Shown: one piece after another, positions 1 through 62,743 of the stretch
How the letters are laid out: each line of letters opens with the position of its first letter
How positions within the stretch are numbered: the stretch's first letter is position 1
Source: Candidatus Rikenella faecigallinarum
GTDB taxonomy: Bacteria; Bacteroidota; Bacteroidia; Bacteroidales; Rikenellaceae
Reading direction: 5' to 3'
DNA length: 62,743 nt
Assembly (NCBI GenBank): GCA_019113395.1
Contig: DXHL01000013.1
Location: 1-62,743, forward strand
The notes under the pieces: generated by a model
Databases searched by the model: none
The model's input: the letters and a program-made list of their open reading frames with translations, nothing else
Told to the model about the DNA's origin: nothing
Position numbers and translations under genes: made by a program

Positions 1-161
1 GTAAACATTTCCAACAATAGTCCATTCTCACTTCCTTCAATCAAGGGGTTTCCATTGGAGTCAAATATTGGTATAGTACTTACACCACTATAAGAATCGC
101 TTATTATCGTGCTGCCGTCGGCGCCCGGAAAACAGTCCTTGCGGTCACTCTCAAAAACCGC
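1..161 (-). pseudogene. Start-less surface-domain cassette, copy 1 (partial at window edge)
   Basis: Read on the minus strand, the frame is open from just after a TGA at 162-164 to the window edge. It begins ESDRKDCFPGADGSTI and continues with a low-complexity S/G/N-rich stretch. The DRKDxFPGADGSTI block is the same one that opens the three other cassettes in this window. No ATG is in frame and the stop sits directly upstream, so it cannot be translated as it stands. The W and G of the usual WGRKD are changed to S and D here without an indel. The cassette lies directly behind the terminator of the neighbouring minus-strand gene. The 3' end is outside the window. Confidence 0.6.
105..149 (-). 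repeat. 45-nt conserved 5' cassette junction, copy 1
   Basis: This block matches 12718-12762, 53680-53724 and 62558-62602. It differs from the 62558 copy at only about 4 of 45 positions, including third codon positions. Core words are CCGCAAGGAC and GACGGCAGCACGATA in the coding orientation. Confidence 0.85.
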
Positions 162-180
162 TCATATCGCACCTCCCCAC

Positions 181-220
181 AAAAAAAACAAACGCCGTTA
201 CTCTCTCCAGAGTAACGGCG
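181..220 (-). terminator. Rho-independent terminator of the Spy-like gene
   Basis: A perfect 12-bp stem (CGCCGTTACTCT at 193-204, complement at 209-220) has a 4-nt loop. On the minus strand it is followed by a T-rich run (A-run 181-190 on the plus strand). It lies 25 nt behind the stop of the 246-737 gene. Confidence 0.85.
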
Positions 221-245
221 CATGAAAACTTGTAAAACCAAACCT

Positions 246-737
246 CTACTTCTTCGGCCCACCACCCGTGGCTCGACGAACCAAGAAATTCTTAAAGTCC
301 TCGTCTGCTACAAAAACTCGTAATGCTTTGTTAGTCGGCAGTATTTGACAGAACTTCTCCATATAATCAGCCGTAACTTTTCGTTCCCGGTCCATCACGG
401 CCAATAACTCTTTGCACTGTTGTTCTCCGGCGTTACCCTCGCGAATTCCCTTGAAGAGTGCACGGCGCTGTTTGCTCACCTCCTGGCGAGCCTGCCAATA
501 GGCATTGTAGACCGGCCAGAATGCCTGGGATTCTTCGGGGGTCAGTTGCAGAGCCTCGGTAATAAACGCAATTTTCATGCTGCGAATTTCGCTGCCGTGA
601 TCTCCTTTTTTGGGCGCAGGCTGGGCTTGAGGAGTTGCCGGACAGAGGTTGGTCGCTGCGGAGAAAGAGTAGGTACCCATCAGTACAACAACGGTGAGAG
701 CTATCAACCGCAGTTTACTAAACAAATGCTGTGTCAT
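246..737 (-). CDS. Spy/CpxP-like periplasmic protein (LTxxE motif)
   Basis: 163 residues with an N-terminal signal peptide (about residues 1-28, hydrophobic LIALTVVVLMGTYSFSAA). The mature part is helical and charged. The segment ALQLTPEESQAFWPVYNAYW (about 63-82) is the Bacteroidetes version of the LTxxQ motif of Spy/CpxP/zinc-resistance-associated proteins, which act as periplasmic chaperones or stress sensors. It is the last gene of a minus-strand run. The gene upstream (759-1214) is a putative anti-sigma membrane protein, and an ECF sigma factor is encoded further upstream at 3261-3878, which is the usual company of this family. A function in envelope stress is inferred from family and context. 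Confidence 0.7.
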   Translation of the reverse strand: MTQHLFSKLRLIALTVVVLMGTYSFSAATNLCPATPQAQPAPKKGDHGSEIRSMKIAFITEALQLTPEESQAFWPVYNAYWQARQEVSKQRRALFKGIREGNAGEQQCKELLAVMDRERKVTADYMEKFCQILPTNKALRVFVADEDFKNFLVRRATGGGPKK

Positions 738-758
738 TATCGCTGTATTTTCGAGTTA

Positions 759-1214
759 TCAATAGGGTTCTTCGCCATTGAGGGCTGCTTCCAGGTAGAG
801 ACCATAGCCGTATCGGTCGAGGTATTCGGTCACATCCGCAGCAAATTGCTCCTGCTGTTGCGCTTCCACTTCGGGATCCTCAGTCATATAGAGTTCAAGA
901 GCTTCGAGGTCTTCGGAGTAGAACTGGTAGGCCAACAACGCTTCCGTGACATCATCCTGTTGGAGTGCGAGTTGTTCCTGTTGTTGGGCCTGGTATCCTG
1001 TGAAATAGTAGCCTATGGTAGCAAAGAGCACCAGACAGCCAAAAGCCGCCGCAAATCCGACCAATCCTTTGACCCGTTGCCACAGTGTGGGCGGAGGCGC
1101 CATTTGAGCCTCTACATCCGCCGCAATCCGTTCACGCAGCGTATGTCGCAGGTCTGAGAAATATCCGTCCGGGACACGATACGGGTTTTGTTTTCTGGGA
1201 TTTTGGGTTTCCAT
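759..1214 (-). CDS. Putative anti-sigma-type single-pass membrane protein
   Basis: 151 residues. The N-terminal cytoplasmic part starts METQNPRKQNPYRVPDGYF; the YRVPDGYF-like motif is common at the start of Bacteroidetes proteins encoded behind ECF sigma factors. One membrane segment lies at about 50-73 (VGFAAAFGCLVLFATIGYYF). The C-terminal part is acidic and Gln-rich and is predicted periplasmic. It is followed after 21 nt by the Spy-like gene, so the two are probably co-transcribed. It lacks a recognisable zinc-finger anti-sigma domain, so the anti-sigma role rests on layout and topology only. Confidence 0.5.
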   Translation of the reverse strand: METQNPRKQNPYRVPDGYFSDLRHTLRERIAADVEAQMAPPPTLWQRVKGLVGFAAAFGCLVLFATIGYYFTGYQAQQQEQLALQQDDVTEALLAYQFYSEDLEALELYMTEDPEVEAQQQEQFAADVTEYLDRYGYGLYLEAALNGEEPY

Positions 1215-1431
1215 GGTATGCCTCCTCTCTCTCTATTGGTTCGGCTTCGTTTGTCTGTTGGATGCACCAACTTTGGAATGGTTTAACGGCCGGATGTTTT
1301 TTTTGCATTTTCTTTCAGGACATACCGCTTTCAGGGATACGTCTGTTCGGGGAAAAGAGAGAAGGACGGAGAGAGTGCCCCCAGTGATAACCGACAAGCT
1401 TTATCGGAATGGTTATGGGAGTCCAGAACCC

Positions 1432-2574
1432 TTATCCCACAATCCACCGACCTGCTTTCCCTGCTTTTCGGACAAGCGCCACAAAAGCCCATGTTACGCC
1501 CAGCAGCAGGAGGGTGGAGAGTATCAATTTGCACATGGTGTGCAGCGGGAGTGCATCCACCAGGTCAAAGCAAGGTCCCAGAAAGAGATAGTGAGTCATC
1601 CATATACCGAGGGTGCAGGTTGATAAATTGGCAAGGATACGGGTAAGGGTTGTCGAATGAAACGTCAGGTTTTTTGCTGCCAGAAAAATGGGGAGGGTCA
1701 TCATCAGGACGTTTGGCGAGCAGTATGTAAAGAAGAGTTCGACCCGTTCGGCAGATTGTCCCGGGACGGCGGTCATGGTTTGGAATCCGCAATACGTGAT
1801 TCCGTATCCTACCGCAAAAAGAGGGAGGCCCCACAGGGCCAGTTTTTTCCAGGAGATGTGTGGAGGGATGTTGTTTTTGAGGTAATAGCCCAGGAGCAGG
1901 TAGCCGTTAAAGCCAGCGAAATAGTACAGAAGTCCAAATTCGTTCCAGGAACAGGTTCCCCAGAGGTCTCGGGATAGGAATTCACGCAGATAGGGAATAA
2001 AGAGCGAAATAAACCAGAGGCTCAGAAAGATTTGTTGTTCTCGGAGTGATGCCTGTTTGACCCATGCCGAGAAGAACGGGAGATACAGATAGAGTCCGAT
2101 GAGCAGGTAGACGTACCACATTTGTATCGCAAACGGGGAGAAGTTCAGGGGAATCATCAGGATACGTTTCCAGGTTTCGGTCCAGGATTGGTCCGCGGGC
2201 GCCCAAACGAAGAAGTCATGCACCACCTCGGGGTTGAGTCCGAGGAGTCCGGTGACCCAGGGGAAGAGGTTGTAGAGGAGCGACCAGACCAGGAACGGCA
2301 CCACAATACGTCCCATGCGTCGGGAGTAGAATGCCGTGATGTTTTGTTTTACGGGCAGCAGGAGTGCCCCTGTGGCCATGACAAAGAGCGGAATGGCCGG
2401 GCGCATGAACGTTCCATAGAGACTTCCCCAGAGGAGATACCACGGTTCCGAGCGTTGTTCGGGAGTCACATTATCGGTGCAGTGCACCGCAATCATCATG
2501 AAGATGGCCATCACTTTGACCAGGTCCAGCCAGACGATACGCTCCTTGTGGGGAGCGGTTGCGTATTTTTCCAT
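1432..2574 (-). CDS. Acyltransferase family 3 (OafA/YrhL-like) membrane protein
   Basis: 380 residues, polytopic with about ten hydrophobic segments. The N-terminus contains IVWLDLVKVMAIFMMIAVHC (about 13-32), the family signature with the conserved His near the end of the first helix. An RRMGRIVVPFLVWSLLYN segment around residues 85-102 is also typical. Family members transfer acetyl or other acyl groups to surface polysaccharides, peptidoglycan or lipids at the inner membrane; the substrate cannot be told here. The gene lies 75 nt behind the Crp/Fnr gene, and the gap holds a perfect palindrome (2611-2634). It separates the sigma factor from the anti-sigma-like gene. Confidence 0.85.
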   Translation of the reverse strand: MEKYATAPHKERIVWLDLVKVMAIFMMIAVHCTDNVTPEQRSEPWYLLWGSLYGTFMRPAIPLFVMATGALLLPVKQNITAFYSRRMGRIVVPFLVWSLLYNLFPWVTGLLGLNPEVVHDFFVWAPADQSWTETWKRILMIPLNFSPFAIQMWYVYLLIGLYLYLPFFSAWVKQASLREQQIFLSLWFISLFIPYLREFLSRDLWGTCSWNEFGLLYYFAGFNGYLLLGYYLKNNIPPHISWKKLALWGLPLFAVGYGITYCGFQTMTAVPGQSAERVELFFTYCSPNVLMMTLPIFLAAKNLTFHSTTLTRILANLSTCTLGIWMTHYLFLGPCFDLVDALPLHTMCKLILSTLLLLGVTWAFVALVRKAGKAGRWIVG

Positions 2575-2610
2575 GTTTTTTGATGCAAAAGAAAATACAC
2601 CGCAGCATTT

Positions 2611-2634
2611 GTTTTTTGACCTATGTCAAAAAAC
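2611..2634. promoter_or_regulatory. Perfect FNR/CRP-like palindrome upstream of the acyltransferase
   Basis: A 10-bp arm GTTTTTTGAC is followed by 4 nt and its exact reverse complement. The core TTGAC-N4-GTCAA resembles an FNR-type half-site arrangement (TTGAT-N4-ATCAA). It lies 15 nt behind the stop of the Crp/Fnr gene and 36 nt before the acyltransferase start. It could be an operator for that regulator. Alternatively the short stem with terminal T/A runs could end transcription of the Crp gene. Confidence 0.5.
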
Positions 2635-2649
2635 AGACAGCGAGCCTGC

Positions 2650-3222
2650 CTATTTTTCGGCTCGGATGCGGCTCAAGGTAGAGATGGAGATGCCGAGGAA
2701 GGAGGCGATATAACCCAGATTGACCCGCTGACAGATATCGGGAAACATTTTCAGCAGGGTTTCGTAGCGCTCTTTGGCCGTCAGGGTCAGGTTGTCGATT
2801 CTGACGCGTTGCAACGCCAACAGACACTCCTGATGGACTACTCTTCCCCAGTTGGCGATTTCGATATTGGTGTCGTACAAGCGGTTCAGCACATGGATGG
2901 GGATGGAGTATGCCCTTGTAGGTTCAACGGTTTCGACATATTCGAATCCGGCTCTGTTTCGGTAGAGGCACAGCAGTCCGAAGGTGATATCCCCCTCTTT
3001 GGAGAACCAGGTAGTATGTTCCTTGCCCTCCGCCAGACAATACGAGCGTGTCAACCCTGTTTCGATGAAATAGACGTGGCGGTCAATGATTCCGCCCCGA
3101 ATGACAAGGTATTTGGCCGGGAAACGGTGTTCAGTGAAATACGAACTCAGCAACCGTATGGAGGCCTCCGTAACGGGATAATATCGTTGAATTCCGCGTC
3201 TTATGTTGGTGATATCCATCAT
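2650..3222 (-). CDS. Crp/Fnr family transcriptional regulator
   Basis: 190 residues. The N-terminal two thirds form a cyclic-nucleotide-binding-like beta roll (KYLVIRGGIIDRHVYFIETG at about 38-57, then YCLAEGKEHTTWFSKEGDI). The C-terminus has a short helix-turn-helix (YIASFLGISISTLSRIRAEK at about 171-190). This layout is that of the many small Bacteroidetes Crp-like regulators, which usually lack the residues that bind cAMP and the FNR cysteines; no Cys cluster is visible near the N-terminus. It lies 38 nt behind the sigma factor gene and 75 nt before the acyltransferase. An operator-like palindrome between it and the acyltransferase suggests that gene as a target, which is an inference. Confidence 0.85.
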   Translation of the reverse strand: MMDITNIRRGIQRYYPVTEASIRLLSSYFTEHRFPAKYLVIRGGIIDRHVYFIETGLTRSYCLAEGKEHTTWFSKEGDITFGLLCLYRNRAGFEYVETVEPTRAYSIPIHVLNRLYDTNIEIANWGRVVHQECLLALQRVRIDNLTLTAKERYETLLKMFPDICQRVNLGYIASFLGISISTLSRIRAEK

Positions 3223-3260
3223 ACGCTTGTCCCGTCATGCCTGTACATGGAAGTTGAGAC

Positions 3261-3878
3261 TCATCGCATGGAATCGGATGGTGTATCCTCCTCGACATCG
3301 AGGCTGAAGTGCGCACCGGCAGCATCCTGACGGACCCACTGCTCCACTTTGGCCGCGGCATGGTGATAGGAGGCTTTGAGAGCCCCGACCGATGTTTCGA
3401 GCACCTCGGACATCTGCTCATAGGGCATTTCGTCCCAGTAGCGGAGCGTAAAGACAGTTCGCTGTTTGGCGGGCAGTTTGGCAATGGCGCGGGCCAGGGA
3501 GCGTTCAATGGCATCGCCGTCGAAGAGTCCCTCGCGGCTGACAATACGGTCAAACAAGGCTCCGCCATCTTCCAGGGAGCTGAACAGCGAGGTACGTCGG
3601 CTGCGAATCAGGCTGAGCGACTCATTGACCGCAATGCGGTAGAGCCAGGTAAAGAGGCTGGAATCACCTCGAAAGGAGGGAGCCGCATTCCAGGCTTTGA
3701 GAAAGATGTTTTGGACGACATCGTCGGCATCGTGGTGGCTGACGACGATTTTGCGGACCGTCCAGTAGAGTCGTTGGCTGTATCGGTCCACCAGGTGTAT
3801 GAAAGCCGCCTCGCGCACCTCGGGATTCGAGTCGCGGAGTTGTTCGACAAGGGTTATGTCGTCCGGGGAGGCGGTCAT
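3261..3878 (-). CDS. ECF-type RNA polymerase sigma factor
   Basis: 205 residues with both ECF domains. Region 2 is at about 25-90 (DADDVVQNIFLKAWN, then SSLFTWLYRIAVNESLSLIR). Region 4 is at about 130-185 (LPAKQRTVFTLRYWDEMPYE, then VGALKASYHHAAAKVEQWV). It directs core polymerase to a small stress regulon. It starts 91 nt behind the transketolase genes, with a strong hairpin (3922-3958) between. The usual partner genes (membrane anti-sigma-like and Spy-like) are on the same strand but displaced by the inserted Crp/acyltransferase pair. The acidic C-terminal tail after residue 190 is not part of region 4. Confidence 0.9.
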   Translation of the reverse strand: MTASPDDITLVEQLRDSNPEVREAAFIHLVDRYSQRLYWTVRKIVVSHHDADDVVQNIFLKAWNAAPSFRGDSSLFTWLYRIAVNESLSLIRSRRTSLFSSLEDGGALFDRIVSREGLFDGDAIERSLARAIAKLPAKQRTVFTLRYWDEMPYEQMSEVLETSVGALKASYHHAAAKVEQWVRQDAAGAHFSLDVEEDTPSDSMR

Positions 3879-3921
3879 TGGCGGAGTTGGGTAAGGGGCT
3901 GTTCCGGGGTTTCAGTGGGAA

Positions 3922-3958
3922 CGTTTGGGGTTAAAACGTGCCGTTTTAGCCCCAAACG
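3922..3958. terminator. Hairpin between transketolase and sigma genes
   Basis: A 17-bp inverted repeat (CGTTTGGGGTTAAAACG and a near-perfect complement, one G-T type mismatch) has a 3-nt loop. It lies just behind the transketolase C-terminal subunit stop on the same strand. There is no long T-run, so it may be a weak terminator or a transcript-end stabiliser. Confidence 0.55.
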
Positions 3959-3969
3959 CACGGTTTCGG

Positions 3970-4926
3970 TTAGTGTTTCCGTTCCATGGCACGACGTGCC
4001 GCAGCCACTACATCGGGTGTGTCGAGATGGAACTTCACCAGCAGGTCGGCCGGGGTTCCACTCTCGCCGAAGAGGTCGTTTACGGCCACATACTCCTGCG
4101 GCGTCGGCAGGTGACGAGCCAGGAGTTGCGCTACGCTGTCCCCCAAACCGCCGTTCATCATATGCTCTTCGCAGGTAACCACACATCCCGTCTTGCGCAC
4201 CGATGCCAGAATGGCCTCTTCGTCCAGCGGTTTGATGGTGTGGATATTGAGCAGGTCCACGCCGATGCCCTCGGCTTCAAGCTGTTCGGCAGCCTGAATG
4301 GCACGCCACATCAGGTGCCCCGTAGCCAGAATGGTCACATCGTTTCCCTCGCTCCATTGTACGGCCTTCCCTATTACGAACGGTTCGTCGGCAGGCGTAT
4401 AAATCGGTTCTACGGGACGCCCAAAACGCAGGTAGACCGGTCCATGGTATGCTGCCGCAGCCAGGGTGGCCGCTTTGGTTTGGTTGTAGTCACAGGGGTT
4501 GATAACCACCATGTTCGGCAGCATCTTCATCAGCCCGAGGTCTTCCATAATCTGGTGCGTGGCGCCGTCTTCGCCCAGGGTCAATCCGGCATGCGAAGCC
4601 GCAATTTTCACATTCGTATTCGAATAGGCCACACTCTGTCGAATCTGGTCATAGACGCGTCCCGTGGCAAACGCTGCAAAAGTACTCACAAAGGGTATCT
4701 TGCCCCCCAGTGCCAGTCCGGCACCAACGCTAATCATATTGGCCTCGGCAATACCGGCCTGAAAAAAGCGGTCGGGATTTTCCTGAATGAAAGTTCCGAG
4801 TTTGAGGGAGCCGACCAGGTCGGCACACAGCGCCACCACATCGGGGTTCGACCGTCCCAGTTCGGTCATGGCATCTCCGAATCCGGAGCGGGTATCTTTT
4901 TTTCCTGTCAGGGTATAGGGTCTCAT
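3970..4926 (-). CDS. Transketolase, C-terminal (pyrimidine-binding) subunit
   Basis: 318 residues, covering the Pyr and C-terminal domains of transketolase. The conserved TPP-activating glutamate region appears as FFQAGIAEANMISVGAGLAL (about 53-72), and GLTLGEDGATHQIMEDLGLM (about 114-133) is the family active-site loop. Together with the N-terminal subunit encoded just upstream it forms the split two-chain enzyme found in many Bacteroidetes and archaea. The enzyme transfers two-carbon units between pentose-phosphate sugars. The gap to the N-terminal subunit is 108 nt. Confidence 0.93.
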   Translation of the reverse strand: MRPYTLTGKKDTRSGFGDAMTELGRSNPDVVALCADLVGSLKLGTFIQENPDRFFQAGIAEANMISVGAGLALGGKIPFVSTFAAFATGRVYDQIRQSVAYSNTNVKIAASHAGLTLGEDGATHQIMEDLGLMKMLPNMVVINPCDYNQTKAATLAAAAYHGPVYLRFGRPVEPIYTPADEPFVIGKAVQWSEGNDVTILATGHLMWRAIQAAEQLEAEGIGVDLLNIHTIKPLDEEAILASVRKTGCVVTCEEHMMNGGLGDSVAQLLARHLPTPQEYVAVNDLFGESGTPADLLVKFHLDTPDVVAAARRAMERKH

Positions 4927-5034
4927 GGAGTATGTTGTTGTAAGGTAAAAGCTATGTCGTTATTCCGAGGAGATTGTCAGCACGCGCGTCGGGCAGTCCT
5001 CCGCAGAACGATTGACCGACGCGCACCGACATCC

Positions 5035-5913
5035 CTAAAAATCGCCCAGTTCGGTTATCGGCAACTGTGAGAGAGCCTTTTCGGCCTGTTCGGCGCTGGG
5101 AGCCTTGCCGTGCCATTCGTTGGTACCGGCCATAAAATCGACCCCTTGTCCCATGACGGTTTTCGCCAGCACGACGACCGGTTTACCGTGTCCGCAGGCG
5201 TCGTTTTTGGCATAACGCAGCGTCTTGACAATCTGTTGCATGTTGTGCCCGTCGAGGTCGATAACGGTCCATCCGAAGGCCTCCCATTTGGCGCGCAGCT
5301 GCTGTGCACATCCCAGCCCCAGCACCTCGCCGCACGTTCCGTCGATTTGCTGGCCGTTCATATCGACAATGGCCACCAGGTTATCCACCTTGCGAGCTGC
5401 GGCAAACATGGCCGCTTCCCATATCTGTCCCTCTTCGAGTTCGCCGTCGCCGGTCATCACGAAGACGCAGTGGTTGTCATCGTGAGCCAGTTTTTTGGCC
5501 AGTGCATTTCCAACGGCCACCGAGAGTCCCTGTCCAAGGGAGCCCGACGCGGCACGCACCCCCGGCAATCCTTTGGCGGGTGTCGGGTGCCCCTGAAGCC
5601 GCGAGCCCAGTTTGCGGAATCCGCTCAACTCGCTGACCGGGAAGTATCCCCGTCGAGCCAGCACGCTGTAAAAGAGGGGCGAGATATGCCCGTTCGAGAG
5701 GTAAAAGAGGTCCTCCCCCACTCCCGAGTTTTTGGCATCGAAACGGGCGATGCGCTCCTCGGGGATATCCATCACCTCGAAATAGAGTGCCGTGAGAATG
5801 TCGGCAGCTCCCAGTGAGCCTCCGGGGTGTCCCGAGGCTGCCGAGGCCACCATGCGGATAATATCCCGACGCACTTGGGCGGCGATAGTCTCCAGTTGTT
5901 TAGTCTCTGCCAT
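5035..5913 (-). CDS. Transketolase, N-terminal (TPP-binding) subunit
   Basis: 292 residues. It has the sequence ASGHPGGSLGAADILTALYF (about 26-45) and the TPP/Mg-binding motif MTGDGELEEGQIWEAAMFAA (about 153-172), followed by NLVAIVDMNGQQIDGTCGEV. The chain ends after the PP domain, so the Pyr domain is supplied by the adjacent gene (3970-4926). The start ATG at 5913 puts the AETKQLETIAAQVRRDIIRM N-terminus in register with the family. It acts in the non-oxidative pentose phosphate pathway. Confidence 0.93.
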   Translation of the reverse strand: MAETKQLETIAAQVRRDIIRMVASAASGHPGGSLGAADILTALYFEVMDIPEERIARFDAKNSGVGEDLFYLSNGHISPLFYSVLARRGYFPVSELSGFRKLGSRLQGHPTPAKGLPGVRAASGSLGQGLSVAVGNALAKKLAHDDNHCVFVMTGDGELEEGQIWEAAMFAAARKVDNLVAIVDMNGQQIDGTCGEVLGLGCAQQLRAKWEAFGWTVIDLDGHNMQQIVKTLRYAKNDACGHGKPVVVLAKTVMGQGVDFMAGTNEWHGKAPSAEQAEKALSQLPITELGDF

Positions 5914-6007
5914 GGTTGTAGTCTAATCTGTCAGTATCTGGTCTTAATTTTGGTTCTATGTATCGTGGTTCCGCGGTAGACCATGCAGGGCACGGCCCGA
6001 ACGGCGG

Positions 6008-7150
6008 TTATATGTTTTCGGTCAATTTCTGCACCACGCGGAAGTTGTTGAAAAACTCTTTGGCAAACACCCGCAACACCGTATAGGCCGGGATAGCCAG
6101 CAACATGCCCATCACCCCGGCAATGTACCCCGCCATGAGAATCACGATAAAGATTTCGAGCGGGTGTGCCTTGACGGAGCTGGAGTAGATATAGGGTTGG
6201 AGGATGATGTTGTCGATGAGTTGGAAGATGATAAAGACGATAATCATCTGGAAGAGGACGCTTTCCAGCGGGACATCGGGAACGGGGCTCAGCATGGCGA
6301 TACCGCATCCCGCAATGGCTCCGATGAGGGGTCCGATGTATGGGATTACGTTGAGCACGGCGGCAATCACGCCAATCACGAGTGCCGTATCGAATTCGAG
6401 TCCAATCAGGTAGAGCGGCAGGGTGATGCAGATTAGTTTGATAATCATCTCGATACAGATACCGATAAAGTAGCGTATCAGCAGCGTGGTAGCGGAGTCG
6501 AGCGCCCGTTTGATGTTGGGTTCGTATTTCGAGGGGAAGAGAATCACAACTCCTTCAAAAAAGAGTCTGTCGTCTTTGAGGAAGAAGTAGGTGATGAAAC
6601 TGACCGAAAAGATGGCAATCAACAGGTCCACAATCCATGCCGTAATCGAAGCGATGGAGCTGCCGAGGTTTGTGGCGGCAAACATCGGGGCCAGTTGGGT
6701 ATTGACATACTCCTGCACGGAGAAGTTGTTGTCGGGCAGGAATCGATTGACGTAGGTTTCGAGTCGCTGGATGGGTTCAGCCAGGACGGTAGTCAGGTTG
6801 TTGAAGTTGAGCGAGGTGAGTTGGTCTATCTTTTCGACCACAATCGGGATAAGGGTCACGGCCAGGGCATAGATAACGACCATCATGACAATGAGCGTAA
6901 TCATGGCCGCGAGCCATTTGGGGAGATGCCATCCCCGAACGTGCACCCGTCCCAGGAGGGTAACCAGCGGTTTTCCCATCAGCGAGAGAACGGCTGCGAT
7001 AAGGATATAGAAGACAATGGCCTGGAAATACCAGACGAGGAACCCGGCCACCAGCAGGCCGGCACCGGCAGCTATCCAGCGATAGATGGGGCTCATTTTG
7101 CCAATTCTGTTTTCCTTCGTATTTTCCTTCGAGAGTGTTGGTGCAGGCAC
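6008..7150 (-). CDS. AI-2E family transporter (PerM-like permease)
   Basis: 380 residues with about eight membrane helices. The first two lie at about 29-60 (AGAGLLVAGFLVWYFQAIVF), followed by a cytosolic/amphipathic region and a C-terminal helical half with the family segment VIAAVLNVIPYIGPLIGA (about 270-287). Members export small molecules; E. coli TqsA exports autoinducer-2, but substrates of most members are unknown. It stands between transketolase and psd on the same strand. The likely start may be a few codons inside, since the first 20 residues are polar and Lys/Asn-rich. Confidence 0.85.
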   Translation of the reverse strand: MPAPTLSKENTKENRIGKMSPIYRWIAAGAGLLVAGFLVWYFQAIVFYILIAAVLSLMGKPLVTLLGRVHVRGWHLPKWLAAMITLIVMMVVIYALAVTLIPIVVEKIDQLTSLNFNNLTTVLAEPIQRLETYVNRFLPDNNFSVQEYVNTQLAPMFAATNLGSSIASITAWIVDLLIAIFSVSFITYFFLKDDRLFFEGVVILFPSKYEPNIKRALDSATTLLIRYFIGICIEMIIKLICITLPLYLIGLEFDTALVIGVIAAVLNVIPYIGPLIGAIAGCGIAMLSPVPDVPLESVLFQMIIVFIIFQLIDNIILQPYIYSSSVKAHPLEIFIVILMAGYIAGVMGMLLAIPAYTVLRVFAKEFFNNFRVVQKLTENI

Positions 7151-7264
7151 ATCAGCCGTTTGCCGCCACGCCCCACCCTCCGAACTGCCATCGTTGTGAC
7201 ACAGGGGGTGTATGCGTTCACAGAAGCTCTCTTCGTGTAGTATATTGGGTTCAATGCAGGGGCA

Positions 7265-7954
7265 CTATTCTGCCGCTGCGGTTTTGGGCAGTTGTGCCAG
7301 CGGGGTCCGCATCCCTGTTGTTTTCTGTCCGAGTTCCACGCGTACCTCACTTCCCAACGGCAGGAATACATCCACCCGTGACCCGAATTTAATAAAGCCG
7401 CACTCCCGTCCCCGCTCAGCTTCGAGTCCGTTGTGGGCATAGCTGACGATACGCCGCGCCACAAACCCGGCTATCTGTCGGAAGAGGATGCGGTGTCCCG
7501 ACTCCATGCGCACGACGGTAGTCGTCCGTTCGTTGTCGGTCGAGGATTTAGGGTGCCAGGCCACGAGGAATTTCCCGGGATGATGACGGAAATATTCCAC
7601 CAGTCCCGAGACGGGATACCAGTTGATATGGATGTTCCAGATGGACATGAAGATGGAGACCTGAATCCGTTTTTCGGAGAGGATTTCATCTTCGTAGACC
7701 TCTTCGATGGCGACCACGGTACCGTCAGCCGGAGCCAGTACGGTCATCGGGTCTTCGGCGCATTCGGGCGGCAGGCAGCGCACCGGCACGCGGAAAAAGC
7801 GGCACACGAAAAACACTTTGAAGAGCACCAGCACCAGGATGGTCACACTGAGCCAGAGCGGCAGGAAGCGCACTGCCGCCACCGCCGCCACCACGGCGAT
7901 AAGGATACTGGTAGCAATAATTCGTCGGCCTTCTCGGTGTAGATATCTACGCAT
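7265..7954 (-). CDS. psd: Phosphatidylserine decarboxylase proenzyme
   Basis: 229 residues, the short (about 220 aa) archaetidylserine-type form. Two hydrophobic segments lie at about 13-50. The self-cleavage site is the GS pair in IKFGSRVDVFLPLG (about 188-201), where the Ser becomes the pyruvoyl group. HHPGKFLVAWHPKSSTDNER upstream is also family-typical. It converts phosphatidylserine to phosphatidylethanolamine at the inner membrane. It is 108 nt behind cdsA, which makes the CDP-diacylglycerol used two steps earlier; the pairing is usual for Bacteroidetes. Confidence 0.93.
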   Translation of the reverse strand: MRRYLHREGRRIIATSILIAVVAAVAAVRFLPLWLSVTILVLVLFKVFFVCRFFRVPVRCLPPECAEDPMTVLAPADGTVVAIEEVYEDEILSEKRIQVSIFMSIWNIHINWYPVSGLVEYFRHHPGKFLVAWHPKSSTDNERTTTVVRMESGHRILFRQIAGFVARRIVSYAHNGLEAERGRECGFIKFGSRVDVFLPLGSEVRVELGQKTTGMRTPLAQLPKTAAAE

Positions 7955-8062
7955 TCAGTCAGCTTTTATCAGGATTGCGATTTTTCTTAGGTTCAGGAGC
8001 GGCAAATGCGGGTCATGGTTTTTCCTTCACACGGAGCATCCCTTCACGCCGGGGGGGAAGGG

Positions 8063-8809
8063 TCAGCCCAGCAGCCCGGTCAGCCTCACATAGCCCCAGG
8101 CTACCGGTACGGCCAGCAGCAGGGCATCGAAACGGTCCAGCATACCTCCATGTCCCGGAATAATGCGCCCGGAGTCTTTGACGCCGATGATTCGTTTGAA
8201 TTTGGATTCGATGAGGTCCCCGGCCGTAGCCGCCAACCCGATAATCACTCCCAACCCCGCCCATTTCAGGGAGTACACCACATGGCTGTCATAGGCTTCG
8301 GCTCCCCAGGTCAAGATAGCCCCATCGAACTGCTTGCTCCAGTCGAGCGCGTACCATACCAGGGCCGTCGCCACGGCAAAGAGGAGTCCGCCGGCAAATC
8401 CCTCCCATGTTTTCTTGGGGGAGATAACGGGAGCCATTTTATGTTGTCCGATGGCGGAGCCCACCAGATAGGCCCCCGTATCCGAGAGCCACACGACGGT
8501 CATCAGGGTGACTACCATCATCGGGTCGATGGTCTGAATAAGCAGGAAAGCCTGGGCAATGTAAAGGGTTCCCAAGAGAGCCCACACCCAAAAGGTACGT
8601 TGCAGTCCCACTGCATCACGATGTTGCGCAAGCAACCGCCAGAACTCGGCCAGCGAGAGGATGCCGACCACGCTCCACAGAAGATAGAAAGTCCACCCGG
8701 GTATCCCCGTCGCAGGGTCATACCAGGCCAGCGTCATGCCCACCATAACCAACACCAGCACCAGTCCGCTGAGTGTTCGGATGAAGAGTGAGTTTGCTTT
8801 CATTGTCAA
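8063..8809 (-). CDS. cdsA: Phosphatidate cytidylyltransferase (CDP-diglyceride synthase)
   Basis: 248 residues, polytopic. The C-terminal signature is visible: LSDTGAYLVGSAIGQHKMAP (about 128-147) with SPKKTWEGFAGG after it, and RIIGVKDSGRIIPGHGGMLD (about 208-227). It makes CDP-diacylglycerol from phosphatidate and CTP for all phospholipid synthesis. It is 85 nt behind ftsH and upstream of psd on the minus strand. Confidence 0.95.
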   Translation of the reverse strand: MTMKANSLFIRTLSGLVLVLVMVGMTLAWYDPATGIPGWTFYLLWSVVGILSLAEFWRLLAQHRDAVGLQRTFWVWALLGTLYIAQAFLLIQTIDPMMVVTLMTVVWLSDTGAYLVGSAIGQHKMAPVISPKKTWEGFAGGLLFAVATALVWYALDWSKQFDGAILTWGAEAYDSHVVYSLKWAGLGVIIGLAATAGDLIESKFKRIIGVKDSGRIIPGHGGMLDRFDALLLAVPVAWGYVRLTGLLG

Positions 8810-8894
8810 TCGTTAATCTTCAACATTTTTCCCGGCGCGGGGCGACCGCGTCGGGAAAACAATAATACCCACTGGCAGAAAAAGATGATAGGTC

Positions 8895-10970
8895 TTAGAC
8901 TTCCGCCGTATCGTTATCGGTTGTTTGGCGCGTCTCCTCCACCGCATCAGGCAGCGAAGCGACCCGGTCACCGCGTTCGGACTCATCCCCCGCTGCCGCG
9001 CCATCTCCCTCCGGATGCACGCTCTCCAGCGGGTTACGCGCCCCGGCCTGTCGTTTGCCGAATATGCGTTCCAAATCCTCGGTGTATATCACTTCACGTT
9101 CCAGCAACAACTCTGCCAATTTGTGCAACCCTTCGCGATTTTCTTCCAAAATCTTCCTGGCCAGCGCGTAGCACTCTGCAATCAGGACATCCACTTCGTG
9201 GTCAATCCGTTGCGCAGTCTGTTCACTGTAAGGTTTGCTAAGCATCATTTCACTCTGCCCCGTGCTGTCATAGAAGCTGCGGTTCCCAATCTCACGGCTC
9301 ATCCCGTAGTAGGCCACCATCGCATAAGCCTGCTTGGTGGTTCGTTCCAAATCGTTCAACGCCCCCGAAGAGATTTCGCCGAAGGTCAGTTCTTCCGAGG
9401 CGCGTCCCCCGAGGAGAGCCGCCATCTCGTGAATCATCTGTTCACGGGTGGTAATTTGTCGTTCGTCAGGCAGGTACCATGCAGCCCCGAGCGCCCGTCC
9501 GCGCGGAATAATCGTCACCTTCAGCAACGGATTGGCCCATTTGAGCATCCAGCTTACTGTCGCATGACCCGCTTCGTGGAAGGCAATGGTCCGTTTTTCG
9601 TCGTCGGTAATAATCTTGTTTTTCCGTTCAAGCCCCCCGATAATTCGGTCTACGGCATCCATAAAGTCCTGCCGTTCGACCTGCGATTTGTTTTTGCGGG
9701 CGGCAATCAGCGCCGCTTCGTTACATACGTTGGCAATATCGGCACCCGAGAATCCAGGCGTTTGACGCGCCAGAAAGTCGGTTTGCAGATTCGGGTCGAG
9801 TTTCAGTTTTTTGAGGTGCACGGCAAAGATTTCGGCCCGTTCCTTCACATCGGGCAGTCCTACCTCAATCTGGCGGTCGAAACGTCCGGCACGCAGCAGC
9901 GCCTTGTCCAGAATATCGGCCCGGTTCGTAGCCGCCAGAATAATCACCCCGGCATTGGTTCCGAAGCCGTCCATTTCCGTCAGGAGTTGGTTCAGGGTAT
10001 TTTCCCGTTCGTCGTTTGACGACCAGCCGCTGTTTTTGGAGCGTGCCCGTCCGATGGCGTCAATTTCATCGATAAAGACAATACACGGTGCCTTCTCCTT
10101 GGCCTGTTTGAAGAGGTCGCGCACCCGCGATGCCCCGACCCCGACGAACATTTCGACAAAGTCCGAACCGCTAATCGAGAAGAAGGGCACGTTGGCCTCA
10201 CCGGCGACAGCCTTTGCCAGCAGGGTTTTCCCGGTTCCCGGAGGCCCTACAAGCAGTGCCCCTTTGGGAATTTTTCCCCCGAGTTCGCTGTATTTCGACG
10301 GGTTGCGCAGAAAGTCCACCACCTCCATCACCTCAACTTTGGCCTCTTCCAGCCCTGCTACGTCCTTGAAGGTGACTTTCTGGTCATTGTCCTTGTCAAA
10401 GAGCCGAGCCTTGGCTTTCCCCACACTGAAGACGCCCCCTCCACCGGCTCCACCGCCGGCACCGCCCGACATCCGCCGCATAATCACAATCCAGAAAACG
10501 ACAATCAACAGAAACGGCAACACCTGCCACAAGAAGGTAGACCATCCCGAACTTTCATTTTCAAAAGTGAGTGCCGGGACGGATACTTTCGGGCCCAACT
10601 CACCCTGTTGATGACGTTCAATGCTGTCCCGCGCCGCCTGATAGTCGTTTTCGAATTTTTCGAGCGACCCGATATTGAAATAGAACTGAGGTCCTCTGTC
10701 GGGAATATAGCGATATCGTTCCTGATTTTTGTAAAAGGCCACCGAGCGCGGAGCCAGATAGACTTGAGCCGTTTCCTTGTTCAGCACCTGCACTTTTTCC
10801 ACGTGTCCGCTGGGAAGAAGTGTATCCCGCAACACATCCCAGTTAATTTTGCTTTGTTGTCCTCCTCCGCCCAGATAGGCCCATCCCAATATAATCACCA
10901 GGATAATTCCCCACATCCAATAGATATTGAAACGGGGTCTGAAGGTATTATTCCTTTTTTCGTTTGCCAT
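8895..10970 (-). CDS. ftsH: ATP-dependent zinc metalloprotease FtsH
   Basis: 691 residues. Two membrane helices lie at about 16-33 and 144-166, flanking a periplasmic domain. A Gly-rich linker (170-180) precedes the AAA domain. Walker A is GPPGTGKT (242-249), Walker [12 protein letters not shown] (297-307), and the SRH region [19 protein letters not shown] (349-367). The zinc site is HEAGH (465-469). It degrades membrane and regulatory proteins at the inner membrane. The C-terminal 70 residues are acidic and variable. It follows rsfS by 55 nt; the rsfS-ftsH-cdsA order is common in this phylum. Confidence 0.97.
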
Positions 10971-11025
10971 AGGTTGCTCTCACAGCCCGCACAAGTCGAG
11001 CTTTTCGGTTTGCTTAAGGATAATT

Positions 11026-11388
11026 TTAGTATTCCGACTCGTATTCGGTTTTCGGCGCATCCGCCCACAACTCTTCGAGTCGATAGAAGTCACGCATTTC
11101 GGTTTGGAAGATATGTACCATCACATCGCCGTAATCCATCGCCACCCACAGGGCATTATCCAACCCCTGCACACGCCAGGGTTTTTCGCCTATTTTCTGT
11201 AGGGTTTGTTCCTCGACTCCGGCAGCAATAGCTGCCACTTGGGTGGTGGAGTCGGCCTGGCAAATGACAAACGCATCGCAGATGGTTCCGTCCAATGCCC
11301 CCAGGTTGAGACTCACAATGTGAGCAGCTTTTTTGTCCTGCATGGCCAGGACAATGGTTTCGATGAGTTTCTGAGTATTTTCGTTCAT
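11026..11388 (-). CDS. rsfS: Ribosome silencing factor RsfS
   Basis: About 120 residues from the preferred start MNENTQKLIETI; a longer in-frame reading from 11451 adds 21 unrelated residues and overlaps the promoter. Family landmarks are IVSLNLGALDGTICDAFVIC (about 23-42) and WRVQGLDNALWVAMDYGDVM (about 71-90), then VHIFQTEMRDFYRLEELW. RsfS binds L14 on the large ribosomal subunit and blocks subunit joining when nutrients are scarce. It heads the rsfS-ftsH-cdsA-psd run. Confidence 0.9.
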   Translation of the reverse strand: MNENTQKLIETIVLAMQDKKAAHIVSLNLGALDGTICDAFVICQADSTTQVAAIAAGVEEQTLQKIGEKPWRVQGLDNALWVAMDYGDVMVHIFQTEMRDFYRLEELWADAPKTEYESEY

Positions 11389-11448
11389 TCCGGTATGGTA
11401 AGCCAACGCAAATTGCCCGGCAAATATTACACGACGTATATTAGTGGA

Positions 11449-11456
11449 CAAAGGTA
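11449..11456 (-). promoter_or_regulatory. -7 promoter box for rsfS
   Basis: TACCTTTG on the minus strand matches the Bacteroidetes -7 consensus TAnnTTTG. It lies 60 nt upstream of the preferred rsfS start. No clear -33 TTTG is seen. Confidence 0.6.
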
Positions 11457-11962
11457 ATCAATTTTCTTTTATTTCGGGTGTATCTATCCAGGGCCACTCT
11501 GGCGGGTCGTATTTCGACCGGCATGATGATTTCTTGTCGCTCCTTTTTCAATCCATGCCATCTTCCGAAGCGGCAGAGCTGCAGGGATAGCTTGACCGAC
11601 GGGTTGCTTCTGCAATCCGATGCCGCTCGACACAACAGTTCGTTTCTCATTACGAGATTATGATTGCGTCAAGCCCGGAGCCGGCGGAGGGCTGAAAGAG
11701 TGCCCGCCACAGCGTGCCCTCTCTTCCCTTCGCTGGTTGCGGGTGCCATTCGGTACGCGAATCGACAGATGTTTACCAATAGAGTGCGACTTCATCAGAA
11801 GTCGTGTAGGCCGAAGGTGCCACGGGCACTCCGACAGGGTGTTTGCTTGACGAATAAGCGGCGGCCTGCTCTGAGGCGAGCATGCTCCGCCGGCTTCGAC
11901 CTGAGGTGCCGACATGACTGTGCAGTTCGGTTCGAGTGACGAGCGGCACCCTTCTCGTGTCA
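11457..11962. repeat. Non-coding region with multi-hairpin module behind cassette 2
   Basis: No convincing gene is seen here. From 11741 to 11951 there is a set of hairpins. Block C (11741-11766, GTGCCATTCGGTAC core), block B (11785-11820, CGACTTC-loop-GAAGTCG) and block A (11860-11905, TGCTC-loop-GAGCA, then CCGCCGGCTTCGACCTGAG) are followed by an inverted C-like copy (11929-11951). Related blocks occur at 52679-52819, where A and B are in the opposite orientation. The part 11457-11740 shows only short frames without recognisable products. Confidence 0.6.
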
Positions 11963-12098
11963 GGGCTTCCTCGCTTGGGGTTTATCTTCTCTTTGCGCTC
12001 TCTTCCCTCCGGGAGAGGCTGAGCTGCCTCCTGCGCCTTTCCCCTCTTCCCCTACACGGATACCCCTGCGGATTACTCCCCCTTATCCCGCTCCTTCC
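11963..12098. repeat. ~135-bp repeat downstream of cassette 2
   Basis: It matches 52871-53005 at roughly 90% identity by eye. Shared words include GCTTCCTCGCTTGGGGTTTA and ACGGATACCCCTGCGGATTA. In both places it ends about 14-15 nt from the stop codon of a cassette, so it is a shared 3' flank. Confidence 0.9.
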
Positions 12099-12111
12099 CT
12101 TCCCCCTCTAG

Positions 12112-12765
12112 CTACTGCTGTACGCAACGAACCGACATGCCGACAGAACGATATTCCGCAACAATTGGAGATGAACTGGAAAAGTAAAAACATAAATTCT
12201 TAGATACCATCCCACTTATGTTGGCTGACCAACTACAAATATTTTCACCAATGCTACTTAAATGTCCCGAATAAGTTGTTCGACGACGACCCGCTGCTGG
12301 ATACCATGTAAAATTATGATATTGCCGACCATTAGTAGCAAATAAGTCTTTTGTGATGGTCTGATTTCCTGCAGTGTAAAAAGGAAAATTGGTTGTTGTA
12401 AAATCTTTCCATGTTGTATCTGAGGGTATCCGCCAGCCTTGTGGGCAAGGGTCATAAGCACTTTTGCCTCCCCCTTCACCCCAAATGGTGTTATTCTGGA
12501 AACTCTCATTGCTGGCATACCAATCCCATGGGGTTACCGTATTGAAAATGAATGTCAGCGGGTGCTTAATGGAATAGACTAATGAGGTGTTTCCGTTGAT
12601 AACTCCTGAAGTAGTAATGTTTACTTTGCTGTATCCTGTGCCATCTTCTGTTAATTCAGAGCTCCCATCTGCTCCATAAAGAGCAACGGTTTCTGCATTA
12701 GGTGTTCCTGATTGCTGTATCGTGCTGCCGTCGGCCCCCGGGAAACCGTCCTTGCGGCCCCATTC
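12112..12765 (-). pseudogene. Start-less FISUMP-like surface-domain cassette, copy 2 (complete)
   Basis: 217 codons open on the minus strand from just after TGA TGA (12766-12771) to TAG at 12112-12114. It opens EWGRKDGFPGADGSTI, then a variable region, a middle part PLTFIFNTVTPWDWYASNES, the signature SAYDPCPQGWRIPSDTTW, WYPAAG, and ends SVGMSVRCVQQ. DPCPxGWRxP and the final RCV resemble the Fibrobacter-type paralogous (FISUMP) domain at the C-terminus of many Bacteroidetes surface lipoproteins. There is no start codon, ribosome site or signal peptide. The interior is clearly AT-richer than the flanking genes. It looks like a stored, silent domain, not a decayed gene: the frame is intact. Confidence 0.7.
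12718..12762 (-). repeat. 45-nt conserved 5' cassette junction, copy 2
   Basis: This is the same block as at 105-149, 53680-53724 and 62558-62602, with TGGGGCCGCAAGGAC at its start and GACGGCAGCACGATA at its end in coding orientation. Confidence 0.9.
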
Positions 12766-12835
12766 TCATCACACACGTACAACTCCCATAAAAAAGTTTC
12801 CACCCCCAAACAATCCAATTCCCACGCACTTTCGT

Positions 12836-12843
12836 TACCTTTG
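12836..12843 (+). promoter_or_regulatory. -7 promoter box for the GH2 gene
   Basis: TACCTTTG lies 41 nt upstream of the 12885 ATG and fits the TAnnTTTG consensus. Confidence 0.6.
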
Positions 12844-12884
12844 TACGGAGACCGGCCTCTGACCGATGCCGAATATATCATCCT

Positions 12885-14987
12885 ATGAAACGACTGCTGA
12901 TTACCCTCCTCGCCCTGTGTACTTGGTCCCTGACAGGAGCCCAACGACAGAGCATTCTCCTGAACCGCAACTGGAGTTACACCCCCGGCTGGGAAAGAAG
13001 CCTGACCGAAAACACGACCACTGTCAACCTGCCCCACACCTGGAACTCCGATGCGCTTAGCGGGAAACCCGATTATTACCGCGGTCTCGGAGGCTACCTG
13101 AAAGCCATTGAAATACCCAAAAGCTGGCAGGGACGACGCCTGTTTTTGCGTTTTGGAGGGGCCAACAGCGTCTGCGACCTCTACGTAAACGGAAAACACG
13201 CCGGCCAACACCGCGGAGGATACACCGCTTTTGCCTGGGAGATTACGCGGTACGTGAATTTTGGCAGCCGAAACATCCTGTGGGTACAGGTCAATAACGC
13301 CCCGGACTGGAACCTCTTACCTCTAACTGGAGACTTCAATATCTACGGGGGATTGTATCGCGATGTGGAGTTGATTATGACTCCGTCTACACATATTGCA
13401 CTGAACGAACACGGTTCCAGCGGATTGTATGTGACCCCGACCCGCGTATCGGACGAGCAGGCCGACGTGAATGTGCTGAGCTGCATACGCGGCGGAAGCG
13501 GGACATTGGCCGAGGTGTCGTTTATTTTGCGCGATGCACAGGGAAATATCCTCAACCGACAGAGTCGGCGCGTAAAACTGGACAATAACGGTCAGAGCGA
13601 TGTCGGGGCAACATTCAGCATCGAACAGCCCCATTTGTGGAGCCCCGAATCCCCCTATCTGTATGACATGGAGACACGGGTGTCCAGCAGCGACGGATAC
13701 GACACCGTTCGACAGAACTTTGGCCTGCGGTGGTTCGAGGTGGACGACGCCAATCGGTTCTGCCTGAACGGCAAACCGTTGCAGATACGCGGAGTGTGTC
13801 GTGTGGAGGATTGGGACGGCATCGGGAATGCCCTCCGACGACAAAACCACCAACGCGACATCGAATTGATGAAAGAGATGGGCGTAAACGCCGTCCGGTG
13901 TGCTTATTTTCCGAACGACCCCTATTTTTTGGAGTTATGCGACCGCAACGGTATTCTGGTCTGGAGCGAAATCCCTTTGGTGGGTGCAGAGCAGTATCGC
14001 AACACTGGATTCAACGACAGCGAAGCATTCATGGAGAATGCCCGCACCCAGTTGCGTGAGATGGTGCACCAGCAGTACAACCACCCGAGCGTCGTGTGGT
14101 GGGGGTTGTTCGACCAGTTGATGCAGCGGGGTGACGACCCGTTGTTGCTGGTTCGGGAGTTGAACAAAATTGCCGACGAAGAGGGTGGTCATCGGCTGAC
14201 CGTAGCGGCCAGCAATCAGGATGGCGACCTGAACTTTGTGACCGATTTAATTGGGTTCAATCAGTTTATGGGATGGACCTCGGGTTCACCCGAAGAGTTT
14301 GCGGAGTGGACCTCCGACCTGCGGAGCGGCTACCCCGACCTGCGGAGCGGCGTAAGCGAGTATGGTGCCGGGGGGAGTATCTACCAATGGGCTGACAGTT
14401 TGGCCCGACCCGATTATGCGGGCCCGTGGCATCCCGAGCAGTGGCAAACCTGGTTCCACGAGACCTATTGGAGCGTCATAGCAGCCAAACCCAGTTTTTG
14501 GGGCACCTTTGTATGGACCATGTTCGACTACGGGGCAGCCCATCGGACAGACGGGGCACGCCCCGGTATAGCCGATTACGGAGTGGTAACCTTTGACCGC
14601 AGCGTACGCAAAGACGCCTTCTACTTCTACAAGGCCAACTGGAACCGCACCGAGCCTTTTGTTCACATTGTGGACAAAAGGCACGAGGTGCGCAACCGTC
14701 CGATACAGACCATTCGCGTATTCTCGAACCAGCGGGATGTGGAGTTATTTGTGAACGGCCAGTCGCAAGGGCTGCACACGAACGACAGCCTGGGGCGGTT
14801 TGTGTGGGAAAAGGTACAGTTACGACCGGGCGAAAACACGATAGAGGCCGTGGAACCGATGCACCAGACACGCGACCGTGCCGTGATTGTGATTCGGGAG
14901 GAGTTGCTGCTGCCCTCCTCGTCTCTTTCGGGAGGAACAAGCCGCAGCACCTCGACAACACGGTTACGCCCGAGCTATCGGCAATAG
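12885..14987 (+). CDS. Glycoside hydrolase family 2 protein with altered acid/base site
   Basis: 700 residues with a signal peptide (1-19). It has the GH2 order: a jelly-roll sugar-binding domain (NRNWSYTPGW, LPHTWNSD at about 51-58, FGGANSVCDLYVNGKHAGQH), an Ig-like domain (about 190-290) and a TIM barrel (from IRGVCRVEDWDG). The acid/base motif, normally ending WGLFNE in related proteins, reads NHPSVVWWGLFDQ, so the catalytic Glu is Gln. The nucleophile region VSEYGAGG keeps its Glu. A C-terminal Ig-like part carries DVELFVNGQSQG. The substrate is unknown (beta-galactoside or glucuronide in relatives). It may be inactive, mechanistically altered, or purely binding. Confidence 0.85.
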   Translation: MKRLLITLLALCTWSLTGAQRQSILLNRNWSYTPGWERSLTENTTTVNLPHTWNSDALSGKPDYYRGLGGYLKAIEIPKSWQGRRLFLRFGGANSVCDLYVNGKHAGQHRGGYTAFAWEITRYVNFGSRNILWVQVNNAPDWNLLPLTGDFNIYGGLYRDVELIMTPSTHIALNEHGSSGLYVTPTRVSDEQADVNVLSCIRGGSGTLAEVSFILRDAQGNILNRQSRRVKLDNNGQSDVGATFSIEQPHLWSPESPYLYDMETRVSSSDGYDTVRQNFGLRWFEVDDANRFCLNGKPLQIRGVCRVEDWDGIGNALRRQNHQRDIELMKEMGVNAVRCAYFPNDPYFLELCDRNGILVWSEIPLVGAEQYRNTGFNDSEAFMENARTQLREMVHQQYNHPSVVWWGLFDQLMQRGDDPLLLVRELNKIADEEGGHRLTVAASNQDGDLNFVTDLIGFNQFMGWTSGSPEEFAEWTSDLRSGYPDLRSGVSEYGAGGSIYQWADSLARPDYAGPWHPEQWQTWFHETYWSVIAAKPSFWGTFVWTMFDYGAAHRTDGARPGIADYGVVTFDRSVRKDAFYFYKANWNRTEPFVHIVDKRHEVRNRPIQTIRVFSNQRDVELFVNGQSQGLHTNDSLGRFVWEKVQLRPGENTIEAVEPMHQTRDRAVIVIREELLLPSSSLSGGTSRSTSTTRLRPSYRQ

Positions 14988-15014
14988 CATGGTCGCCAAT
15001 CAACACGAAAACGA

Positions 15015-15692
15015 ATGACACTGAAAGAGCGATACGAGGGGATTATCGGGTGGTTTACGGAACACATGCCCGATGCCGAAACAGAGTTGCACTACCGCAC
15101 CCCGTATGAATTGCTGGTTGCGGTGATGTTGTCGGCGCAGTGCACCGACAAACGGGTCAATTTGGTAACGCCCGCCTTGTTTGAACGTTATCCTACCTCG
15201 TCGGCACTGGCCTCGGCCGATGCGGACGAGGTTTTCGAGTATATCCGTTCGGTATCCTATCCGCGGGCCAAGTCCGAACACCTGGTGGCAATGGCTCAAC
15301 GGTTGGAATCGGTCTACGGCGGTCGGGTACCGGATACGGTCGAGGAGTTGACCACCCTGCAGGGAGTGGGCCGTAAAACGGCAAACGTTATCGTATCGAT
15401 TATTTACGACAAACCGGCCATGGCCGTCGATACCCATGTGTTTCGCGTCGCCGAGCGCATCGGTCTGACGACCCGTTCCAAAAATCCGATGCAGACCGAG
15501 CAGACGCTGGTCAAACACATTCCGCAGGCTCTGTTGGGACGTGCCCACCACTGGCTGATACTGCACGGACGGTATGTCTGCACGGCTCGTTCGCCACAGT
15601 GTGAGACGTGCGGGATTGCGCCGTGGTGCCGTCAGCGGCAGCGGGAGATGAAGAAGGAGTCCAAAGGGGAGACCAACGCGGAGAGAAAGTAA
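15015..15692 (+). CDS. nth: Endonuclease III (DNA glycosylase/AP lyase)
   Basis: 225 residues. The helix-hairpin-helix is LQGVGRKTANVIVS (about 115-128) with the catalytic Lys, and the catalytic Asp is in AVDTHVFRVA (about 137-146). The 4Fe-4S loop C-x6-C-x2-C-x5-C is at about 188-204 (CTARSPQCETCGIAPWC). It removes oxidised pyrimidines in base-excision repair. A basic tail of about 20 residues follows the cluster. It starts 27 nt after the GH2 gene and converges on mreD. Confidence 0.96.
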   Translation: MTLKERYEGIIGWFTEHMPDAETELHYRTPYELLVAVMLSAQCTDKRVNLVTPALFERYPTSSALASADADEVFEYIRSVSYPRAKSEHLVAMAQRLESVYGGRVPDTVEELTTLQGVGRKTANVIVSIIYDKPAMAVDTHVFRVAERIGLTTRSKNPMQTEQTLVKHIPQALLGRAHHWLILHGRYVCTARSPQCETCGIAPWCRQRQREMKKESKGETNAERK

Positions 15693-15746
15693 ACGACATC
15701 ATCCCCTTACGCTATCCCCAGAGCATAGACATGCCGTGCAGCAGCG

Positions 15747-16259
15747 CTACACCTTGAGTTGTGAGTGCACGAAGGGAAGGTGGAGGAAATAGATAATTCC
15801 GACGCTGAAGAGTGAGCTGAGCAGGATACGCAAGGCCACAACCCATGTTTCGCCCGAGAGGTCTTCGAGGATGAAGAACGGGATATTGAAGAGCAGCACC
15901 AGGGTAGTGACATAACGAAAGAACTTCGCCACGCCGACCCGTCCTGCCGTAGGCACACCCCCATCGTAGGCCACATCTTTCCCCAGCAGCAGAGCCACCA
16001 CCGTCGGACGCACAAAGGCAAGCCACGTAGCGGTCATCATGTGCAGTCCGGCCATACCGGACATGAAATCGACCGCTGCGCCGGCACAGCATCCCAGCAC
16101 CAACAACACCCACCCCTGAATATCGAGCGGCAGGAGAATGATGAACATGATGTATATATAGGGGTTCACCACTCCGCCAAGATTGATATTGTCGAAGACG
16201 AACTCCTGGAGCACGAGCAGCAGGAGGAAGATAGCGAAGTATTCCAGAAAGCGAATCAC
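15747..16259 (-). CDS. mreD: Rod shape-determining protein MreD
   Basis: 170 residues, almost wholly hydrophobic with about five helices. It begins MIRFLEYFAIFLLLLVLQEF, and VNPYIYIMFIILLP (about 36-49) is typical of Bacteroidetes MreD. The start overlaps the mreC stop by 4 nt, so they are translationally coupled. It works with MreB/MreC in the elongasome. Unlike in Bacteroides, where mrdA and rodA often follow directly, the next gene is the convergent nth. Confidence 0.88.
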   Translation of the reverse strand: MIRFLEYFAIFLLLLVLQEFVFDNINLGGVVNPYIYIMFIILLPLDIQGWVLLVLGCCAGAAVDFMSGMAGLHMMTATWLAFVRPTVVALLLGKDVAYDGGVPTAGRVGVAKFFRYVTTLVLLFNIPFFILEDLSGETWVVALRILLSSLFSVGIIYFLHLPFVHSQLKV

Positions 16260-17137
16260 GGTTCTACAGTTTCTTCTTCGGGTTTGTTAGCGGGAACATT
16301 TTGTCCGATTTCAGCATTGCCGACACTCATTTCGAGGGCTCTGCGTTCCCCCTGTTCGAGATAGCGCACCACATATACATGTTTGACCCGTGCCAAGTCG
16401 GTAAAGAGCGCCACCCGCACCTTATAAAAGGTACCGTTCACCATTTCGAAACTGCGTACCGTACCGATAGGCTGGTCAGGGGGGAAGATATAGGAGTAGT
16501 TGGTGGTAACCACCGTATCCCCCACCTTCAGGTCGGCATATTTCGGGATTTCGTCGAGCACCACCTCACGATGACTCACCCCATCCCAATAGATGGAGCC
16601 GGCAAAATCGCTTCCTTTGATACAGCCGCTGGTTTTGAACTCTTCGGTGTTGAGAATCGACACCGCCACCGAAAAGTGGTTCGAACAGTGAACCACATAG
16701 CCCACAATGCCATCTTCGCTGATTAGCGCCATTTCGGGTTCCACCCCGTCGAGTTTCCCGCGGTCAATGGTCAGGTAGTTTTGTCGTTTGGTGACACTGT
16801 TTCGAATCACCCGTGCCGGCTGGTACTGATAATATTGCAGTCCGGGCACGGAGTCCATCGGCTGTCCCAGCGTGTCGTACACCTGAAAAGCGCTGAGCCG
16901 GCTGCGCAGTCGGGCCACTTCGTCAATGAGCCTGTCGTTTTCCGCCCGCAATCCGAAATAACCCGTCACATCCGCCATCTTGTCGTAGATGCCGCTCACC
17001 AGTCGATTCGAGGTTCCGGCAATTTTGGCTTTCTGGTAGACATTACCATGCAGGAACAGGGTAATAGCCACCGCCTCCAGCGCCAGGAAGAGCAGGACAA
17101 AGTGGATGCGTTTGAGAAAAAGAAGCAGTTTGAGCAC
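16256..17137 (-). CDS. mreC: Rod shape-determining protein MreC
   Basis: 293 residues. One N-terminal membrane helix (about 12-30, IHFVLLFLALEAVAITLFLH) is followed by a coiled coil (about 60-90, NDRLIDEVARLRSRLSAFQ) and the beta-rich MreC core (YLTIDRGKLDGVEPEMALIS at about 121-140; VGDTVVTTNYSYIFPPDQPI around 208-227). It links MreB to the periplasmic cell-wall machinery. It is 132 nt behind mreB. Confidence 0.93.
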   Translation of the reverse strand: MLKLLLFLKRIHFVLLFLALEAVAITLFLHGNVYQKAKIAGTSNRLVSGIYDKMADVTGYFGLRAENDRLIDEVARLRSRLSAFQVYDTLGQPMDSVPGLQYYQYQPARVIRNSVTKRQNYLTIDRGKLDGVEPEMALISEDGIVGYVVHCSNHFSVAVSILNTEEFKTSGCIKGSDFAGSIYWDGVSHREVVLDEIPKYADLKVGDTVVTTNYSYIFPPDQPIGTVRSFEMVNGTFYKVRVALFTDLARVKHVYVVRYLEQGERRALEMSVGNAEIGQNVPANKPEEETVEP

Positions 17138-17269
17138 CGCGCACAGGTTGGTTTAATCGGCAGGAGGGTTCACTCAGCCGTTCTCCCCATGCCATGAACC
17201 TTCGGGGGAGAGGTAAAAAATGAGCGGGGAGCATCATACGCTGCCTCCCCACCCCAGCACAGAGAAGAG

Positions 17270-18292
17270 TTATCGCATCAGGAACGAGAAACGTCCGATG
17301 TTTTTCAGGGCAATCCCCGTACCGCGAGCCACCGCACGCAACGGGTCTTCCGAGACGTGGAACGGGATACGGGTTTTTTGGAAGAGACGTTTATCGAGTC
17401 CGCGCAACAATGCCCCGCCCCCGGCCAGATAGATACCGTTTTTCACGATATCCGAGTAGAGTTCCGGCGGGATTTTTTCGAGCACTTTCATGATGGCGGC
17501 ATCAACCTTCATCAGCGATTTGTCGAGGGCATGCGCCACCTCTTTGTACGAAACGGGAATTTCGAGCGGCAGCGAAGTGATGATGTTCGGCCCGCGGACA
17601 ATGTGGTCATCCGGCGGATTGTCGAGGTTGTCGATGGCTGCACCGACCGCTATCTTAATCTCTTCGGCCGTCCGTTCCCCGATTTTGATATTGTGTTGTT
17701 GGCGCATATAGGTCTGGATATCTTCGGTAAAGACATCCCCTGCCACATTAATCGACTCGTTGCAGACGATACCTCCCAGCGAAATCACAGCCACTTCGGC
17801 CGTTCCCCCGCCGATATCGACCACCATGTGTCCCTCGGGAGCTTCGACATCCAGTCCCATCCCAAGCGCAGCAGCCATCGGTTCATAAATCATGTAGACC
17901 TCGCGTCCGCCGGCATGTTCGGCCGAGTCACGCACGGCACGAATCTCCACGTTGGTCGAACCGCTCGGAATGCAGATAACCATTCTCAGCGAGGGGCTGA
18001 ACATTTTGCCGCGCGACTTAATCATCTTAATCATGCCGCGAATCATCAGTTCGGCAGCCGTAAAGTCGGCAATCACGCCGTCGCGCAACGGACGGATGGT
18101 TTGGATATCCTGGTGTGTTTTCCCGTGCATCTGCCGAGCCTGGTTCCCGATGGCTACCAGACGTCCCGCCTGGCGGTCCACTGCCACGATGGAGGGCTCG
18201 TCCACCACGATTTTATCGTTGTAGATAATGATGGTGTTGGCCGTTCCGAGGTCCATGGCCAACTCCTGCGTAAGGAATGAGAAGAGTCCCAT
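17270..18292 (-). CDS. mreB: Rod shape-determining actin homologue MreB
   Basis: 340 residues. The actin-fold nucleotide motifs are visible: MDLGTANTIIIY (about 13-24), MVVDIGGGTAEVAVISLGGI (about 156-175) and YLAGGGALLRGLDK (about 287-300). It forms membrane-bound filaments that steer lateral wall synthesis. It lies 25 nt after the sulfatase gene and heads mreBCD. Confidence 0.97.
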   Translation of the reverse strand: MGLFSFLTQELAMDLGTANTIIIYNDKIVVDEPSIVAVDRQAGRLVAIGNQARQMHGKTHQDIQTIRPLRDGVIADFTAAELMIRGMIKMIKSRGKMFSPSLRMVICIPSGSTNVEIRAVRDSAEHAGGREVYMIYEPMAAALGMGLDVEAPEGHMVVDIGGGTAEVAVISLGGIVCNESINVAGDVFTEDIQTYMRQQHNIKIGERTAEEIKIAVGAAIDNLDNPPDDHIVRGPNIITSLPLEIPVSYKEVAHALDKSLMKVDAAIMKVLEKIPPELYSDIVKNGIYLAGGGALLRGLDKRLFQKTRIPFHVSEDPLRAVARGTGIALKNIGRFSFLMR

Positions 18293-18317
18293 ATGTTATG
18301 TTTGGTATGTCGTGTAT

Positions 18318-19814
18318 TTAATTTTCGCTTAAAAAGTCGGCAGCGGGGTCACCTATCTCCTGCAGCCGTTGGTGCAATGCCGCACGCATCAGGCGCACCA
18401 CCCGAGGCTTTTCTGTCGCCAGGTTATGGAGTTGGTGCGGGTCTTTGGCGCGGTCGAAGAGCACCTCGTCGAGCCGTTTACCGCCGGCTATCCGTACGGC
18501 ATAAGTATACCGTTCCGTTCGCCAGCCGCGCCAGCCGTCGGCAGGAGTATCTCCCTCAAAACCTCCCGGCGTCGTATTGTCATTCGACCAGTACTTTACA
18601 TACAACTGCCCGTCCGTCTTCACACGCCCCTTACCCGTCAGGGCGGCACTCAGGTCACGGGTCTGCACCGTGGAGGGGATATCGTCACCGTAACCCAGCA
18701 GGCTCAAAACGGTCGGCGTAAAGTCTTCGAGCGAGATGAGCAGGTCGTTGTCCATTCGGGGTTTGATACCGGCTCCGCCGATGATGAACGGCACCCGCAT
18801 CGCCTCTTCATAAAAGGTATTTTTACCTGTTTTTCCGTGGACCCCCATCATGTCACCATGGTCGGAGGTAAACACCACCACGGTCTGGTCCAACAATCCC
18901 TGTTTTTCGAGCTCGTCGAGGATACGGCCGAACTGTTCATCCACACCGCTCATGCAGGCGTAGTAGTCCCGCAACACATGCGGCATACTCCCCCAATGCG
19001 CGGGGTCTATCTCCGGATACTGAGCCGCCACCGAATCGGCATTGAGGTCGGCATAGAGGTCACGGTAACGCTGCGGCACCTGGCTGTAGCCCGGGTGCGG
19101 AGGGTTCATCGAGACCATCAGGGCAAACGGTTCATCGGCGTGCCGGCGGATATACTCCACCGCCAGTCCCGCTTCGTACTCCGGTCCCCAGCAATCGACA
19201 TAGTGCCAATCGTCCCGCTCCGTGGCATTGTCCCAGTACATGGGCCGCAGGTGGACATCATAGGTTCCGTATGCCACCCAGTAGTCAAACCCGTGTCGTC
19301 TTTCGGGCGGACACCACTCGTTCCACGCCACCTCGCCGCGGTTGTTGCTGCAGTCGATATAGGGTTCGAACGGCGCATCGAGGTGCCATTTCCCAATGTA
19401 GCCCGTCGCATACCCCTTGGCTTTGAGCACATCCGACCACGTTTGGATATCGTCGCGGAGTTCCACGCCGTAGGGTGCCGTTCGGGAGTTGCAGTTGCCG
19501 GTGACGCCGTTTATCAGCGGATAGGCACCCGTGAGGAACATGGCACGCGCCGGCGACGAGACGGGGTAAGCACTGACACACTGCGTAAAGAGCACACCCT
19601 GCTGCGCAAAGCGGTCCAAGTTGGGCGTCAGGACGGGTTCCTGACCAAGGATACCGAGTGCGCTGCCCCTCCACTGGTCAGCCATGACCACGAGCAGGTT
19701 TTTCGGTCTGCTGTTATCATCCGCCTGTACCTCCTGTGCAACTGCAGGAGCCGTTACAGCCCCGGTCACACCGAGTGCGGCAGCGACAAGAGGACGAAAA
19801 GCGATTCGGTTCAT
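18318..19814 (-). CDS. S-type sulfatase (arylsulfatase family)
   Basis: 498 residues with a signal peptide (1-26). The metal-binding start is LLVVMADQWRGSALGILG (about 40-57). The formylglycine motif reads SSPARAMFLTG (about 85-95), with Ser in the modified position, so maturation would need a radical SAM anSME maturase; none is in this window. Further landmarks are YATGYIGKWHLDAP, VVVFTSDHGDMMGVHGKTGK and KNTFYEEAMRVPFIIGG. Relatives desulfate host or dietary glycans in the periplasm. It sits between purH (39 nt) and mreB (25 nt) in an otherwise housekeeping run, which is unusual. Confidence 0.93.
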   Translation of the reverse strand: MNRIAFRPLVAAALGVTGAVTAPAVAQEVQADDNSRPKNLLVVMADQWRGSALGILGQEPVLTPNLDRFAQQGVLFTQCVSAYPVSSPARAMFLTGAYPLINGVTGNCNSRTAPYGVELRDDIQTWSDVLKAKGYATGYIGKWHLDAPFEPYIDCSNNRGEVAWNEWCPPERRHGFDYWVAYGTYDVHLRPMYWDNATERDDWHYVDCWGPEYEAGLAVEYIRRHADEPFALMVSMNPPHPGYSQVPQRYRDLYADLNADSVAAQYPEIDPAHWGSMPHVLRDYYACMSGVDEQFGRILDELEKQGLLDQTVVVFTSDHGDMMGVHGKTGKNTFYEEAMRVPFIIGGAGIKPRMDNDLLISLEDFTPTVLSLLGYGDDIPSTVQTRDLSAALTGKGRVKTDGQLYVKYWSNDNTTPGGFEGDTPADGWRGWRTERYTYAVRIAGGKRLDEVLFDRAKDPHQLHNLATEKPRVVRLMRAALHQRLQEIGDPAADFLSEN

Positions 19815-19853
19815 GGGCGAGGACAGAGGGATGAGTCTGACGGAATCCTGTGT

Positions 19854-21389
19854 TTAGTGTTTGAAGTGACGCAGACCGGTAAAGACCATCGCCATGCCGT
19901 TCGCGTTGCAGTAGTCGATGGTATCCTGGTCGCGCACCGAACCGCCCGGCTGAATCAGGGTATCGATACCCTCCTTGTGGGCGATTTCAGCACAGTCGGC
20001 AAACGGGAAGAAGGCATCCGACGCCAGCACGGCACCACGCAGGTCGAATCCGAACGATTTGGCTTTGGCAATGGCCTGACGCAGGGAGTCCACGCGCGAA
20101 GTCTGACCGATACCGCTGGCCAGCAGCATGCCGTTTTTGGCCAGCACGATGGCGTTCGATTTCGAATGTTTCACGATTTTATTGGCGAAGATGAGGTCTT
20201 TCATCTCTTCGGCCGTCACGGCCTTGTCGGTCGCCTGTTTCACTTCGGAATCCTGGCCGCCCACCTTGGCGTCGCGTTCCTGAACGGCCACACCACCAAG
20301 CAGCGAACGGAACTGTTTGTCGCACCGTGCCACCTCTTTGGTCTTGAGGATGATGCGGTTCTTTTTGGTTTCAAGGATGGCCAGCGCATCGTCGTCATAC
20401 CCCGGAGCCATGATGACTTCGAAGAAGATTTCGTTGATTTTCTCGGCCGTAGCCTTGTCCACCGGACGGTTCGTAATCAGCACGCCCCCGAAAGCCGATA
20501 CCGGGTCCCCGGCCAGCGCATCTTTCCACGCTTCGACCAGCGTCGGACGAACGGCCACCCCGCAGGCGTTGTTGTGCTTCATAATCACGAAGGCCGGTTC
20601 GCTCTCCCCAAACTCGGCAATCAGGTTCACCGCCGCATCCATGTCAAGCATGTTGTTGTAGGAGATTTCCTTGCCGTGGAGCTGCTCGAACTGAGCCGAG
20701 AGGTCCCCGAAGAAGGTAGCCGCCTGGTGCGGGTTTTCGCCGTAACGCAGGTGGGTCGCCTTGGCTTCGGTATAGCTCTGTTTGAAGGCAGGGATATTTT
20801 CCTCGCGATTGAAGTAGTTGAAAATCGCAGTGTCGTAGTTCGAGCTGACGTTAAAGGCTTCGGCCGCCAGGTGACGACGCTGTTCGAGCGTGGTGCACCC
20901 GTCCTGACGGGTAATCAGGTCGAGAATATAGCCGTACTGCGCCACCGACGGTACAATCGCCACATCCTTGTAGTTTTTGGCCGCAGCACGGATAAGGGAA
21001 ATCCCTCCGATGTCGATTTTCTCGATAATCTGCTGTTCGGTAGCCCCGGGCGTAGCCACGGTCTGTTCGAACGGATAGAGGTCCACAATCACGAGGTCGA
21101 TTTCCGGAATTTCATATTCGGCCGCCTGCTGCAGGTCTGCTTCGTTGTCGCGGCGATAGAGGATACCACCGAAGACTTTGGGGTGAAGCGTTTTCACACG
21201 CCCCCCGAAGATGGAGGGATAGCTCGTGAGGTTTTCGACGGCGTGAGCCTTCACGCCCAGCCCTTCGATGAAGGTCTGGGTGCCGCCGGTCGAATAGATT
21301 TTCACTCCGTGTTTATCGAGTTCCTTGACAATCTCTGCGAGGCCGTCTTTATAGAAGACGGAGATTAAGGCGCCTTTAATTTTTTTCAC
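19854..21389 (-). CDS. purH: Bifunctional AICAR formyltransferase / IMP cyclohydrolase
   Basis: 511 residues. The N-terminal cyclohydrolase domain opens KGALISVFYKDGLAEIVKEL and has IYSTGGTQTFIEGLGVKAHA (about 31-50) and GGRVKTLHPKVFGGIL (about 63-78). The C-terminal transformylase has LRYGENPHQAATFFG (about 213-227) and ends with SDAFFPFADCAEIAHKEGID and GGSVRDQDTIDYCN. It carries out the last two steps of de novo IMP synthesis. Confidence 0.97.
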   Translation of the reverse strand: MKKIKGALISVFYKDGLAEIVKELDKHGVKIYSTGGTQTFIEGLGVKAHAVENLTSYPSIFGGRVKTLHPKVFGGILYRRDNEADLQQAAEYEIPEIDLVIVDLYPFEQTVATPGATEQQIIEKIDIGGISLIRAAAKNYKDVAIVPSVAQYGYILDLITRQDGCTTLEQRRHLAAEAFNVSSNYDTAIFNYFNREENIPAFKQSYTEAKATHLRYGENPHQAATFFGDLSAQFEQLHGKEISYNNMLDMDAAVNLIAEFGESEPAFVIMKHNNACGVAVRPTLVEAWKDALAGDPVSAFGGVLITNRPVDKATAEKINEIFFEVIMAPGYDDDALAILETKKNRIILKTKEVARCDKQFRSLLGGVAVQERDAKVGGQDSEVKQATDKAVTAEEMKDLIFANKIVKHSKSNAIVLAKNGMLLASGIGQTSRVDSLRQAIAKAKSFGFDLRGAVLASDAFFPFADCAEIAHKEGIDTLIQPGGSVRDQDTIDYCNANGMAMVFTGLRHFKH

Positions 21390-21430
21390 TGTCGTATGTC
21401 GTTGTGTAAGTTACGTTTCCTTTGAAAGGA

Positions 21431-21438
21431 CAAAGGTA
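21431..21438 (-). promoter_or_regulatory. -7 promoter box for purH
   Basis: TACCTTTG on the minus strand lies 41 nt upstream of the purH start and fits TAnnTTTG. It is one half of a divergent promoter region. Confidence 0.65.
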
Positions 21439-21587
21439 CGATTTATTTTGGATGTTTTACGCGAAAATCATCGCGTTTTTGGGCGCGCCTCCCGAAAGAC
21501 TCCTCCCGCCGGGAACCGACCCTTCCAGCCCGCCCAAAATTACAGGCCATGCAATGAAAACCCCTCACGGAACGTTCAAAAAATATC

Positions 21588-21595
21588 TATCTTTG
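21588..21595 (+). promoter_or_regulatory. -7 promoter box for the 21620 gene / mutL run
   Basis: TATCTTTG fits TAnnTTTG and is 24 nt upstream of the first ATG of the plus-strand run. Confidence 0.65.
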
Positions 21596-21619
21596 TAAAT
21601 TATTAGCAGCCGAAAAGCC

Positions 21620-21919
21620 ATGTTAGGATTCAAAGGATTCGGGCGCAAGCCGCGCCAGTTCGAATACAAGCCCCGCTACTGGGACCCCGAAGCCGAAGAA
21701 CGCGAAGCTCGTCGGCGGATGATACTGGGCGAGGACTATGCCGAAGGCGAGTATCGTCCGGGGATGTACATCCGCGAACGGCGCCTGTTGCGCATGCAGG
21801 AGCGCGAACGCGAACGCGCCCAGCGCGGCAAACGAACAGCCATCCGCACCGTCATTTTTCTGGGAGGTGTTGTCGTGGTGCTCTACCTGATGTTCAACTA
21901 CTTCGGAAAAGCCTTTTAA
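21620..21919 (+). CDS. Small conserved membrane protein upstream of mutL
   Basis: 99 residues. A long, charged, Arg/Glu-rich N-terminal part is followed by one membrane helix near the C-terminus (about 76-95, IRTVIFLGGVVVVLYLMFNY). It fits a small tail-anchored protein of unknown role. It has its own promoter box and lies 69 nt before mutL on the same strand. No function is proposed. Confidence 0.75.
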   Translation: MLGFKGFGRKPRQFEYKPRYWDPEAEEREARRRMILGEDYAEGEYRPGMYIRERRLLRMQERERERAQRGKRTAIRTVIFLGGVVVVLYLMFNYFGKAF

Positions 21920-21988
21920 CGCGTCGGCTCCCCTGATGCCGCAAAACGGCACCCACACCTCTCCCGTTACCCACACAACCTACACCCC

Positions 21989-24028
21989 GTGGCCCAAAAC
22001 CTGATTAACATACTGCCCGACAACGTCGCCAACCAAATCGCCGCCGGCGAAGTGGTACAACGTCCCGCCTCGATGGTCAAAGAGCTGATGGAAAACGCCG
22101 TCGATGCCGGCGCCGCACACATCAGCGTCGTGGTACGCGACGGCGGTAAAAGCATGGTCCAGGTGATTGACGACGGTTGCGGCATGGGGGCTGCCGATGC
22201 CGTACTCTGCTTCGCCCGACACGCCACCTCCAAGATACGCCATTCGGAAGACCTCTTTGCCCTCCACACCTTCGGGTTTCGGGGCGAGGCGCTTGCCTCG
22301 ATAGCGTCGGTGGCCGAGGTTGAGCTGCGCACCCGCCGTGAAGAGGATGAAGTAGGCAGCCTGGTGGCCATTGCAGGGGGTACGGAGGCCGATGCCCGAA
22401 CCGAGCGCATCAGCTGCCCCAAGGGGACGCAGGTGACGGTGCGCAACCTCTTTTTCAACACCCCCGCCCGCCGCAAATTCCTCAAGGCCGAAACCACCGA
22501 GACCAAACAGATTATCACGGAGTTTCAGCGTGTGGCATTGTGCCACCCCGAGGTAGCCTTCACGCTGGTGGCCGACGACAAGACCCTCTTCAACCTGATG
22601 GCCGGCGGGCTGCACCAGCGCATTACGGCGATTGTCGGACGCAAGACAGGCGACAAACTCCTCGATGTGGAGGTCGATACGCCCATCGTTCGGGTCGGCG
22701 GATATGTCGGGCTTCCGGCAACAGCCAAAAAAAGCGGGTCCGAACAATACTTTTTCGTGAACGGGCGCTATTTCCGCAGCTCCTACCTCCAGAAAGCCGT
22801 CGTCAGCGGATACAGCAAACTGCTGCCCTACGGATACACCCCCTCCTACTTTATATATATGACGGTGGACCCCTCGCGCATCGACGTGAACATCCACCCG
22901 CAGAAGACCGAAATCAAGTTCGAGGACGAACAGGCCCTCTGGCAAATGATATCGTCCGCCGTGGCGCGGAGCCTCGGCAAACACAACGTCGTGCCGGTGC
23001 TCGATTTCGACAATCCGGTGCCGGGACTCGAGATACCGGTATACAACGGCGGAGCGTCTCAGGAACAGTCGCGGCAGGAGATGCCTGCTCCGCCTCCGGT
23101 TTCGGTACGCGACGACTACAACCCCTTCCACAGCTACGACCGGCAGGAGTGGACCACGCCGGCAGCTTCGCGGAGCACCTCCGGGGGATACAGTCGGGGA
23201 GCAACCACCTTCGACGACCCCGAACAGGCCCCCTTCCGGGAGATGATACCGCCGTCGCTGACCATCCCCGACCTGAGCGGCACGGAGCCTGCGGCGAGCC
23301 ACACCACCCTGCTGCCCGGCGAAGAGACATACAGCAACTACGAATCGCCAATGCCCGCGGCGGAACGACCGACCACACCGCATCAGACGGCTCTGGCACT
23401 CGACCACGAGCCGACGCCGACCGAGACCGAAGCCGCAGCCACCGTCACGCGCAGCCTTGTGTTTGGCGGCGGGAAATACATCGTGACCACTACAGCCGAC
23501 GGCATGGTGGTCATCGACCGTGCACGGGCCAAGGTTCGGATTATCTACGAAGAGTTCTTGCGCCGCATGGCCAACGACTTTTCGATGGTGGGTCAGCGCG
23601 ACCTCTTCCCGCAGACCGTGGAGCTCGCTCCGGCCGACCACTACCTCCTGATGGAGTATGCTTCGGAGCTGGCCGCCATGGGTTTCGACCTGCGCGACAT
23701 GGGCGGTTCGACGGTAGTGGTCTACGGACTGCCCGTCGAGATGGGCGAACAGGCCACCCCAGCCGAAGCCGTCGAACAACTCCTGACACAGATTAAGGAA
23801 GAGGGCTCCTCCCTGCGCGACAACCACCGCGAGCGGCTCGCCGCCGCGATGGCACGGAGCTGCTGTACGGCACTCTTCGCAGGCGGATACGCCAAAGTAA
23901 CCCCCTTCGAAGCGGATGCCCTGGTACGGCAACTGTTTGCCTGCGACGAACCCAACTACACCCCCGACGGACGACCCGTCATGACGGTAGTGACGGCTGT
24001 TGAAGTCGAAAAACGACTCAAAAAATAG
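21989..24028 (+). CDS. mutL: DNA mismatch repair protein MutL
   Basis: 679 residues, read from a GTG start that gives MAQNLINILPDNVANQIAAG. The GHKL ATPase is clear: AAGEVVQRPASMVKELMENA (about 18-37), VIDDGCGM, RHATSKI and TFGFRGEALASIASVAEV. The C-terminal dimer domain starts near 490. The endonuclease motif DQHxxxxR of relatives appears as VIDRARAKVRIIYEE (about 508-522), with Q and H replaced, so nicking activity is doubtful. It works with MutS, encoded at 35770-38490. Confidence 0.95.
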   Translation: MAQNLINILPDNVANQIAAGEVVQRPASMVKELMENAVDAGAAHISVVVRDGGKSMVQVIDDGCGMGAADAVLCFARHATSKIRHSEDLFALHTFGFRGEALASIASVAEVELRTRREEDEVGSLVAIAGGTEADARTERISCPKGTQVTVRNLFFNTPARRKFLKAETTETKQIITEFQRVALCHPEVAFTLVADDKTLFNLMAGGLHQRITAIVGRKTGDKLLDVEVDTPIVRVGGYVGLPATAKKSGSEQYFFVNGRYFRSSYLQKAVVSGYSKLLPYGYTPSYFIYMTVDPSRIDVNIHPQKTEIKFEDEQALWQMISSAVARSLGKHNVVPVLDFDNPVPGLEIPVYNGGASQEQSRQEMPAPPPVSVRDDYNPFHSYDRQEWTTPAASRSTSGGYSRGATTFDDPEQAPFREMIPPSLTIPDLSGTEPAASHTTLLPGEETYSNYESPMPAAERPTTPHQTALALDHEPTPTETEAAATVTRSLVFGGGKYIVTTTADGMVVIDRARAKVRIIYEEFLRRMANDFSMVGQRDLFPQTVELAPADHYLLMEYASELAAMGFDLRDMGGSTVVVYGLPVEMGEQATPAEAVEQLLTQIKEEGSSLRDNHRERLAAAMARSCCTALFAGGYAKVTPFEADALVRQLFACDEPNYTPDGRPVMTVVTAVEVEKRLKK

Positions 24029-24103
24029 CCTCACACCCCCTTCCGCGAAACGTGTGTATCGCCCGCGCGATACCACACCCGCAACCCTGACAACAACGAC
24101 TAC

Positions 24104-24802
24104 ATGAGCAACAACCAATTCTCCTTCAATGCCTCCGGCGGCTTCTCGCGCGGACAAAGCGTGGTGATGAACCTCATCATCCTGAACGCCATCATCTTCC
24201 TGGCACAGACCCTGCTGCCCCAGGGCGTCGGCGGCGAACGCATGACCGACCTCTTCGGTCTCCACTTCTGGAAAGGTGCCGATTTCCGCTGGTGGCAGCC
24301 CCTCACCTACATGTTCCTCCACGGAGGCTTCTCACACCTCTTCTTCAATATGTTCGCCCTGTGGATGTTCGGCCGAATCCTCGAGTACGACATGGGTTCG
24401 CGCCGCTTCCTCACCTACTACCTCATCTGCGGTGTCGGTGCGGGGCTCTGCAACCTCGGCGTAAACTGGTTTGAATACCAGCACTTCCTCTCCATGGGCT
24501 ACCCGCCTCAGGTCGTCAATCAACAGTGGGCCAACCATGTGGTCACCATCGGCGCCTCGGGAGCCGTCTTCGGCGTGCTGCTCGCCTTCGGCATGTTCCA
24601 CCCCAACGACCGCATCATGCTCCTTATCCCGCCCATCCCCATGAAAGCCAAATGGTTCGTGGTGGCTTACGGCGTTATCGAACTCTTCCTCGGAGTGACA
24701 CAAACAGGCTCCAATATCGCCCACTTCGCCCACGTCGGCGGAATGCTCTTCGGCTTCGTGCTGCTGCTCCTCTGGAAACGCAGCGGAAAAATCTACTACT
24801 AA
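24104..24802 (+). CDS. Rhomboid family intramembrane serine protease
   Basis: 232 residues, six to seven helices. The nucleophile motif GASGAVFG (about 148-155) and the catalytic His in NIAHFAHVGGMLFGFVL (about 205-221) are both present. WWQPLTYMFLHGGFSHLFFN (about 63-82) is the conserved L1/TM2 region. Rhomboids cut membrane proteins within the bilayer; the substrate is unknown. It follows mutL by 75 nt and precedes the EEP gene by 49 nt. Confidence 0.92.
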   Translation: MSNNQFSFNASGGFSRGQSVVMNLIILNAIIFLAQTLLPQGVGGERMTDLFGLHFWKGADFRWWQPLTYMFLHGGFSHLFFNMFALWMFGRILEYDMGSRRFLTYYLICGVGAGLCNLGVNWFEYQHFLSMGYPPQVVNQQWANHVVTIGASGAVFGVLLAFGMFHPNDRIMLLIPPIPMKAKWFVVAYGVIELFLGVTQTGSNIAHFAHVGGMLFGFVLLLLWKRSGKIYY

Positions 24803-24851
24803 TCCCCTCGCCTCCCGCTCTACTCCCCCCCATCCTTAACTTCCCCGACCC

Positions 24852-26057
24852 ATGAGCGCAAACCGTAACAACGCAGGCGCCAACTACTACTACATCGACC
24901 AGAGCCAACCCGTCAGCCTCTGGCGCGTGATACTTCGGTTTTTGGCCGTCGTACTGACCCTCGCCCTGAGTGCGGCCCTTATCATGGCCTACCTCTCGAC
25001 CGGCATCAGCCCCGAACGAAACTGGGTCTTCGCCTTTTTCGGTCTGGGGGCGCCCTTCCTCTTCCTGGGCAACATCGTGATGCTGCTGGTCTGGATAATC
25101 CGCTGGCGCTGGTGGGCACTGGTACCGGCCCTCACGCTGCTTATCGGAGTGGGACACCTCGGCACCCTTATCCAGTTTGACTTCCGAAAAGAGTACCCCA
25201 CACAAACCACCTCAACCCGGGGAAACGACAGCGAGACCCTCTCCATCCTCACCTACAACGTCCACGGCTTCACCCGTGGCGAGGCTCAACACAGCGGATA
25301 CCTGCGCAATGCCGACAGCATCGCCGCATACATCCAACGCCTCTCGCCCGACATTATCTGCTTTCAGGAGTACGAGACCATGCAGTCCTCCGACGTCGAA
25401 CACCTCAACGACCTCTACCGCGACTGGCCCTACCGCTCCTACAACTTCATCTACGGCGGCCACGACAACATCGGATACGGCACGGCCATCTTCAGCCGCC
25501 TGCCCATTCTGAGTGCCCAACGCATGATATTCGACCAGTCGTCCAACTCGCTGCTGATGGCCGACCTGGTGGACGCCTCGGGCGACACGCTCCGCCTCTT
25601 CAACAACCACCTTCAATCGACCCAGGTCGATGAGACCAGTCAGGACCGTGTCGAACGGTTCGACGTACGGGGCGAAGAGGGAGCACAACAGTTTGTCCGC
25701 AGCCTCGGGTCGCGGCTCAAGGCCAATTACCGCCGTCGAGCCGTACAGGTCGATACCGTCTCGCGCATGATTGCCGCCTCGCCCTATCCGGCGGTTGTGC
25801 TGGGCGACTTCAACGATACGCCCGTCTCCTACACCTATAAAAAAATGCGCGGAGACCTCGAAGATACCTTCATCAATGCCGGCAGCGGTTTTGCCTACAC
25901 CTACAACCGGCTCTTTTCGATGCTCCGCATCGATTATATCTTCCACTCACCCCGGTACGATACCGAAACGTACCATTCGGAAGACCTGCCATGGTCGGAC
26001 CACAACCCGGTGTTCGTCCGCCTGCGCAAGAAACTGACCGAAACGGAACAGGAATAA
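24852..26057 (+). CDS. Membrane-anchored endonuclease/exonuclease/phosphatase family protein
   Basis: 401 residues. Three hydrophobic segments occupy about 20-115. The EEP domain follows: LSILTYNVHGFTRGE (about 130-144), PDIICFQEYETM, GYGTAIFSRLPIL, FNNHLQST, AVVLGDFNDTPVSY, then RLFSMLRIDYIFHS and the terminal SDHNPVFVRLR. All catalytic landmarks (N, E, D-x-N, D, SDH) are present. Members act on nucleic acids, phospholipids or phosphoinositides; the substrate is open. It is between the rhomboid gene and dapD. Confidence 0.88.
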   Translation: MSANRNNAGANYYYIDQSQPVSLWRVILRFLAVVLTLALSAALIMAYLSTGISPERNWVFAFFGLGAPFLFLGNIVMLLVWIIRWRWWALVPALTLLIGVGHLGTLIQFDFRKEYPTQTTSTRGNDSETLSILTYNVHGFTRGEAQHSGYLRNADSIAAYIQRLSPDIICFQEYETMQSSDVEHLNDLYRDWPYRSYNFIYGGHDNIGYGTAIFSRLPILSAQRMIFDQSSNSLLMADLVDASGDTLRLFNNHLQSTQVDETSQDRVERFDVRGEEGAQQFVRSLGSRLKANYRRRAVQVDTVSRMIAASPYPAVVLGDFNDTPVSYTYKKMRGDLEDTFINAGSGFAYTYNRLFSMLRIDYIFHSPRYDTETYHSEDLPWSDHNPVFVRLRKKLTETEQE

Positions 26058-26094
26058 CCTCAAAGCAAGAATTTCATTCAACACTACATTACCT

Positions 26095-26919
26095 ATGGAC
26101 CTGACACAACTGCAACAAACCATCGAACTCACCTGGAACGACCGTACCCTGCTCGAACAACCCGCCTCGCAGGAGGCTATTCGCACGGTCATCGAGCTGC
26201 TCGACAAAGGTCAGCTGCGCACCGCCGAACCCAAAGGAGACGGCACCTGGCAGGTGAACGAATGGGTCAAAAAAGCGGTCATCCTCTACTTCCCCATTCA
26301 GAAAATGCGCAAAATGGGGGGACCCGATATCGAATTCTTCGACAAACTCGAAACCAAACACGACTATGAAGCCCTCGGGGTACGGGTCGTGCCCAACGGC
26401 GTAGCCCGCTACGGAGCATACCTCGCTCCCGGCGTGATTATGATGCCCTCGTATGTCAATATCGGCGCCTATGTCGATTCGGGCACCATGGTCGATACCT
26501 GGGCCACGGTCGGCTCCTGCGCCCAAATCGGGAAAGGGGTACACCTCTCCGGCGGTGTCGGCATCGGCGGAGTCCTCGAACCCGTACAGGCTGCGCCGGT
26601 GATTATCGAAGACCACTGCTTTATCGGCTCGCGCTGCATCGTCGTCGAAGGAGCCCACGTAGGAACCGAGGCGGTTCTCGGTGCCAATGTCGTGATTACC
26701 GGCTCGACCAAAATTATTGACGTCACGGGCAGCGAACCGGTACACTACAAAGGTTACGTGCCGCCCCGCTCGGTGGTTATCCCCGGCTCCTACACCAAAC
26801 AGTATCCCGCAGGCGAATATCAGGTGCCGTGTGCCCTGATTATCGGCCAGCGCAAAGAGTCCACCGACCGCAAAACCTCGCTCAACGACGCGCTCCGTGA
26901 CTTCGGCGTATCGGCATAA
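26095..26919 (+). CDS. dapD: Tetrahydrodipicolinate N-succinyltransferase
   Basis: 274 residues. The N-terminal helical domain is followed by a left-handed beta helix of hexapeptide repeats (GVARYGAYLAPGVIMMPSYV at about 101-120, then VDTWATVGSCAQIGKGVHLS and GGVGIGGVLEP). It succinylates tetrahydrodipicolinate in lysine and diaminopimelate synthesis. Its position just before the cell-wall genes mrdA/rodA fits a supply of diaminopimelate for peptidoglycan. Confidence 0.96.
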   Translation: MDLTQLQQTIELTWNDRTLLEQPASQEAIRTVIELLDKGQLRTAEPKGDGTWQVNEWVKKAVILYFPIQKMRKMGGPDIEFFDKLETKHDYEALGVRVVPNGVARYGAYLAPGVIMMPSYVNIGAYVDSGTMVDTWATVGSCAQIGKGVHLSGGVGIGGVLEPVQAAPVIIEDHCFIGSRCIVVEGAHVGTEAVLGANVVITGSTKIIDVTGSEPVHYKGYVPPRSVVIPGSYTKQYPAGEYQVPCALIIGQRKESTDRKTSLNDALRDFGVSA

Positions 26920-26988
26920 GAGGGGTTGGCGATTGGACAGAACCGTAAAACTTATCCCATTCACTCCGAAAAAACGCACTCCCGTGCC

Positions 26989-28101
26989 ATGTCTGAATTA
27001 GATGCACTCTACCGGCGGGCGTTGGCAGGCGAAGCCCTGTCGTTTCACGACGGGCTTCGCCTGTGGCACGATGCGCCGCTCGCCGAGTTGATGGCCGTGG
27101 CCGACGCCCGACGACGACAACTCCACCCGGACAATACCGTCACCTGGCAAATCGACCGAAACGTCAATATCACCAACGTCTGCATCAGCGGCTGCAAATT
27201 CTGCAGTTTCCACTGCCGGCTGGCCGACCATGACCGCGCCTACATCACCTCCATGGAGGAATATCGCAGCAAAATCCGCGAGATGCTGGCTCTGGGCGGC
27301 GAGCAGCTGCTCCTGCAGGGGGGTCTGCACCCGAAACTCGACCTCACGTGGTACGAGGAGCTTTTTGCGCAACTCAAGAGCGAATTTCCGAACGTCAAGC
27401 TGCATGCCCTGGGGCCGCCCGAGATAGCGCACATTGCGCGCATCTCGGGCTTCACGGCCGATGCCGACGGCTATCGTGCCGTGCTCGAACGGCTGATGCG
27501 TGCCGGGCTCGACTCGCTGCCCGGCGCCGGCGCCGAAATCCTGGACAACGACATCCGTCGCCGCATCTCGCCCGGCAAATGCTCGGCAGACACCTGGCTC
27601 GAAGTGATGCGCGTGGCACACCGACTGGGACTCTACACCTCGGCCACGATGATGTACGGCCACGTCGAAGCACCCGAACACCGTATCCTCCACCTGCTCA
27701 AGCTGCGCGACCTGCAGTCGCTCCGCCCCGAGGGAACACCCGGTTTTATGGCCTTCATTGCCTGGCCCTACCAGGGACGCGGAACCCGTCTCGAACAGGA
27801 AGAGGGACTCTCGGGTGGCTCCGACACGGCTGAGTTCCTGCGGATGATAGCCCTCAGCCGACTGATGCTCCACAACATTCCGAACATCCAGGCCTCGTGG
27901 CTCACCACCGGGCTCGCTGCCGGACAGATGGCCCTGCACGGCGGAGCCAACGACATGGGCTCCATCATGATTGAAGAAAACGTGGTCAGTGCGACCGATT
28001 TTTCGGGTCGCACGACCATCGACGCCGCCCGAATGCAGGAGGCTATTCGGGCGGCCGGCTTCCGCCCCGCCCTGCGCAACCAACGCTACGAACGGCTCTA
28101 A
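26989..28101 (+). CDS. mqnC: Cyclic dehypoxanthinyl futalosine synthase-type radical SAM enzyme
   Basis: About 370 residues from the start MSELDALYRRAL; an upstream in-frame ATG at 26926 adds 21 residues of non-family sequence. The radical SAM cluster motif CISGCKFCSF (C-x3-C-x2-C) is at about 64-73, preceded by WQIDRNVNITNV. GGLHPKLDLTWYEELFAQLK and the C-terminal half GGANDMGSIMIEENVVS fit the MqnC/MqnE/CofH group; length and motifs favour MqnC. This enzyme belongs to the futalosine route to menaquinone. No other mqn gene is in the window. Confidence 0.88.
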   Translation: MSELDALYRRALAGEALSFHDGLRLWHDAPLAELMAVADARRRQLHPDNTVTWQIDRNVNITNVCISGCKFCSFHCRLADHDRAYITSMEEYRSKIREMLALGGEQLLLQGGLHPKLDLTWYEELFAQLKSEFPNVKLHALGPPEIAHIARISGFTADADGYRAVLERLMRAGLDSLPGAGAEILDNDIRRRISPGKCSADTWLEVMRVAHRLGLYTSATMMYGHVEAPEHRILHLLKLRDLQSLRPEGTPGFMAFIAWPYQGRGTRLEQEEGLSGGSDTAEFLRMIALSRLMLHNIPNIQASWLTTGLAAGQMALHGGANDMGSIMIEENVVSATDFSGRTTIDAARMQEAIRAAGFRPALRNQRYERL

Positions 28102-28171
28102 GACGGTTGGGCGGGAACACCTCCCCCCGTGAGCCCCCTGCCCAATCCCGACACCAGACCCAACCACATCC

Positions 28172-29986
28172 ATGGACAGACAAAAAATACTACAACTCAG
28201 CCTGCTGCTCGTTGTGCTGATTATCATCGGACGGCTTTTCTGGCTGCAGGTCATCGACAGCGACTACAAAGACTCCGCCCGCAACAACGCCCTGCGGTAT
28301 ATGGTCCAATACCCTCCCCGCGGCGAGGTCTACGACCGCAACGGCGAATTTCTGGTGCAAAGCACCGAGTCCTACGACCTGATGGTTGTACCGCGCGATG
28401 TGAAACCTTTCGACACCGTGTTTCTGGCCAATACGCTGGGCGTAACCGTCGATGAGGTGCGCAAGGCGCTCGACAAGGCCAAACGCTACTCCCGCCGCCG
28501 ACCGTCGATGATATTCAAACAGCTGCCCAAAGAGGTGAAACTCAAGCTCGACGAGCGTCACCTGGTGGGATTCTACACCCAGTACCGCACCTCGCGCACC
28601 TATCCGCGCAAAATTGCGGGTAACCTGCTGGGCTACATCAACGAAGTGGACGAAGCCACTATCCGCCGCGACCCCTACTACCGCATGGGGGACTACATCG
28701 GCAAAAGCGGCATCGAAAAATCCTATGAAGAGTACCTGCGGGGTGAAAAAGGGGTCAAGGTCGAACTGGTCGATGTGCACGGGATGCCGCAGGGGGCGTA
28801 TGCCGAAGGGCGTTACGACACCCTGCCCGTACCCGGGAAAGCCATCACCTGCACCATCGACGCAAGGCTCCAACAGCTGGCCGAAGAGTTGATGGCCGGC
28901 AAAGTGGGGTCGGTAGTGGCCATCGAACCCGCTACGGGCGAAATCCTGGTCATGGCCAGCTCCCCCACCTACGACCCTGACAAACTGGTCGGACGAGGCC
29001 TCGGGAACAACTACATGGAGCTGCTCCACAACGGCCGCCACCCGCTCTTCAACCGTGCCGTGATGTCGCGCTACCCGCCCGGCTCGACCTTCAAGGTCGT
29101 GAACGGACTTATCGGTCTGCAGGAGGGCGTCTCCCACCCCGAAGACCTCCACCCCTGTGTCGGTGGCTACCCCATCGGACGAGGCGTCAAATGTCACAAC
29201 CACCCCTCGCCCCTCAACCTGGTACAGGCCACCGCCAACTCCTGCAACGCCTATTTCTGTTACGTCCTGCGCGACATCATGGACAACAAGGCCTACGGAG
29301 GTATCACCAAAGGAGGGTTCGACAAATGGCGGGAGTATGTCCTCAGTTTCGGTTTCGGCCGCAAACTCGAATCGGACTTCTGGGACGAGCTCCCCGGCTA
29401 TGTCCCCACCTCCGAGTTCTATGACCGTCGCTACCGCGGCAGCTGGAACTCGCTGACAGTCATCTCGCTCGCCATCGGACAGGGCGAGCTCGGCGTGACC
29501 CCCCTCCAGGTGGCCAACCTCGGCGCAACCATTGCCAACCGGGGATACTACTACATCCCCCACGTGGTCAAAAAAATCGCCGGTCAGGACTCCATCGATG
29601 CCCGTTTCTACCGCAAAAACTACACCATGGTCGACCCCAAATACTTTGACCCCATCGTGGAAGGGATGTACGAAGCGGTGAATGTGGCGGGTACCGCCAC
29701 CCGTTTTGCCGTTCCGGGCCTCGACATCTGCGGCAAAACAGGAACCGCACAAAACCCCTCCGGAGCCGACCACTCCACCTTCCTCTGCTTCGCACCGAAA
29801 GACAACCCCAAAATCGTTGTCTCGGCATACGTCGAACACGGCCGCTGGGGGGCCTCGGTGGCGGCACCCATCGCCAGCCTGCTGGTCGAACAGTACCTGA
29901 CCGATACCATCAAACGCCCCGAAATGCTGCGCCAAGTCAAGGAAATGACCATAGCCTACCCGATGTATGACAAACGGAACAAGTAA
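28172..29986 (+). CDS. mrdA: Penicillin-binding protein 2 (elongasome transpeptidase)
   Basis: 604 residues. One N-terminal membrane helix (about 7-25) is followed by the dimerisation domain and the transpeptidase. The motifs are SxxK in YPPGSTFKVVNGLIG (about 300-314), SxN in ATANSCNAYF (about 351-360) and KTG in DICGKTGTAQNP (about 518-529). It crosslinks new wall during elongation, partnering RodA, whose gene overlaps its end by 20 nt. Confidence 0.96.
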   Translation: MDRQKILQLSLLLVVLIIIGRLFWLQVIDSDYKDSARNNALRYMVQYPPRGEVYDRNGEFLVQSTESYDLMVVPRDVKPFDTVFLANTLGVTVDEVRKALDKAKRYSRRRPSMIFKQLPKEVKLKLDERHLVGFYTQYRTSRTYPRKIAGNLLGYINEVDEATIRRDPYYRMGDYIGKSGIEKSYEEYLRGEKGVKVELVDVHGMPQGAYAEGRYDTLPVPGKAITCTIDARLQQLAEELMAGKVGSVVAIEPATGEILVMASSPTYDPDKLVGRGLGNNYMELLHNGRHPLFNRAVMSRYPPGSTFKVVNGLIGLQEGVSHPEDLHPCVGGYPIGRGVKCHNHPSPLNLVQATANSCNAYFCYVLRDIMDNKAYGGITKGGFDKWREYVLSFGFGRKLESDFWDELPGYVPTSEFYDRRYRGSWNSLTVISLAIGQGELGVTPLQVANLGATIANRGYYYIPHVVKKIAGQDSIDARFYRKNYTMVDPKYFDPIVEGMYEAVNVAGTATRFAVPGLDICGKTGTAQNPSGADHSTFLCFAPKDNPKIVVSAYVEHGRWGASVAAPIASLLVEQYLTDTIKRPEMLRQVKEMTIAYPMYDKRNK

Positions 29987-31442
29987 CCTCACCGCCGGAG
30001 AACACCGTACCGGCGGACGACTCTTCGCCTCGGACATCGACTGGTGGACCGTCGGCATCTACCTGCTGATGGTCCTCTTCGGCTGGCTCAACATCTATGC
30101 CGCCGTATACAACGAAGAACAGGCCAACGTCTTCGACCTCACCCAACGATACGGCATGCAAATGCTATGGATTGGCGTCAGTTTCCTGCTGGCCGTCTCC
30201 ATCCTCCTGATTGACGGCAAATACTGGCACATGCTGGCCTATCCCTTCTACTTCGCCATGCTCGCCGTCATGGTCTTTGTGCTCCTCTTCGGCAGGGAAA
30301 TCAACGGGGCACGAGCCTGGCTCGTTATCGGACCCGTGCAAATCCAACCCGCCGAATTCATGAAATTCGTCACGGCACTCGCTCTGGCCCGATACATGAG
30401 TGCTTACACCTTCAACCTGCACTCCGGTAAAGCACTCTACTACATCGGACTTATCATCGGAATCCCCGCCCTGCTCATCCTCGCGCAAAACGACACCGGC
30501 TCGGCCATGGTCTTTGCCGCCTTCTTCCTCATGCTCTACCGCGAAGGATTCGGTGCGACGCTCTACATCGTCGTCCTCATGATGGCCCTGCTCTTCATCC
30601 TCTCGTTCCTGCTCGAACCCCTCCCCATTCTGCTTATCGTGCTGGTGCTCTGCCTCGCCGCGGAAGCCCTGCAAAACCAAAACTGGAAAGACACGCTCCG
30701 CTACCTGGCTCTGGTGTTCCTGCTGGCCGTGGTGGTCTTCAGCCTCCTCTTCCTGTTCGGCGTGCGGCTCGACTTCTACCATACCCTCCTTATCGGACTG
30801 CTCCTCTCCCTCCCCTGGCTCGTCCGCTACGGCATCAGACACCACCTCCCCAACCTGTGGTTCTACGTCCTCTTCTTTGCCGGAGCCATCGCCTTTACCG
30901 GAGTCGTCGATTACGCCTTCAACCACATCCTCCAGTCCCACCAGCAGGAACGTATCCTCGACCTGCTCGGCATCGCCAAAGACCCCCAACGATGGAGCTA
31001 CAACGTGATTCAGTCCAAAATCGCCATCGGCTCCGGCGGATTCTTCGGTAAAGGATTCCTGAACGGCACCCAGACCCGACTGAGCTTCGTCCCCGAACAA
31101 AGCACCGACTTCATCTTCTGTACCGTGGGCGAAGAGTGGGGCTTCCTGGGCTCCCTGTTCGTGGTCGCCCTCTTCTTCTTCCTCATACTCCGCCTCATGC
31201 GGATGGGCGAACGGCAAAAAGAACCCTTCGGACGCATCTACTGCTACTCGGTGGCTGCCATCTTCTTCATGCACTTCGCCATCAACATCGCCATGACCAT
31301 CGGTCTCTTCCCGGTGGTCGGCATACCGCTGCCCTTTTTCAGCTACGGCGGGTCATCGCTGCTGGCCTTCACCCTGCTGCTCTTCGTCGCCATCCGCCTC
31401 GACGCCTCGCAGTACGACGACAACGCACGAAAACTCCTCTAA
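29967..31442 (+). CDS. rodA: Peptidoglycan glycosyltransferase RodA
   Basis: 491 residues, about ten helices. It contains GREINGARAWLVIGPVQIQP (about 110-129), the SEDS catalytic loop, and KGFLNGTQTRLSFVPEQSTD (about 364-383) and GIPLPFFSYGGSSLLAF near the C-terminus. It is longer than the E. coli protein because of an extra hydrophobic stretch (about 200-300), as seen in Bacteroidetes RodA. It overlaps mrdA by 20 nt. The mreBCD part of the complex is encoded 11 kb away in the opposite orientation. Confidence 0.95.
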   Translation: MTNGTSNLTAGEHRTGGRLFASDIDWWTVGIYLLMVLFGWLNIYAAVYNEEQANVFDLTQRYGMQMLWIGVSFLLAVSILLIDGKYWHMLAYPFYFAMLAVMVFVLLFGREINGARAWLVIGPVQIQPAEFMKFVTALALARYMSAYTFNLHSGKALYYIGLIIGIPALLILAQNDTGSAMVFAAFFLMLYREGFGATLYIVVLMMALLFILSFLLEPLPILLIVLVLCLAAEALQNQNWKDTLRYLALVFLLAVVVFSLLFLFGVRLDFYHTLLIGLLLSLPWLVRYGIRHHLPNLWFYVLFFAGAIAFTGVVDYAFNHILQSHQQERILDLLGIAKDPQRWSYNVIQSKIAIGSGGFFGKGFLNGTQTRLSFVPEQSTDFIFCTVGEEWGFLGSLFVVALFFFLILRLMRMGERQKEPFGRIYCYSVAAIFFMHFAINIAMTIGLFPVVGIPLPFFSYGGSSLLAFTLLLFVAIRLDASQYDDNARKLL

Positions 31443-31518
31443 CCCACAAACAACACCAAACCCGCATGTTAGCCCGGCAAAATGGAGCTGCGGACGATGA
31501 AAATCGCGAAAAAAAACG

Positions 31519-31526
31519 TACATTTG
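31519..31526 (+). promoter_or_regulatory. -7 promoter box for ppdK
   Basis: TACATTTG fits TAnnTTTG; it is 83 nt upstream of the ppdK ATG. Confidence 0.5.
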
Positions 31527-31609
31527 CGGCTGTGGCGCCTGCCGTCATTCGACCCCGGCGCCAAACACCTTGATATTCAATAAAACACAATTCATAAACT
31601 CACACTACA

Positions 31610-34339
31610 ATGTCCAACGTAAAACGCGTTTACTCCTTCGGTAACAAAAAAGCCGAAGGCAACGGCAAGATGAAAGAACTGCTCGGCGGTAAAGGGGCTA
31701 ACCTGGCCGAAATGAACCTTATCGGTATCCCCGTACCGGCAGGCTTCACCATCACCACCGAAGTTTGTACCGAATTCTATACCCACGGCAAAGAAGCCGT
31801 TATCAACATGGTTAAACCCGAAGTGGAAAAAGCCATGAAAGAGGTCGAAGCTCAAATGGGCATGGAATTCGGCTCGACCACCAACCCGCTGCTGATGTCG
31901 GTGCGCTCGGGTGCACGCGTCTCGATGCCCGGGATGATGGACACCATCCTCAACCTCGGGATGAACGACCAGGCCGTGGAAGCCGTCGCAAAACGCAGCG
32001 GCAACCCCCGCTTCGCATGGGACTCCTACCGCCGTTTCGTTCAAATGTACGGTGACGTGGTGCTCGGCATGAAACCCCAATCCAAAGAAGACCACGACCC
32101 CTTCGAAGAAATCATCGACGAAATGAAAGCCGCCAAAGGCATCGTCAATGACACTGAATTTACGGCCGAAGACCTCAAGGAAATGGTCGCCAAATTCAAG
32201 GCTGCTGTAAACAAACAAACCGGCAAAGACTTCCCCAACGACCCGTGGGAACAACTCTGGGGTGCCGTATGCGCCGTCTTCGAAAGCTGGATGAACGAAC
32301 GCGCCATCCTCTACCGTCAAATGCACAAATACCCCGCCGAATGGGGTACGGCCGTGAACGTACAGGCCATGGTGTTCGGGAACATGGGCGACAACTCCGC
32401 TACCGGCGTTGCCTTCACCCGTGACGCCGCTACCGGCGAAAACATCTTCAACGGCGAATACCTCGTCAATGCACAGGGTGAAGACGTGGTGGCCGGTATC
32501 CGCACCCCGCAGCAAATCACCGTCGAAGGGTCGCGCCGCTGGGCCAAACTCCAGGGCATCAGCGAAGAAGAACGCAAAGCCAAATTCCCCTCGCTCGAAG
32601 AGGTGATGCCGGCCGTCTATAAAGAACTCGACGAAATCCAAAACCACCTCGAAACCTACTTCAAGGATATGCAGGACATCGAGTTTACCATTCAGGACGG
32701 TAAACTGTGGATGCTCCAAACCCGCTCGGGTAAACGTACCGGCGAAGCCATGGTACGTATGGCCATGGAGATGCTCGCCGAAGGACTTATCGACGAAAAA
32801 ACCGCCGTGCTGCGCGTTGAACCCGCCAAACTCGACGAACTCCTCCACCCGGTATTCGACAAAGATGCCGTCAAATCGGCCAAAGTGCTGACCAAAGGGC
32901 TGCCCGCATCACCGGGTGCAGCTACCGGTCAAATCGTCTTCTTCGCCGATGACGCCGAAGCGTGGAAAGAAAAAGGCAAGGAAACCATCCTCGTCCGTAT
33001 CGAAACCTCGCCCGAAGACCTCAAAGGGATGAACGCTGCCAACGGTATCCTCACTGCACGCGGCGGGATGACCTCGCACGCAGCCGTTGTGGCCCGCGGG
33101 ATGGGTAAATGCTGCGTATCGGGTGCCGGTGCTATCCAGGTGGACTACAAAGCCCGCACCATGACCATCGGAAACAGCGTCTTCAAAGAAGGCGACTGGA
33201 TTTCGCTCAACGGCTCGACCGGTGAAGTTTATGAAGGCAAAGTGGCTACTCAGGCTGCCGACCTCTCGGGTGACTTCGGCAAACTGATGACCCTGGCTGA
33301 CAAATACGCTCACCTGAAGGTACGCGCCAACGCCGATACCTCGCGTGACGCTAAACAAGCCTTTATGTTCGGCGCTCAGGGGATTGGTCTCTGCCGTACC
33401 GAACACATGTTCTTCGAAGGCGACCGCATCAAAGCCGTGCGTGAAATGATTCTCGCCGACGACGAACAGGGCCGTCGCAAAGCGCTTGCCAAACTGCTGC
33501 CCATTCAGCGTGGTGACTTCGAAGGCCTCTTCGAAGTGATGGAAGGCAACCCCGTGACTGTCCGCCTGCTCGACCCGCCGCTCCACGAATTCGTACCCCA
33601 CTTCGAAAAAGAACAGCGCGAACTCGCTGCCGAAATGGGTGTTAGCTACGAAAAGATTAAAGAAAAAGTCGAATCGCTCGCCGAAGTGAACCCCATGCTG
33701 GGTCACCGCGGGTGCCGTCTGGGGAACACCTATCCCGAAATCACCGAAATGCAGGCTCGTGCCATCATCGAAGCTGCCATGAACGTGAAGAAAAAAGGGA
33801 TTCCGGTACACGTCGAAATCATGGTACCGCTCGTGGGGAACCACAAAGAACTCAAATACCAGAAAAAAATCATCGACGCTACGGCTAACGAAGTGTTCGC
33901 GGAACGCAACGACAAAATCGACTACCTCATCGGTACGATGATTGAAGTTCCGCGTGCCGCTGTAACGGCGAATGAAATTGCCGAAGTGGCTCAATTCTTC
34001 TCGTTCGGTACCAACGACCTGACGCAGATGACCCTCGGTTTCTCGCGCGACGACATCGGTAAATTCCTCCCCGAATACCTCAAGAAAGGTATCCTCAAAC
34101 AAGACCCGTTCCAGGTACTGGATGTCAAAGGGGTAGGTCAGCTGATTCGTGAAGCCGTCTTCAAAGGTCGCGGCGTTCGCGAAGGCCTCAAATGCGGTAT
34201 CTGCGGGGAACACGGTGGTGAACCCAGCTCGGTGGAATTCTGCCACTATGCAGGGCTTAACTATGTATCGTGCTCGCCGTTCCGTGTGCCGATTGCCCGT
34301 CTGGCTGCCGCTCACGCTGCCCTGAAACAGGAAAAATAG
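31610..34339 (+). CDS. ppdK: Pyruvate, phosphate dikinase
   Basis: 909 residues, the full three-domain enzyme. The N-terminal nucleotide-binding domain has LLGGKGANLAEMNLIGIPVP (about 24-43). The swivelling His domain has the phospho-His in LTARGGMTSHAAVVARGMGK (His near 490). The PEP/pyruvate barrel has GIGLCRTEHMFFE (about 593-605) and FGTNDLTQMTLGFSRDD (about 801-817). It interconverts pyruvate/ATP/Pi and PEP/AMP/PPi, usual for anaerobic gut Bacteroidetes. The codon choice is more uniform than in neighbours, which would fit high expression. Confidence 0.97.
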   Translation: MSNVKRVYSFGNKKAEGNGKMKELLGGKGANLAEMNLIGIPVPAGFTITTEVCTEFYTHGKEAVINMVKPEVEKAMKEVEAQMGMEFGSTTNPLLMSVRSGARVSMPGMMDTILNLGMNDQAVEAVAKRSGNPRFAWDSYRRFVQMYGDVVLGMKPQSKEDHDPFEEIIDEMKAAKGIVNDTEFTAEDLKEMVAKFKAAVNKQTGKDFPNDPWEQLWGAVCAVFESWMNERAILYRQMHKYPAEWGTAVNVQAMVFGNMGDNSATGVAFTRDAATGENIFNGEYLVNAQGEDVVAGIRTPQQITVEGSRRWAKLQGISEEERKAKFPSLEEVMPAVYKELDEIQNHLETYFKDMQDIEFTIQDGKLWMLQTRSGKRTGEAMVRMAMEMLAEGLIDEKTAVLRVEPAKLDELLHPVFDKDAVKSAKVLTKGLPASPGAATGQIVFFADDAEAWKEKGKETILVRIETSPEDLKGMNAANGILTARGGMTSHAAVVARGMGKCCVSGAGAIQVDYKARTMTIGNSVFKEGDWISLNGSTGEVYEGKVATQAADLSGDFGKLMTLADKYAHLKVRANADTSRDAKQAFMFGAQGIGLCRTEHMFFEGDRIKAVREMILADDEQGRRKALAKLLPIQRGDFEGLFEVMEGNPVTVRLLDPPLHEFVPHFEKEQRELAAEMGVSYEKIKEKVESLAEVNPMLGHRGCRLGNTYPEITEMQARAIIEAAMNVKKKGIPVHVEIMVPLVGNHKELKYQKKIIDATANEVFAERNDKIDYLIGTMIEVPRAAVTANEIAEVAQFFSFGTNDLTQMTLGFSRDDIGKFLPEYLKKGILKQDPFQVLDVKGVGQLIREAVFKGRGVREGLKCGICGEHGGEPSSVEFCHYAGLNYVSCSPFRVPIARLAAAHAALKQEK

Positions 34340-34385
34340 GCTCTGTAACTGATAGGTATCAGGTCTCCTGATACATCACGCCCTG

Positions 34386-34424
34386 CGGGGGAGGTTCCCA
34401 TTTGGAACCTCCCCCGCTTATTTT
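34386..34424 (+). terminator. Terminator of ppdK
   Basis: A perfect stem with arms GCGGGGGAGGTTCC and GGAACCTCCCCCGC is followed by TTATTTT on the plus strand. Confidence 0.85.
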
Positions 34425-34467
34425 CAGGGCCCTGATTCCGAACTCCACACTCTACCCGCCAAAAGAG

Positions 34468-34517
34468 CCAGTGCCCCGGGCGTTCGTGATGAACGCCTGG
34501 GGCACTGGCTCTTTCCT
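34468..34517. terminator. Second terminator-like hairpin between ppdK and the GHL10 gene
   Basis: Arms AGCCAGTGCCCCGGGCGTTC and GAACGCCTGGGGCACTGGCT (one mismatch) have a 5-nt loop and are followed by CTTTCCTT. It lies just behind the stop of the minus-strand gene as well, so it may serve both directions. Confidence 0.75.
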
Positions 34518-34551
34518 TAAACTACGGACTCTCCTATCCGCTATAACCAGA

Positions 34552-35622
34552 CTATTCCCCTTCGAACGGATGCGCCTCGATAAACCGCCGCACCTCCTCC
34601 CGCATCGGCTCCGTCATCGCATCGAACGTAAAAAAGGCTATCCCACGCGCCCCGGCCTCCACAGCCGCCTCCATGGCCTCGGTCAGCGTCGGTTTGCCGT
34701 CACGCCCCCCACTGTAAAAATCCGGCACATGCAACCCGCAGCATATCATCGTCTCAGGCTTAGCCGCCACACACTCCCGCACACAATCGGCAATCCACGT
34801 CGTATCGCCGTTATAGAACCCCTGATAAATCATCGGAAAAGCCACGTCCAGTTTCCACTTGCCCCAATCCTGCCGCACCATACGACGCGCCATGGAAGGG
34901 GTCGGGAACGGCGAAGCGCTGATGGCCATGCCGTGCCGATGGGCAATCTCGCCCACCATATCGGCCACCTCGGTCACCTGGTCCAGACGGAACTGCAACC
35001 ACACCGAGTCCTGAGACGGGTCCTCGGCCTTCGACGGGTCATAACCGTACTTCGCCTCAAAAGCCTTCAGCATCTCGGGATGGTAACCATAATCCCACTC
35101 GGCATACTCCTTGTCCTGCACAATGCCATACTGTGCCCAAAGCGTCGTCGGCAGAATCTGGTCCACATACCGACAATAATCCATGCTAATCCCATCCAAT
35201 CCTTCGACGGCCGCCGTGCGTTCGATACCCTCGGCAATCGCCTTGCGTACACCCGGAATTATCGGCGAAAGGAACTTATAGTAGGCCACATAGGCCTGTT
35301 TGTCGCGCAACGACTCTCCGTTTCGGTTGTAGTCGAGCCACTCGGGATGCAGGTAAGCAATCCCTCCGTTATTCAGCACCCACACCCACGCATAAACCGT
35401 CACTCCATGTCGTTTAGCCACGGGGATAACCTTTTCGAATCCCTCGGGACCGCTCTGCAGGATAATTCCTCGAATACCGGTCTGCGTCAGACGGGTAAAG
35501 TAATCCTCCCAGTCGGTACGGGGCGAAAAATGGCACCAGGTCCAATAATGGGGCTGAGCAGAGGCCGGGCTGAGCGTCAGCCACAGCACCAGCAGCAGAA
35601 TAATTCTGCGAAGGCTTTTCAT
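34552..35622 (-). CDS. Secreted GHL10-type putative glycoside hydrolase
   Basis: 356 residues with a signal peptide (1-22, LLLVLWLTLSPASAQ). It is a TIM-barrel protein like the GHL10 (DUF187/DUF4015-related) family: GIRGIILQSGPEGFEKVIPV (about 49-68), VTVYAWVWVLNNGG, LDGISMDYCRYVDQILP (about 143-159), HGMAISASPFPTPSM and WKLDVAFPMIYQGFYNGDTT. The conserved acidic residues after LDGISMDY are where the family's active site is expected. The substrate is unknown. It has its own promoter box at 35652-35659. Confidence 0.75.
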   Translation of the reverse strand: MKSLRRIILLLVLWLTLSPASAQPHYWTWCHFSPRTDWEDYFTRLTQTGIRGIILQSGPEGFEKVIPVAKRHGVTVYAWVWVLNNGGIAYLHPEWLDYNRNGESLRDKQAYVAYYKFLSPIIPGVRKAIAEGIERTAAVEGLDGISMDYCRYVDQILPTTLWAQYGIVQDKEYAEWDYGYHPEMLKAFEAKYGYDPSKAEDPSQDSVWLQFRLDQVTEVADMVGEIAHRHGMAISASPFPTPSMARRMVRQDWGKWKLDVAFPMIYQGFYNGDTTWIADCVRECVAAKPETMICCGLHVPDFYSGGRDGKPTLTEAMEAAVEAGARGIAFFTFDAMTEPMREEVRRFIEAHPFEGE

Positions 35623-35651
35623 GGTTGGTTGAAGAGTTTGGTTAGGTTGAA

Positions 35652-35659
35652 CAAAGGTA
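35652..35659 (-). promoter_or_regulatory. -7 promoter box for the GHL10 gene
   Basis: TACCTTTG on the minus strand, 29 nt upstream of the start; it fits TAnnTTTG. Confidence 0.6.
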
Positions 35660-35668
35660 ATGAAAAAC

Positions 35669-35706
35669 GGTGCAAACGGGGCGAAAAATTCGCCCCGTTT
35701 GCACCC
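35669..35706 (-). terminator. Terminator of mutS
   Basis: Arms GGTGCAAACGGGGCGAA and the exact complement have a 3-nt loop, followed on the minus strand by GTTTTTC. It lies 63 nt behind the mutS stop and directly before the GHL10 promoter. Confidence 0.85.
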
Positions 35707-35769
35707 TCTATTGCATCTCGCCGACAGACAGGGAACACAACACCCGAAGGGCCTCCCTCCCCCTGCCGA

Positions 35770-38490
35770 CTATAGTCCCGATAACTTCTTGATTTCGTTC
35801 AGTTTATTCAGCGCCTCAATTGGGGTCAGGGAGTTAATATCCAGTCCGCGAATCTGGTCGCGTATCTCCTTCAGCACCGGGTCGTCGAGCTGGAAGAAGC
35901 TCAACTGCATGGCTCCCTCTTCAGCCCCCGCATGGCGTCCCCGTCCCCGTTTCGCATCGGGCGCCGAGACGCCGGAAATGTCCGGCGTATCGGCCGACAC
36001 TCCTCCGCTCCCCTCCGACGACGTACCCCGCCGCTGACGTTCCAAATCCTCCAACACCGCTTTGGCGCGGTCAATCACCCGCGGCGGCATCCCCGCCATC
36101 TTCGCCACATGTATCCCGAACGAGTGCTCCGTACCCCCCGGAACCAGTTTCCGAAGGAATATCACCCGTTTGTCCACCTCACGCACCTGCACGTTGAAGT
36201 TCTTTATCCGTTCAAACCGCGAGGCCATCTCGTTCAACTCATGGTAGTGGGTGGCAAAGAGCGTTTTGGCCTTGCCCGCAGGGTTCTCGTGCAGGTACTC
36301 GACCATCGCCCACGCTATCGAAATCCCGTCATAAGTGCTCGTCCCGCGGCCTATCTCGTCCAGCAGCACCAGACTCCGACCCGAAATGTTGTTCAGGATA
36401 TTGGCCGACTCCAGCATCTCGACCATAAAGGTCGATTCGCCCTGCGAAATATTGTCCGATGCCCCCACACGCGTAAAGATACGGTCGATTATCCCCACCC
36501 GTGCCGACGAGGCCGGCACGAAACACCCTATCTGCGCCATCAGCACTATCAGAGCCGTCTGCCGCAGCAGAGCCGATTTCCCGGCCATATTGGGCCCCGT
36601 GATGATGATTATCTGCTGGGAGGTCGTATCCAGGTAGAGGTCATTCGGAATGTAGGGCTCTCCTATCGGCAGCCGCTGTTCGATGACCGGGTGGCGGCCG
36701 TCCTTGATTTCGAGGACATCATCCTCGGTAATCTCCGGCCGACAGTAGTTGTTCTGAATCGCCACCTGCGCAAACGACTGCAGGCAGTCCAACTCGGCTA
36801 TGGCCATCGCGTTGGCCTGGATGGCCGCCACCATCGGCTGCAACGAAACCACCAGCTCGTTGTAGAGACGCACCTCGATGGCGTTGATTTTATCCTCAGC
36901 CCCGAGAATCTTCTCCTCGTACTCCTTCAACTCTTCGGTCACATAGCGCTCGGCATTGACCAGCGTCTGCTTGCGTATCCACCCTTCGGGCACCTTGTCG
37001 CGGTGGGCGTTGCGCACCTCGATATAGTATCCGAACACATTGTTGTAACTGATTTTCAGCGGAATCCCAACCGCCTCACTCTCCCTCTGCTGCAGAGCCA
37101 ACAGGTAGTCCTTGCCCCCCGTGGCAATCTCGCGCAGGCTGTCCAACTCCTCGTGCACGCCGTAGGCAATCACCGGCCCGCGACCCGGTATCAGTGCCGG
37201 TTCGGGCAGCAAGGTGCGCTCCACCGCCTCCCGAGCCGCCGTACAATCCGAAAATCGTTCCGCAAAACGGCGCAACTCCGCATTGGGACTCTCCGCACAC
37301 AAGGCACTGACCCGCTCAGCCGCCGCAATCCCCTTGCCCAACTGAACCAACTCCCGCGGATTGACCCGTCCCACGGCAATTTTCGAAACAATCCGTTCGA
37401 GGTCGCCGATGCTCCCCAACTCCTCACCCAGCGCATCACGCAACGCCACATCCCGCATCATGTGGTTCACCACCTCCAACCGAGCATCAATAGCCACCTT
37501 CTCCTTCAGCGGCAGCGATATCCAGCGCCGCAACAACCGCGCCCCCATCGGGTTCGAGGTATGGTCGATGATATCGGTCAGCGATGTCCCGTTCTCGCTC
37601 AACGGATGAAACAACTCGAGGTTGCGTATCGAGTAGCGGTCGAGCCACACATATTTGTCCTGGTCCAGCCGCGCTATTCCCCGCACATGGCTCAAATCCT
37701 TGTGTTCGGTGTACTCCAGGTAGTAGATGACCGCTCCGGCGGCACTCACTGCCAACGGCAGCAGGTCAATCCCAAACCCCTTGAGCGAGGTCACGTCGAA
37801 CTGCTTGAGCAACTTCTCGCGATTGGTATCGTAGTTGAAAGCCCACTCGTCCAGTTTATAGGTATAGTACCGTTCGCCGAACGCATGGCGGAACTCCGAC
37901 TCGTCGCCCTTCTTGTAAACCACCTCCTTCGGCATCAGATTGGCCAGCAGCTTGTCGATATACTCCACGGAACCCTCCGCCGCATAAAATTCCCCCGTCG
38001 AAATATCGATAAAGGCAGCACCGGCGCGCCCCTTCTGCCCCAACGCCACACTCGCCAGATAGGTATTCTCCTTATTCTCCAGGATATTATCGTCGAAAGT
38101 CACCCCGGGAGTCACCAGCTCGGTCACCCCGCGCTTGACAATCCCCTTGGCCTTCTTCGGGTCCTCGAGCTGCTCGCACACCGCCACCCGCTGCCCCGCC
38201 CGAACCAGCTTCGGCAGGTAAACATCCAGGGCATGGTACGGGAACCCTGCCAACTCGACACTTGCCGCCGCCCCATTGGCCCGTTTGGTCAGCGTTATCC
38301 CGAGGATGCTGCTGGCGGTCACCGCATCCGGACCAAAGGTCTCGTAAAAGTCGCCCGCCCGAAACAACAGTATCGCATCCGGGTGTTGTGCCTTGATGGT
38401 GTAATACTGCTTCATCAACGGGGTCAGGGCATATTTCTTCTGCGGCTCATCCTTGCCGGCCGCCTCTTGTTCGCTCTTTTTCGTCGCCAT
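35770..38490 (-). CDS. mutS: DNA mismatch repair protein MutS
   Basis: 906 residues. The mismatch-reading F-x-E is in [14 protein letters not shown] (about 43-56). The ATPase has [15 protein letters not shown] (Walker A, about 648-662), [40 protein letters not shown] and ATHYHEL. The C-terminus carries an extra Ser/Gly-rich stretch (about 835-865) before the last helices. It pairs with MutL (21989-24028). Confidence 0.97.
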
Positions 38491-38680
38491 GGTACTCTCC
38501 TACGGGTCAAAAATAACGTATTACCGACGCACCCCCTCATGCGACGGTACGCCATTCTGACAAATATACACCAAAAAACCGATTTTCCCGCCCCACCCCC
38601 TCCGCACCAACACCCGAGGTGTCAGATAGCACCCGATAGCGGAAAAAATATTACCTTTACCTTTAAGATAGCTGTTCGAA

Positions 38681-39694
38681 ATGACACAACCCCGCATACA
38701 CAAAGACTCTCCGTGTGCCGTAGTCGGCTACGGCAGTTGGGCTACGGCCATCGTCAAGATACTCCTCGAGAACGGAAACACCGTCCACTGGCACGTCCGA
38801 AACCCCGACGTCAAAGCCCACCTCGCCGCACACCGCACCAACCCCAAATACCTCAGCCAGGTGCACTTCTTCACCGACCGCCTCACCGTCACCGACGACC
38901 TGGCAGGAGCCGTGCGCGAGAGCGATGTCATTATCTTTGCCGTACCCTCAGCCTTTCTGGGGCTGACCCTCGAGCCGCTCGACCGACGCGCTCTCGACGG
39001 GAAATTCATCATCTCGGCCATCAAAGGCATCGTCCCCGACGGCTACCTCACCGTCGCCGAATGGTTCAACCAACGCTACGACGTACCCTTCGACCGCATC
39101 GGCATCGTCACCGGACCCTGCCACGCCGAAGAGGTGGCCCTCGAACGGCTCTCCTACCTCACCATGGTCTGCAAGGACCTCGATACGGCGGCTCAACTCG
39201 GCGAAAAATTCGCCAACGATTTTATCCGGGTATCCACCTCGACCGACATCTACGGAGCCGAATATGCGGCCGTGCTCAAAAACATCTATGCCATCGCCGT
39301 CGGCATTGCACACGGACTGGGATACGGCGACAACTTCCTGGCCGTGCTCATTTCGAATGCGGCCATGGAAATGGAACACTTTTTGACAGAAACATTCCGT
39401 GCCGACCGAAACATTTGTCGCTCGGCATACCTCGGCGACCTGCTGGTGACCTGCTACTCCCAGTTCAGCCGAAACCGAACCTTCGGGGTGATGATTGGCA
39501 AAGGGTACTCCGTGAAAAACGCCCAAATGGAGATGAACATGATTGCCGAAGGGTACTATGCGGCTGACTGCATCCACCGTCTGCGGGCACGTTTCGGCAT
39601 TGACATGCCCATTGCCGAAGCGGTCTACGGCATTCTCTACGAGCGCCGCAACCCGACCGACCAGATGAAAAGTATTTTGAATCAACTTAAATAA
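38681..39694 (+). CDS. gpsA: NAD(P)-dependent glycerol-3-phosphate dehydrogenase
   Basis: 337 residues. The N-terminal Rossmann motif is [17 protein letters not shown] (about 12-28), with W where many homologues have F/W after [14 protein letters not shown] (about 85-96), ISAIKGI and the C-terminal [20 protein letters not shown] (about 194-213) are family-typical. It makes sn-glycerol 3-phosphate for phospholipids. It is 10 nt upstream of pgi and divergent from mutS; the gap holds TACCTTTA boxes (about 38651-38664). Confidence 0.94.
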
Positions 39695-39704
39695 GCCTCA
39701 CGCT

Positions 39705-41060
39705 ATGAAAAGTGTAAACGTACTGATTGACAAGATTTACGCTCCTGCCTCGACCGTTACGCCGGCCGACGTCGAAGCCCTCAAACCCGAAATCGAAGCC
39801 GCAGGCGCCCTGCTCCACAACGGACAGGGGAAAGGCAATGATTTTCTGGGGTGGGTCAATCTCCCCTCGTCGATAACAACCGCCCAGTTCGATGAAATCG
39901 AAGCGGCCGCCAAAACCCTGCGCGAAAAGGCCGATGTGGTGCTGGCCATTGGTATCGGCGGGTCGTACCTCGGGGCAAAAGCGGTACTCGAAGCCCTCAG
40001 CGGCTCGTTCGACAACCTCACCGCCCCCCAAAAAGGAAAACACACCAAAGTCCTCTTTGCCGGACAGAACATCAGCGAAGACTACATGTGGGAGCTGATG
40101 GAGGCGGTGAAAAACCTGGACATTGCAGCCATTGTCATCTCCAAATCGGGAACCACGACCGAACCGGCCATTGCGTTCCGCATCATTCGCGAAGAAATCG
40201 AACGCCGCTACGGCAAAGCGGGAGCTGCTGAGCGTATCGTAGCAGTCACCGATGCCGCCAAAGGGGCCCTGCGCACGCTGGCCACTACCGAAGGCTACAA
40301 AACCTTCGTCATTCCGGACAATGTCGGCGGACGGTATTCGGTGCTGACCCCCGTAGGGCTGCTGCCGCTGGCCGTAGCCGGAGTGGATATTCGGGCGCTG
40401 GTAGCCGGTGCCGTGGAGATGGAGCAACTCACCGCAACCGCTCCGTTTGCCGAAAATCCCGCCATGCAGTATGCGGCCGCACGGACTGCCCTCTATCGCG
40501 CAGGGAAAAAGGTGGAGATACTGGCCTCCTACGAACCCAAACTGCAGAACATCGGCGAATGGTGGAAACAGCTCTACGGCGAAAGCGAAGGCAAAGAGGG
40601 CAAAGGGCTCTTCCCGGCCTCGGTGACCCTGACCGCCGACCTTCACTCCATGGGGCAGTATATTCAGGAGGGGGAACGCATCCTCTTCGAAACGGTCATT
40701 CGCATTGCCCAGCCCGACCACACGGTGACCATCGGAGCCGACAAGGATAACCTCGACGGGCTGAACTTCCTCGCCGGCAAACGCATCCACGAAGTCAATC
40801 GGATGGCCATTCTGGGGACGATGCTGGCTCACGTGGACGGCGGGGTGCCAAATATTGCGGTGGAGCTCCCCAAAATCGACGCCCACACGATTGGGGCACT
40901 GCTCTACATGTTTGAAAAGGCGTGCGGCATGAGCGGCTATGCACTGGGTATCAACCCCTTCGACCAGCCGGGTGTAGAGGCTTACAAGAAGAACATGTTT
41001 GCACTGCTCGGGAAGCCGGGCTATGAAGAGGCAGGTGAGGCGCTGCGCAAACGGTTGTAA
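39705..41060 (+). CDS. pgi: Glucose-6-phosphate isomerase
   Basis: 451 residues, the short bacterial form. [20 protein letters not shown] (about 84-103), [20 protein letters not shown] (about 145-164), [20 protein letters not shown] (about 206-225) and [20 protein letters not shown] near the end are the family signatures. It interconverts glucose 6-phosphate and fructose 6-phosphate in the cytosol. It is co-oriented with gpsA 10 nt upstream. Confidence 0.96.
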
Positions 41061-41087
41061 GCGGCTGTTCTGCTTTTGTTTCAGCGT

Positions 41088-41121
41088 GTCGTCCCATTCT
41101 TTCTCAAAAGAATGGGACGAC
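41088..41121 (+). terminator. Terminator of gpsA-pgi
   Basis: Arms GTCGTCCCATTCTTT and AAAGAATGGGACGAC with a 4-nt loop, followed by CTATTTT; 27 nt behind the pgi stop. Confidence 0.8.
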
Positions 41122-41239
41122 CTATTTTGGAGGAGGGGGATTTCAGGGGTATCGGGAGTCGTCAGCCGATCACACACAGCCATCACCCCTGCCCACAGCG
41201 TGCAAAACGGGGACGTCGGAAAAATCAGACGATTTTTCT

Positions 41240-41270
41240 TGCAAATCGTTTTCGGATTGATTACCTTTGC
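41240..41270 (+). promoter_or_regulatory. Promoter of tRNA-Arg
   Basis: TTG at 41240-41242 (-33 type) and TACCTTTG at 41263-41270 (-7 type) are 20 nt apart, the best match in the window to the Bacteroidetes -33/-7 promoter. The tRNA starts 34 nt further on. Confidence 0.8.
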
Positions 41271-41304
41271 ATCGCATTTAAGGGGTTCCCCTAGTGCGTA
41301 TGTT

Positions 41305-41378
41305 GGCACCGTAGCTTAATTGAATAGAGCATCTGACTACGGATCAGAAGGTTACAGGTTTGAGTCCTGTCGGTGTCA
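41305..41378 (+). tRNA. tRNA-Arg (anticodon ACG)
   Basis: 74 nt. The acceptor GGCACCG pairs with CGGTGTC (one G-T). The anticodon stem TCTGA/TCAGA encloses the loop CTACGGA with anticodon ACG, and GGTTTGAGTCC is the T arm. CCA is not encoded. A promoter lies upstream and a terminator at 41390-41430. Confidence 0.95.
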
Positions 41379-41389
41379 CAATTCAGTGG

Positions 41390-41430
41390 GCGAGGATATG
41401 TTACAAGAACATATCCTCGCTTTTCTTTTG
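41390..41430 (+). terminator. Terminator of tRNA-Arg
   Basis: Arms GCGAGGATATGTT and AACATATCCTCGC with a 5-nt loop, followed by TTTTCTTTT. Confidence 0.88.
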
Positions 41431-41584
41431 CAGGCCTCTCCTCCGCTCCCTTCGCTCCCCGCCACATTAATCACGAAAACCCTTCACATGCCATTGGGAC
41501 ATCCCAAGGGATTGGTGCTTCTTTGCCTCCGAACACCTGCTGCCCCCATAACCTGCGGCCTCTAACCCTCCAAAATAAAGTCCC

Positions 41585-42067
41585 ATGAAACAACCCTGGC
41601 TCTGGGTAGCCCTGATACTTCTGGCTACCCTCGGAAGCAAACAATGCACCCCTTCGGCACCCGTCACCCTCATCGAAAAACAGACCTCCGACACCGTTAC
41701 CCTCACCCGCATCGACACGGTGGTCGTCGAACGCCCCGTGCCGGTGCGGGTCGTCGAAACCCGCACCGACACCCTCCTGCTCTACCGCCCGCAGGACACC
41801 ATCCGTGTCCCCGTCCCCATCCGTCAGTACAGTTTCCGAGACAGCCTCTACGCCCTTGACGTGAGCGGCTATCACGTCACCCTCGACCGACTGGAGGTCT
41901 ACCCGCAAACCGTCTACAAAACCATCACCCACACCACCGAACGCACCCTCACCAACCGCAAACGTTGGGGCATTGGCCTGCAAGCCGGATACGGCTACCA
42001 TTTCAACACAGGACGCCTATCCCCCTACGTGGGGATAGGCGTCCAATACCACCTCTGGCAATTCTAA
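41585..42067 (+). CDS. Small membrane-anchored protein, DUF6808-like
   Basis: 160 residues. The N-terminal hydrophobic segment (4-17) ends near a Cys (SKQCTP), perhaps a membrane anchor. The middle is Thr/Val-rich with repeats of the form DTVxxxRxDTVVVERPVPVR (about 36-75). The end is GLQAGYGYHFNTGRLSPYVG and GIGVQYHLW, like a terminal beta hairpin. It resembles small proteins often found in Bacteroidales prophages and conjugative elements, here next to a tRNA gene. A perfect 14-bp inverted repeat (42014-42047) lies inside its 3' end. No function is assigned. Confidence 0.6.
   Translation: MKQPWLWVALILLATLGSKQCTPSAPVTLIEKQTSDTVTLTRIDTVVVERPVPVRVVETRTDTLLLYRPQDTIRVPVPIRQYSFRDSLYALDVSGYHVTLDRLEVYPQTVYKTITHTTERTLTNRKRWGIGLQAGYGYHFNTGRLSPYVGIGVQYHLWQF
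42014..42047. repeat. Perfect inverted repeat inside the 3' end of the 41585 gene
   Basis: Arms GGACGCCTATCCCC and its complement are separated by 6 nt, within codons for GRLSPYVGIGVQ. A strong hairpin would form in the mRNA just before the stop. Confidence 0.8.
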
Positions 42068-42080
42068 CTCTCCGCCTCGG

Positions 42081-43676
42081 CTACTGCGGCTGTCGGCCGT
42101 GCGCCACGGCCACAGCCGCCGCAAAATCAGTGTCATACTCGGCGTGAATCACCCGATAGTAAGCCGTCGTGTCCCACAACCGCTGAGCCAGGTAGGCCTT
42201 GACCTGCGCCGCTATCAACCGCCGCGAGGTCTCCATCCCCTTCTCGTCGAACGGCACCCCGCGCGCCTCGCCAAGCGCCACCAACGCCTGCTCCAATTCG
42301 GGAGTCAGCGTAAAACCGCTCAGAAAACTCTCCAGGTCGGGATACTGTGCCCGATACTCCGCCCGATGACGGTCGAGCTCCGTCACGGCAAACTCCAGCA
42401 AAACACCCTTCCGCACCAGGCCGCTCCAATAGTCGGAATAACCCGTCGTATCGAGCGGCACGAAGACATCGGGCGTTATTCCCCCGCCCCCGTATACCTC
42501 GCGGCCACGCACCAACGTCCGGTACACATGCGACGAATCGACCTCGGCCGCCTTGCCTTCGGTCAGTTCTCCCGAGGTATAGCGTTTGGCAAAATCGTTG
42601 TAATAACCCTGCAAATCCCCCTTGGTATAGGGTCGCTGGATGGAGCGGCCCGAGGGGGTATAGTAATGCGCCACGGTCAGCCGCACCGCCGAACCGTCGT
42701 TGAGCGGTATCTGCTGCTGCACCAGCCCCTTGCCGAAGGTGCGCCGCCCGACGATAATCCCGCGGTCCCAGTCCTGCACGGCCCCTGCCACAATCTCCGA
42801 GGCCGAAGCCGAATTCTCATCCACCAGCACCACCAACCGATTTTTGCCATACGTGGGCAGCATCGTCTCGGTATGAGCCTCCTGACGCGGCATGTTCGTC
42901 CCCTCGGTGTAAACCACCAGACTGTTCGGCTGCAGGAAATTCCCGGCAACCCGTATCGCCTGGTCGAGCAGTCCTCCGCCATTGCCCCGCAAATCGAGTA
43001 TCAGCGACGAAATACCCGGCATCCGTCCCAAGGCGGCCTGCAATTCATCGTTCGTGGTAGCCATAAAACGGTTCAACTTCACATAGCCCGTCGTGTCATC
43101 CACCAGATAGGCCGCATCGAGGCTGTACATCGGTATCTTGTCCCGCACGATGCTGAACTCCAACGTATCGGCCACCCCGGGCCGCACCACGCGCAACGCC
43201 ACCCGTGTTCCTTTCGGCCCCCGCAGGAAACGGGGCACGTCGTTCAGCTTCACAGGGGTCTTCAACGCCCCGTCCACATAGACAATCCGGTCACCCGACA
43301 GCAGCCCCACCCGTTCCGACGGCCCGCCGGCTATCGTATTGACCACCACTATCGTATCGCGCAACACGTTGAACTCAATCCCAATTCCCTCGAAATTGCC
43401 CGAAATCTCCTGCTCCTCGGTCTTCATCTCCTCGGCGCCGATATAGACCGAGTGGGGGTCGAGGCTCCCCAGCATCTCGGTAATGGCCCCCTCGACCAGC
43501 GAGGGCATATCGACCGTATCGACATAGGCATTCGATATCAGATAGAGCACCTGATTGATTTTCTGGAACTGCCGAGCCTCTTCGCCCGTAATCTGCTGCG
43601 CGCAGAGACTGCCCATACTCAGCGCCAACGCCGCCACGGCTGCCGTCAGCCATCGGCCATATTTTCTGTTTCTCAT
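42081..43676 (-). CDS. S41 family C-terminal processing peptidase
   Basis: 531 residues from the start MRNRKYGRWLTAA, which gives a proper signal peptide (about 8-25); a longer in-frame reading would run through the promoter. The PDZ domain is at about 95-160 (GGPSERVGLLSGDRIVYVDG). The protease domain has LILDLRGNGGGLLDQAIRVA, the Ser nucleophile in VDENSASASEIVAGA and the general-base Lys in GRRTFGKGLVQQQIP. It is a periplasmic CtpA-like protease. The tail after 430 is helical and extra. Confidence 0.9.
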   Translation of the reverse strand: MRNRKYGRWLTAAVAALALSMGSLCAQQITGEEARQFQKINQVLYLISNAYVDTVDMPSLVEGAITEMLGSLDPHSVYIGAEEMKTEEQEISGNFEGIGIEFNVLRDTIVVVNTIAGGPSERVGLLSGDRIVYVDGALKTPVKLNDVPRFLRGPKGTRVALRVVRPGVADTLEFSIVRDKIPMYSLDAAYLVDDTTGYVKLNRFMATTNDELQAALGRMPGISSLILDLRGNGGGLLDQAIRVAGNFLQPNSLVVYTEGTNMPRQEAHTETMLPTYGKNRLVVLVDENSASASEIVAGAVQDWDRGIIVGRRTFGKGLVQQQIPLNDGSAVRLTVAHYYTPSGRSIQRPYTKGDLQGYYNDFAKRYTSGELTEGKAAEVDSSHVYRTLVRGREVYGGGGITPDVFVPLDTTGYSDYWSGLVRKGVLLEFAVTELDRHRAEYRAQYPDLESFLSGFTLTPELEQALVALGEARGVPFDEKGMETSRRLIAAQVKAYLAQRLWDTTAYYRVIHAEYDTDFAAAVAVAHGRQPQ

Positions 43677-43694
43677 AAATCTCGTGATTTTGTT

Positions 43695-43702
43695 CAAAGA
43701 TA
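43695..43702 (-). promoter_or_regulatory. -7 promoter box for the S41 peptidase gene
   Basis: TATCTTTG on the minus strand, 18 nt upstream of the chosen start. It supports the shorter start at 43676. Confidence 0.65.
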
Positions 43703-43766
43703 CGATTTTTCGGATGCCGCCCAAGTTTTCGGCCTGCCATAGGCGCATGACAGGGTGTGAAAACAG

Positions 43767-43799
43767 TGTCGCCGGGCTGTGGTTCCAGCCCGGCGACAC
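43767..43799 (-). terminator. Terminator-like hairpin behind META lipoprotein 1
   Basis: Arms GTGTCGCCGGGCT and AGCCCGGCGACAC with a short loop, 26 nt behind the stop of 43826-44272. On the minus strand it is followed by GTTTTCA. Confidence 0.75.
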
Positions 43800-43825
43800 C
43801 CTAAGTCATACGCAGACTCAACGTC

Positions 43826-44272
43826 CTACTCGGCGGTCTTCGGCACAGCCGTCAGCAACGCCACCAGATTCCCCTCTGCGTCGAGCATCAACAGACGGTC
43901 GCTGTCTATTTTCAGACGTTTGACATTGCTCATCTCGCGCGTAAAGCCATCTTCAATCTCCGTATCGGGGCAGAACTTACGCGTTGCGCCTGCATTCGAG
44001 ATGTCGATATTGTGGTCGGCATCTTCAAAAAGACTGTAGCTCGCAAAGAAATTATTACACGGAGCCTGACCGTAAATCATCTTCTTCTCGGGGTCGAAGG
44101 TCAGCGTCACCGCCTTGTCGGTCGGCACGGCCTCGCCCTGGAACTCAATCAGCCGCCAGTTATCGGCTTCGAGGTTGGCAATTTTCGGGCTGCCCTTGCG
44201 GCACGAACAGCAGGCCGTAAACAACACCGCTGCAGCTGCTACGGCTGCCATGGTGATACTCTTTTTCATCAT
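43826..44272 (-). CDS. META-domain (HslJ-like) lipoprotein 1
   Basis: 148 residues. A lipoprotein signal ends in the lipobox LFTACC (about 17-22). The META domain follows: NWRLIEFQGEAVPTDKAVTL (about 38-57), MIYGQAPCNNFFASYSL and the terminal RLLMLDAEGNLVALL. HslJ-like proteins sit in the envelope and are linked to stress or antibiotic tolerance in other bacteria, with no known activity. A related gene (44329-44787) lies directly upstream on the same strand, so this is a divergent tandem pair. Confidence 0.83.
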   Translation of the reverse strand: MMKKSITMAAVAAAAVLFTACCSCRKGSPKIANLEADNWRLIEFQGEAVPTDKAVTLTFDPEKKMIYGQAPCNNFFASYSLFEDADHNIDISNAGATRKFCPDTEIEDGFTREMSNVKRLKIDSDRLLMLDAEGNLVALLTAVPKTAE

Positions 44273-44328
44273 TTTCTCTCTGTTTGGTTGGTACTGTGCT
44301 TAAATAATAGACGGACGAAGATACACAA

Positions 44329-44787
44329 TTATTGTTTACGGTCCTTTTGTGTGAGACTGGCCGGGATAAACGTCAGGATAGTATTTCCCACACTATCCCT
44401 GAGCATCAGGCGGTTGTCTTGTATCACATAGCTGCGCACCCGGCTGAGCCGTTCGATATACATTCCCTCGAACGGAGCATTCGGACAGGGATTGAGGGTC
44501 ATCCCATCGAGTTCTATCCGCAACCGGGCCACCGAATCTTTTTCGCGCGTGGTATAGGTTCCGGAAAAGGTATTGCACGAGGCATACCCCGCCACCTGGC
44601 CGTCCCGCTGGAACTCCAGCGAGGGCATGACATCCCGCGGGAAATAGCGTTGCAGAGAGGGATTACAGCTATCCTCAGCAGTACAAAGCACCCATATGTC
44701 GGTGTCCAGAACCAGCGACGGTTCTGCGACACGTTTACAGGCCGACAGGAAAACGGTCGCCAAAATTGCTGTTGCGATTCTGAACAT
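44329..44787 (-). CDS. META-domain (HslJ-like) lipoprotein 2
   Basis: 152 residues with a short lipoprotein signal (lipobox LSAC at about 14-17). VLDTDIWVLC, then GQVAGYASCNTFSGTYTTRE (about 64-83) and DNRLMLRDSVGNTILTFIP (about 127-145) give the META fold. Several Cys residues are extra. It is a paralogue of the next gene downstream (56 nt away). It is divergent from ridA. Confidence 0.8.
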   Translation of the reverse strand: MFRIATAILATVFLSACKRVAEPSLVLDTDIWVLCTAEDSCNPSLQRYFPRDVMPSLEFQRDGQVAGYASCNTFSGTYTTREKDSVARLRIELDGMTLNPCPNAPFEGMYIERLSRVRSYVIQDNRLMLRDSVGNTILTFIPASLTQKDRKQ

Positions 44788-44862
44788 ATTTCCGTTATTT
44801 TGTGGACATAGGTGGAGTTCGCTTAGTCATTAACCAAATTTTATACCAAACATACCATCCAA

Positions 44863-45237
44863 ATGAAAAAAATCATCGCCACCCCCGAGGCCCCTGCTGC
44901 CGTGGGTCCGTACAGCCAGGCTGTCGAAGCCAATGGGACACTCTATATCTCCGGCCAACTGCCCATCGACCCGGCCACCAAGAGCATGCCCGAAGGGATA
45001 CAGGCTCAGACGCTGCAGAGCCTGAAAAACATCGAAGCCATCCTCAAGGCAGCGGGATACACCAAAGCCGACGTGGTGAAATCGACCGTTCTGTTGCAGG
45101 ACATTGCCGATTTCGGGGCGATGAACGAGGTGTACGCATCGTTCTATACGGAGAACCCGCCGGCACGCGTGGCTTATCAGGTGGCGGCGCTGCCGATGGG
45201 GGCCATGGTGGAGATTGAGACCATTGCCGTGAAGTAG
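44863..45237 (+). CDS. ridA: RidA family enamine/imine deaminase
   Basis: 124 residues, normal length. The start has ATPEAPAAVGPYSQAVEANG (about 6-25), the body VVKSTVLLQDIADFGAMNEV and the end PARVAYQVAALPMGAMVEIE, whose Arg (PARVA) is the catalytic residue. It removes reactive enamines from PLP enzymes in the cytosol. Confidence 0.95.
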   Translation: MKKIIATPEAPAAVGPYSQAVEANGTLYISGQLPIDPATKSMPEGIQAQTLQSLKNIEAILKAAGYTKADVVKSTVLLQDIADFGAMNEVYASFYTENPPARVAYQVAALPMGAMVEIETIAVK

Positions 45238-45272
45238 CCACACAGAGAGGGGGCGGGAATACCTTTTGGCGT

Positions 45273-45315
45273 GCGGGTGTTGGCCTGAGAAGGCCAGACA
45301 CCCGCATTCTGTTTT
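45273..45315 (+). terminator. Terminator of ridA
   Basis: Arms GCGGGTGTTGGCCT and its complement with one bulge and a 4-nt loop, followed by ATTCTGTTTT. Confidence 0.8.
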
Positions 45316-45362
45316 CACCTCCTATCTACCCATGGTAAAAACGGTCCCGTTTTTGCTGGGAT

Positions 45363-45761
45363 ATGGGTAATCTATTATCATCCAACACATCCAACCTCAT
45401 GGCACTTCCCGAACTGACCGAAGCCACGCTGCCCCAACTGCTCACCGAAAGCCCTGCCACCCCTTCGGGATGGATACCCACGGCAGGACGCCCCGCAGTT
45501 ATCAAATTTTACGTCCCGTGGTGCCAACCCTGCAAGGCCCTCGACCCAGTATTTGCCGAAGCGGCCACGACCTGGGGCGACCGCATCGATTTTCGGGCGG
45601 TGGACATCGACCGCGAACGACGACTGGCCGTGCGGTTTCGGGTGCGTAACGTGCCGGCCGTGGCTCTGATAACGGCCGACGGAGCGGTCAGCATGCTCTA
45701 CCCGCCCATCGACCCGCTGCGGCTGCGCACAGCCCTGGAGGAATTTGCAAGCGACAAGTAA
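45363..45761 (+). CDS. Thioredoxin-like protein (CQPC)
   Basis: 132 residues; a second start at 45399 (MALPELTEATL) would give 120 and is equally possible. It has a thioredoxin fold: VIKFYVPWCQPCKALDPVFA (about 46-65) with active-site CQPC in place of CGPC, then DFRAVDIDRERRLAVRFRVR and the cis-Pro in VRNVPAVALITADG. No signal peptide is seen, so it is likely cytosolic. A strong terminator follows (45784-45819). Confidence 0.87.
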   Translation: MGNLLSSNTSNLMALPELTEATLPQLLTESPATPSGWIPTAGRPAVIKFYVPWCQPCKALDPVFAEAATTWGDRIDFRAVDIDRERRLAVRFRVRNVPAVALITADGAVSMLYPPIDPLRLRTALEEFASDK

Positions 45762-45783
45762 ATCATCATCCCCCCAAAAAACA

Positions 45784-45819
45784 GCGGGTCGGGTTCGTGG
45801 TGTCACGAACCCGACCCGC
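45784..45819. terminator. Bidirectional terminator between the thioredoxin-like gene and mdh
   Basis: Perfect arms GCGGGTCGGGTTCGTG and complement with a 4-nt loop, between convergent genes. An A-run upstream gives a T-run for mdh on the minus strand. Confidence 0.85.
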
Positions 45820-45842
45820 ACTACATTAAACAGGCAGCTGAC

Positions 45843-46844
45843 CTATTTCAAGTGGGGATTCAGCGTCTTCCACTCCGAAACAGCCGGGAGAATACCCATG
45901 GCAATCACCTCGTCACGCAATTTGCAGAGGTGGCCGTAGCTCTGTTTCAGCGATTCGGTCTCTTCGGCCGTTCCGTGCGGTACCTTGTAGTGTACCCCGT
46001 CGCGGTCAATGGTGGTCTCCATGGCCATCAGGATATGGTCATAGCCCCCTTCCGAGACATAGACCCCTGCCGGCCAGTGGAACGGAGCACCGCCCATGGC
46101 AGCCCGAATCATTTCAACCGAAACATAGGCCGGACTCTGGAACGACGAACGCCCGCGCAGGTCGATGATGCGTTTGCCGCCCTGAATCACGTGCTGACGG
46201 ATGGCAGCCCACTGCTCTTCGCTCAGGGCCAACGTACCAATCAGGTCGGTCAGCGGTTTGCCATCCACCTTGGTCGTCGAGGCAAACACCGCCATCTGCT
46301 CGCCGTGTCCGCCGTAGGTGCGGGCATCGGTCACACGGTCATGCGCAATGCCGAAGTGCTGCGCCAGCGCCGTCCGCAGACGGGTGCTGTCCAGCGCGGC
46401 CAGGGTGCTCACCTGCGAGGGTTTCAGACCCGAATAGAGCAGCGTAATAAGGCCCGTAATATCGGCCGGGTTGAAAATTACCACCACATGTTTCACATCG
46501 GGGCAGTAGGTCCGGATATCTTTCCCGAACTGAGCCGCAATCTCGGCATTGCCCTTCAGGAGGTCTTCGCGGGTCATGCCGGCCTTACGCGCCGCACCGC
46601 CCGACGAGATAATGTATTTGGCTCCTTTGAGGGCCTCTTCGATGTTGTTGGTCCAGGTGAGGTTGATGCCGTCGAAACCGCAGTGGTACATCTCTTCGGC
46701 CATCCCTTCGAGGGCCGGAGCAAACGGGTCGTAGGCGCAAATGTTGGGCGTGAGACCCATCATAATGGCCGTTTGTACCATGTTCGAGCCAATCATGCCG
46801 GCTGCACCCACGATGGTGAGTTTTTCGTCTGTGAGGAAGTTCAT
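45843..46844 (-). CDS. mdh: Malate dehydrogenase (LDH/MDH family)
   Basis: 333 residues. The NAD-binding start is LTIVGAAGMIGSNMVQTAIM (about 9-28). YIISSGGAARKAGMTREDLL (about 77-96) carries the mobile-loop Arg residues, HVVVIFNPADIT follows, and the catalytic His is in ARTYGGHGEQMAVFA. The SGGAARKAGM loop fits malate, not lactate, as substrate. It is 43 nt downstream of the YeiH-type gene on the minus strand. Confidence 0.9.
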   Translation of the reverse strand: MNFLTDEKLTIVGAAGMIGSNMVQTAIMMGLTPNICAYDPFAPALEGMAEEMYHCGFDGINLTWTNNIEEALKGAKYIISSGGAARKAGMTREDLLKGNAEIAAQFGKDIRTYCPDVKHVVVIFNPADITGLITLLYSGLKPSQVSTLAALDSTRLRTALAQHFGIAHDRVTDARTYGGHGEQMAVFASTTKVDGKPLTDLIGTLALSEEQWAAIRQHVIQGGKRIIDLRGRSSFQSPAYVSVEMIRAAMGGAPFHWPAGVYVSEGGYDHILMAMETTIDRDGVHYKVPHGTAEETESLKQSYGHLCKLRDEVIAMGILPAVSEWKTLNPHLK

Positions 46845-46887
46845 TGTATTGGGAATTAAGGTTTTTTACAGTTTTGAGAGGTTAGCA

Positions 46888-47982
46888 TTACAGGAGCCAG
46901 GGTGCTACGTATTTGGCCAGCAGCCATCCGCCGCCCATCAGCCATACGAAGAGGATGGTGGCCAGCAGGAAAGGTTTGAAGCCCGCCTTTTTGAACTTTT
47001 CGATGCTGGTTTCCGCGCCGAGAGCCGTCATGGCCATCGTCAGCAGGAAGACATCGAGCTGTTTGATAAAGGCAATCACCGCCTCGGGCAGCAGCCCCAG
47101 CGAGTTGAAGGCAATCACCCCGAGAAATCCGATGGCGAACCACGGAATGGAGATTTTACCACCCTCCTCGTCCGAGGTTTGCGCCTGCCCCGTCACGCCA
47201 GCTCCCTGAGCAGCCTGTTTCAAGGCTCTTTTCTGCAATTTTCGTGCCCGAATGCGCGAGATGGTGAAACTCATGATAAGCAGCACGGGAACCAACATGA
47301 TTACCCGAATCATCTTGACAATGATTGCGGCTCCGGCCACTTCGGGTCCCATGGCATTTCCGGCTCCGACCACGTGAGCCACTTCGTGGAGCGTCGAGCC
47401 CGTGTAGATAGCCATCTGTTCGGGGGTCAGCCCCAGGCTTCCGCTGCGATAGAGTGCCGGGTAGACGAACATGGCAATCGTACCGAAGATAACGACCGTC
47501 GAGACGGCGACAGCCGTTTTATAGGGTTTGGTCCGCACCGTGGCTTCGGCACCGAGGACGGCAGCCGCGCCACAGATGCCGCTGCCGACCGAGGTGAGCA
47601 GGGCCACGCCGCGGTCCATGCGGAGCAGTCGTCCGAGCAGCACCCCGCCGTAGATGGTTACCGCCACGATAATCGCGTCGATAACAATAGCAGGCAGTCC
47701 CACTTGGACAATATCCTGAAAGGTGAGGTTAAAGCCGTAGAGAATAATGCCGACCCTCAGCAGCCGTTTGGAGCAGAAGAGAATCCCGGGGACCCATGTC
47801 GCGGGGAGTCTGTTTCGGAGGCTGTTGGCATAGAGCATCCCGAGGACAATCCCGACAATCAGGGGGCTGAGCGAGAGGCTTCGGACGAGGGAGGTTTCGG
47901 CAATCCAGAAGGCGGCACACGAGAAGAGGGCGATAAGCAGCACGCCGTGGAGCATATTGCCTCTGTGTTCACTGAGTTTCAT
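46888..47982 (-). CDS. YeiH-family (UPF0324) putative sulfate exporter
   Basis: About 364 residues from MKLSEHRGNMLHG; an upstream in-frame reading adds 30 polar residues. About ten helices: LSPLIVGIVLGMLYANSLRN (about 38-57), GILFCSKRLLRVGIILYGFN, VGSGICGAAAVLGAEATV (about 136-153), TGSTLHEVAHVVGAGNAMGP (about 199-218) and LGAETSIEKFKKAGFKP near the end are family landmarks. The transport role is by homology only. It is close to mdh. Confidence 0.88.
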   Translation of the reverse strand: MKLSEHRGNMLHGVLLIALFSCAAFWIAETSLVRSLSLSPLIVGIVLGMLYANSLRNRLPATWVPGILFCSKRLLRVGIILYGFNLTFQDIVQVGLPAIVIDAIIVAVTIYGGVLLGRLLRMDRGVALLTSVGSGICGAAAVLGAEATVRTKPYKTAVAVSTVVIFGTIAMFVYPALYRSGSLGLTPEQMAIYTGSTLHEVAHVVGAGNAMGPEVAGAAIIVKMIRVIMLVPVLLIMSFTISRIRARKLQKRALKQAAQGAGVTGQAQTSDEEGGKISIPWFAIGFLGVIAFNSLGLLPEAVIAFIKQLDVFLLTMAMTALGAETSIEKFKKAGFKPFLLATILFVWLMGGGWLLAKYVAPWLL

Positions 47983-48112
47983 GCGTTGCGATGAGGTTGG
48001 AGTGAAGTAATCGGTTAGGGGGAGTGTTTGTCGGATGCTCCCCGCAGGAGGTTTTGTCTGAAAACCACACAAAAGAACGAAATTCTGTTGGAATCGCCGC
48101 GGTTGAAAAAAT

Positions 48113-48143
48113 TATGCGTTATAACAAAAAGTTATAACGCATA
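48113..48143 (-). terminator. AT-rich perfect palindrome behind aroB
   Basis: Arms TATGCGTTATAAC and complement with loop AAAAA, 37 nt behind the aroB stop, followed on the minus strand by ATTTTTTC. It may be the aroB terminator or an operator of the YeiH-type gene downstream. Confidence 0.6.
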
Positions 48144-48180
48144 CGCTTTTAGCCACCGACTCTACTTCCGTGCCTTCAGG

Positions 48181-49242
48181 TCAGCAGACCCCCTCGAGCA
48201 ACGCATCCAACTCGGCGAGCGTCATCCGCTGCCGCCGCGCCGCACCGAATCCCTCCATCACCACGAAGTCAATCGCATCGGCTTCACGCTTTTTATCTGC
48301 ACCCACAGCATCAATCAGTTGCCGCCTTGTCACTCCCGTTTCGGGGTCCACAGCCGTCGGAAACCCCATGGCCCCCACCACCGAAATCACCCGCCGGCAA
48401 TCCCCCTCGGACAATAACCCCAATTTATGGGAAACGTTCGCCGCCACACACAACCCGATGCCTACCGCCTCGCCGTGCAGGTACCGCCCCGTACACTTTT
48501 CGACGGCGTGCGCCAACGTATGCCCCAGGTTCAGGAGCTTGCGTTCGCCACGCTCGGTTTCGTCGGCCGCCACGACTGCCGCCTTCAACTCCACCGAAGC
48601 CACAATGGCCCGATGCAGCAGTGCGGGATTCGACACAAAGGTTTCGAACGTATGGTTTTCGAAGGCCTCGAACAGGGCGCGGTCACGAATCAGCCCGCAC
48701 TTTATCACCTCGGCCAGCCCTGCGCGCAGCTCCCGCTCGGGAAGCGTCGAGAGCATCCCCTGGTCGCACAACACAAAGTCCGGCTGGTGGAAAACCCCGA
48801 CTATGTTTTTATACCCGTCCAGATTGACCCCGTTCTTTCCGCCCACGCTGGCATCGACCTGCGCCAACAGGGAAGTGGCCACAAAGCCGAATCCGCTCAC
48901 CCCCCGCATATAGGTCGAAGCCACAAAGCCCGTCACGTCGGTCACAATGCCGCCGCCAATCCCTACCAGATAGGAGCCGCGGTCAGCCCCCAATCGCAAC
49001 AGTTCACGGTAAATCCCGGCCACCGTGTCGAGGGTTTTGTGGGTCTCGCCAAGCCCCATCACCACATGGGGATAACGCCCCACCAGTTCGGGATAGGCCG
49101 CCTTCAAATGGGGGTCGGTAATCACAATGGGGCGCCGCCCCTCCAGCATAGCCTCCAGTCGGCCGAGGGCCTCGCCGATAACCACACGCGAGGGGGTCTG
49201 CCCCTCCCCGCCGCGCGGAACAAGTATCTCTTTCGTTTCCAT
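48181..49242 (-). CDS. aroB: 3-dehydroquinate synthase
   Basis: 353 residues from METKEILVPRGGEG. NAD-binding GLGETHKTLDTVAGIYREL (about 76-94), SYLVGIGGGIVTDVTGFVAS (about 104-123), TSLLAQVDASVGGKNGVNLD (about 138-157) and the metal-site RKLLNLGHTLAHAVEKCTG (about 249-267) are all present. Second step of the shikimate pathway. The chosen start is only 9 nt behind a TAACTTTG box, giving almost no leader. Confidence 0.96.
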   Translation of the reverse strand: METKEILVPRGGEGQTPSRVVIGEALGRLEAMLEGRRPIVITDPHLKAAYPELVGRYPHVVMGLGETHKTLDTVAGIYRELLRLGADRGSYLVGIGGGIVTDVTGFVASTYMRGVSGFGFVATSLLAQVDASVGGKNGVNLDGYKNIVGVFHQPDFVLCDQGMLSTLPERELRAGLAEVIKCGLIRDRALFEAFENHTFETFVSNPALLHRAIVASVELKAAVVAADETERGERKLLNLGHTLAHAVEKCTGRYLHGEAVGIGLCVAANVSHKLGLLSEGDCRRVISVVGAMGFPTAVDPETGVTRRQLIDAVGADKKREADAIDFVVMEGFGAARRQRMTLAELDALLEGVC

Positions 49243-49251
49243 ACGTAAGAA

Positions 49252-49259
49252 CAAAGTTA
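49252..49259 (-). promoter_or_regulatory. -7 promoter box for aroB
   Basis: TAACTTTG on the minus strand, 9 nt from the aroB ATG. The sequence around it, AAAAAACGTAACTTTG, also occurs on the plus strand at 49313-49328. Confidence 0.7.
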
Positions 49260-49320
49260 CGTTTTTTCGTGACTTTGGCCACATGACCGCCTCAGAGGTG
49301 CGCCAAGTCGGGAAAAAACG

Positions 49321-49328
49321 TAACTTTG
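49321..49328 (+). promoter_or_regulatory. -7 promoter box for the DUF4382 gene
   Basis: TAACTTTG on the plus strand, 6 nt from the ATG at 49335. It mirrors the aroB promoter. Confidence 0.7.
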
Positions 49329-49334
49329 CAACGT

Positions 49335-50147
49335 ATGACACGACACCTCCTGAGCATTCTCTCTGCTCTGCTGGCCACCCTGACCCTCGGCGCCTGCAGC
49401 GACGCAAACGACAAAAACCAACTGGCCGTCTATCTGTGCGACTCTCCGGCCGATTACAGCGCCGTATACTGCTACGTGGAGAACGTCGAACTGCGCGCAG
49501 CCGACACGGACAACTGGACCCCGATGCCTCTCACCGAGACCTACTTTCCGCTGATGGAGCTGGTCAATGGCAAGATGCGCGAGGCCGCCCGCAGCACCCT
49601 CTCCGAGGGGGCGTCGTACGATGCCGTTCGCATTACCTTTTCGCAGGAAAACGCCTCGGTGGCGGTCAGCGGCGAGCTCTATGAACTGGCCGTCGATGCG
49701 GCCGATGCCACCGTCACCATACCGATTCCGACCCTGACCATGACAGGTCCCAATACGCCGCTGCTGTTCGACATCGACATAGCCTCGTCCGTGGTCGAAG
49801 ACCCGGCCACGACTTACGGTTACCGTTTTCGTCCCCATGTCACCTACATCGACACCCAAACGTTCGGTGTCGTGCAGGGGGGCATGCAGGTCGGCGATGA
49901 GGCTGTAAGCCAACGGATGTGGCTGCGGTTTACCAACAACACCAACGGGGAAACCGCCTCCACCTACTGTTCGCTCGACCCCGCCGGCGCATTTTTCATG
50001 CGCCTGGCACCCAGCGACTACACCCTGGAGGTTGTCCCCGCCGACGGGACGAACATCACGCCCTACTCCACTACCCTGACCGTCACGGCCCAACAGGTCA
50101 CCGACCTGGGTACCATCCTGCTGGAATCCACCGCCACCTCACTCTGA
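49335..50147 (+). CDS. DUF4382-type lipoprotein
   Basis: 270 residues from the ATG at 49335. The lipoprotein signal ends LTLGACSD (lipobox Cys at about 21). The DUF4382 domain follows: LAVYLCDSPADYSAVYCYVE (about 30-49), ENVELRAADTDNW and FPLMELVNGKMREAARSTLS. The C-terminal 90 residues are beta-rich with a carboxypeptidase-regulatory-like look (MRLAPSDYTLEVVPADG). The function is unknown. The start is almost leaderless relative to the promoter box. Confidence 0.8.
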   Translation: MTRHLLSILSALLATLTLGACSDANDKNQLAVYLCDSPADYSAVYCYVENVELRAADTDNWTPMPLTETYFPLMELVNGKMREAARSTLSEGASYDAVRITFSQENASVAVSGELYELAVDAADATVTIPIPTLTMTGPNTPLLFDIDIASSVVEDPATTYGYRFRPHVTYIDTQTFGVVQGGMQVGDEAVSQRMWLRFTNNTNGETASTYCSLDPAGAFFMRLAPSDYTLEVVPADGTNITPYSTTLTVTAQQVTDLGTILLESTATSL

Positions 50148-50161
50148 CCCCTCCATCCCCC

Positions 50162-52555
50162 ATGCGGCGCTTCACGTTATACGGTCTCTTCTTTGCCCTG
50201 CTGGGAGTCCTCCTCACGGGAATGGTCTCCTGCAACACCATGCGTTACGTGCCGCAAGACCGTTATCTGCTGCATCGCAACGTGGTTGAAGTGGAAAACG
50301 AAACCGACCTCAAACGCCAAACCACCCGCCGCGAACGCATCTCGCCCGGCGACCTGATGCCGTACGTCCAGCAACGCCCCAACAACCGGCTCCTGGGCAT
50401 GGGCATCTACCTGGGGATGTACAACCTGACCGACACCGCGAAACACAACGGATGGCAGCGGTTTTGGCGCGAAAAGGTGGGTGAGGCTCCGGTACTGTAC
50501 GACCCTCAGTTGGCCGAACAGTCCAAAGAGATGATGAAGGTGTACCTGACCTCACGCGGCTACCTCGATGCCACGGTACGCGACACGGTGGAATACCACC
50601 GTCGCAAACGGAAAGTGACCGTCCGCTATCAGGCCAAGGTGGGGCGTCCCTTTATTGTCTCGGACATCCGCTACCGCATCGACGACCAGTTTCTGGCTCC
50701 GATTATTCTGGAGGACACAGCGGCGAGCCTCCTGCGCCGAGGCATGGTCTATGACCGCGAAGTATTCGATGCCGAACGGGAGCGCATCAGCAACCGACTT
50801 CAAAACATGGGTTTTTGGAGTTTCAACAAGGGTTATATTACCTATATGGTTGATACGGCAAACATGGACCACGCCATGCACCTGACGTTGCACGTGCGTC
50901 GGCGTGTTGCTTCGGTCACGGCCGACGGTACCCCCGTACTGGAGAACCACCCCATCTACCGCATCAGCCAAATTACGGCCAACACCGAGTACGACCCGAC
51001 CCTCTCCCCCGAGACGCTGGAGCAAATGCCGTGGGATACCCTGACCTACAACGGTATCGACCTGCTCTACCTCGACAAACTGCGCATCAAGGAACACATC
51101 ATGGTGGGAGCCCTGCGCCTCTCGCCCAACGAGCTGTATGACAAAAGCAGCGTCCAACGCACCTACAACAACATCCGCAACCTCCAATACAGCTCCAACA
51201 TCCTCTTCAACGAACTGCCTTACGACACCCTGAACGCCATTGAGGTAACCCGTGCCTCGGCCCCGGGCAAAACGGTTTCAACCCGCGAACGCAACCTTTC
51301 GTGCCTGATTCAGTGCATCCCCAACGTCCGCCAAAACTTCAATGTCGATGCCGAAATCTCCACCACGGCCGATTACTACTCCATGGCTCTGACGCTGGGG
51401 TATCAAAATAAAAACCTTTTTCGCGGCGCCGAGAATTTCACGGTCAATTTCCGCGGGGCTTACGAACTGATGAAAAACCGCGGCAAACGCAACTCCTACG
51501 AGTTCGGGGTGACCGTAGGGCTGGATATCCCCCGTTTTCTGCTGCCGATACGGGCCGACAAACTGGCCAAATTCCCGCAACAGAAGACCAACATCTCCAT
51601 CTCGTACGACATCCAGCGCCGCCCGGACTACAACCGCACCATTGCCGGAGGCACCTTTGGATACTCGTGGTCGCTGCGCAACGGAGCCCGTTTCCAAATC
51701 AATCCGGCCGACATCAATGTGGTGGATGTGCCGTGGATAAATCCCGACTTCAAAAACAGCATCGAAAACCCCTATCTGAAAAACAGCTATGAATCCCAGC
51801 TCATTGCCGGGATGTCAGCGGGATACTACTACCAAACCAACCCCAATCCGAAAGCCAACAACCTGTCGATACGTCTGACGGCCGACGCCAACGGCAACTT
51901 GCTGCGCGCGCTCACGAGCTGGCTGGGCAAACCCTCGACCATCGATGCCGGCGAAACCGACCAGGAGACCTACTACAAGGTTTTCGGCATCCGTTATGCC
52001 CAATATGCCCGCATGAGTCTGGACCTGAGCCAACGCATCAACCTGACCTCCACAACCCAGTTGGCCTGGCGATTTTTTATCGGAGGCGGCATTGCCTACG
52101 GCAACTCCAAAACCCTTCCTTTCGAACGTCTCTACTTTGCGGGCGGTTCAAACAGCATGCGCGGGTGGCAGGTTCGTACCCTGGGACCGGGTTCCACCCT
52201 CTACCAACGCGAGACCTACCCCAACCAGTTGGGTGACTTCCGCCTCGAAGCCAACCTGGAGTATCGTTTTGCGGTTGTCGGCGACTTCAGCATGGCCCTG
52301 TTTCTGGATGCAGGCAATATCTGGATGAACGCAAAAGGTGCTGCCGATGAAGCCCGCTTCAAATTCAACAGTTTCTACAAACAGATTGCTTTCAATACGG
52401 GTTTGGGATTCCGCTACGACTTTGGTTTTGTTCTGCTGCGGCTGGACTGGGGGCTCAAACTGCATGACCCGAACGTTCCTGCCGCCGAACGATGGACCCA
52501 TGGGTTGAAATTCCGCGAAACGGCTCTCCATTTCGCTATCGGCCTGCCTTTCTAA
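50162..52555 (+). CDS. tamL: TamL-type lipidated Omp85 outer-membrane assembly protein
   Basis: 797 residues from MRRFTLYGLFFALLGVLL; the frame is open further upstream but overlaps the DUF4382 gene. The signal ends in the lipobox-like GMVSC (about 20-24), then NTMRYVPQDRYLLHRNVVEV, as in the lipidated TamA form of Bacteroidetes. POTRA-like repeats cover about 45-400. The C-terminal barrel (about 420-797) has YFAGGSNSMRGWQVRTLGPG, the Omp85 RGW motif. It helps insert outer-membrane proteins. The usual tamB partner does not follow; a repeat region does. Confidence 0.85.
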   Translation: MRRFTLYGLFFALLGVLLTGMVSCNTMRYVPQDRYLLHRNVVEVENETDLKRQTTRRERISPGDLMPYVQQRPNNRLLGMGIYLGMYNLTDTAKHNGWQRFWREKVGEAPVLYDPQLAEQSKEMMKVYLTSRGYLDATVRDTVEYHRRKRKVTVRYQAKVGRPFIVSDIRYRIDDQFLAPIILEDTAASLLRRGMVYDREVFDAERERISNRLQNMGFWSFNKGYITYMVDTANMDHAMHLTLHVRRRVASVTADGTPVLENHPIYRISQITANTEYDPTLSPETLEQMPWDTLTYNGIDLLYLDKLRIKEHIMVGALRLSPNELYDKSSVQRTYNNIRNLQYSSNILFNELPYDTLNAIEVTRASAPGKTVSTRERNLSCLIQCIPNVRQNFNVDAEISTTADYYSMALTLGYQNKNLFRGAENFTVNFRGAYELMKNRGKRNSYEFGVTVGLDIPRFLLPIRADKLAKFPQQKTNISISYDIQRRPDYNRTIAGGTFGYSWSLRNGARFQINPADINVVDVPWINPDFKNSIENPYLKNSYESQLIAGMSAGYYYQTNPNPKANNLSIRLTADANGNLLRALTSWLGKPSTIDAGETDQETYYKVFGIRYAQYARMSLDLSQRINLTSTTQLAWRFFIGGGIAYGNSKTLPFERLYFAGGSNSMRGWQVRTLGPGSTLYQRETYPNQLGDFRLEANLEYRFAVVGDFSMALFLDAGNIWMNAKGAADEARFKFNSFYKQIAFNTGLGFRYDFGFVLLRLDWGLKLHDPNVPAAERWTHGLKFRETALHFAIGLPF

Positions 52556-52870
52556 CATTCCTCCTGAGCCTCCCTCTCTCCTGCTCCCAATAGGCAGCAC
52601 AAAACCTTATTCTTTCGTCTCGAATTTTATAGTATTTCCCTCGCCACGCTCCTAACCAACACACGGCTTCAGATTCTCTGGTGCCGCTCGGCACGCGAAC
52701 CAACTCGTATCAGCCACAAAGGGTTCTCAGGTCGAAGCCGGCGGGGAATGCTCCCTAAGGAGCAGGCCTCCGCATGGGGCGGCTTCGGCCTGCACGACTG
52801 CTCTCGCAGTCGGCTTCGCTTGTGTGTTAAATAGGAATGGTCATGCTGTGGGGACCCCCATATCGTGTTC
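52556..52870. repeat. Non-coding region with multi-hairpin module behind cassette 3
   Basis: No gene is seen. Block C (52679-52701, GTGCCG-CT-CGGCAC hairpin) is followed by block A inverted (52726-52773, TGCTCC-loop-GGAGCA) and block B inverted (52779-52819, CGACTG-loop-CAGTCG), compared with 11741-11951. Stem bases differ from the other locus in a paired fashion (CGACTG/CAGTCG against CGACTTC/GAAGTCG), suggesting the stems matter. Confidence 0.6.
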
Positions 52871-53005
52871 GGGCTTCCTCGCTTGGGGTTTATCTTCTCT
52901 TTGCGCTCTCTTTCCTCTGGAAGAGCCTGAACTGCTCCCTGCGCCTTCCCCCTCTTCCCCTATACGGATACCCCTGCGGATTACTCCCCCTTATCCCGCT
53001 CCTTC
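52871..53005. repeat. ~135-bp repeat downstream of cassette 3
   Basis: This is the second copy of the 11963-12098 repeat, roughly 90% identical by eye, placed identically relative to the cassette stop codon. Confidence 0.9.
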
Positions 53006-53019
53006 GATTTCCCCTCACG

Positions 53020-53748
53020 CTACTCCTGCACGCAACGAATTGAAAAAGCATATCCACGAGCACGAATACCGTTGTTCATAGTATTAGAAAGGTAAAAGAG
53101 TAATCCTATTGCGTTTGTTTGACTCACTGTGGATTGCCAGATATATCCTCCTGCACCTGCGTATCTAATGGCCCCTATAGCTGGGGCTAAAACACCTGCT
53201 GAAGGATACCATGCCAATGGTGTACCCGTACCTGAACTGGCCCCCTTGTAGAGGCGGCCATTAGTCTGGTGGAAATCTCCTGTCTTGCCATCCTCTTGAA
53301 TCACTCCTTTGATATAGTAGGGAAAGGTACCTGACAAGGGCTGAGAGGCATCTTCAGTTCGTGAAAAATCATTCCATGTGCCATTGGGAGCGATACGCCA
53401 TCCTCGGGGACAGGGGTCATATGCACTCTTGTCGGCATTGTCTCCCCATAATGTATCATTCTGATTATCATCTACTGTTGTATACCAATCATTAGGAACC
53501 GCAACATTATAAATAAATGTCAAGGGATTTAGGACGGTATACTTGAATGTATTGGCATTTTCTCCAATGATGGTAGTTATATCTACTTTTTTAAAACCTT
53601 CTATATCTTCTGATAATTCCGCCCCGTTCCCTCCATAAATTTTACATACAGTTGCGTTACCAGACATGGTTTCCTGCGTTATCGTGCTGCCGTCGGCACC
53701 CGGAAAAGCGTCCTTGCGGCCCCACTCACCCCTACCATATCGCACCAC
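53020..53748 (-). CDS. FISUMP-like surface-domain cassette, copy 3 (complete, no ATG)
   Basis: The frame is open on the minus strand from a possible GTG at 53748 to TAG at 53020-53022, about 242 codons. The conserved part starts EWGRKDAFPGADGSTITQ, then a variable stretch, PLTFIYNVAVPNDWYTTVDD, the signature SAYDPCPRGWRIAPNGTWND, AWYPSAG, and the end RARGYAFSIRCVQE. It is the same domain type as copy 2 but with a largely different interior. There is no ATG, no signal peptide and a strong terminator just upstream (53764-53796), so it is probably silent. AT-richer than flanking genes. It lies between tamL and the phage-like remnant. Confidence 0.6.
   Translation of the reverse strand: MVRYGRGEWGRKDAFPGADGSTITQETMSGNATVCKIYGGNGAELSEDIEGFKKVDITTIIGENANTFKYTVLNPLTFIYNVAVPNDWYTTVDDNQNDTLWGDNADKSAYDPCPRGWRIAPNGTWNDFSRTEDASQPLSGTFPYYIKGVIQEDGKTGDFHQTNGRLYKGASSGTGTPLAWYPSAGVLAPAIGAIRYAGAGGYIWQSTVSQTNAIGLLFYLSNTMNNGIRARGYAFSIRCVQE
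53680..53724 (-). repeat. 45-nt conserved 5' cassette junction, copy 3
   Basis: Differs from the 62558-62602 copy at only two positions, including conservation at silent codon positions. Confidence 0.9.
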
Positions 53749-53758
53749 CCCCTAAAAA

Positions 53759-53797
53759 ACAAAAAGCCCCGCTACTTTCAACAGGAAAGAGGCGGGG
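53759..53797 (-). terminator. Terminator of the 53824 gene
   Basis: Outer arms GCCCCGC and GCGGGGC, with further pairing of CTTTC and GAAAG inside, are followed on the minus strand by TTTTTGTTTTTT. It separates the phage-like remnant from cassette 3. Confidence 0.8.
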
Positions 53798-53823
53798 CAC
53801 TGTGCCAGGTTCGTTGCCGACCA

Positions 53824-54018
53824 CTATCGCGACTCGGCCGGAACAACGGTGTGCAGGTAACGAAGGTAACTGTGATAGCAAATCCCGAACTGAGGGTAGA
53901 CATACTTGCGCCATACCCATTTGTAACAGCGGTCGTGTCGTTCGGGTTCGTAATGTTGGGCGGTCAGCTCCTGCAAAGCTTTGGCGCGTTTGTAATATCC
54001 TTTTTTGTTATAGGCCAT
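53824..54018 (-). CDS. Small protein of Bacteroidales mobile-element type
   Basis: 64 residues from MAYNKKGYYKRAKALQELTA; an upstream in-frame reading from 54111 overlaps the Gam-like gene and is not family-like. Aromatic and basic, with YKWVWRKYVYPQFGICYHSY (about 33-52). Similar short proteins (opening with xYNKKxYYKR and containing YPxFxIxxxTYxxYL) are common in Bacteroidales phages and transposable-phage remnants; their role is unknown. Confidence 0.6.
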   Translation of the reverse strand: MAYNKKGYYKRAKALQELTAQHYEPERHDRCYKWVWRKYVYPQFGICYHSYLRYLHTVVPAESR

Positions 54019-54079
54019 GGTAAAATAGTTAATAATAGGGGTATAATAAATGATAGAGAAGCGGAGGCAGGGCACGGAT

Positions 54080-54640
54080 TTAGAGTACCACGAATTTATC
54101 TTCGCGGACAATTTCGATGCCTCGTGCGGCGAGGAGTTGTCGGACTACCTTGTCGCGGCAGCTGTACAGGGAGGTAAAGTCACACGACGGGCGGACATAG
54201 GCCGAGGGTAAGACGGCGGCCAGTTCGCTGCGAGCTGCAGCCGACAGCGGATGACCCTCTTTGAGCGGTTTGGCGGCTCCGGCGCGGAGGGCAAGGGTTC
54301 CGCTGTCGAGTTCGAGTCGTCCGTCGGTGAACTCTTCGAGGTGGGATTGGCCGAACGCGGTGATGATTCGGTCAGCTTCAGCCATTTGGGTTTCGCATTG
54401 TTGTTTGGCGGCTTTGGCAGTCCGGTAGAGGGCGATGGCCTGTTCGACATCGTTGTACGTGATATGTGGGTTCATGTGGTATGGGGTGTGAGGTTTGGGG
54501 TTTAGGGGACGTTCAATCCAGGTTGTTTCGTTGAGCCGTTCGTAGCGTACGGCCAGGGAGCGGCGGGAGCGTTTGACCTGTTCGAGCACCCGTCGGGCTT
54601 CGGCGCGGTACTCGTAGGCATCGTCAAAGAGCCAGCTCAT
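54080..54640 (-). CDS. Phage Mu Gam-like host-nuclease inhibitor family protein
   Basis: 186 residues. The Gam-like part begins near MNPHITYNDVEQAIALYRTA (about 56-75, possible internal start at 54475) and has a helical hairpin (KAAKQQCETQMAEADRIITA), then DGRLELDSGTLALRAG and the end QLLAARGIEIVREDKFVVL, like the C-terminus of Mu Gam. Gam binds DNA ends and blocks exonucleases. The first 55 residues (MSWLFDDAYEYRAEARRVLE) are extra and may be a fused small gene. No transposase or structural genes are nearby, so this is a remnant. Confidence 0.6.
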   Translation of the reverse strand: MSWLFDDAYEYRAEARRVLEQVKRSRRSLAVRYERLNETTWIERPLNPKPHTPYHMNPHITYNDVEQAIALYRTAKAAKQQCETQMAEADRIITAFGQSHLEEFTDGRLELDSGTLALRAGAAKPLKEGHPLSAAARSELAAVLPSAYVRPSCDFTSLYSCRDKVVRQLLAARGIEIVREDKFVVL

Positions 54641-54774
54641 TGGAGGGAGGGGTTAGGGTGTTGGACGAGTCGCCGGGTAGGGGTACGGTGCAGGCAGTGG
54701 TATTCGGCCCGCAGCAGGTGGGGGTGCGGTTTGGGCAGCAGGAGTTGTAGGATTAGGGATAGGATTTTTTTCAT
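54637..54774 (-). CDS. Small ORF overlapping the Gam-like gene
   Basis: 45 codons, starting MKKILSLILQLLLPKPHPHL. Its TGA overlaps the ATG of the Gam-like gene in an ATGA-type overlap, which suggests coupled translation. A hydrophobic N-terminus is followed by a His/Pro/Arg-rich tail. Not recognised; possibly part of the phage-like remnant. Confidence 0.35.
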   Translation of the reverse strand: MKKILSLILQLLLPKPHPHLLRAEYHCLHRTPTRRLVQHPNPSLQ

Positions 54775-55030
54775 AGCAGTAAATAGTTAATAAGGTTTGT
54801 TTATTGTTTTATTACAGGGCAAATATAACACATTTTGTATTCTAAAAACAACTTTTGAAGGAATTGAGTCAAGAGATTACACTATTTCTGAATTGTAATT
54901 GATAATCAGAATATTAGATAAGTAATTAAAAGTCAGAGAGTGCGCACGATGGAGGAAAATCAACCGACCGAACAAGATAAAACATTTCATATTATCTTTG
55001 TAGCGGCAAGGATAGCCAGGGCGATAACGA
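54775..55030. other. AT-rich gap between the phage-like remnant and metX
   Basis: Strongly AT-rich, unlike its surroundings. No gene is seen. It contains TATCTTTG at 54993-55000 on the plus strand, a promoter-like box with no gene downstream on that strand. Confidence 0.6.
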
Positions 55031-55033
55031 TAC

Positions 55034-55073
55034 GGGGCTGCTATCCTTTCATTCGCAAAAGGATAGCAGCCCC
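55034..55073. terminator. Strong hairpin behind metX
   Basis: Perfect 16-bp arms GGGGCTGCTATCCTTT and complement with an 8-nt loop, 39 nt behind the metX stop on the minus strand. No T-run on either side. The word AAGGATAGC of its right arm also occurs at 55008-55016, so an alternative pairing is possible. Confidence 0.7.
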
Positions 55074-55112
55074 GGTTTAAACTTTGGACGACGGAGGGTC
55101 GTTAGCGCAACA

Positions 55113-56141
55113 TTACAAATACTGTTTCAGGATACGGGTGATTTCGGGCGTCTCAATCAGGAAACCGTCATGACCGTAGTCCGAATGGATGGTGTAGTAG
55201 TCTGCGCCCATGATTTCAGCCATGTGACGCACTTCGGGTTCGGTGAACATGATGTCGGTATCGACCCCCATGACGATGGTGCGTGCAGTGATTTGCCGCA
55301 GGGCCGCCTCGACACCGCCACGGCCGCGTCCCACGTCGTGCGAGTCGAGCGACTGGAGGAGGCGATAGTAACAGTGGGCATTGAACCGGCGGCAGAGTTT
55401 TTCGCCCTGATAGCGCTGGTAGCTGGCTGCTCGGAAATCGGAGAGTTTCTCTTCAGGGTCGTGCTGGGTAAGGTTGAAGGTGGCCGAGTTGCGGTAGATA
55501 AGCATCGACATGGCGCGTGCGGCTGCCAAGCCCTTGCCCCCGCCGTCGATACACCGTTCGAAAAAGGTGGGGTCGGCTTCGAGGGCCATGCGTTGTGCTT
55601 CGCTGTCGGCCACAATCCAGGGGGTGATTTTCGGGAGCGTAACCGTCAAGGCTACGGCATCGAAGAGGTCGGGTTCGGTGATGGCCCACTCCATGGCCTG
55701 ACAGCCACCCGTGGAGCCGCCGATAATCATGCGGATGCGGCGGATGCCGAGTGCCACGCGCAGCTCCCGATAGGCGGCCACCATGTCACGGACGGTGATT
55801 TGGGGGAAGTCGAGGTACCAGGGTTCACCCGTAGCGGGGTTGAGCGTGATGGGCGAAGTGGAACCGTAGGGCGAGCCGAGTTTGTTGGCGCAGACGATAA
55901 AGTATTTCGAGGGGTCGAGCAGCCCGCCTTCGACCACCGTTCCGGGCCACCAGTCCGCCACGTCGGAGTTGGCCGTAAGGGCGTGGCAGACCCAGATAAC
56001 GTTGTCGGCCTCCCGGTTCAACGTACCGTAGGTGTGATAGGCTACGGTTACCGCGGGCAGTTGGCCGCCGCCTTCGAGCGGGAAAGGATGGTCGATATGG
56101 AAAAATTGCGGTTGTCGGCCTGCGTATTCGGCGTAGTGCAT
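55113..56141 (-). CDS. metX: Homoserine O-acetyltransferase
   Basis: 342 residues, alpha/beta hydrolase. VIWVCHALTANSDVADWWPG (about 48-67), KLGSPYGSTSPITLNPATGE (about 91-110), the nucleophile elbow MIIGGSTGGCQAMEWAITEP (about 138-157), the Asp in GVDTDIMFTEPE and the His in SDYGHDGFLIE are all present. It activates homoserine for methionine synthesis. A TATCTTTA box lies about 30 nt upstream. No SAM riboswitch was recognised in the leader. Confidence 0.93.
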   Translation of the reverse strand: MHYAEYAGRQPQFFHIDHPFPLEGGGQLPAVTVAYHTYGTLNREADNVIWVCHALTANSDVADWWPGTVVEGGLLDPSKYFIVCANKLGSPYGSTSPITLNPATGEPWYLDFPQITVRDMVAAYRELRVALGIRRIRMIIGGSTGGCQAMEWAITEPDLFDAVALTVTLPKITPWIVADSEAQRMALEADPTFFERCIDGGGKGLAAARAMSMLIYRNSATFNLTQHDPEEKLSDFRAASYQRYQGEKLCRRFNAHCYYRLLQSLDSHDVGRGRGGVEAALRQITARTIVMGVDTDIMFTEPEVRHMAEIMGADYYTIHSDYGHDGFLIETPEITRILKQYL

Positions 56142-56276
56142 GGGTGAGAAGATTTGAACAGGGGGCTAAAGATAGGGAAATTTCCGCAACCGACTGTACG
56201 GCGCGGGCGCGCACACAAACTGTGCCAACGGTTTCTCCCTCCTAATTAAAATAGATGTATATAAAAATGTAAAACA

Positions 56277-57536
56277 ATGTACGGACTGGCGGATTGCAAC
56301 AATTTCTTTGTGAGTTGCGAGCGGGTCTTTGCTCCTCGGCTGGAGGGGCGGCCCGTGGTGGTGCTGAGCAACAACGACGGGTGTATCATCGCCCGGTCGA
56401 ACGAAGCCAAGGCACTCGGCATTCGGATGGGGCAGCCGCTGTTTCAGGCGGCGCCGCTGATTCGTCAGTACGGGGTCGAGGTGCTTTCGACGAACTATGC
56501 GCTGTACAGCGACATGTCGCACCGCGTGATGAGCACCCTGCGGTCGTTGGTGCCGGAGGCGGAGGTCTATTCGATTGACGAAGCGTTTTTGGACCTTCGG
56601 GGGATGGCCGTCGAGACACTGGCTGATTTCGGGCATCATGTGGCGGCGACGGTTCGCCGCCACACGGGTATTCCCGTCAGCATCGGCATCTCGCCCTCCA
56701 AGACGCTGGCCAAAATCGCCAGCAAACTCTGCAAACGATACCCCAAACTCAACCTCAGCTGCCTGATGTATCGGCCACAGGATATTGAGAAGGTGTTGCA
56801 AGGATTTCCCGTTCAGGAGGTTTGGGGCATCGGCCGTCGCCACGGGCGAATGCTTCAGGGGGCAGGCATCGTGACCGCCGGCCAGTTTGTGCGGCTGCCC
56901 GAGGGGTGGGTGCGCAGCCGCATGGGGGTGACGGGACTGCGTACCTGGCAGGAGTTGCAGGGCGAAGCCTGCATCGGTTTCGAGCAGGCTCCGCCCGCCA
57001 AACAGCAGATTTGCACCTCGCGCAGTTTTGCCACCGAACTGACCTCCCTTGACGAACTGCGTCAGGCCGTGGCACTCTTTGCGTCGCTCTGCGCCGAGAA
57101 ACTCCGCCATCAGGGGAGCGTGTGCGGCGAGGTGCAGGTCTTTATCGCCACGAACCGCCACCGTCCCGAGTTGCCGCAATGTTACGTAAACCGTATTCTT
57201 TCGCCTGACGAACCGACCGACAGCACGCTGGAAGTGTGTACCCTGGCCGACCGTGCCCTGTGTTCTCTCTATTCCCCGGAGTACGGCTACAAAAAGGCGG
57301 GGGTTGTTCTGAGTGCCATTGCCTCGCGCACGGCCGTTCAAACGTCGCTTTTTACCCCCACGGACCGCGGGCGTCAGCGTCGTCTGATGCAGGCACTGGA
57401 TGCTGTGAACACACGTTTCGGGCGCCATACGGTGGTGACCGCCACACAGGGATTCGAGCCGCTCCCGAGCAACCGCAGCCATGTTTCGCCCCATTACACC
57501 ACCTCCTGGGAGGAGCTCATGGAGGTGAGGGTGTAG
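56277..57536 (+). CDS. umuC: UmuC-type Y-family DNA polymerase subunit
   Basis: 419 residues. It begins YGLADCNNFFVSCERVFAPR and has VVVLSNNDGCIIARSNEAKA (about 26-45), EVYSIDEAFLDL (catalytic acidic pair, about 97-108) and VSIGISPSKTLAKIASKLCK (about 134-153), then the little-finger domain. It copies damaged DNA when assembled with processed UmuD. No umuD lies next to it, unlike the usual pair. The upstream 60 nt are AT-rich, with no clear LexA-like site recognised. Confidence 0.93.
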   Translation: MYGLADCNNFFVSCERVFAPRLEGRPVVVLSNNDGCIIARSNEAKALGIRMGQPLFQAAPLIRQYGVEVLSTNYALYSDMSHRVMSTLRSLVPEAEVYSIDEAFLDLRGMAVETLADFGHHVAATVRRHTGIPVSIGISPSKTLAKIASKLCKRYPKLNLSCLMYRPQDIEKVLQGFPVQEVWGIGRRHGRMLQGAGIVTAGQFVRLPEGWVRSRMGVTGLRTWQELQGEACIGFEQAPPAKQQICTSRSFATELTSLDELRQAVALFASLCAEKLRHQGSVCGEVQVFIATNRHRPELPQCYVNRILSPDEPTDSTLEVCTLADRALCSLYSPEYGYKKAGVVLSAIASRTAVQTSLFTPTDRGRQRRLMQALDAVNTRFGRHTVVTATQGFEPLPSNRSHVSPHYTTSWEELMEVRV

Positions 57537-57700
57537 GCCGAGGTGGTAGGGCATTGGTCGGACGAAATGCCCTTTACGCAACCCTGATAGAAATAAATTT
57601 CCACCTCTTTTTGTTCGGAAAAGTGGTCTGTTTTTCGTTTTATTCTATCTTCGCCAAAAGAATATGTTATTTTTATAGTCCATTTTTAACCTCAAGCACC

Positions 57701-58573
57701 ATGTCCGATACCCTGTTTGAAGTGACTGCTCCAGCCGACGGACTGCCCGATATCGACCTCCCGATGGATTTCTTTGCCTGGGCCAATGTCACCCGCCAAA
57801 TCCTCGGGTGGTACACGGTGCCTTGCAAAATCAAAGCCGGTATTTTTGTGCTTTGCGAAGAGGGGGAGCTCACGGCCACCATTAACCTGAAAGAGTACCG
57901 CATCCGTCAGAACGACTTTGTGATTGTGGCTCCGGGCAGTGTGATTCAGTTTCACGGGGCGGAGAGTGATTTTCGTCTCTCGTTCGTGGGTTTTTCGTCC
58001 ACGTTTATGGGCGAGGTCAATCTGATTAAATCGACTCTGGAACTCTTTCCGGTGATGGTCGAAAATCCAGTGCTTCCGCTGAAGGCCGATTATGTGGAGG
58101 TCTATCACGACTATTTTGCCCTGCTGCACAAGATGTTCACGCGCCAGATGTTGGTCCGGCCCGAGCTGTTGCGTTGTGTGCTGGAGTCGCTGTTGTACGG
58201 CATTTCGACGCTTTACAAGCGGGAGGCCAGCGAACGCGAAGAGCGGAGGCTGAGCCGCAGCGAGGAGATAAGCAAGGCGCTGTTGCGGCTGATAATGAAG
58301 CACTATACGCGCGAGCGTCGGGTGTCGTTCTATGCGGAGCAGCTGCACCTCTCGCCGCAGCATTTGTGTACCACCGTCAAGCAGCAGACGGGGAAGACCG
58401 TGGCGGATATGATAGCGGATGTAGTGATAATGGATGCGCGCGCACTGTTGAAATCGACGAACATGGCGATAAAGGAGATAGCCATTACGTTGAATTTTCC
58501 GAACGTTTCGTTTTTCGGGAAGTATTTCAAGCGTCACGTGGGGATGAGCCCCCAGCAGTACCGCAACAGTTAG
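57701..58573 (+). CDS. AraC family transcriptional regulator
   Basis: 290 residues from MSDTLFEVTAPADG; the frame is open further upstream but overlaps umuC. The N-terminal cupin-like sensing part spans about 25-130 (YRIRQNDFVIVAPGSVIQFH). The C-terminal double helix-turn-helix is at about 195-290: RVSFYAEQLHLSPQHLCTTV, then MAIKEIAITLNFPNVSFFGK and YFKRHVGMSPQQYRNS, the AraC signature. The target is unknown. A terminator follows at 58623. Confidence 0.93.
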   Translation: MSDTLFEVTAPADGLPDIDLPMDFFAWANVTRQILGWYTVPCKIKAGIFVLCEEGELTATINLKEYRIRQNDFVIVAPGSVIQFHGAESDFRLSFVGFSSTFMGEVNLIKSTLELFPVMVENPVLPLKADYVEVYHDYFALLHKMFTRQMLVRPELLRCVLESLLYGISTLYKREASEREERRLSRSEEISKALLRLIMKHYTRERRVSFYAEQLHLSPQHLCTTVKQQTGKTVADMIADVVIMDARALLKSTNMAIKEIAITLNFPNVSFFGKYFKRHVGMSPQQYRNS

Positions 58574-58622
58574 GGTGAGCGGTGTTTTGTTTTGCCGCCC
58601 CGCCCGCCGTGCCACAAAATAA

Positions 58623-58657
58623 AAAACGGGTGATAATCGATTGATTATCACCCGTTT
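58623..58657. terminator. Terminator between the AraC gene and tRNA-Leu
   Basis: Arms AACGGGTGATAATC and its complement with a 4-nt loop; A-run before and TTT after, so it can serve both convergent genes. Confidence 0.82.
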
Positions 58658-58660
58658 CTG

Positions 58661-58745
58661 TGCCCAGGACAAGACTCGAACTTGCACGCCGTAAACCGGC
58701 ACTACCCCCTCAAAGTAGCGTGTCTACCAATTTCACCACCTGGGC
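58661..58745 (-). tRNA. tRNA-Leu (anticodon GAG)
   Basis: 85 nt on the minus strand. The acceptor GCCCAGG pairs with CCTGGGC, discriminator A, no encoded CCA. The TGGTGAAATTGGTAGACACG D region is typical of tRNA-Leu. The anticodon loop TTGAGGG carries GAG, there is a long variable arm, and the T arm is GTTCGAGTC. Confidence 0.95.
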
Positions 58746-58880
58746 ATCAAAGAGCGCTGCTCCATCAGAACAGCGGCACAAAGGTAACGCTTTTTTGCAT
58801 ATCTGCAAGCATCGAACGCAAAAAAGTCGAAAAACATTCGCTTCACACCCGCCGCGCGTACCAAACCCCGGAAAAATAGC

Positions 58881-58888
58881 TACCTTTG
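58881..58888 (+). promoter_or_regulatory. -7 promoter box for thrS
   Basis: TACCTTTG, 72 nt upstream of the thrS ATG. It probably drives the thrS-infC-rpmI-rplT run. Confidence 0.65.
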
Positions 58889-58960
58889 TTGTTCACACGC
58901 GACGCCCCCACCGGGTGTTGCCACGAAACTGAAAACAACCTTATTTAGAGATACCAAGGT

Positions 58961-60913
58961 ATGATTAACATCACCTTTCCCGACGGCAGCAGTCGTAAGT
59001 ATGCCCCGGGAACCACGCCGCTCCAGATTGCCGAATCCATCAGCTCCCGTCTGGCCGAAGAGACCTTCGCCGCTACGGTGAACGGCACCCTCTGGGACGT
59101 CCAAAAACCCATCGACACCGACGCCGAAATCAAACTCCACAAGTGGGACGACCCCGAAGCCAAACACGCCTTCTGGCACTCCTCGTCACACCTGCTGGCC
59201 GAAGCCCTCGAAGCCCTCTACCCCGGGATTAAGTTCGGGATTGGGCCGGCCATTGACAACGGGTTTTACTATGATGTGGATTCGCCCACGCCGATAACCG
59301 AAGGCGACCTGCCCCGCATTGAGCAGAAGATGCTCGAACTGGCACGCGAGAAACAACCCTTTGTACGTCGGGATGTCTCGAAGGCCGAAGCGCTGGAGAC
59401 CTACACGAAAAAGGGCGACGAATACAAGTGCGAGTTGATTAACGACCTCACTGACGGAACCATTACCTTCTATACGAACGGGGCCTTTACCGACCTCTGC
59501 CGCGGGCCGCACATCCCGAACACGGCTCCGATTAAGGCCGTGAAACTGACTTCGGTAGCCGGAGCCTACTGGCGCGGGGACGAAAAACGGAAGATGCTCA
59601 CCCGCATCTACGGGATTACGTTCCCCAAAAAGTCGATGCTCGATGAGTATCTGGCTCTGATTGAAGAGGCCAAGAAACGCGACCACCGCAAGCTGGGCAA
59701 AGAGCTCGAACTCTTCACCTTCTCGCCGCGTGTGGGACAGGGGCTGCCGTTGTGGCTCCCGAAAGGGGCTGCCCTGCGCGAACGCCTCGAAAACTTCCTG
59801 AAAGGAGTTCAGAAACAATATGGATACGAGCAGGTTATCACTCCGCATATCGGGATGAAAGACCTTTACGTCACCTCGGGACACTATGCCAAATACGGCA
59901 AGGATTCGTTCCAACCCATCCACACCCCCGACGAAAACGAAGAGTTCCTGCTCAAACCGATGAACTGTCCCCACCACTGCGAAATCTACCGCAGCAAACC
60001 CCGTTCGTACAAAGACCTGCCCGTGCGGCTGGCCGAGTTCGGGACCGTTTACCGCTACGAAATGAGTGGTGAATTGCACGGTTTGACGCGTGTGCGCGGA
60101 TTTACGCAGGACGACGCGCACCTCTTCTGCCGTCCCGACCAGTTGAAAGATGAGTTCAAGAAGGTAATCGACATCGTGCTCTACATCTTCAAGACGCTGG
60201 ACTTCAAGGAATACACGGCTCAGGTATCGTTGCGCGACCCGAACAACAAAGAAAAATATATCGGAACCGACGAAAACTGGCACAAGGCCGAAACGGCCAT
60301 TGTCGAAGCGGCCGCCGAAAAAGGGCTGAACACCACGGTCGAACTGGGCGAAGCAGCTTTCTACGGCCCGAAACTCGACTTTATGGTCAAGGATGCCCTG
60401 GGACGCAAATGGCAACTGGGGACGATTCAGGTGGACTACAACCTGCCGGAACGTTTCGACCTGACCTACAAAGGCTCCGACGACAAGGAACACCGTCCGA
60501 TTATGATTCACCGGGCTCCGTTCGGCTCCATGGAACGCTTCGTAGCCGTGCTGCTGGAGCACACCGGCGGCAAGTTCCCGCTGTGGCTCACCCCCGACCA
60601 GGCCGTGGTGCTCCCCATCAGCGAAAAATACAACGACTACGCGAAAAAAGTTGCTAAATTGCTGAACAATTGCGATATTCGCACCCGCATTGACGACCGC
60701 AACGAGAAAATCGGCCGCAAAATTCGCGACAACGAATTGGCTCGTATTCCGATACTGCTTATCGTGGGCGAAGCCGAACAGGCCAATGAAACCGTAACGG
60801 TTCGTATGCAGGGCGAAGGGAAAGACCGTGGCGCCATGACCCTGCCGGAATTCACCAAAATGGTGGCCGACCGCGTAGCTGAAGAGATACGCCCGATTTC
60901 CGAGAGCCTGTAG
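58961..60913 (+). CDS. thrS: Threonyl-tRNA synthetase
   Basis: 650 residues. The TGS domain is at about 1-62. The editing domain has HWDD-like [18 protein letters not shown] (about 71-88) and [20 protein letters not shown] (about 176-195). The class II core has motif 2 [20 protein letters not shown] (about 362-381), [10 protein letters not shown] and motif 3 [19 protein letters not shown]. The anticodon domain is at the end. It charges tRNA-Thr and is followed by infC. Confidence 0.97.
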
Positions 60914-60926
60914 CACACCGACAGAC

Positions 60927-60958
60927 CGACCCAAAGGATTTTCTTTGGGGGCGGTCGT
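60927..60958 (+). promoter_or_regulatory. Hairpin in the thrS-infC gap
   Basis: GACCG and CCCAAAG pair with CTTTGGG and CGGTC, with a small internal asymmetry. No T-run. It could be a processing or attenuation structure ahead of infC. Confidence 0.4.
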
Positions 60959-61041
60959 AATGTGTGCCTGCCGGGTCGATGATGATGATTCGACACAACC
61001 TATTACACAGAATATACAACCAACTTTAGGAGGACACTGCC

Positions 61042-61614
61042 ATAGCACTACCACCCCGCCCCAAATCGCCGCGCGCCCCGTTTCGAGGCCGCGTGCAGAA
61101 AGAGAATCCGCACCGCATCAACCGCGAAATCTCGGCACCGCAAGTAAGGCTTGTGGGCGATAACATCGAACGGCCGGACATCTATCCGTTGGCCGAAGCG
61201 CTGCGCATGGCGCAGGAACAGGAACTCGACCTGGTCGAAATTTCGCCTACGGCTGAACCGCCCGTATGCCGCATCATCGACTACCAGAAGTTCCTCTACC
61301 AACAGAAGAAAAAGGCCAAAGAGATTAAGGCCAAGTCCGTGAAGGTTGTGGTGAAGGAGATTCGTTTCGGTCCCCAGACCGACGACCATGACTATAACTT
61401 CAAACTCAAACACGCCGAAAACTTCCTCAAGGAGGGGGCCAAGGTGAAGGCTTATGTATTCTTCCGCGGTCGTCAGATTGTCTTCAAGGACCAGGGAGAA
61501 ATCCTTTTGTTGCGCTTTATGCAGGACCTCGAAGAGTGGGCCAAAGTGGAACAAATGCCGAAACTCGAGGGAAAACGCATGAGCATCATGCTGGCTCCGA
61601 AACCGAAAAAGTAA
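61042..61614 (+). CDS. infC: Translation initiation factor IF-3, read from an ATA start
   Basis: 190 residues if read from ATA at 61042, which is 7 nt behind a strong AGGAGGA site (61028-61034). This gives [20 protein letters not shown], then the family start [24 protein letters not shown] at 61093 is possible but has no ribosome site. Landmarks are [20 protein letters not shown] and, in the C-domain, [19 protein letters not shown]. infC genes commonly use rare start codons so that IF-3 represses itself. It is followed by rpmI and rplT, the normal order. Confidence 0.9.
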
Positions 61615-61652
61615 CCGTAAACACACTATTAACCAACTAAATAATTTCGATT

Positions 61653-61847
61653 ATGCCGAAAATGAAAACCGTCGCTGCCGCCAAAAAGCGTTTCACGCTG
61701 ACCGGCACCGGCAAAGTGAAGAGGAAACACGCTTTCAAAAGCCACATCCTCACCAAAAAAACGACCAAACAAAAACGTAACCTGACCCACACGGGTACGA
61801 TGAGCGCTATTGACACCCCGGCTGTGAAGCTGATGCTGGTGAAGTAG
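61653..61847 (+). CDS. rpmI: 50S ribosomal protein L35
   Basis: 64 residues, basic. [20 protein letters not shown] and [20 protein letters not shown] are the family signature. It is 38 nt behind infC. L35 is a large-subunit protein. Confidence 0.97.
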
Positions 61848-62084
61848 GCTCGCCCCCTTTCGTGTTGGGACAGTCCGTTTCTGTCTGTCCGTTTCTCTGA
61901 GGCTTTTGTTCCGGGCAGCCTCGTAAAACAACCCCCGGAAACAACTACTTTTTTATTTAAACCCAAGATCGCGTCCGGCTGAATCCCCATCAGGATTCCA
62001 TGAAGTATCGCCTCGGCATTGTACGGAATTTTCTCCGTGGCTTGCCCTCGAGTCGTTCGCCGGCCGTTCGAAAAACACATCACT
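61848..62084 (+). other. 237-nt rpmI-rplT gap
   Basis: Unusually long for this pair. No gene is seen. It includes repeated GTCCGTTTCTGTCTGTCC-like words (61872-61894), a T-run at about 61950-61955, and a GC-rich part before rplT. It may be a leader for L20 feedback control or carry an internal promoter; no known motif was recognised. Confidence 0.4.
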
Positions 62085-62429
62085 ATGCCAAGAAGTGTAA
62101 ACGCGGTAGCCAGTCGCGCTCGCCGCAAAAAGGTCCTGAAACTCGCCAAAGGTAACTTCGGTTCCCGTTCGAATGTCTGGACCGTTGCCAAAAACACGGT
62201 AGAAAAAGGTCTCACCTATGCTTACCGTGACCGCAAAACCAAAAAACGGAATTTCCGCGGCCTGTGGATTCAACGTATCAACGCTGCTGTCCGCGCCAAC
62301 GGAATGACCTACTCCGAATTTATGGGGAAGGTGAACGCTAAAGGTATCGCTTTGAACCGCAAGGTTTTGGCTGACCTGGCCATGAACCACCCGCAGGCAT
62401 TTGCCGAAATTATCAAAACGGTTAAGTAG
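62085..62429 (+). CDS. rplT: 50S ribosomal protein L20
   Basis: 114 residues from [40 protein letters not shown] (about 48-67) is the family signature. It binds 23S rRNA early in assembly and in other bacteria represses its own operon. Two terminators follow directly. Confidence 0.97.
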
Positions 62430-62436
62430 TGTAGCG

Positions 62437-62468
62437 GTATTCCCGCGGTAAGTGGGAATACCTTTTTA
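62437..62468 (+). terminator. Terminator 1 of the infC-rplT run
   Basis: Arms GGTATTCCC and GGGAATACC with a 9-nt loop, followed by TTTTTAT. Confidence 0.82.
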
Positions 62469-62472
62469 TAGA

Positions 62473-62514
62473 AGCGGTCTTTTCTGTTGAATGCAGAAAA
62501 GACCGCTTTTTATG
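62473..62514 (+). terminator. Terminator 2 of the infC-rplT run
   Basis: Perfect arms AGCGGTCTTTTCTG and CAGAAAAGACCGCT, followed by TTTTAT. Cassette 4 starts 41 nt further on. Confidence 0.85.
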
Positions 62515-62554
62515 TTCTGCTTATTGGGGTCTATGGTGTGTAGGGAGTGTTGGC

Positions 62555-62743
62555 CAGTGGGGCCGCAAGGACTGTTTTCCGGGTGCCGACGGCAGCACGA
62601 TACAGCCGGATGTATCATGGCCAAATCCAAATGCATCCAGGGTTTCGATTTATGGAGGAGACGGCAATATCTTAGCAGAGGGAACGGAAATGGGATTTAG
62701 AATATTAAACATTACGGAGAGTGGAGTGCTTAGTGGAAATACA
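62555..62743 (+). pseudogene. Start-less surface-domain cassette, copy 4 (partial at window edge)
   Basis: Open on the plus strand from QWGRKDCFPGADGSTIQPD to the window edge, including VSIYGGDGNILAEGTEMGFR and NITESGVLSGNT, which aligns with the same region of copy 2. There is no in-frame start codon before it; the frame is open back to about 62437 without ATG, GTG or TTG near the junction. It lies directly behind the double terminator of rplT. The end is beyond the window. Confidence 0.6.
62558..62602 (+). repeat. 45-nt conserved 5' cassette junction, copy 4
   Basis: Same block as at 105, 12718 and 53680, here on the plus strand. Confidence 0.9.

Follow-up and report, generated by a model that had tools for sequence, protein, structure and literature searches.

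The window analysed here is the whole of contig C25 (62,743 nucleotides), one of the 38 contigs of a 2,074,137-base Rikenella-like genome that is 98.65% complete and 0.21% contaminated. An initial annotation, made from the sequence alone, had described four loci in it that hold related but diverged surface-protein domains in frames lacking a start codon, and all four are present, two of them complete and two partial. Silent cassette B lies on the minus strand at 12112..12762 (coding 12115-12762, TAG stop 12112-12114) and is a startless open frame of 216 codons. Its 45-nt 5' block, WGRKDGFPGADGSTI (12718..12762, minus strand), is an exact match to nt 0-45 of the cassette of a full-length gene elsewhere in the genome, while its 3' block (11949..12131, minus strand) spans the stop and continues beyond it and is likely a second homology arm. 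Silent cassette C (53020..53724, minus strand; coding 53023-53724, TAG stop 53020-53022) is an open frame of 234 codons with a 45-nt 5' block at 53680..53724 and a 3' block at 52857..53039, both on the minus strand. The 183-nt blocks over and after the two stops are 89% identical and form a second common block that was absent from the initial annotation. The two partial copies, at 1..143 on the minus strand and 62558..62743 on the plus strand, are cassette 5' parts truncated by the two contig ends, since the window is the entire contig. The first 131 assembled interior nucleotides of the piece at 1..143 recur without a difference at the end of contig C30, which reflects either an assembly branch or a second copy. 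Among the window copies, the start block is 77 to 89% identical in direct and 91 to 94% identical in inverted comparisons. Two details of the annotation needed amendment: the start motif WGRKD does not extend to the piece that it placed at 1-161, which begins SDRKD, and the lack of a start codon holds strictly for cassette B but not for cassette C, where GTG codons lie in frame 21 and 24 nt upstream. Just past the 3' blocks, the window also carries a 48-nt sequence at 11858-11905 that is 83% complementary to 52726-52773, and similar palindrome-like repeats follow many other 3' blocks in the genome. A further imperfect inverted repeat of 31 nt (84%, 15-nt gap) lies at 49252-49328.

A 62-nt query from the junction, run against the whole genome, scored 40 matches among 53 candidates, with E values from 1e-26 to 1e-11, and the protein of cassette B gave 51 matches; cassette sharing is far beyond chance. 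The 51 matches consist of 43 complete cassettes, six contig-end pieces, the piece belonging to the full-length gene (C6:3-206), and C5:2464, a weak match at 26% that was left uncounted as a cassette. Two end pieces probably do not represent additional copies: C20:43549 overlaps C6:50171 and C25:39 overlaps C30:39, each by 131 nt. The cassettes occupy 21 contigs in both orientations. Moreover, contigs C25, C30, C20, C6, C12, C21, C2, C17, C33, C23, C24, and C13 end within a cassette or a 3' block, so the cassette family itself limits the assembly. The cassettes share the 5' block of about 45 nt and a post-stop block of about 155 to 165 nt, and beyond the latter the 41 downstream stretches that we aligned diverge. 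Strict G-quadruplex motifs lie within 10 of the 3' blocks. On the 5' side, the DNA is mostly unrelated from site to site except for a stretch of at most 24 nt continuing the full-length gene sequence, and 11 site pairs have at least 18 nt in common upstream, some of them through other flank DNA.

The cassette interiors are diverged but intact. Mean amino acid identity is 45% (range, 34 to 60%; 903 pairs), and the 43 complete cassettes contain no stop in 9,136 codons, against 345 to 644 stops in each of the five other frames and about 538 nonsense changes expected without constraint (from a codon tree of 17 substitutions per site, a length inflated by recombination). None of the 51 protein matches contains an internal stop either. 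The ratio pN/pS is about 0.5, and dN/dS is 0.27 in the 309 pairs with pS below 0.72. Decay of the interiors, which the initial annotation had named as evidence against donor cassettes, was thus looked for and not seen in the complete cassettes. Ordinary decaying fragments of past duplications of the tip gene might well lack an in-frame upstream ATG, GTG, or TTG, as 18 of the 43 do (2 of the 18 being cut by a contig end), and might begin a few codons within the 5' block, as some cassettes do; however, the uninterrupted frames, the pN/pS ratio, and the use of the same sequences in database alleles make this origin extremely unlikely. Nor do the cassettes look like small proteins translated on their own. 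An ATG, GTG, or TTG lies upstream in frame in 25 of the 43, and gene callers have named such frames in databases, but ATG accounts for only 9 of the 43, the upstream DNA is not conserved across sites, and the domain would be made without a signal peptide and an N-terminal part; we therefore regard separate translation as very unlikely.

Assignment of the domain to the FISUMP type, already made in the initial annotation, has some support, though it is weak. With PF09603, for which the Pfam cut-off is 33.9, the complete cassettes of the window reach 30.6 and 29.5 bits, and they reach 35.6 and 15.7 against a second curated FISUMP-type cut-off of 41.65; in the whole genome, 4 of 32 matches pass the Pfam cut-off. 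A structure model of the cassette alone reached a mean pLDDT of 77 and had no PDB match at an E value of ≤0.001. A C-type-lectin fold, an idea taken from papers on diversity-generating retroelements (DGRs), was not adopted for this model.

The initial annotation expected that a genome-wide search with the 45-nt junction would turn up many startless copies and one or few full genes, and what we found are many start-poor copies together with a single full-length gene. Contig C6 begins inside the cassette that terminates this gene, a 608-aa open frame (stretch L059, 3-1826, minus strand), so that 206 nt of its cassette are assembled and the 3' half is not. The encoded protein has, in order, a lipoprotein signal with LGSC, a FimA-type domain (PF06321), DUF4906 (PF16249), and then the junction VMMDRNLGATK...GLLYQWGRKD. 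Its N-terminal 540 aa are single copy in the genome; the two remaining matches to the N-terminal part are weak (32% and 35%) and lie within other lipoproteins. C2:63865, C3:1930, and C1:4050 were considered as further full-length partners and set aside as separate lipoproteins with C-termini of their own. Upstream, the neighbours are a fimbrillin-like Mfa_like gene and DoxX. A structure model of a complete database allele, P0001 (mean pLDDT, 87), matched PDB chains of the Porphyromonas tip protein Mfa3 at rank 1 and Mfa4 at ranks 9 and 11, and the NCBIfam model of the FimD tip adhesin scored 40, far below its cut-off of 170. In its lipoprotein signal, predicted FimA/Mfa fold, and extra C-terminal domain, the full-length gene product resembles a type V pilus tip pilin. 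One database record, P0002, is a 364-aa version of the gene whose last 10 or so residues are unlike those of alleles 97 to 99% identical to it, and it is possibly a truncated or switched-off allele.

Contig C33 starts right after a cassette stop, with a 3' block 88 to 96% identical to 42 silent ones, and continues into what we take from their sequences to be cmk and a MATE transporter gene. Sister species G002 and G006 have DoxX, Mfa_like, pilin, 5 to 6 kb, cmk, and MATE in this order; C33 is therefore likely the right flank of the full-length gene. In G001, DoxX and cmk are about 570 nt apart with no pilin gene between them. No strict G-quadruplex motif lies near the full-length gene in L059, and stretch L160 has a single one, at 2101-2128, distant from the 3' block.

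The assembled cassette of the full-length gene records its likely sources. Three silent cassettes match parts of it exactly and together account for all of its 206 nt: window cassette B at nt 0-45, C28:37665 at nt 27-106, and C21:7545 at nt 93-206. The second and third of these runs, 79 and 113 nt long, overlap by 13 nt, and the longest interior match between any two silent cassettes is 35 nt (903 pairs). Judged by these matches, the assembled cassette is a mosaic pieced together from silent ones. At four pairs of contig ends the overlap is exactly 131 nt, suggesting that the assembler worked with words of roughly that size, so that a false join by it over 13 nt is unlikely; PCR chimeras are a possible source of mosaic joins. 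The donors on C28 and C21 persist in the same assembly, which may mix cells.

Exchange of interiors, which the initial annotation had proposed to look for, is further indicated by two database alleles that end in silent-type cassettes. P0001 is 97% identical over the 608-aa query and ends in a different cassette, and its C-terminus equals that of P0113 over 215 of 215 aa. P0113 is a 226-aa protein with the leader MIFRPLFCLGV where the gene has GLLYQ, and it therefore stands in a silent-type context. No close donor of the P0001 cassette was found in this genome, the best full-length match being 55%. The other allele, P0003, is 90% identical over 59% of the query, and its C-terminus is identical at 211 of 212 aa to silent cassette C13:5514. 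The P0003 record begins like a rhamnose isomerase, continues from the middle of the tip-pilin gene, and looks like an assembly chimera; this allele is thus weaker evidence and could be a false join.

To compare cassettes across databases, we used the 79 proteins retrieved with the P0001 C-terminus, of which 72 (P0113 to P0184) were compared and the last 7 were excluded as weak or long. At ≥90% over more than 100 aa, 25 of the 72 have a counterpart among the cassettes of this genome or the C-termini of P0001 and P0003, and the junction is visible in 62. Among these proteins, 29 pairs in eight groups have at least 7 leader residues in common, and the cassettes differ in all 29, a result partly built in because the records are 90% clusters; one of the eight groups, with the leader NVGLLYQ, was discounted because it continues the full gene. 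Three cassettes of this genome stand elsewhere behind leaders of other sites: that of C8:18290 occurs in P0166 with a leader like that of C34:83588, that of C14:13024 in P0116 with a leader like that of C30:28635 (one residue different), and that of C20:29007 in P0131 with a leader like that of C32:26696. Silent sites therefore appear, from these combinations, to exchange cassettes as well. Equal leaders could also mark paralogous sites, since some silent sites have common flank DNA.

A site-specific recombinase acting at the conserved blocks, in the manner of a shufflon or an integron, would swap whole cassettes, and the short 5' block and conserved 3' block flanking each complete cassette, as well as two alleles that carry an entire other cassette, accord with such a system. 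Nonetheless, the join between two donors falls inside the cassette, in a 13-nt match, the donors are still present in the assembly, and the copies form no array but are spread in both orientations over 21 contigs. Site-specific exchange is thus highly improbable. Rather, the 43 complete silent cassettes are, on the combined sequence evidence, very probably donors that are copied, whole or in segments, by homologous recombination into the one tip-like lipoprotein gene.

At least two sister species have a retroelement at this locus. A genome search for PF00078 gave no reverse transcriptase in the present genome, and the same search found a match in 7 of 10 relatives; five of the seven congeners (G002, G004, G005, G006, and G007) have it within 3 kb of cmk. 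An Avd gene is present at the locus in G002, G006, and G007, and in the first two of these the stretch also contains the pilin gene. The Avd of G006 is above the Pfam cut-off, with a score of 51 below the NCBIfam cut-off of 80. Between the tip-pilin gene and cmk, G006 (L173, contig C50, 3621-8156) has a reverse transcriptase, Avd, and five template-like repeats, and G002 (L172, contig C2, 11352-14293) has a reverse transcriptase and Avd; both elements include an additional gene of 206 to 211 aa without a Pfam match. The five repeats of G006 are copies of the pilin 3' end between Avd and the reverse transcriptase gene, the last of which overlaps the start of the reverse transcriptase frame. In the best two repeats, template adenines are changed at 15 of 43 and 14 of 42 positions compared with 19 of 170 and 11 of 140 for other bases (Fisher P = 0.0007 and 0.0001), whereas the comparison made in the opposite direction falls short of significance (P = 0.08 and 0.58); in the three remaining repeats, an adenine excess is not apparent from the base counts. 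With its reverse transcriptase, Avd, and adenine-directed template repeats, the G006 locus is a DGR. In G002, neither a repeat search nor blastn found template repeats, so the term DGR rests there on the reverse transcriptase and Avd.

Sister species carrying a DGR at this locus, and an assembly that is 98.65% complete and broken at the full-length gene, leave room for a reverse transcriptase hidden in a gap, which would generate the variants here too. However, besides the lack of a PF00078 match, the fetched stretches of this genome, C33 included, contain no convincing remnant of reverse transcriptase or Avd; the best hits of the G006 reverse transcriptase are matches of 21 to 22 aa between its template-encoded start and cassette ends. 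Furthermore, the cassettes vary by indels and across the whole domain rather than at the template adenines of one repeat. We consider a hidden DGR exceedingly improbable, with copying from silent cassettes as the preferred reading for this genome. With cassettes here and a DGR at this locus in sister species, the genus seems to have two ways of diversifying a single pilin.

Relatives have cassette-like copies of their own. Cassette B was matched at an E value of ≤1e-12 in 8 of 61 family genomes, this genome included. In G003, G005, G006, and G007, FISUMP-like copies stand in short frames with their own post-stop blocks and with the junctions LSGFYF, AIRNPGSFYF, and AIRNPVAFYF. At an E value of ≤1e-8, a G006 cassette query gave 33 matches in G003, 34 in G006 (28 in frames shorter than 300 aa), 15 in G005, 7 in G007, 3 each in G002 and G004 (in long frames), and none in G001. 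There is one stop among the relatives' cassette matches listed, and a looser list added a few more matches with one stop. A partner gene of the cassettes in G003, G005, G006, and G007 was not found. In another Rikenellaceae genus, PF09603 matches number at least 120 in G036, 41 in G046, and 45 in G017, and 20 stretches (18 from G036 and 2 from G046) contain 22 short frames, the majority ending in the same tail. Across G036, G046, and G017 (L212 to L231), the short frames start and end alike, many being 5' truncated, and long frames of tandem FISUMP domains also occur, for example on contig C22 of G036.

We propose that the 5' block and the post-stop 3' block would serve as homology arms for a segmental, nonreciprocal, and presumably RecA-dependent gene conversion into the tip gene, with silent sites probably exchanging cassettes among themselves as well. 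In this proposal, the domain that varies would form the predicted ligand-binding end of a pilus tip, and a population would therefore display many tip variants, which may be useful against antibodies, phages, or changing glycans. The retroelement of the sister species may have been lost from the same locus in this lineage. It is conceivable, though rather unlikely, that the lineage replaced its DGR by a genome-wide domain archive that was first written by the DGR's reverse transcriptase, an idea suggested by copies with a fixed 3' end and ragged 5' ends, like retro-copies. The donor-cassette reading of the initial annotation thus holds in large part; the tip-pilin-like target, the genome-wide dispersal, and the sister-species DGR at the same locus had not been foreseen.

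Silent cassettes that feed one gene are a known kind of system, and variation from donor cassettes is known chiefly from pathogens: Neisseria, Borrelia, Treponema, Anaplasma, and Mycoplasma. In Neisseria, silent partial pilS genes feed the surface pilin gene pilE by gene conversion, and the silent copies of pilS and of Borrelia vls are clustered. Silent partial vls copies are described as feeding one surface gene by gene conversion (PMC4534519). Both systems are like the present one in that silent partial copies feed one surface gene, and pilS likewise concerns a pilin, whereas the present copies are scattered across at least 21 contigs and have a target that looks like a pilus tip. The functional pseudogenes of Anaplasma msp2/p44 (PMC4534519, PMC11946796) are alike in a single expression site with conserved ends, many partial silent copies, and whole as well as mosaic conversion; the likeness is one of mode, with homology not expected. 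The present target differs, being the C-terminal domain of a lipoprotein that resembles a tip pilin, from a commensal lineage of the Bacteroidales. For Treponema tprK, 53 silent donor cassettes are reported (PMC10063172), and one expressed gene, a large silent donor set, and segmental conversion are features in common, but tprK varies in seven short regions and here a single domain of about 210 aa is swapped whole or in segments.

The protein architecture itself is familiar from DGR systems: a DGR-linked lipoprotein with Mfa2 and Fib_succ_major domains is described from a human stool metagenome (PMC4159848), and a review states that DGRs diversify Bacteroides tip pilins (PMC12632263). Such lipoproteins and tip pilins have the same architecture as the gene product here, and sister species have a DGR at the same locus. 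In DGR systems, a reverse transcriptase mutates template adenines, whereas here a reverse transcriptase was not detected and the cassettes come ready-made. That 2025 review of gut Bacteroidales names DNA inversions as well as DGRs for tip pilins, and the terms "gene conversion" and "silent" are absent from its accessible text (PMC12632263); likewise, the accessible text of PMC4534519 makes no mention of Bacteroid or Porphyromonas. Within the accessible text of the open-licence literature, which comprises neither subscription papers nor preprints, we found no such system in Bacteroidetes, Rikenella, Rikenellaceae, or Bacteroidales fimbriae. New to the literature searched are the group of bacteria involved, the dispersal of the archive, a tip pilin as the target, and the presence of a retroelement at this locus in sister species.

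Short-read assemblies break at loci of this kind, and they call for caution. If the proposed mechanism is true, a commensal lineage maintains about 45 tip domains as a library, and a single genus seems to span species with the retroelement, with both, and with cassettes only. It would then offer a natural test of random mutation versus archived variants as a choice made by lineages.
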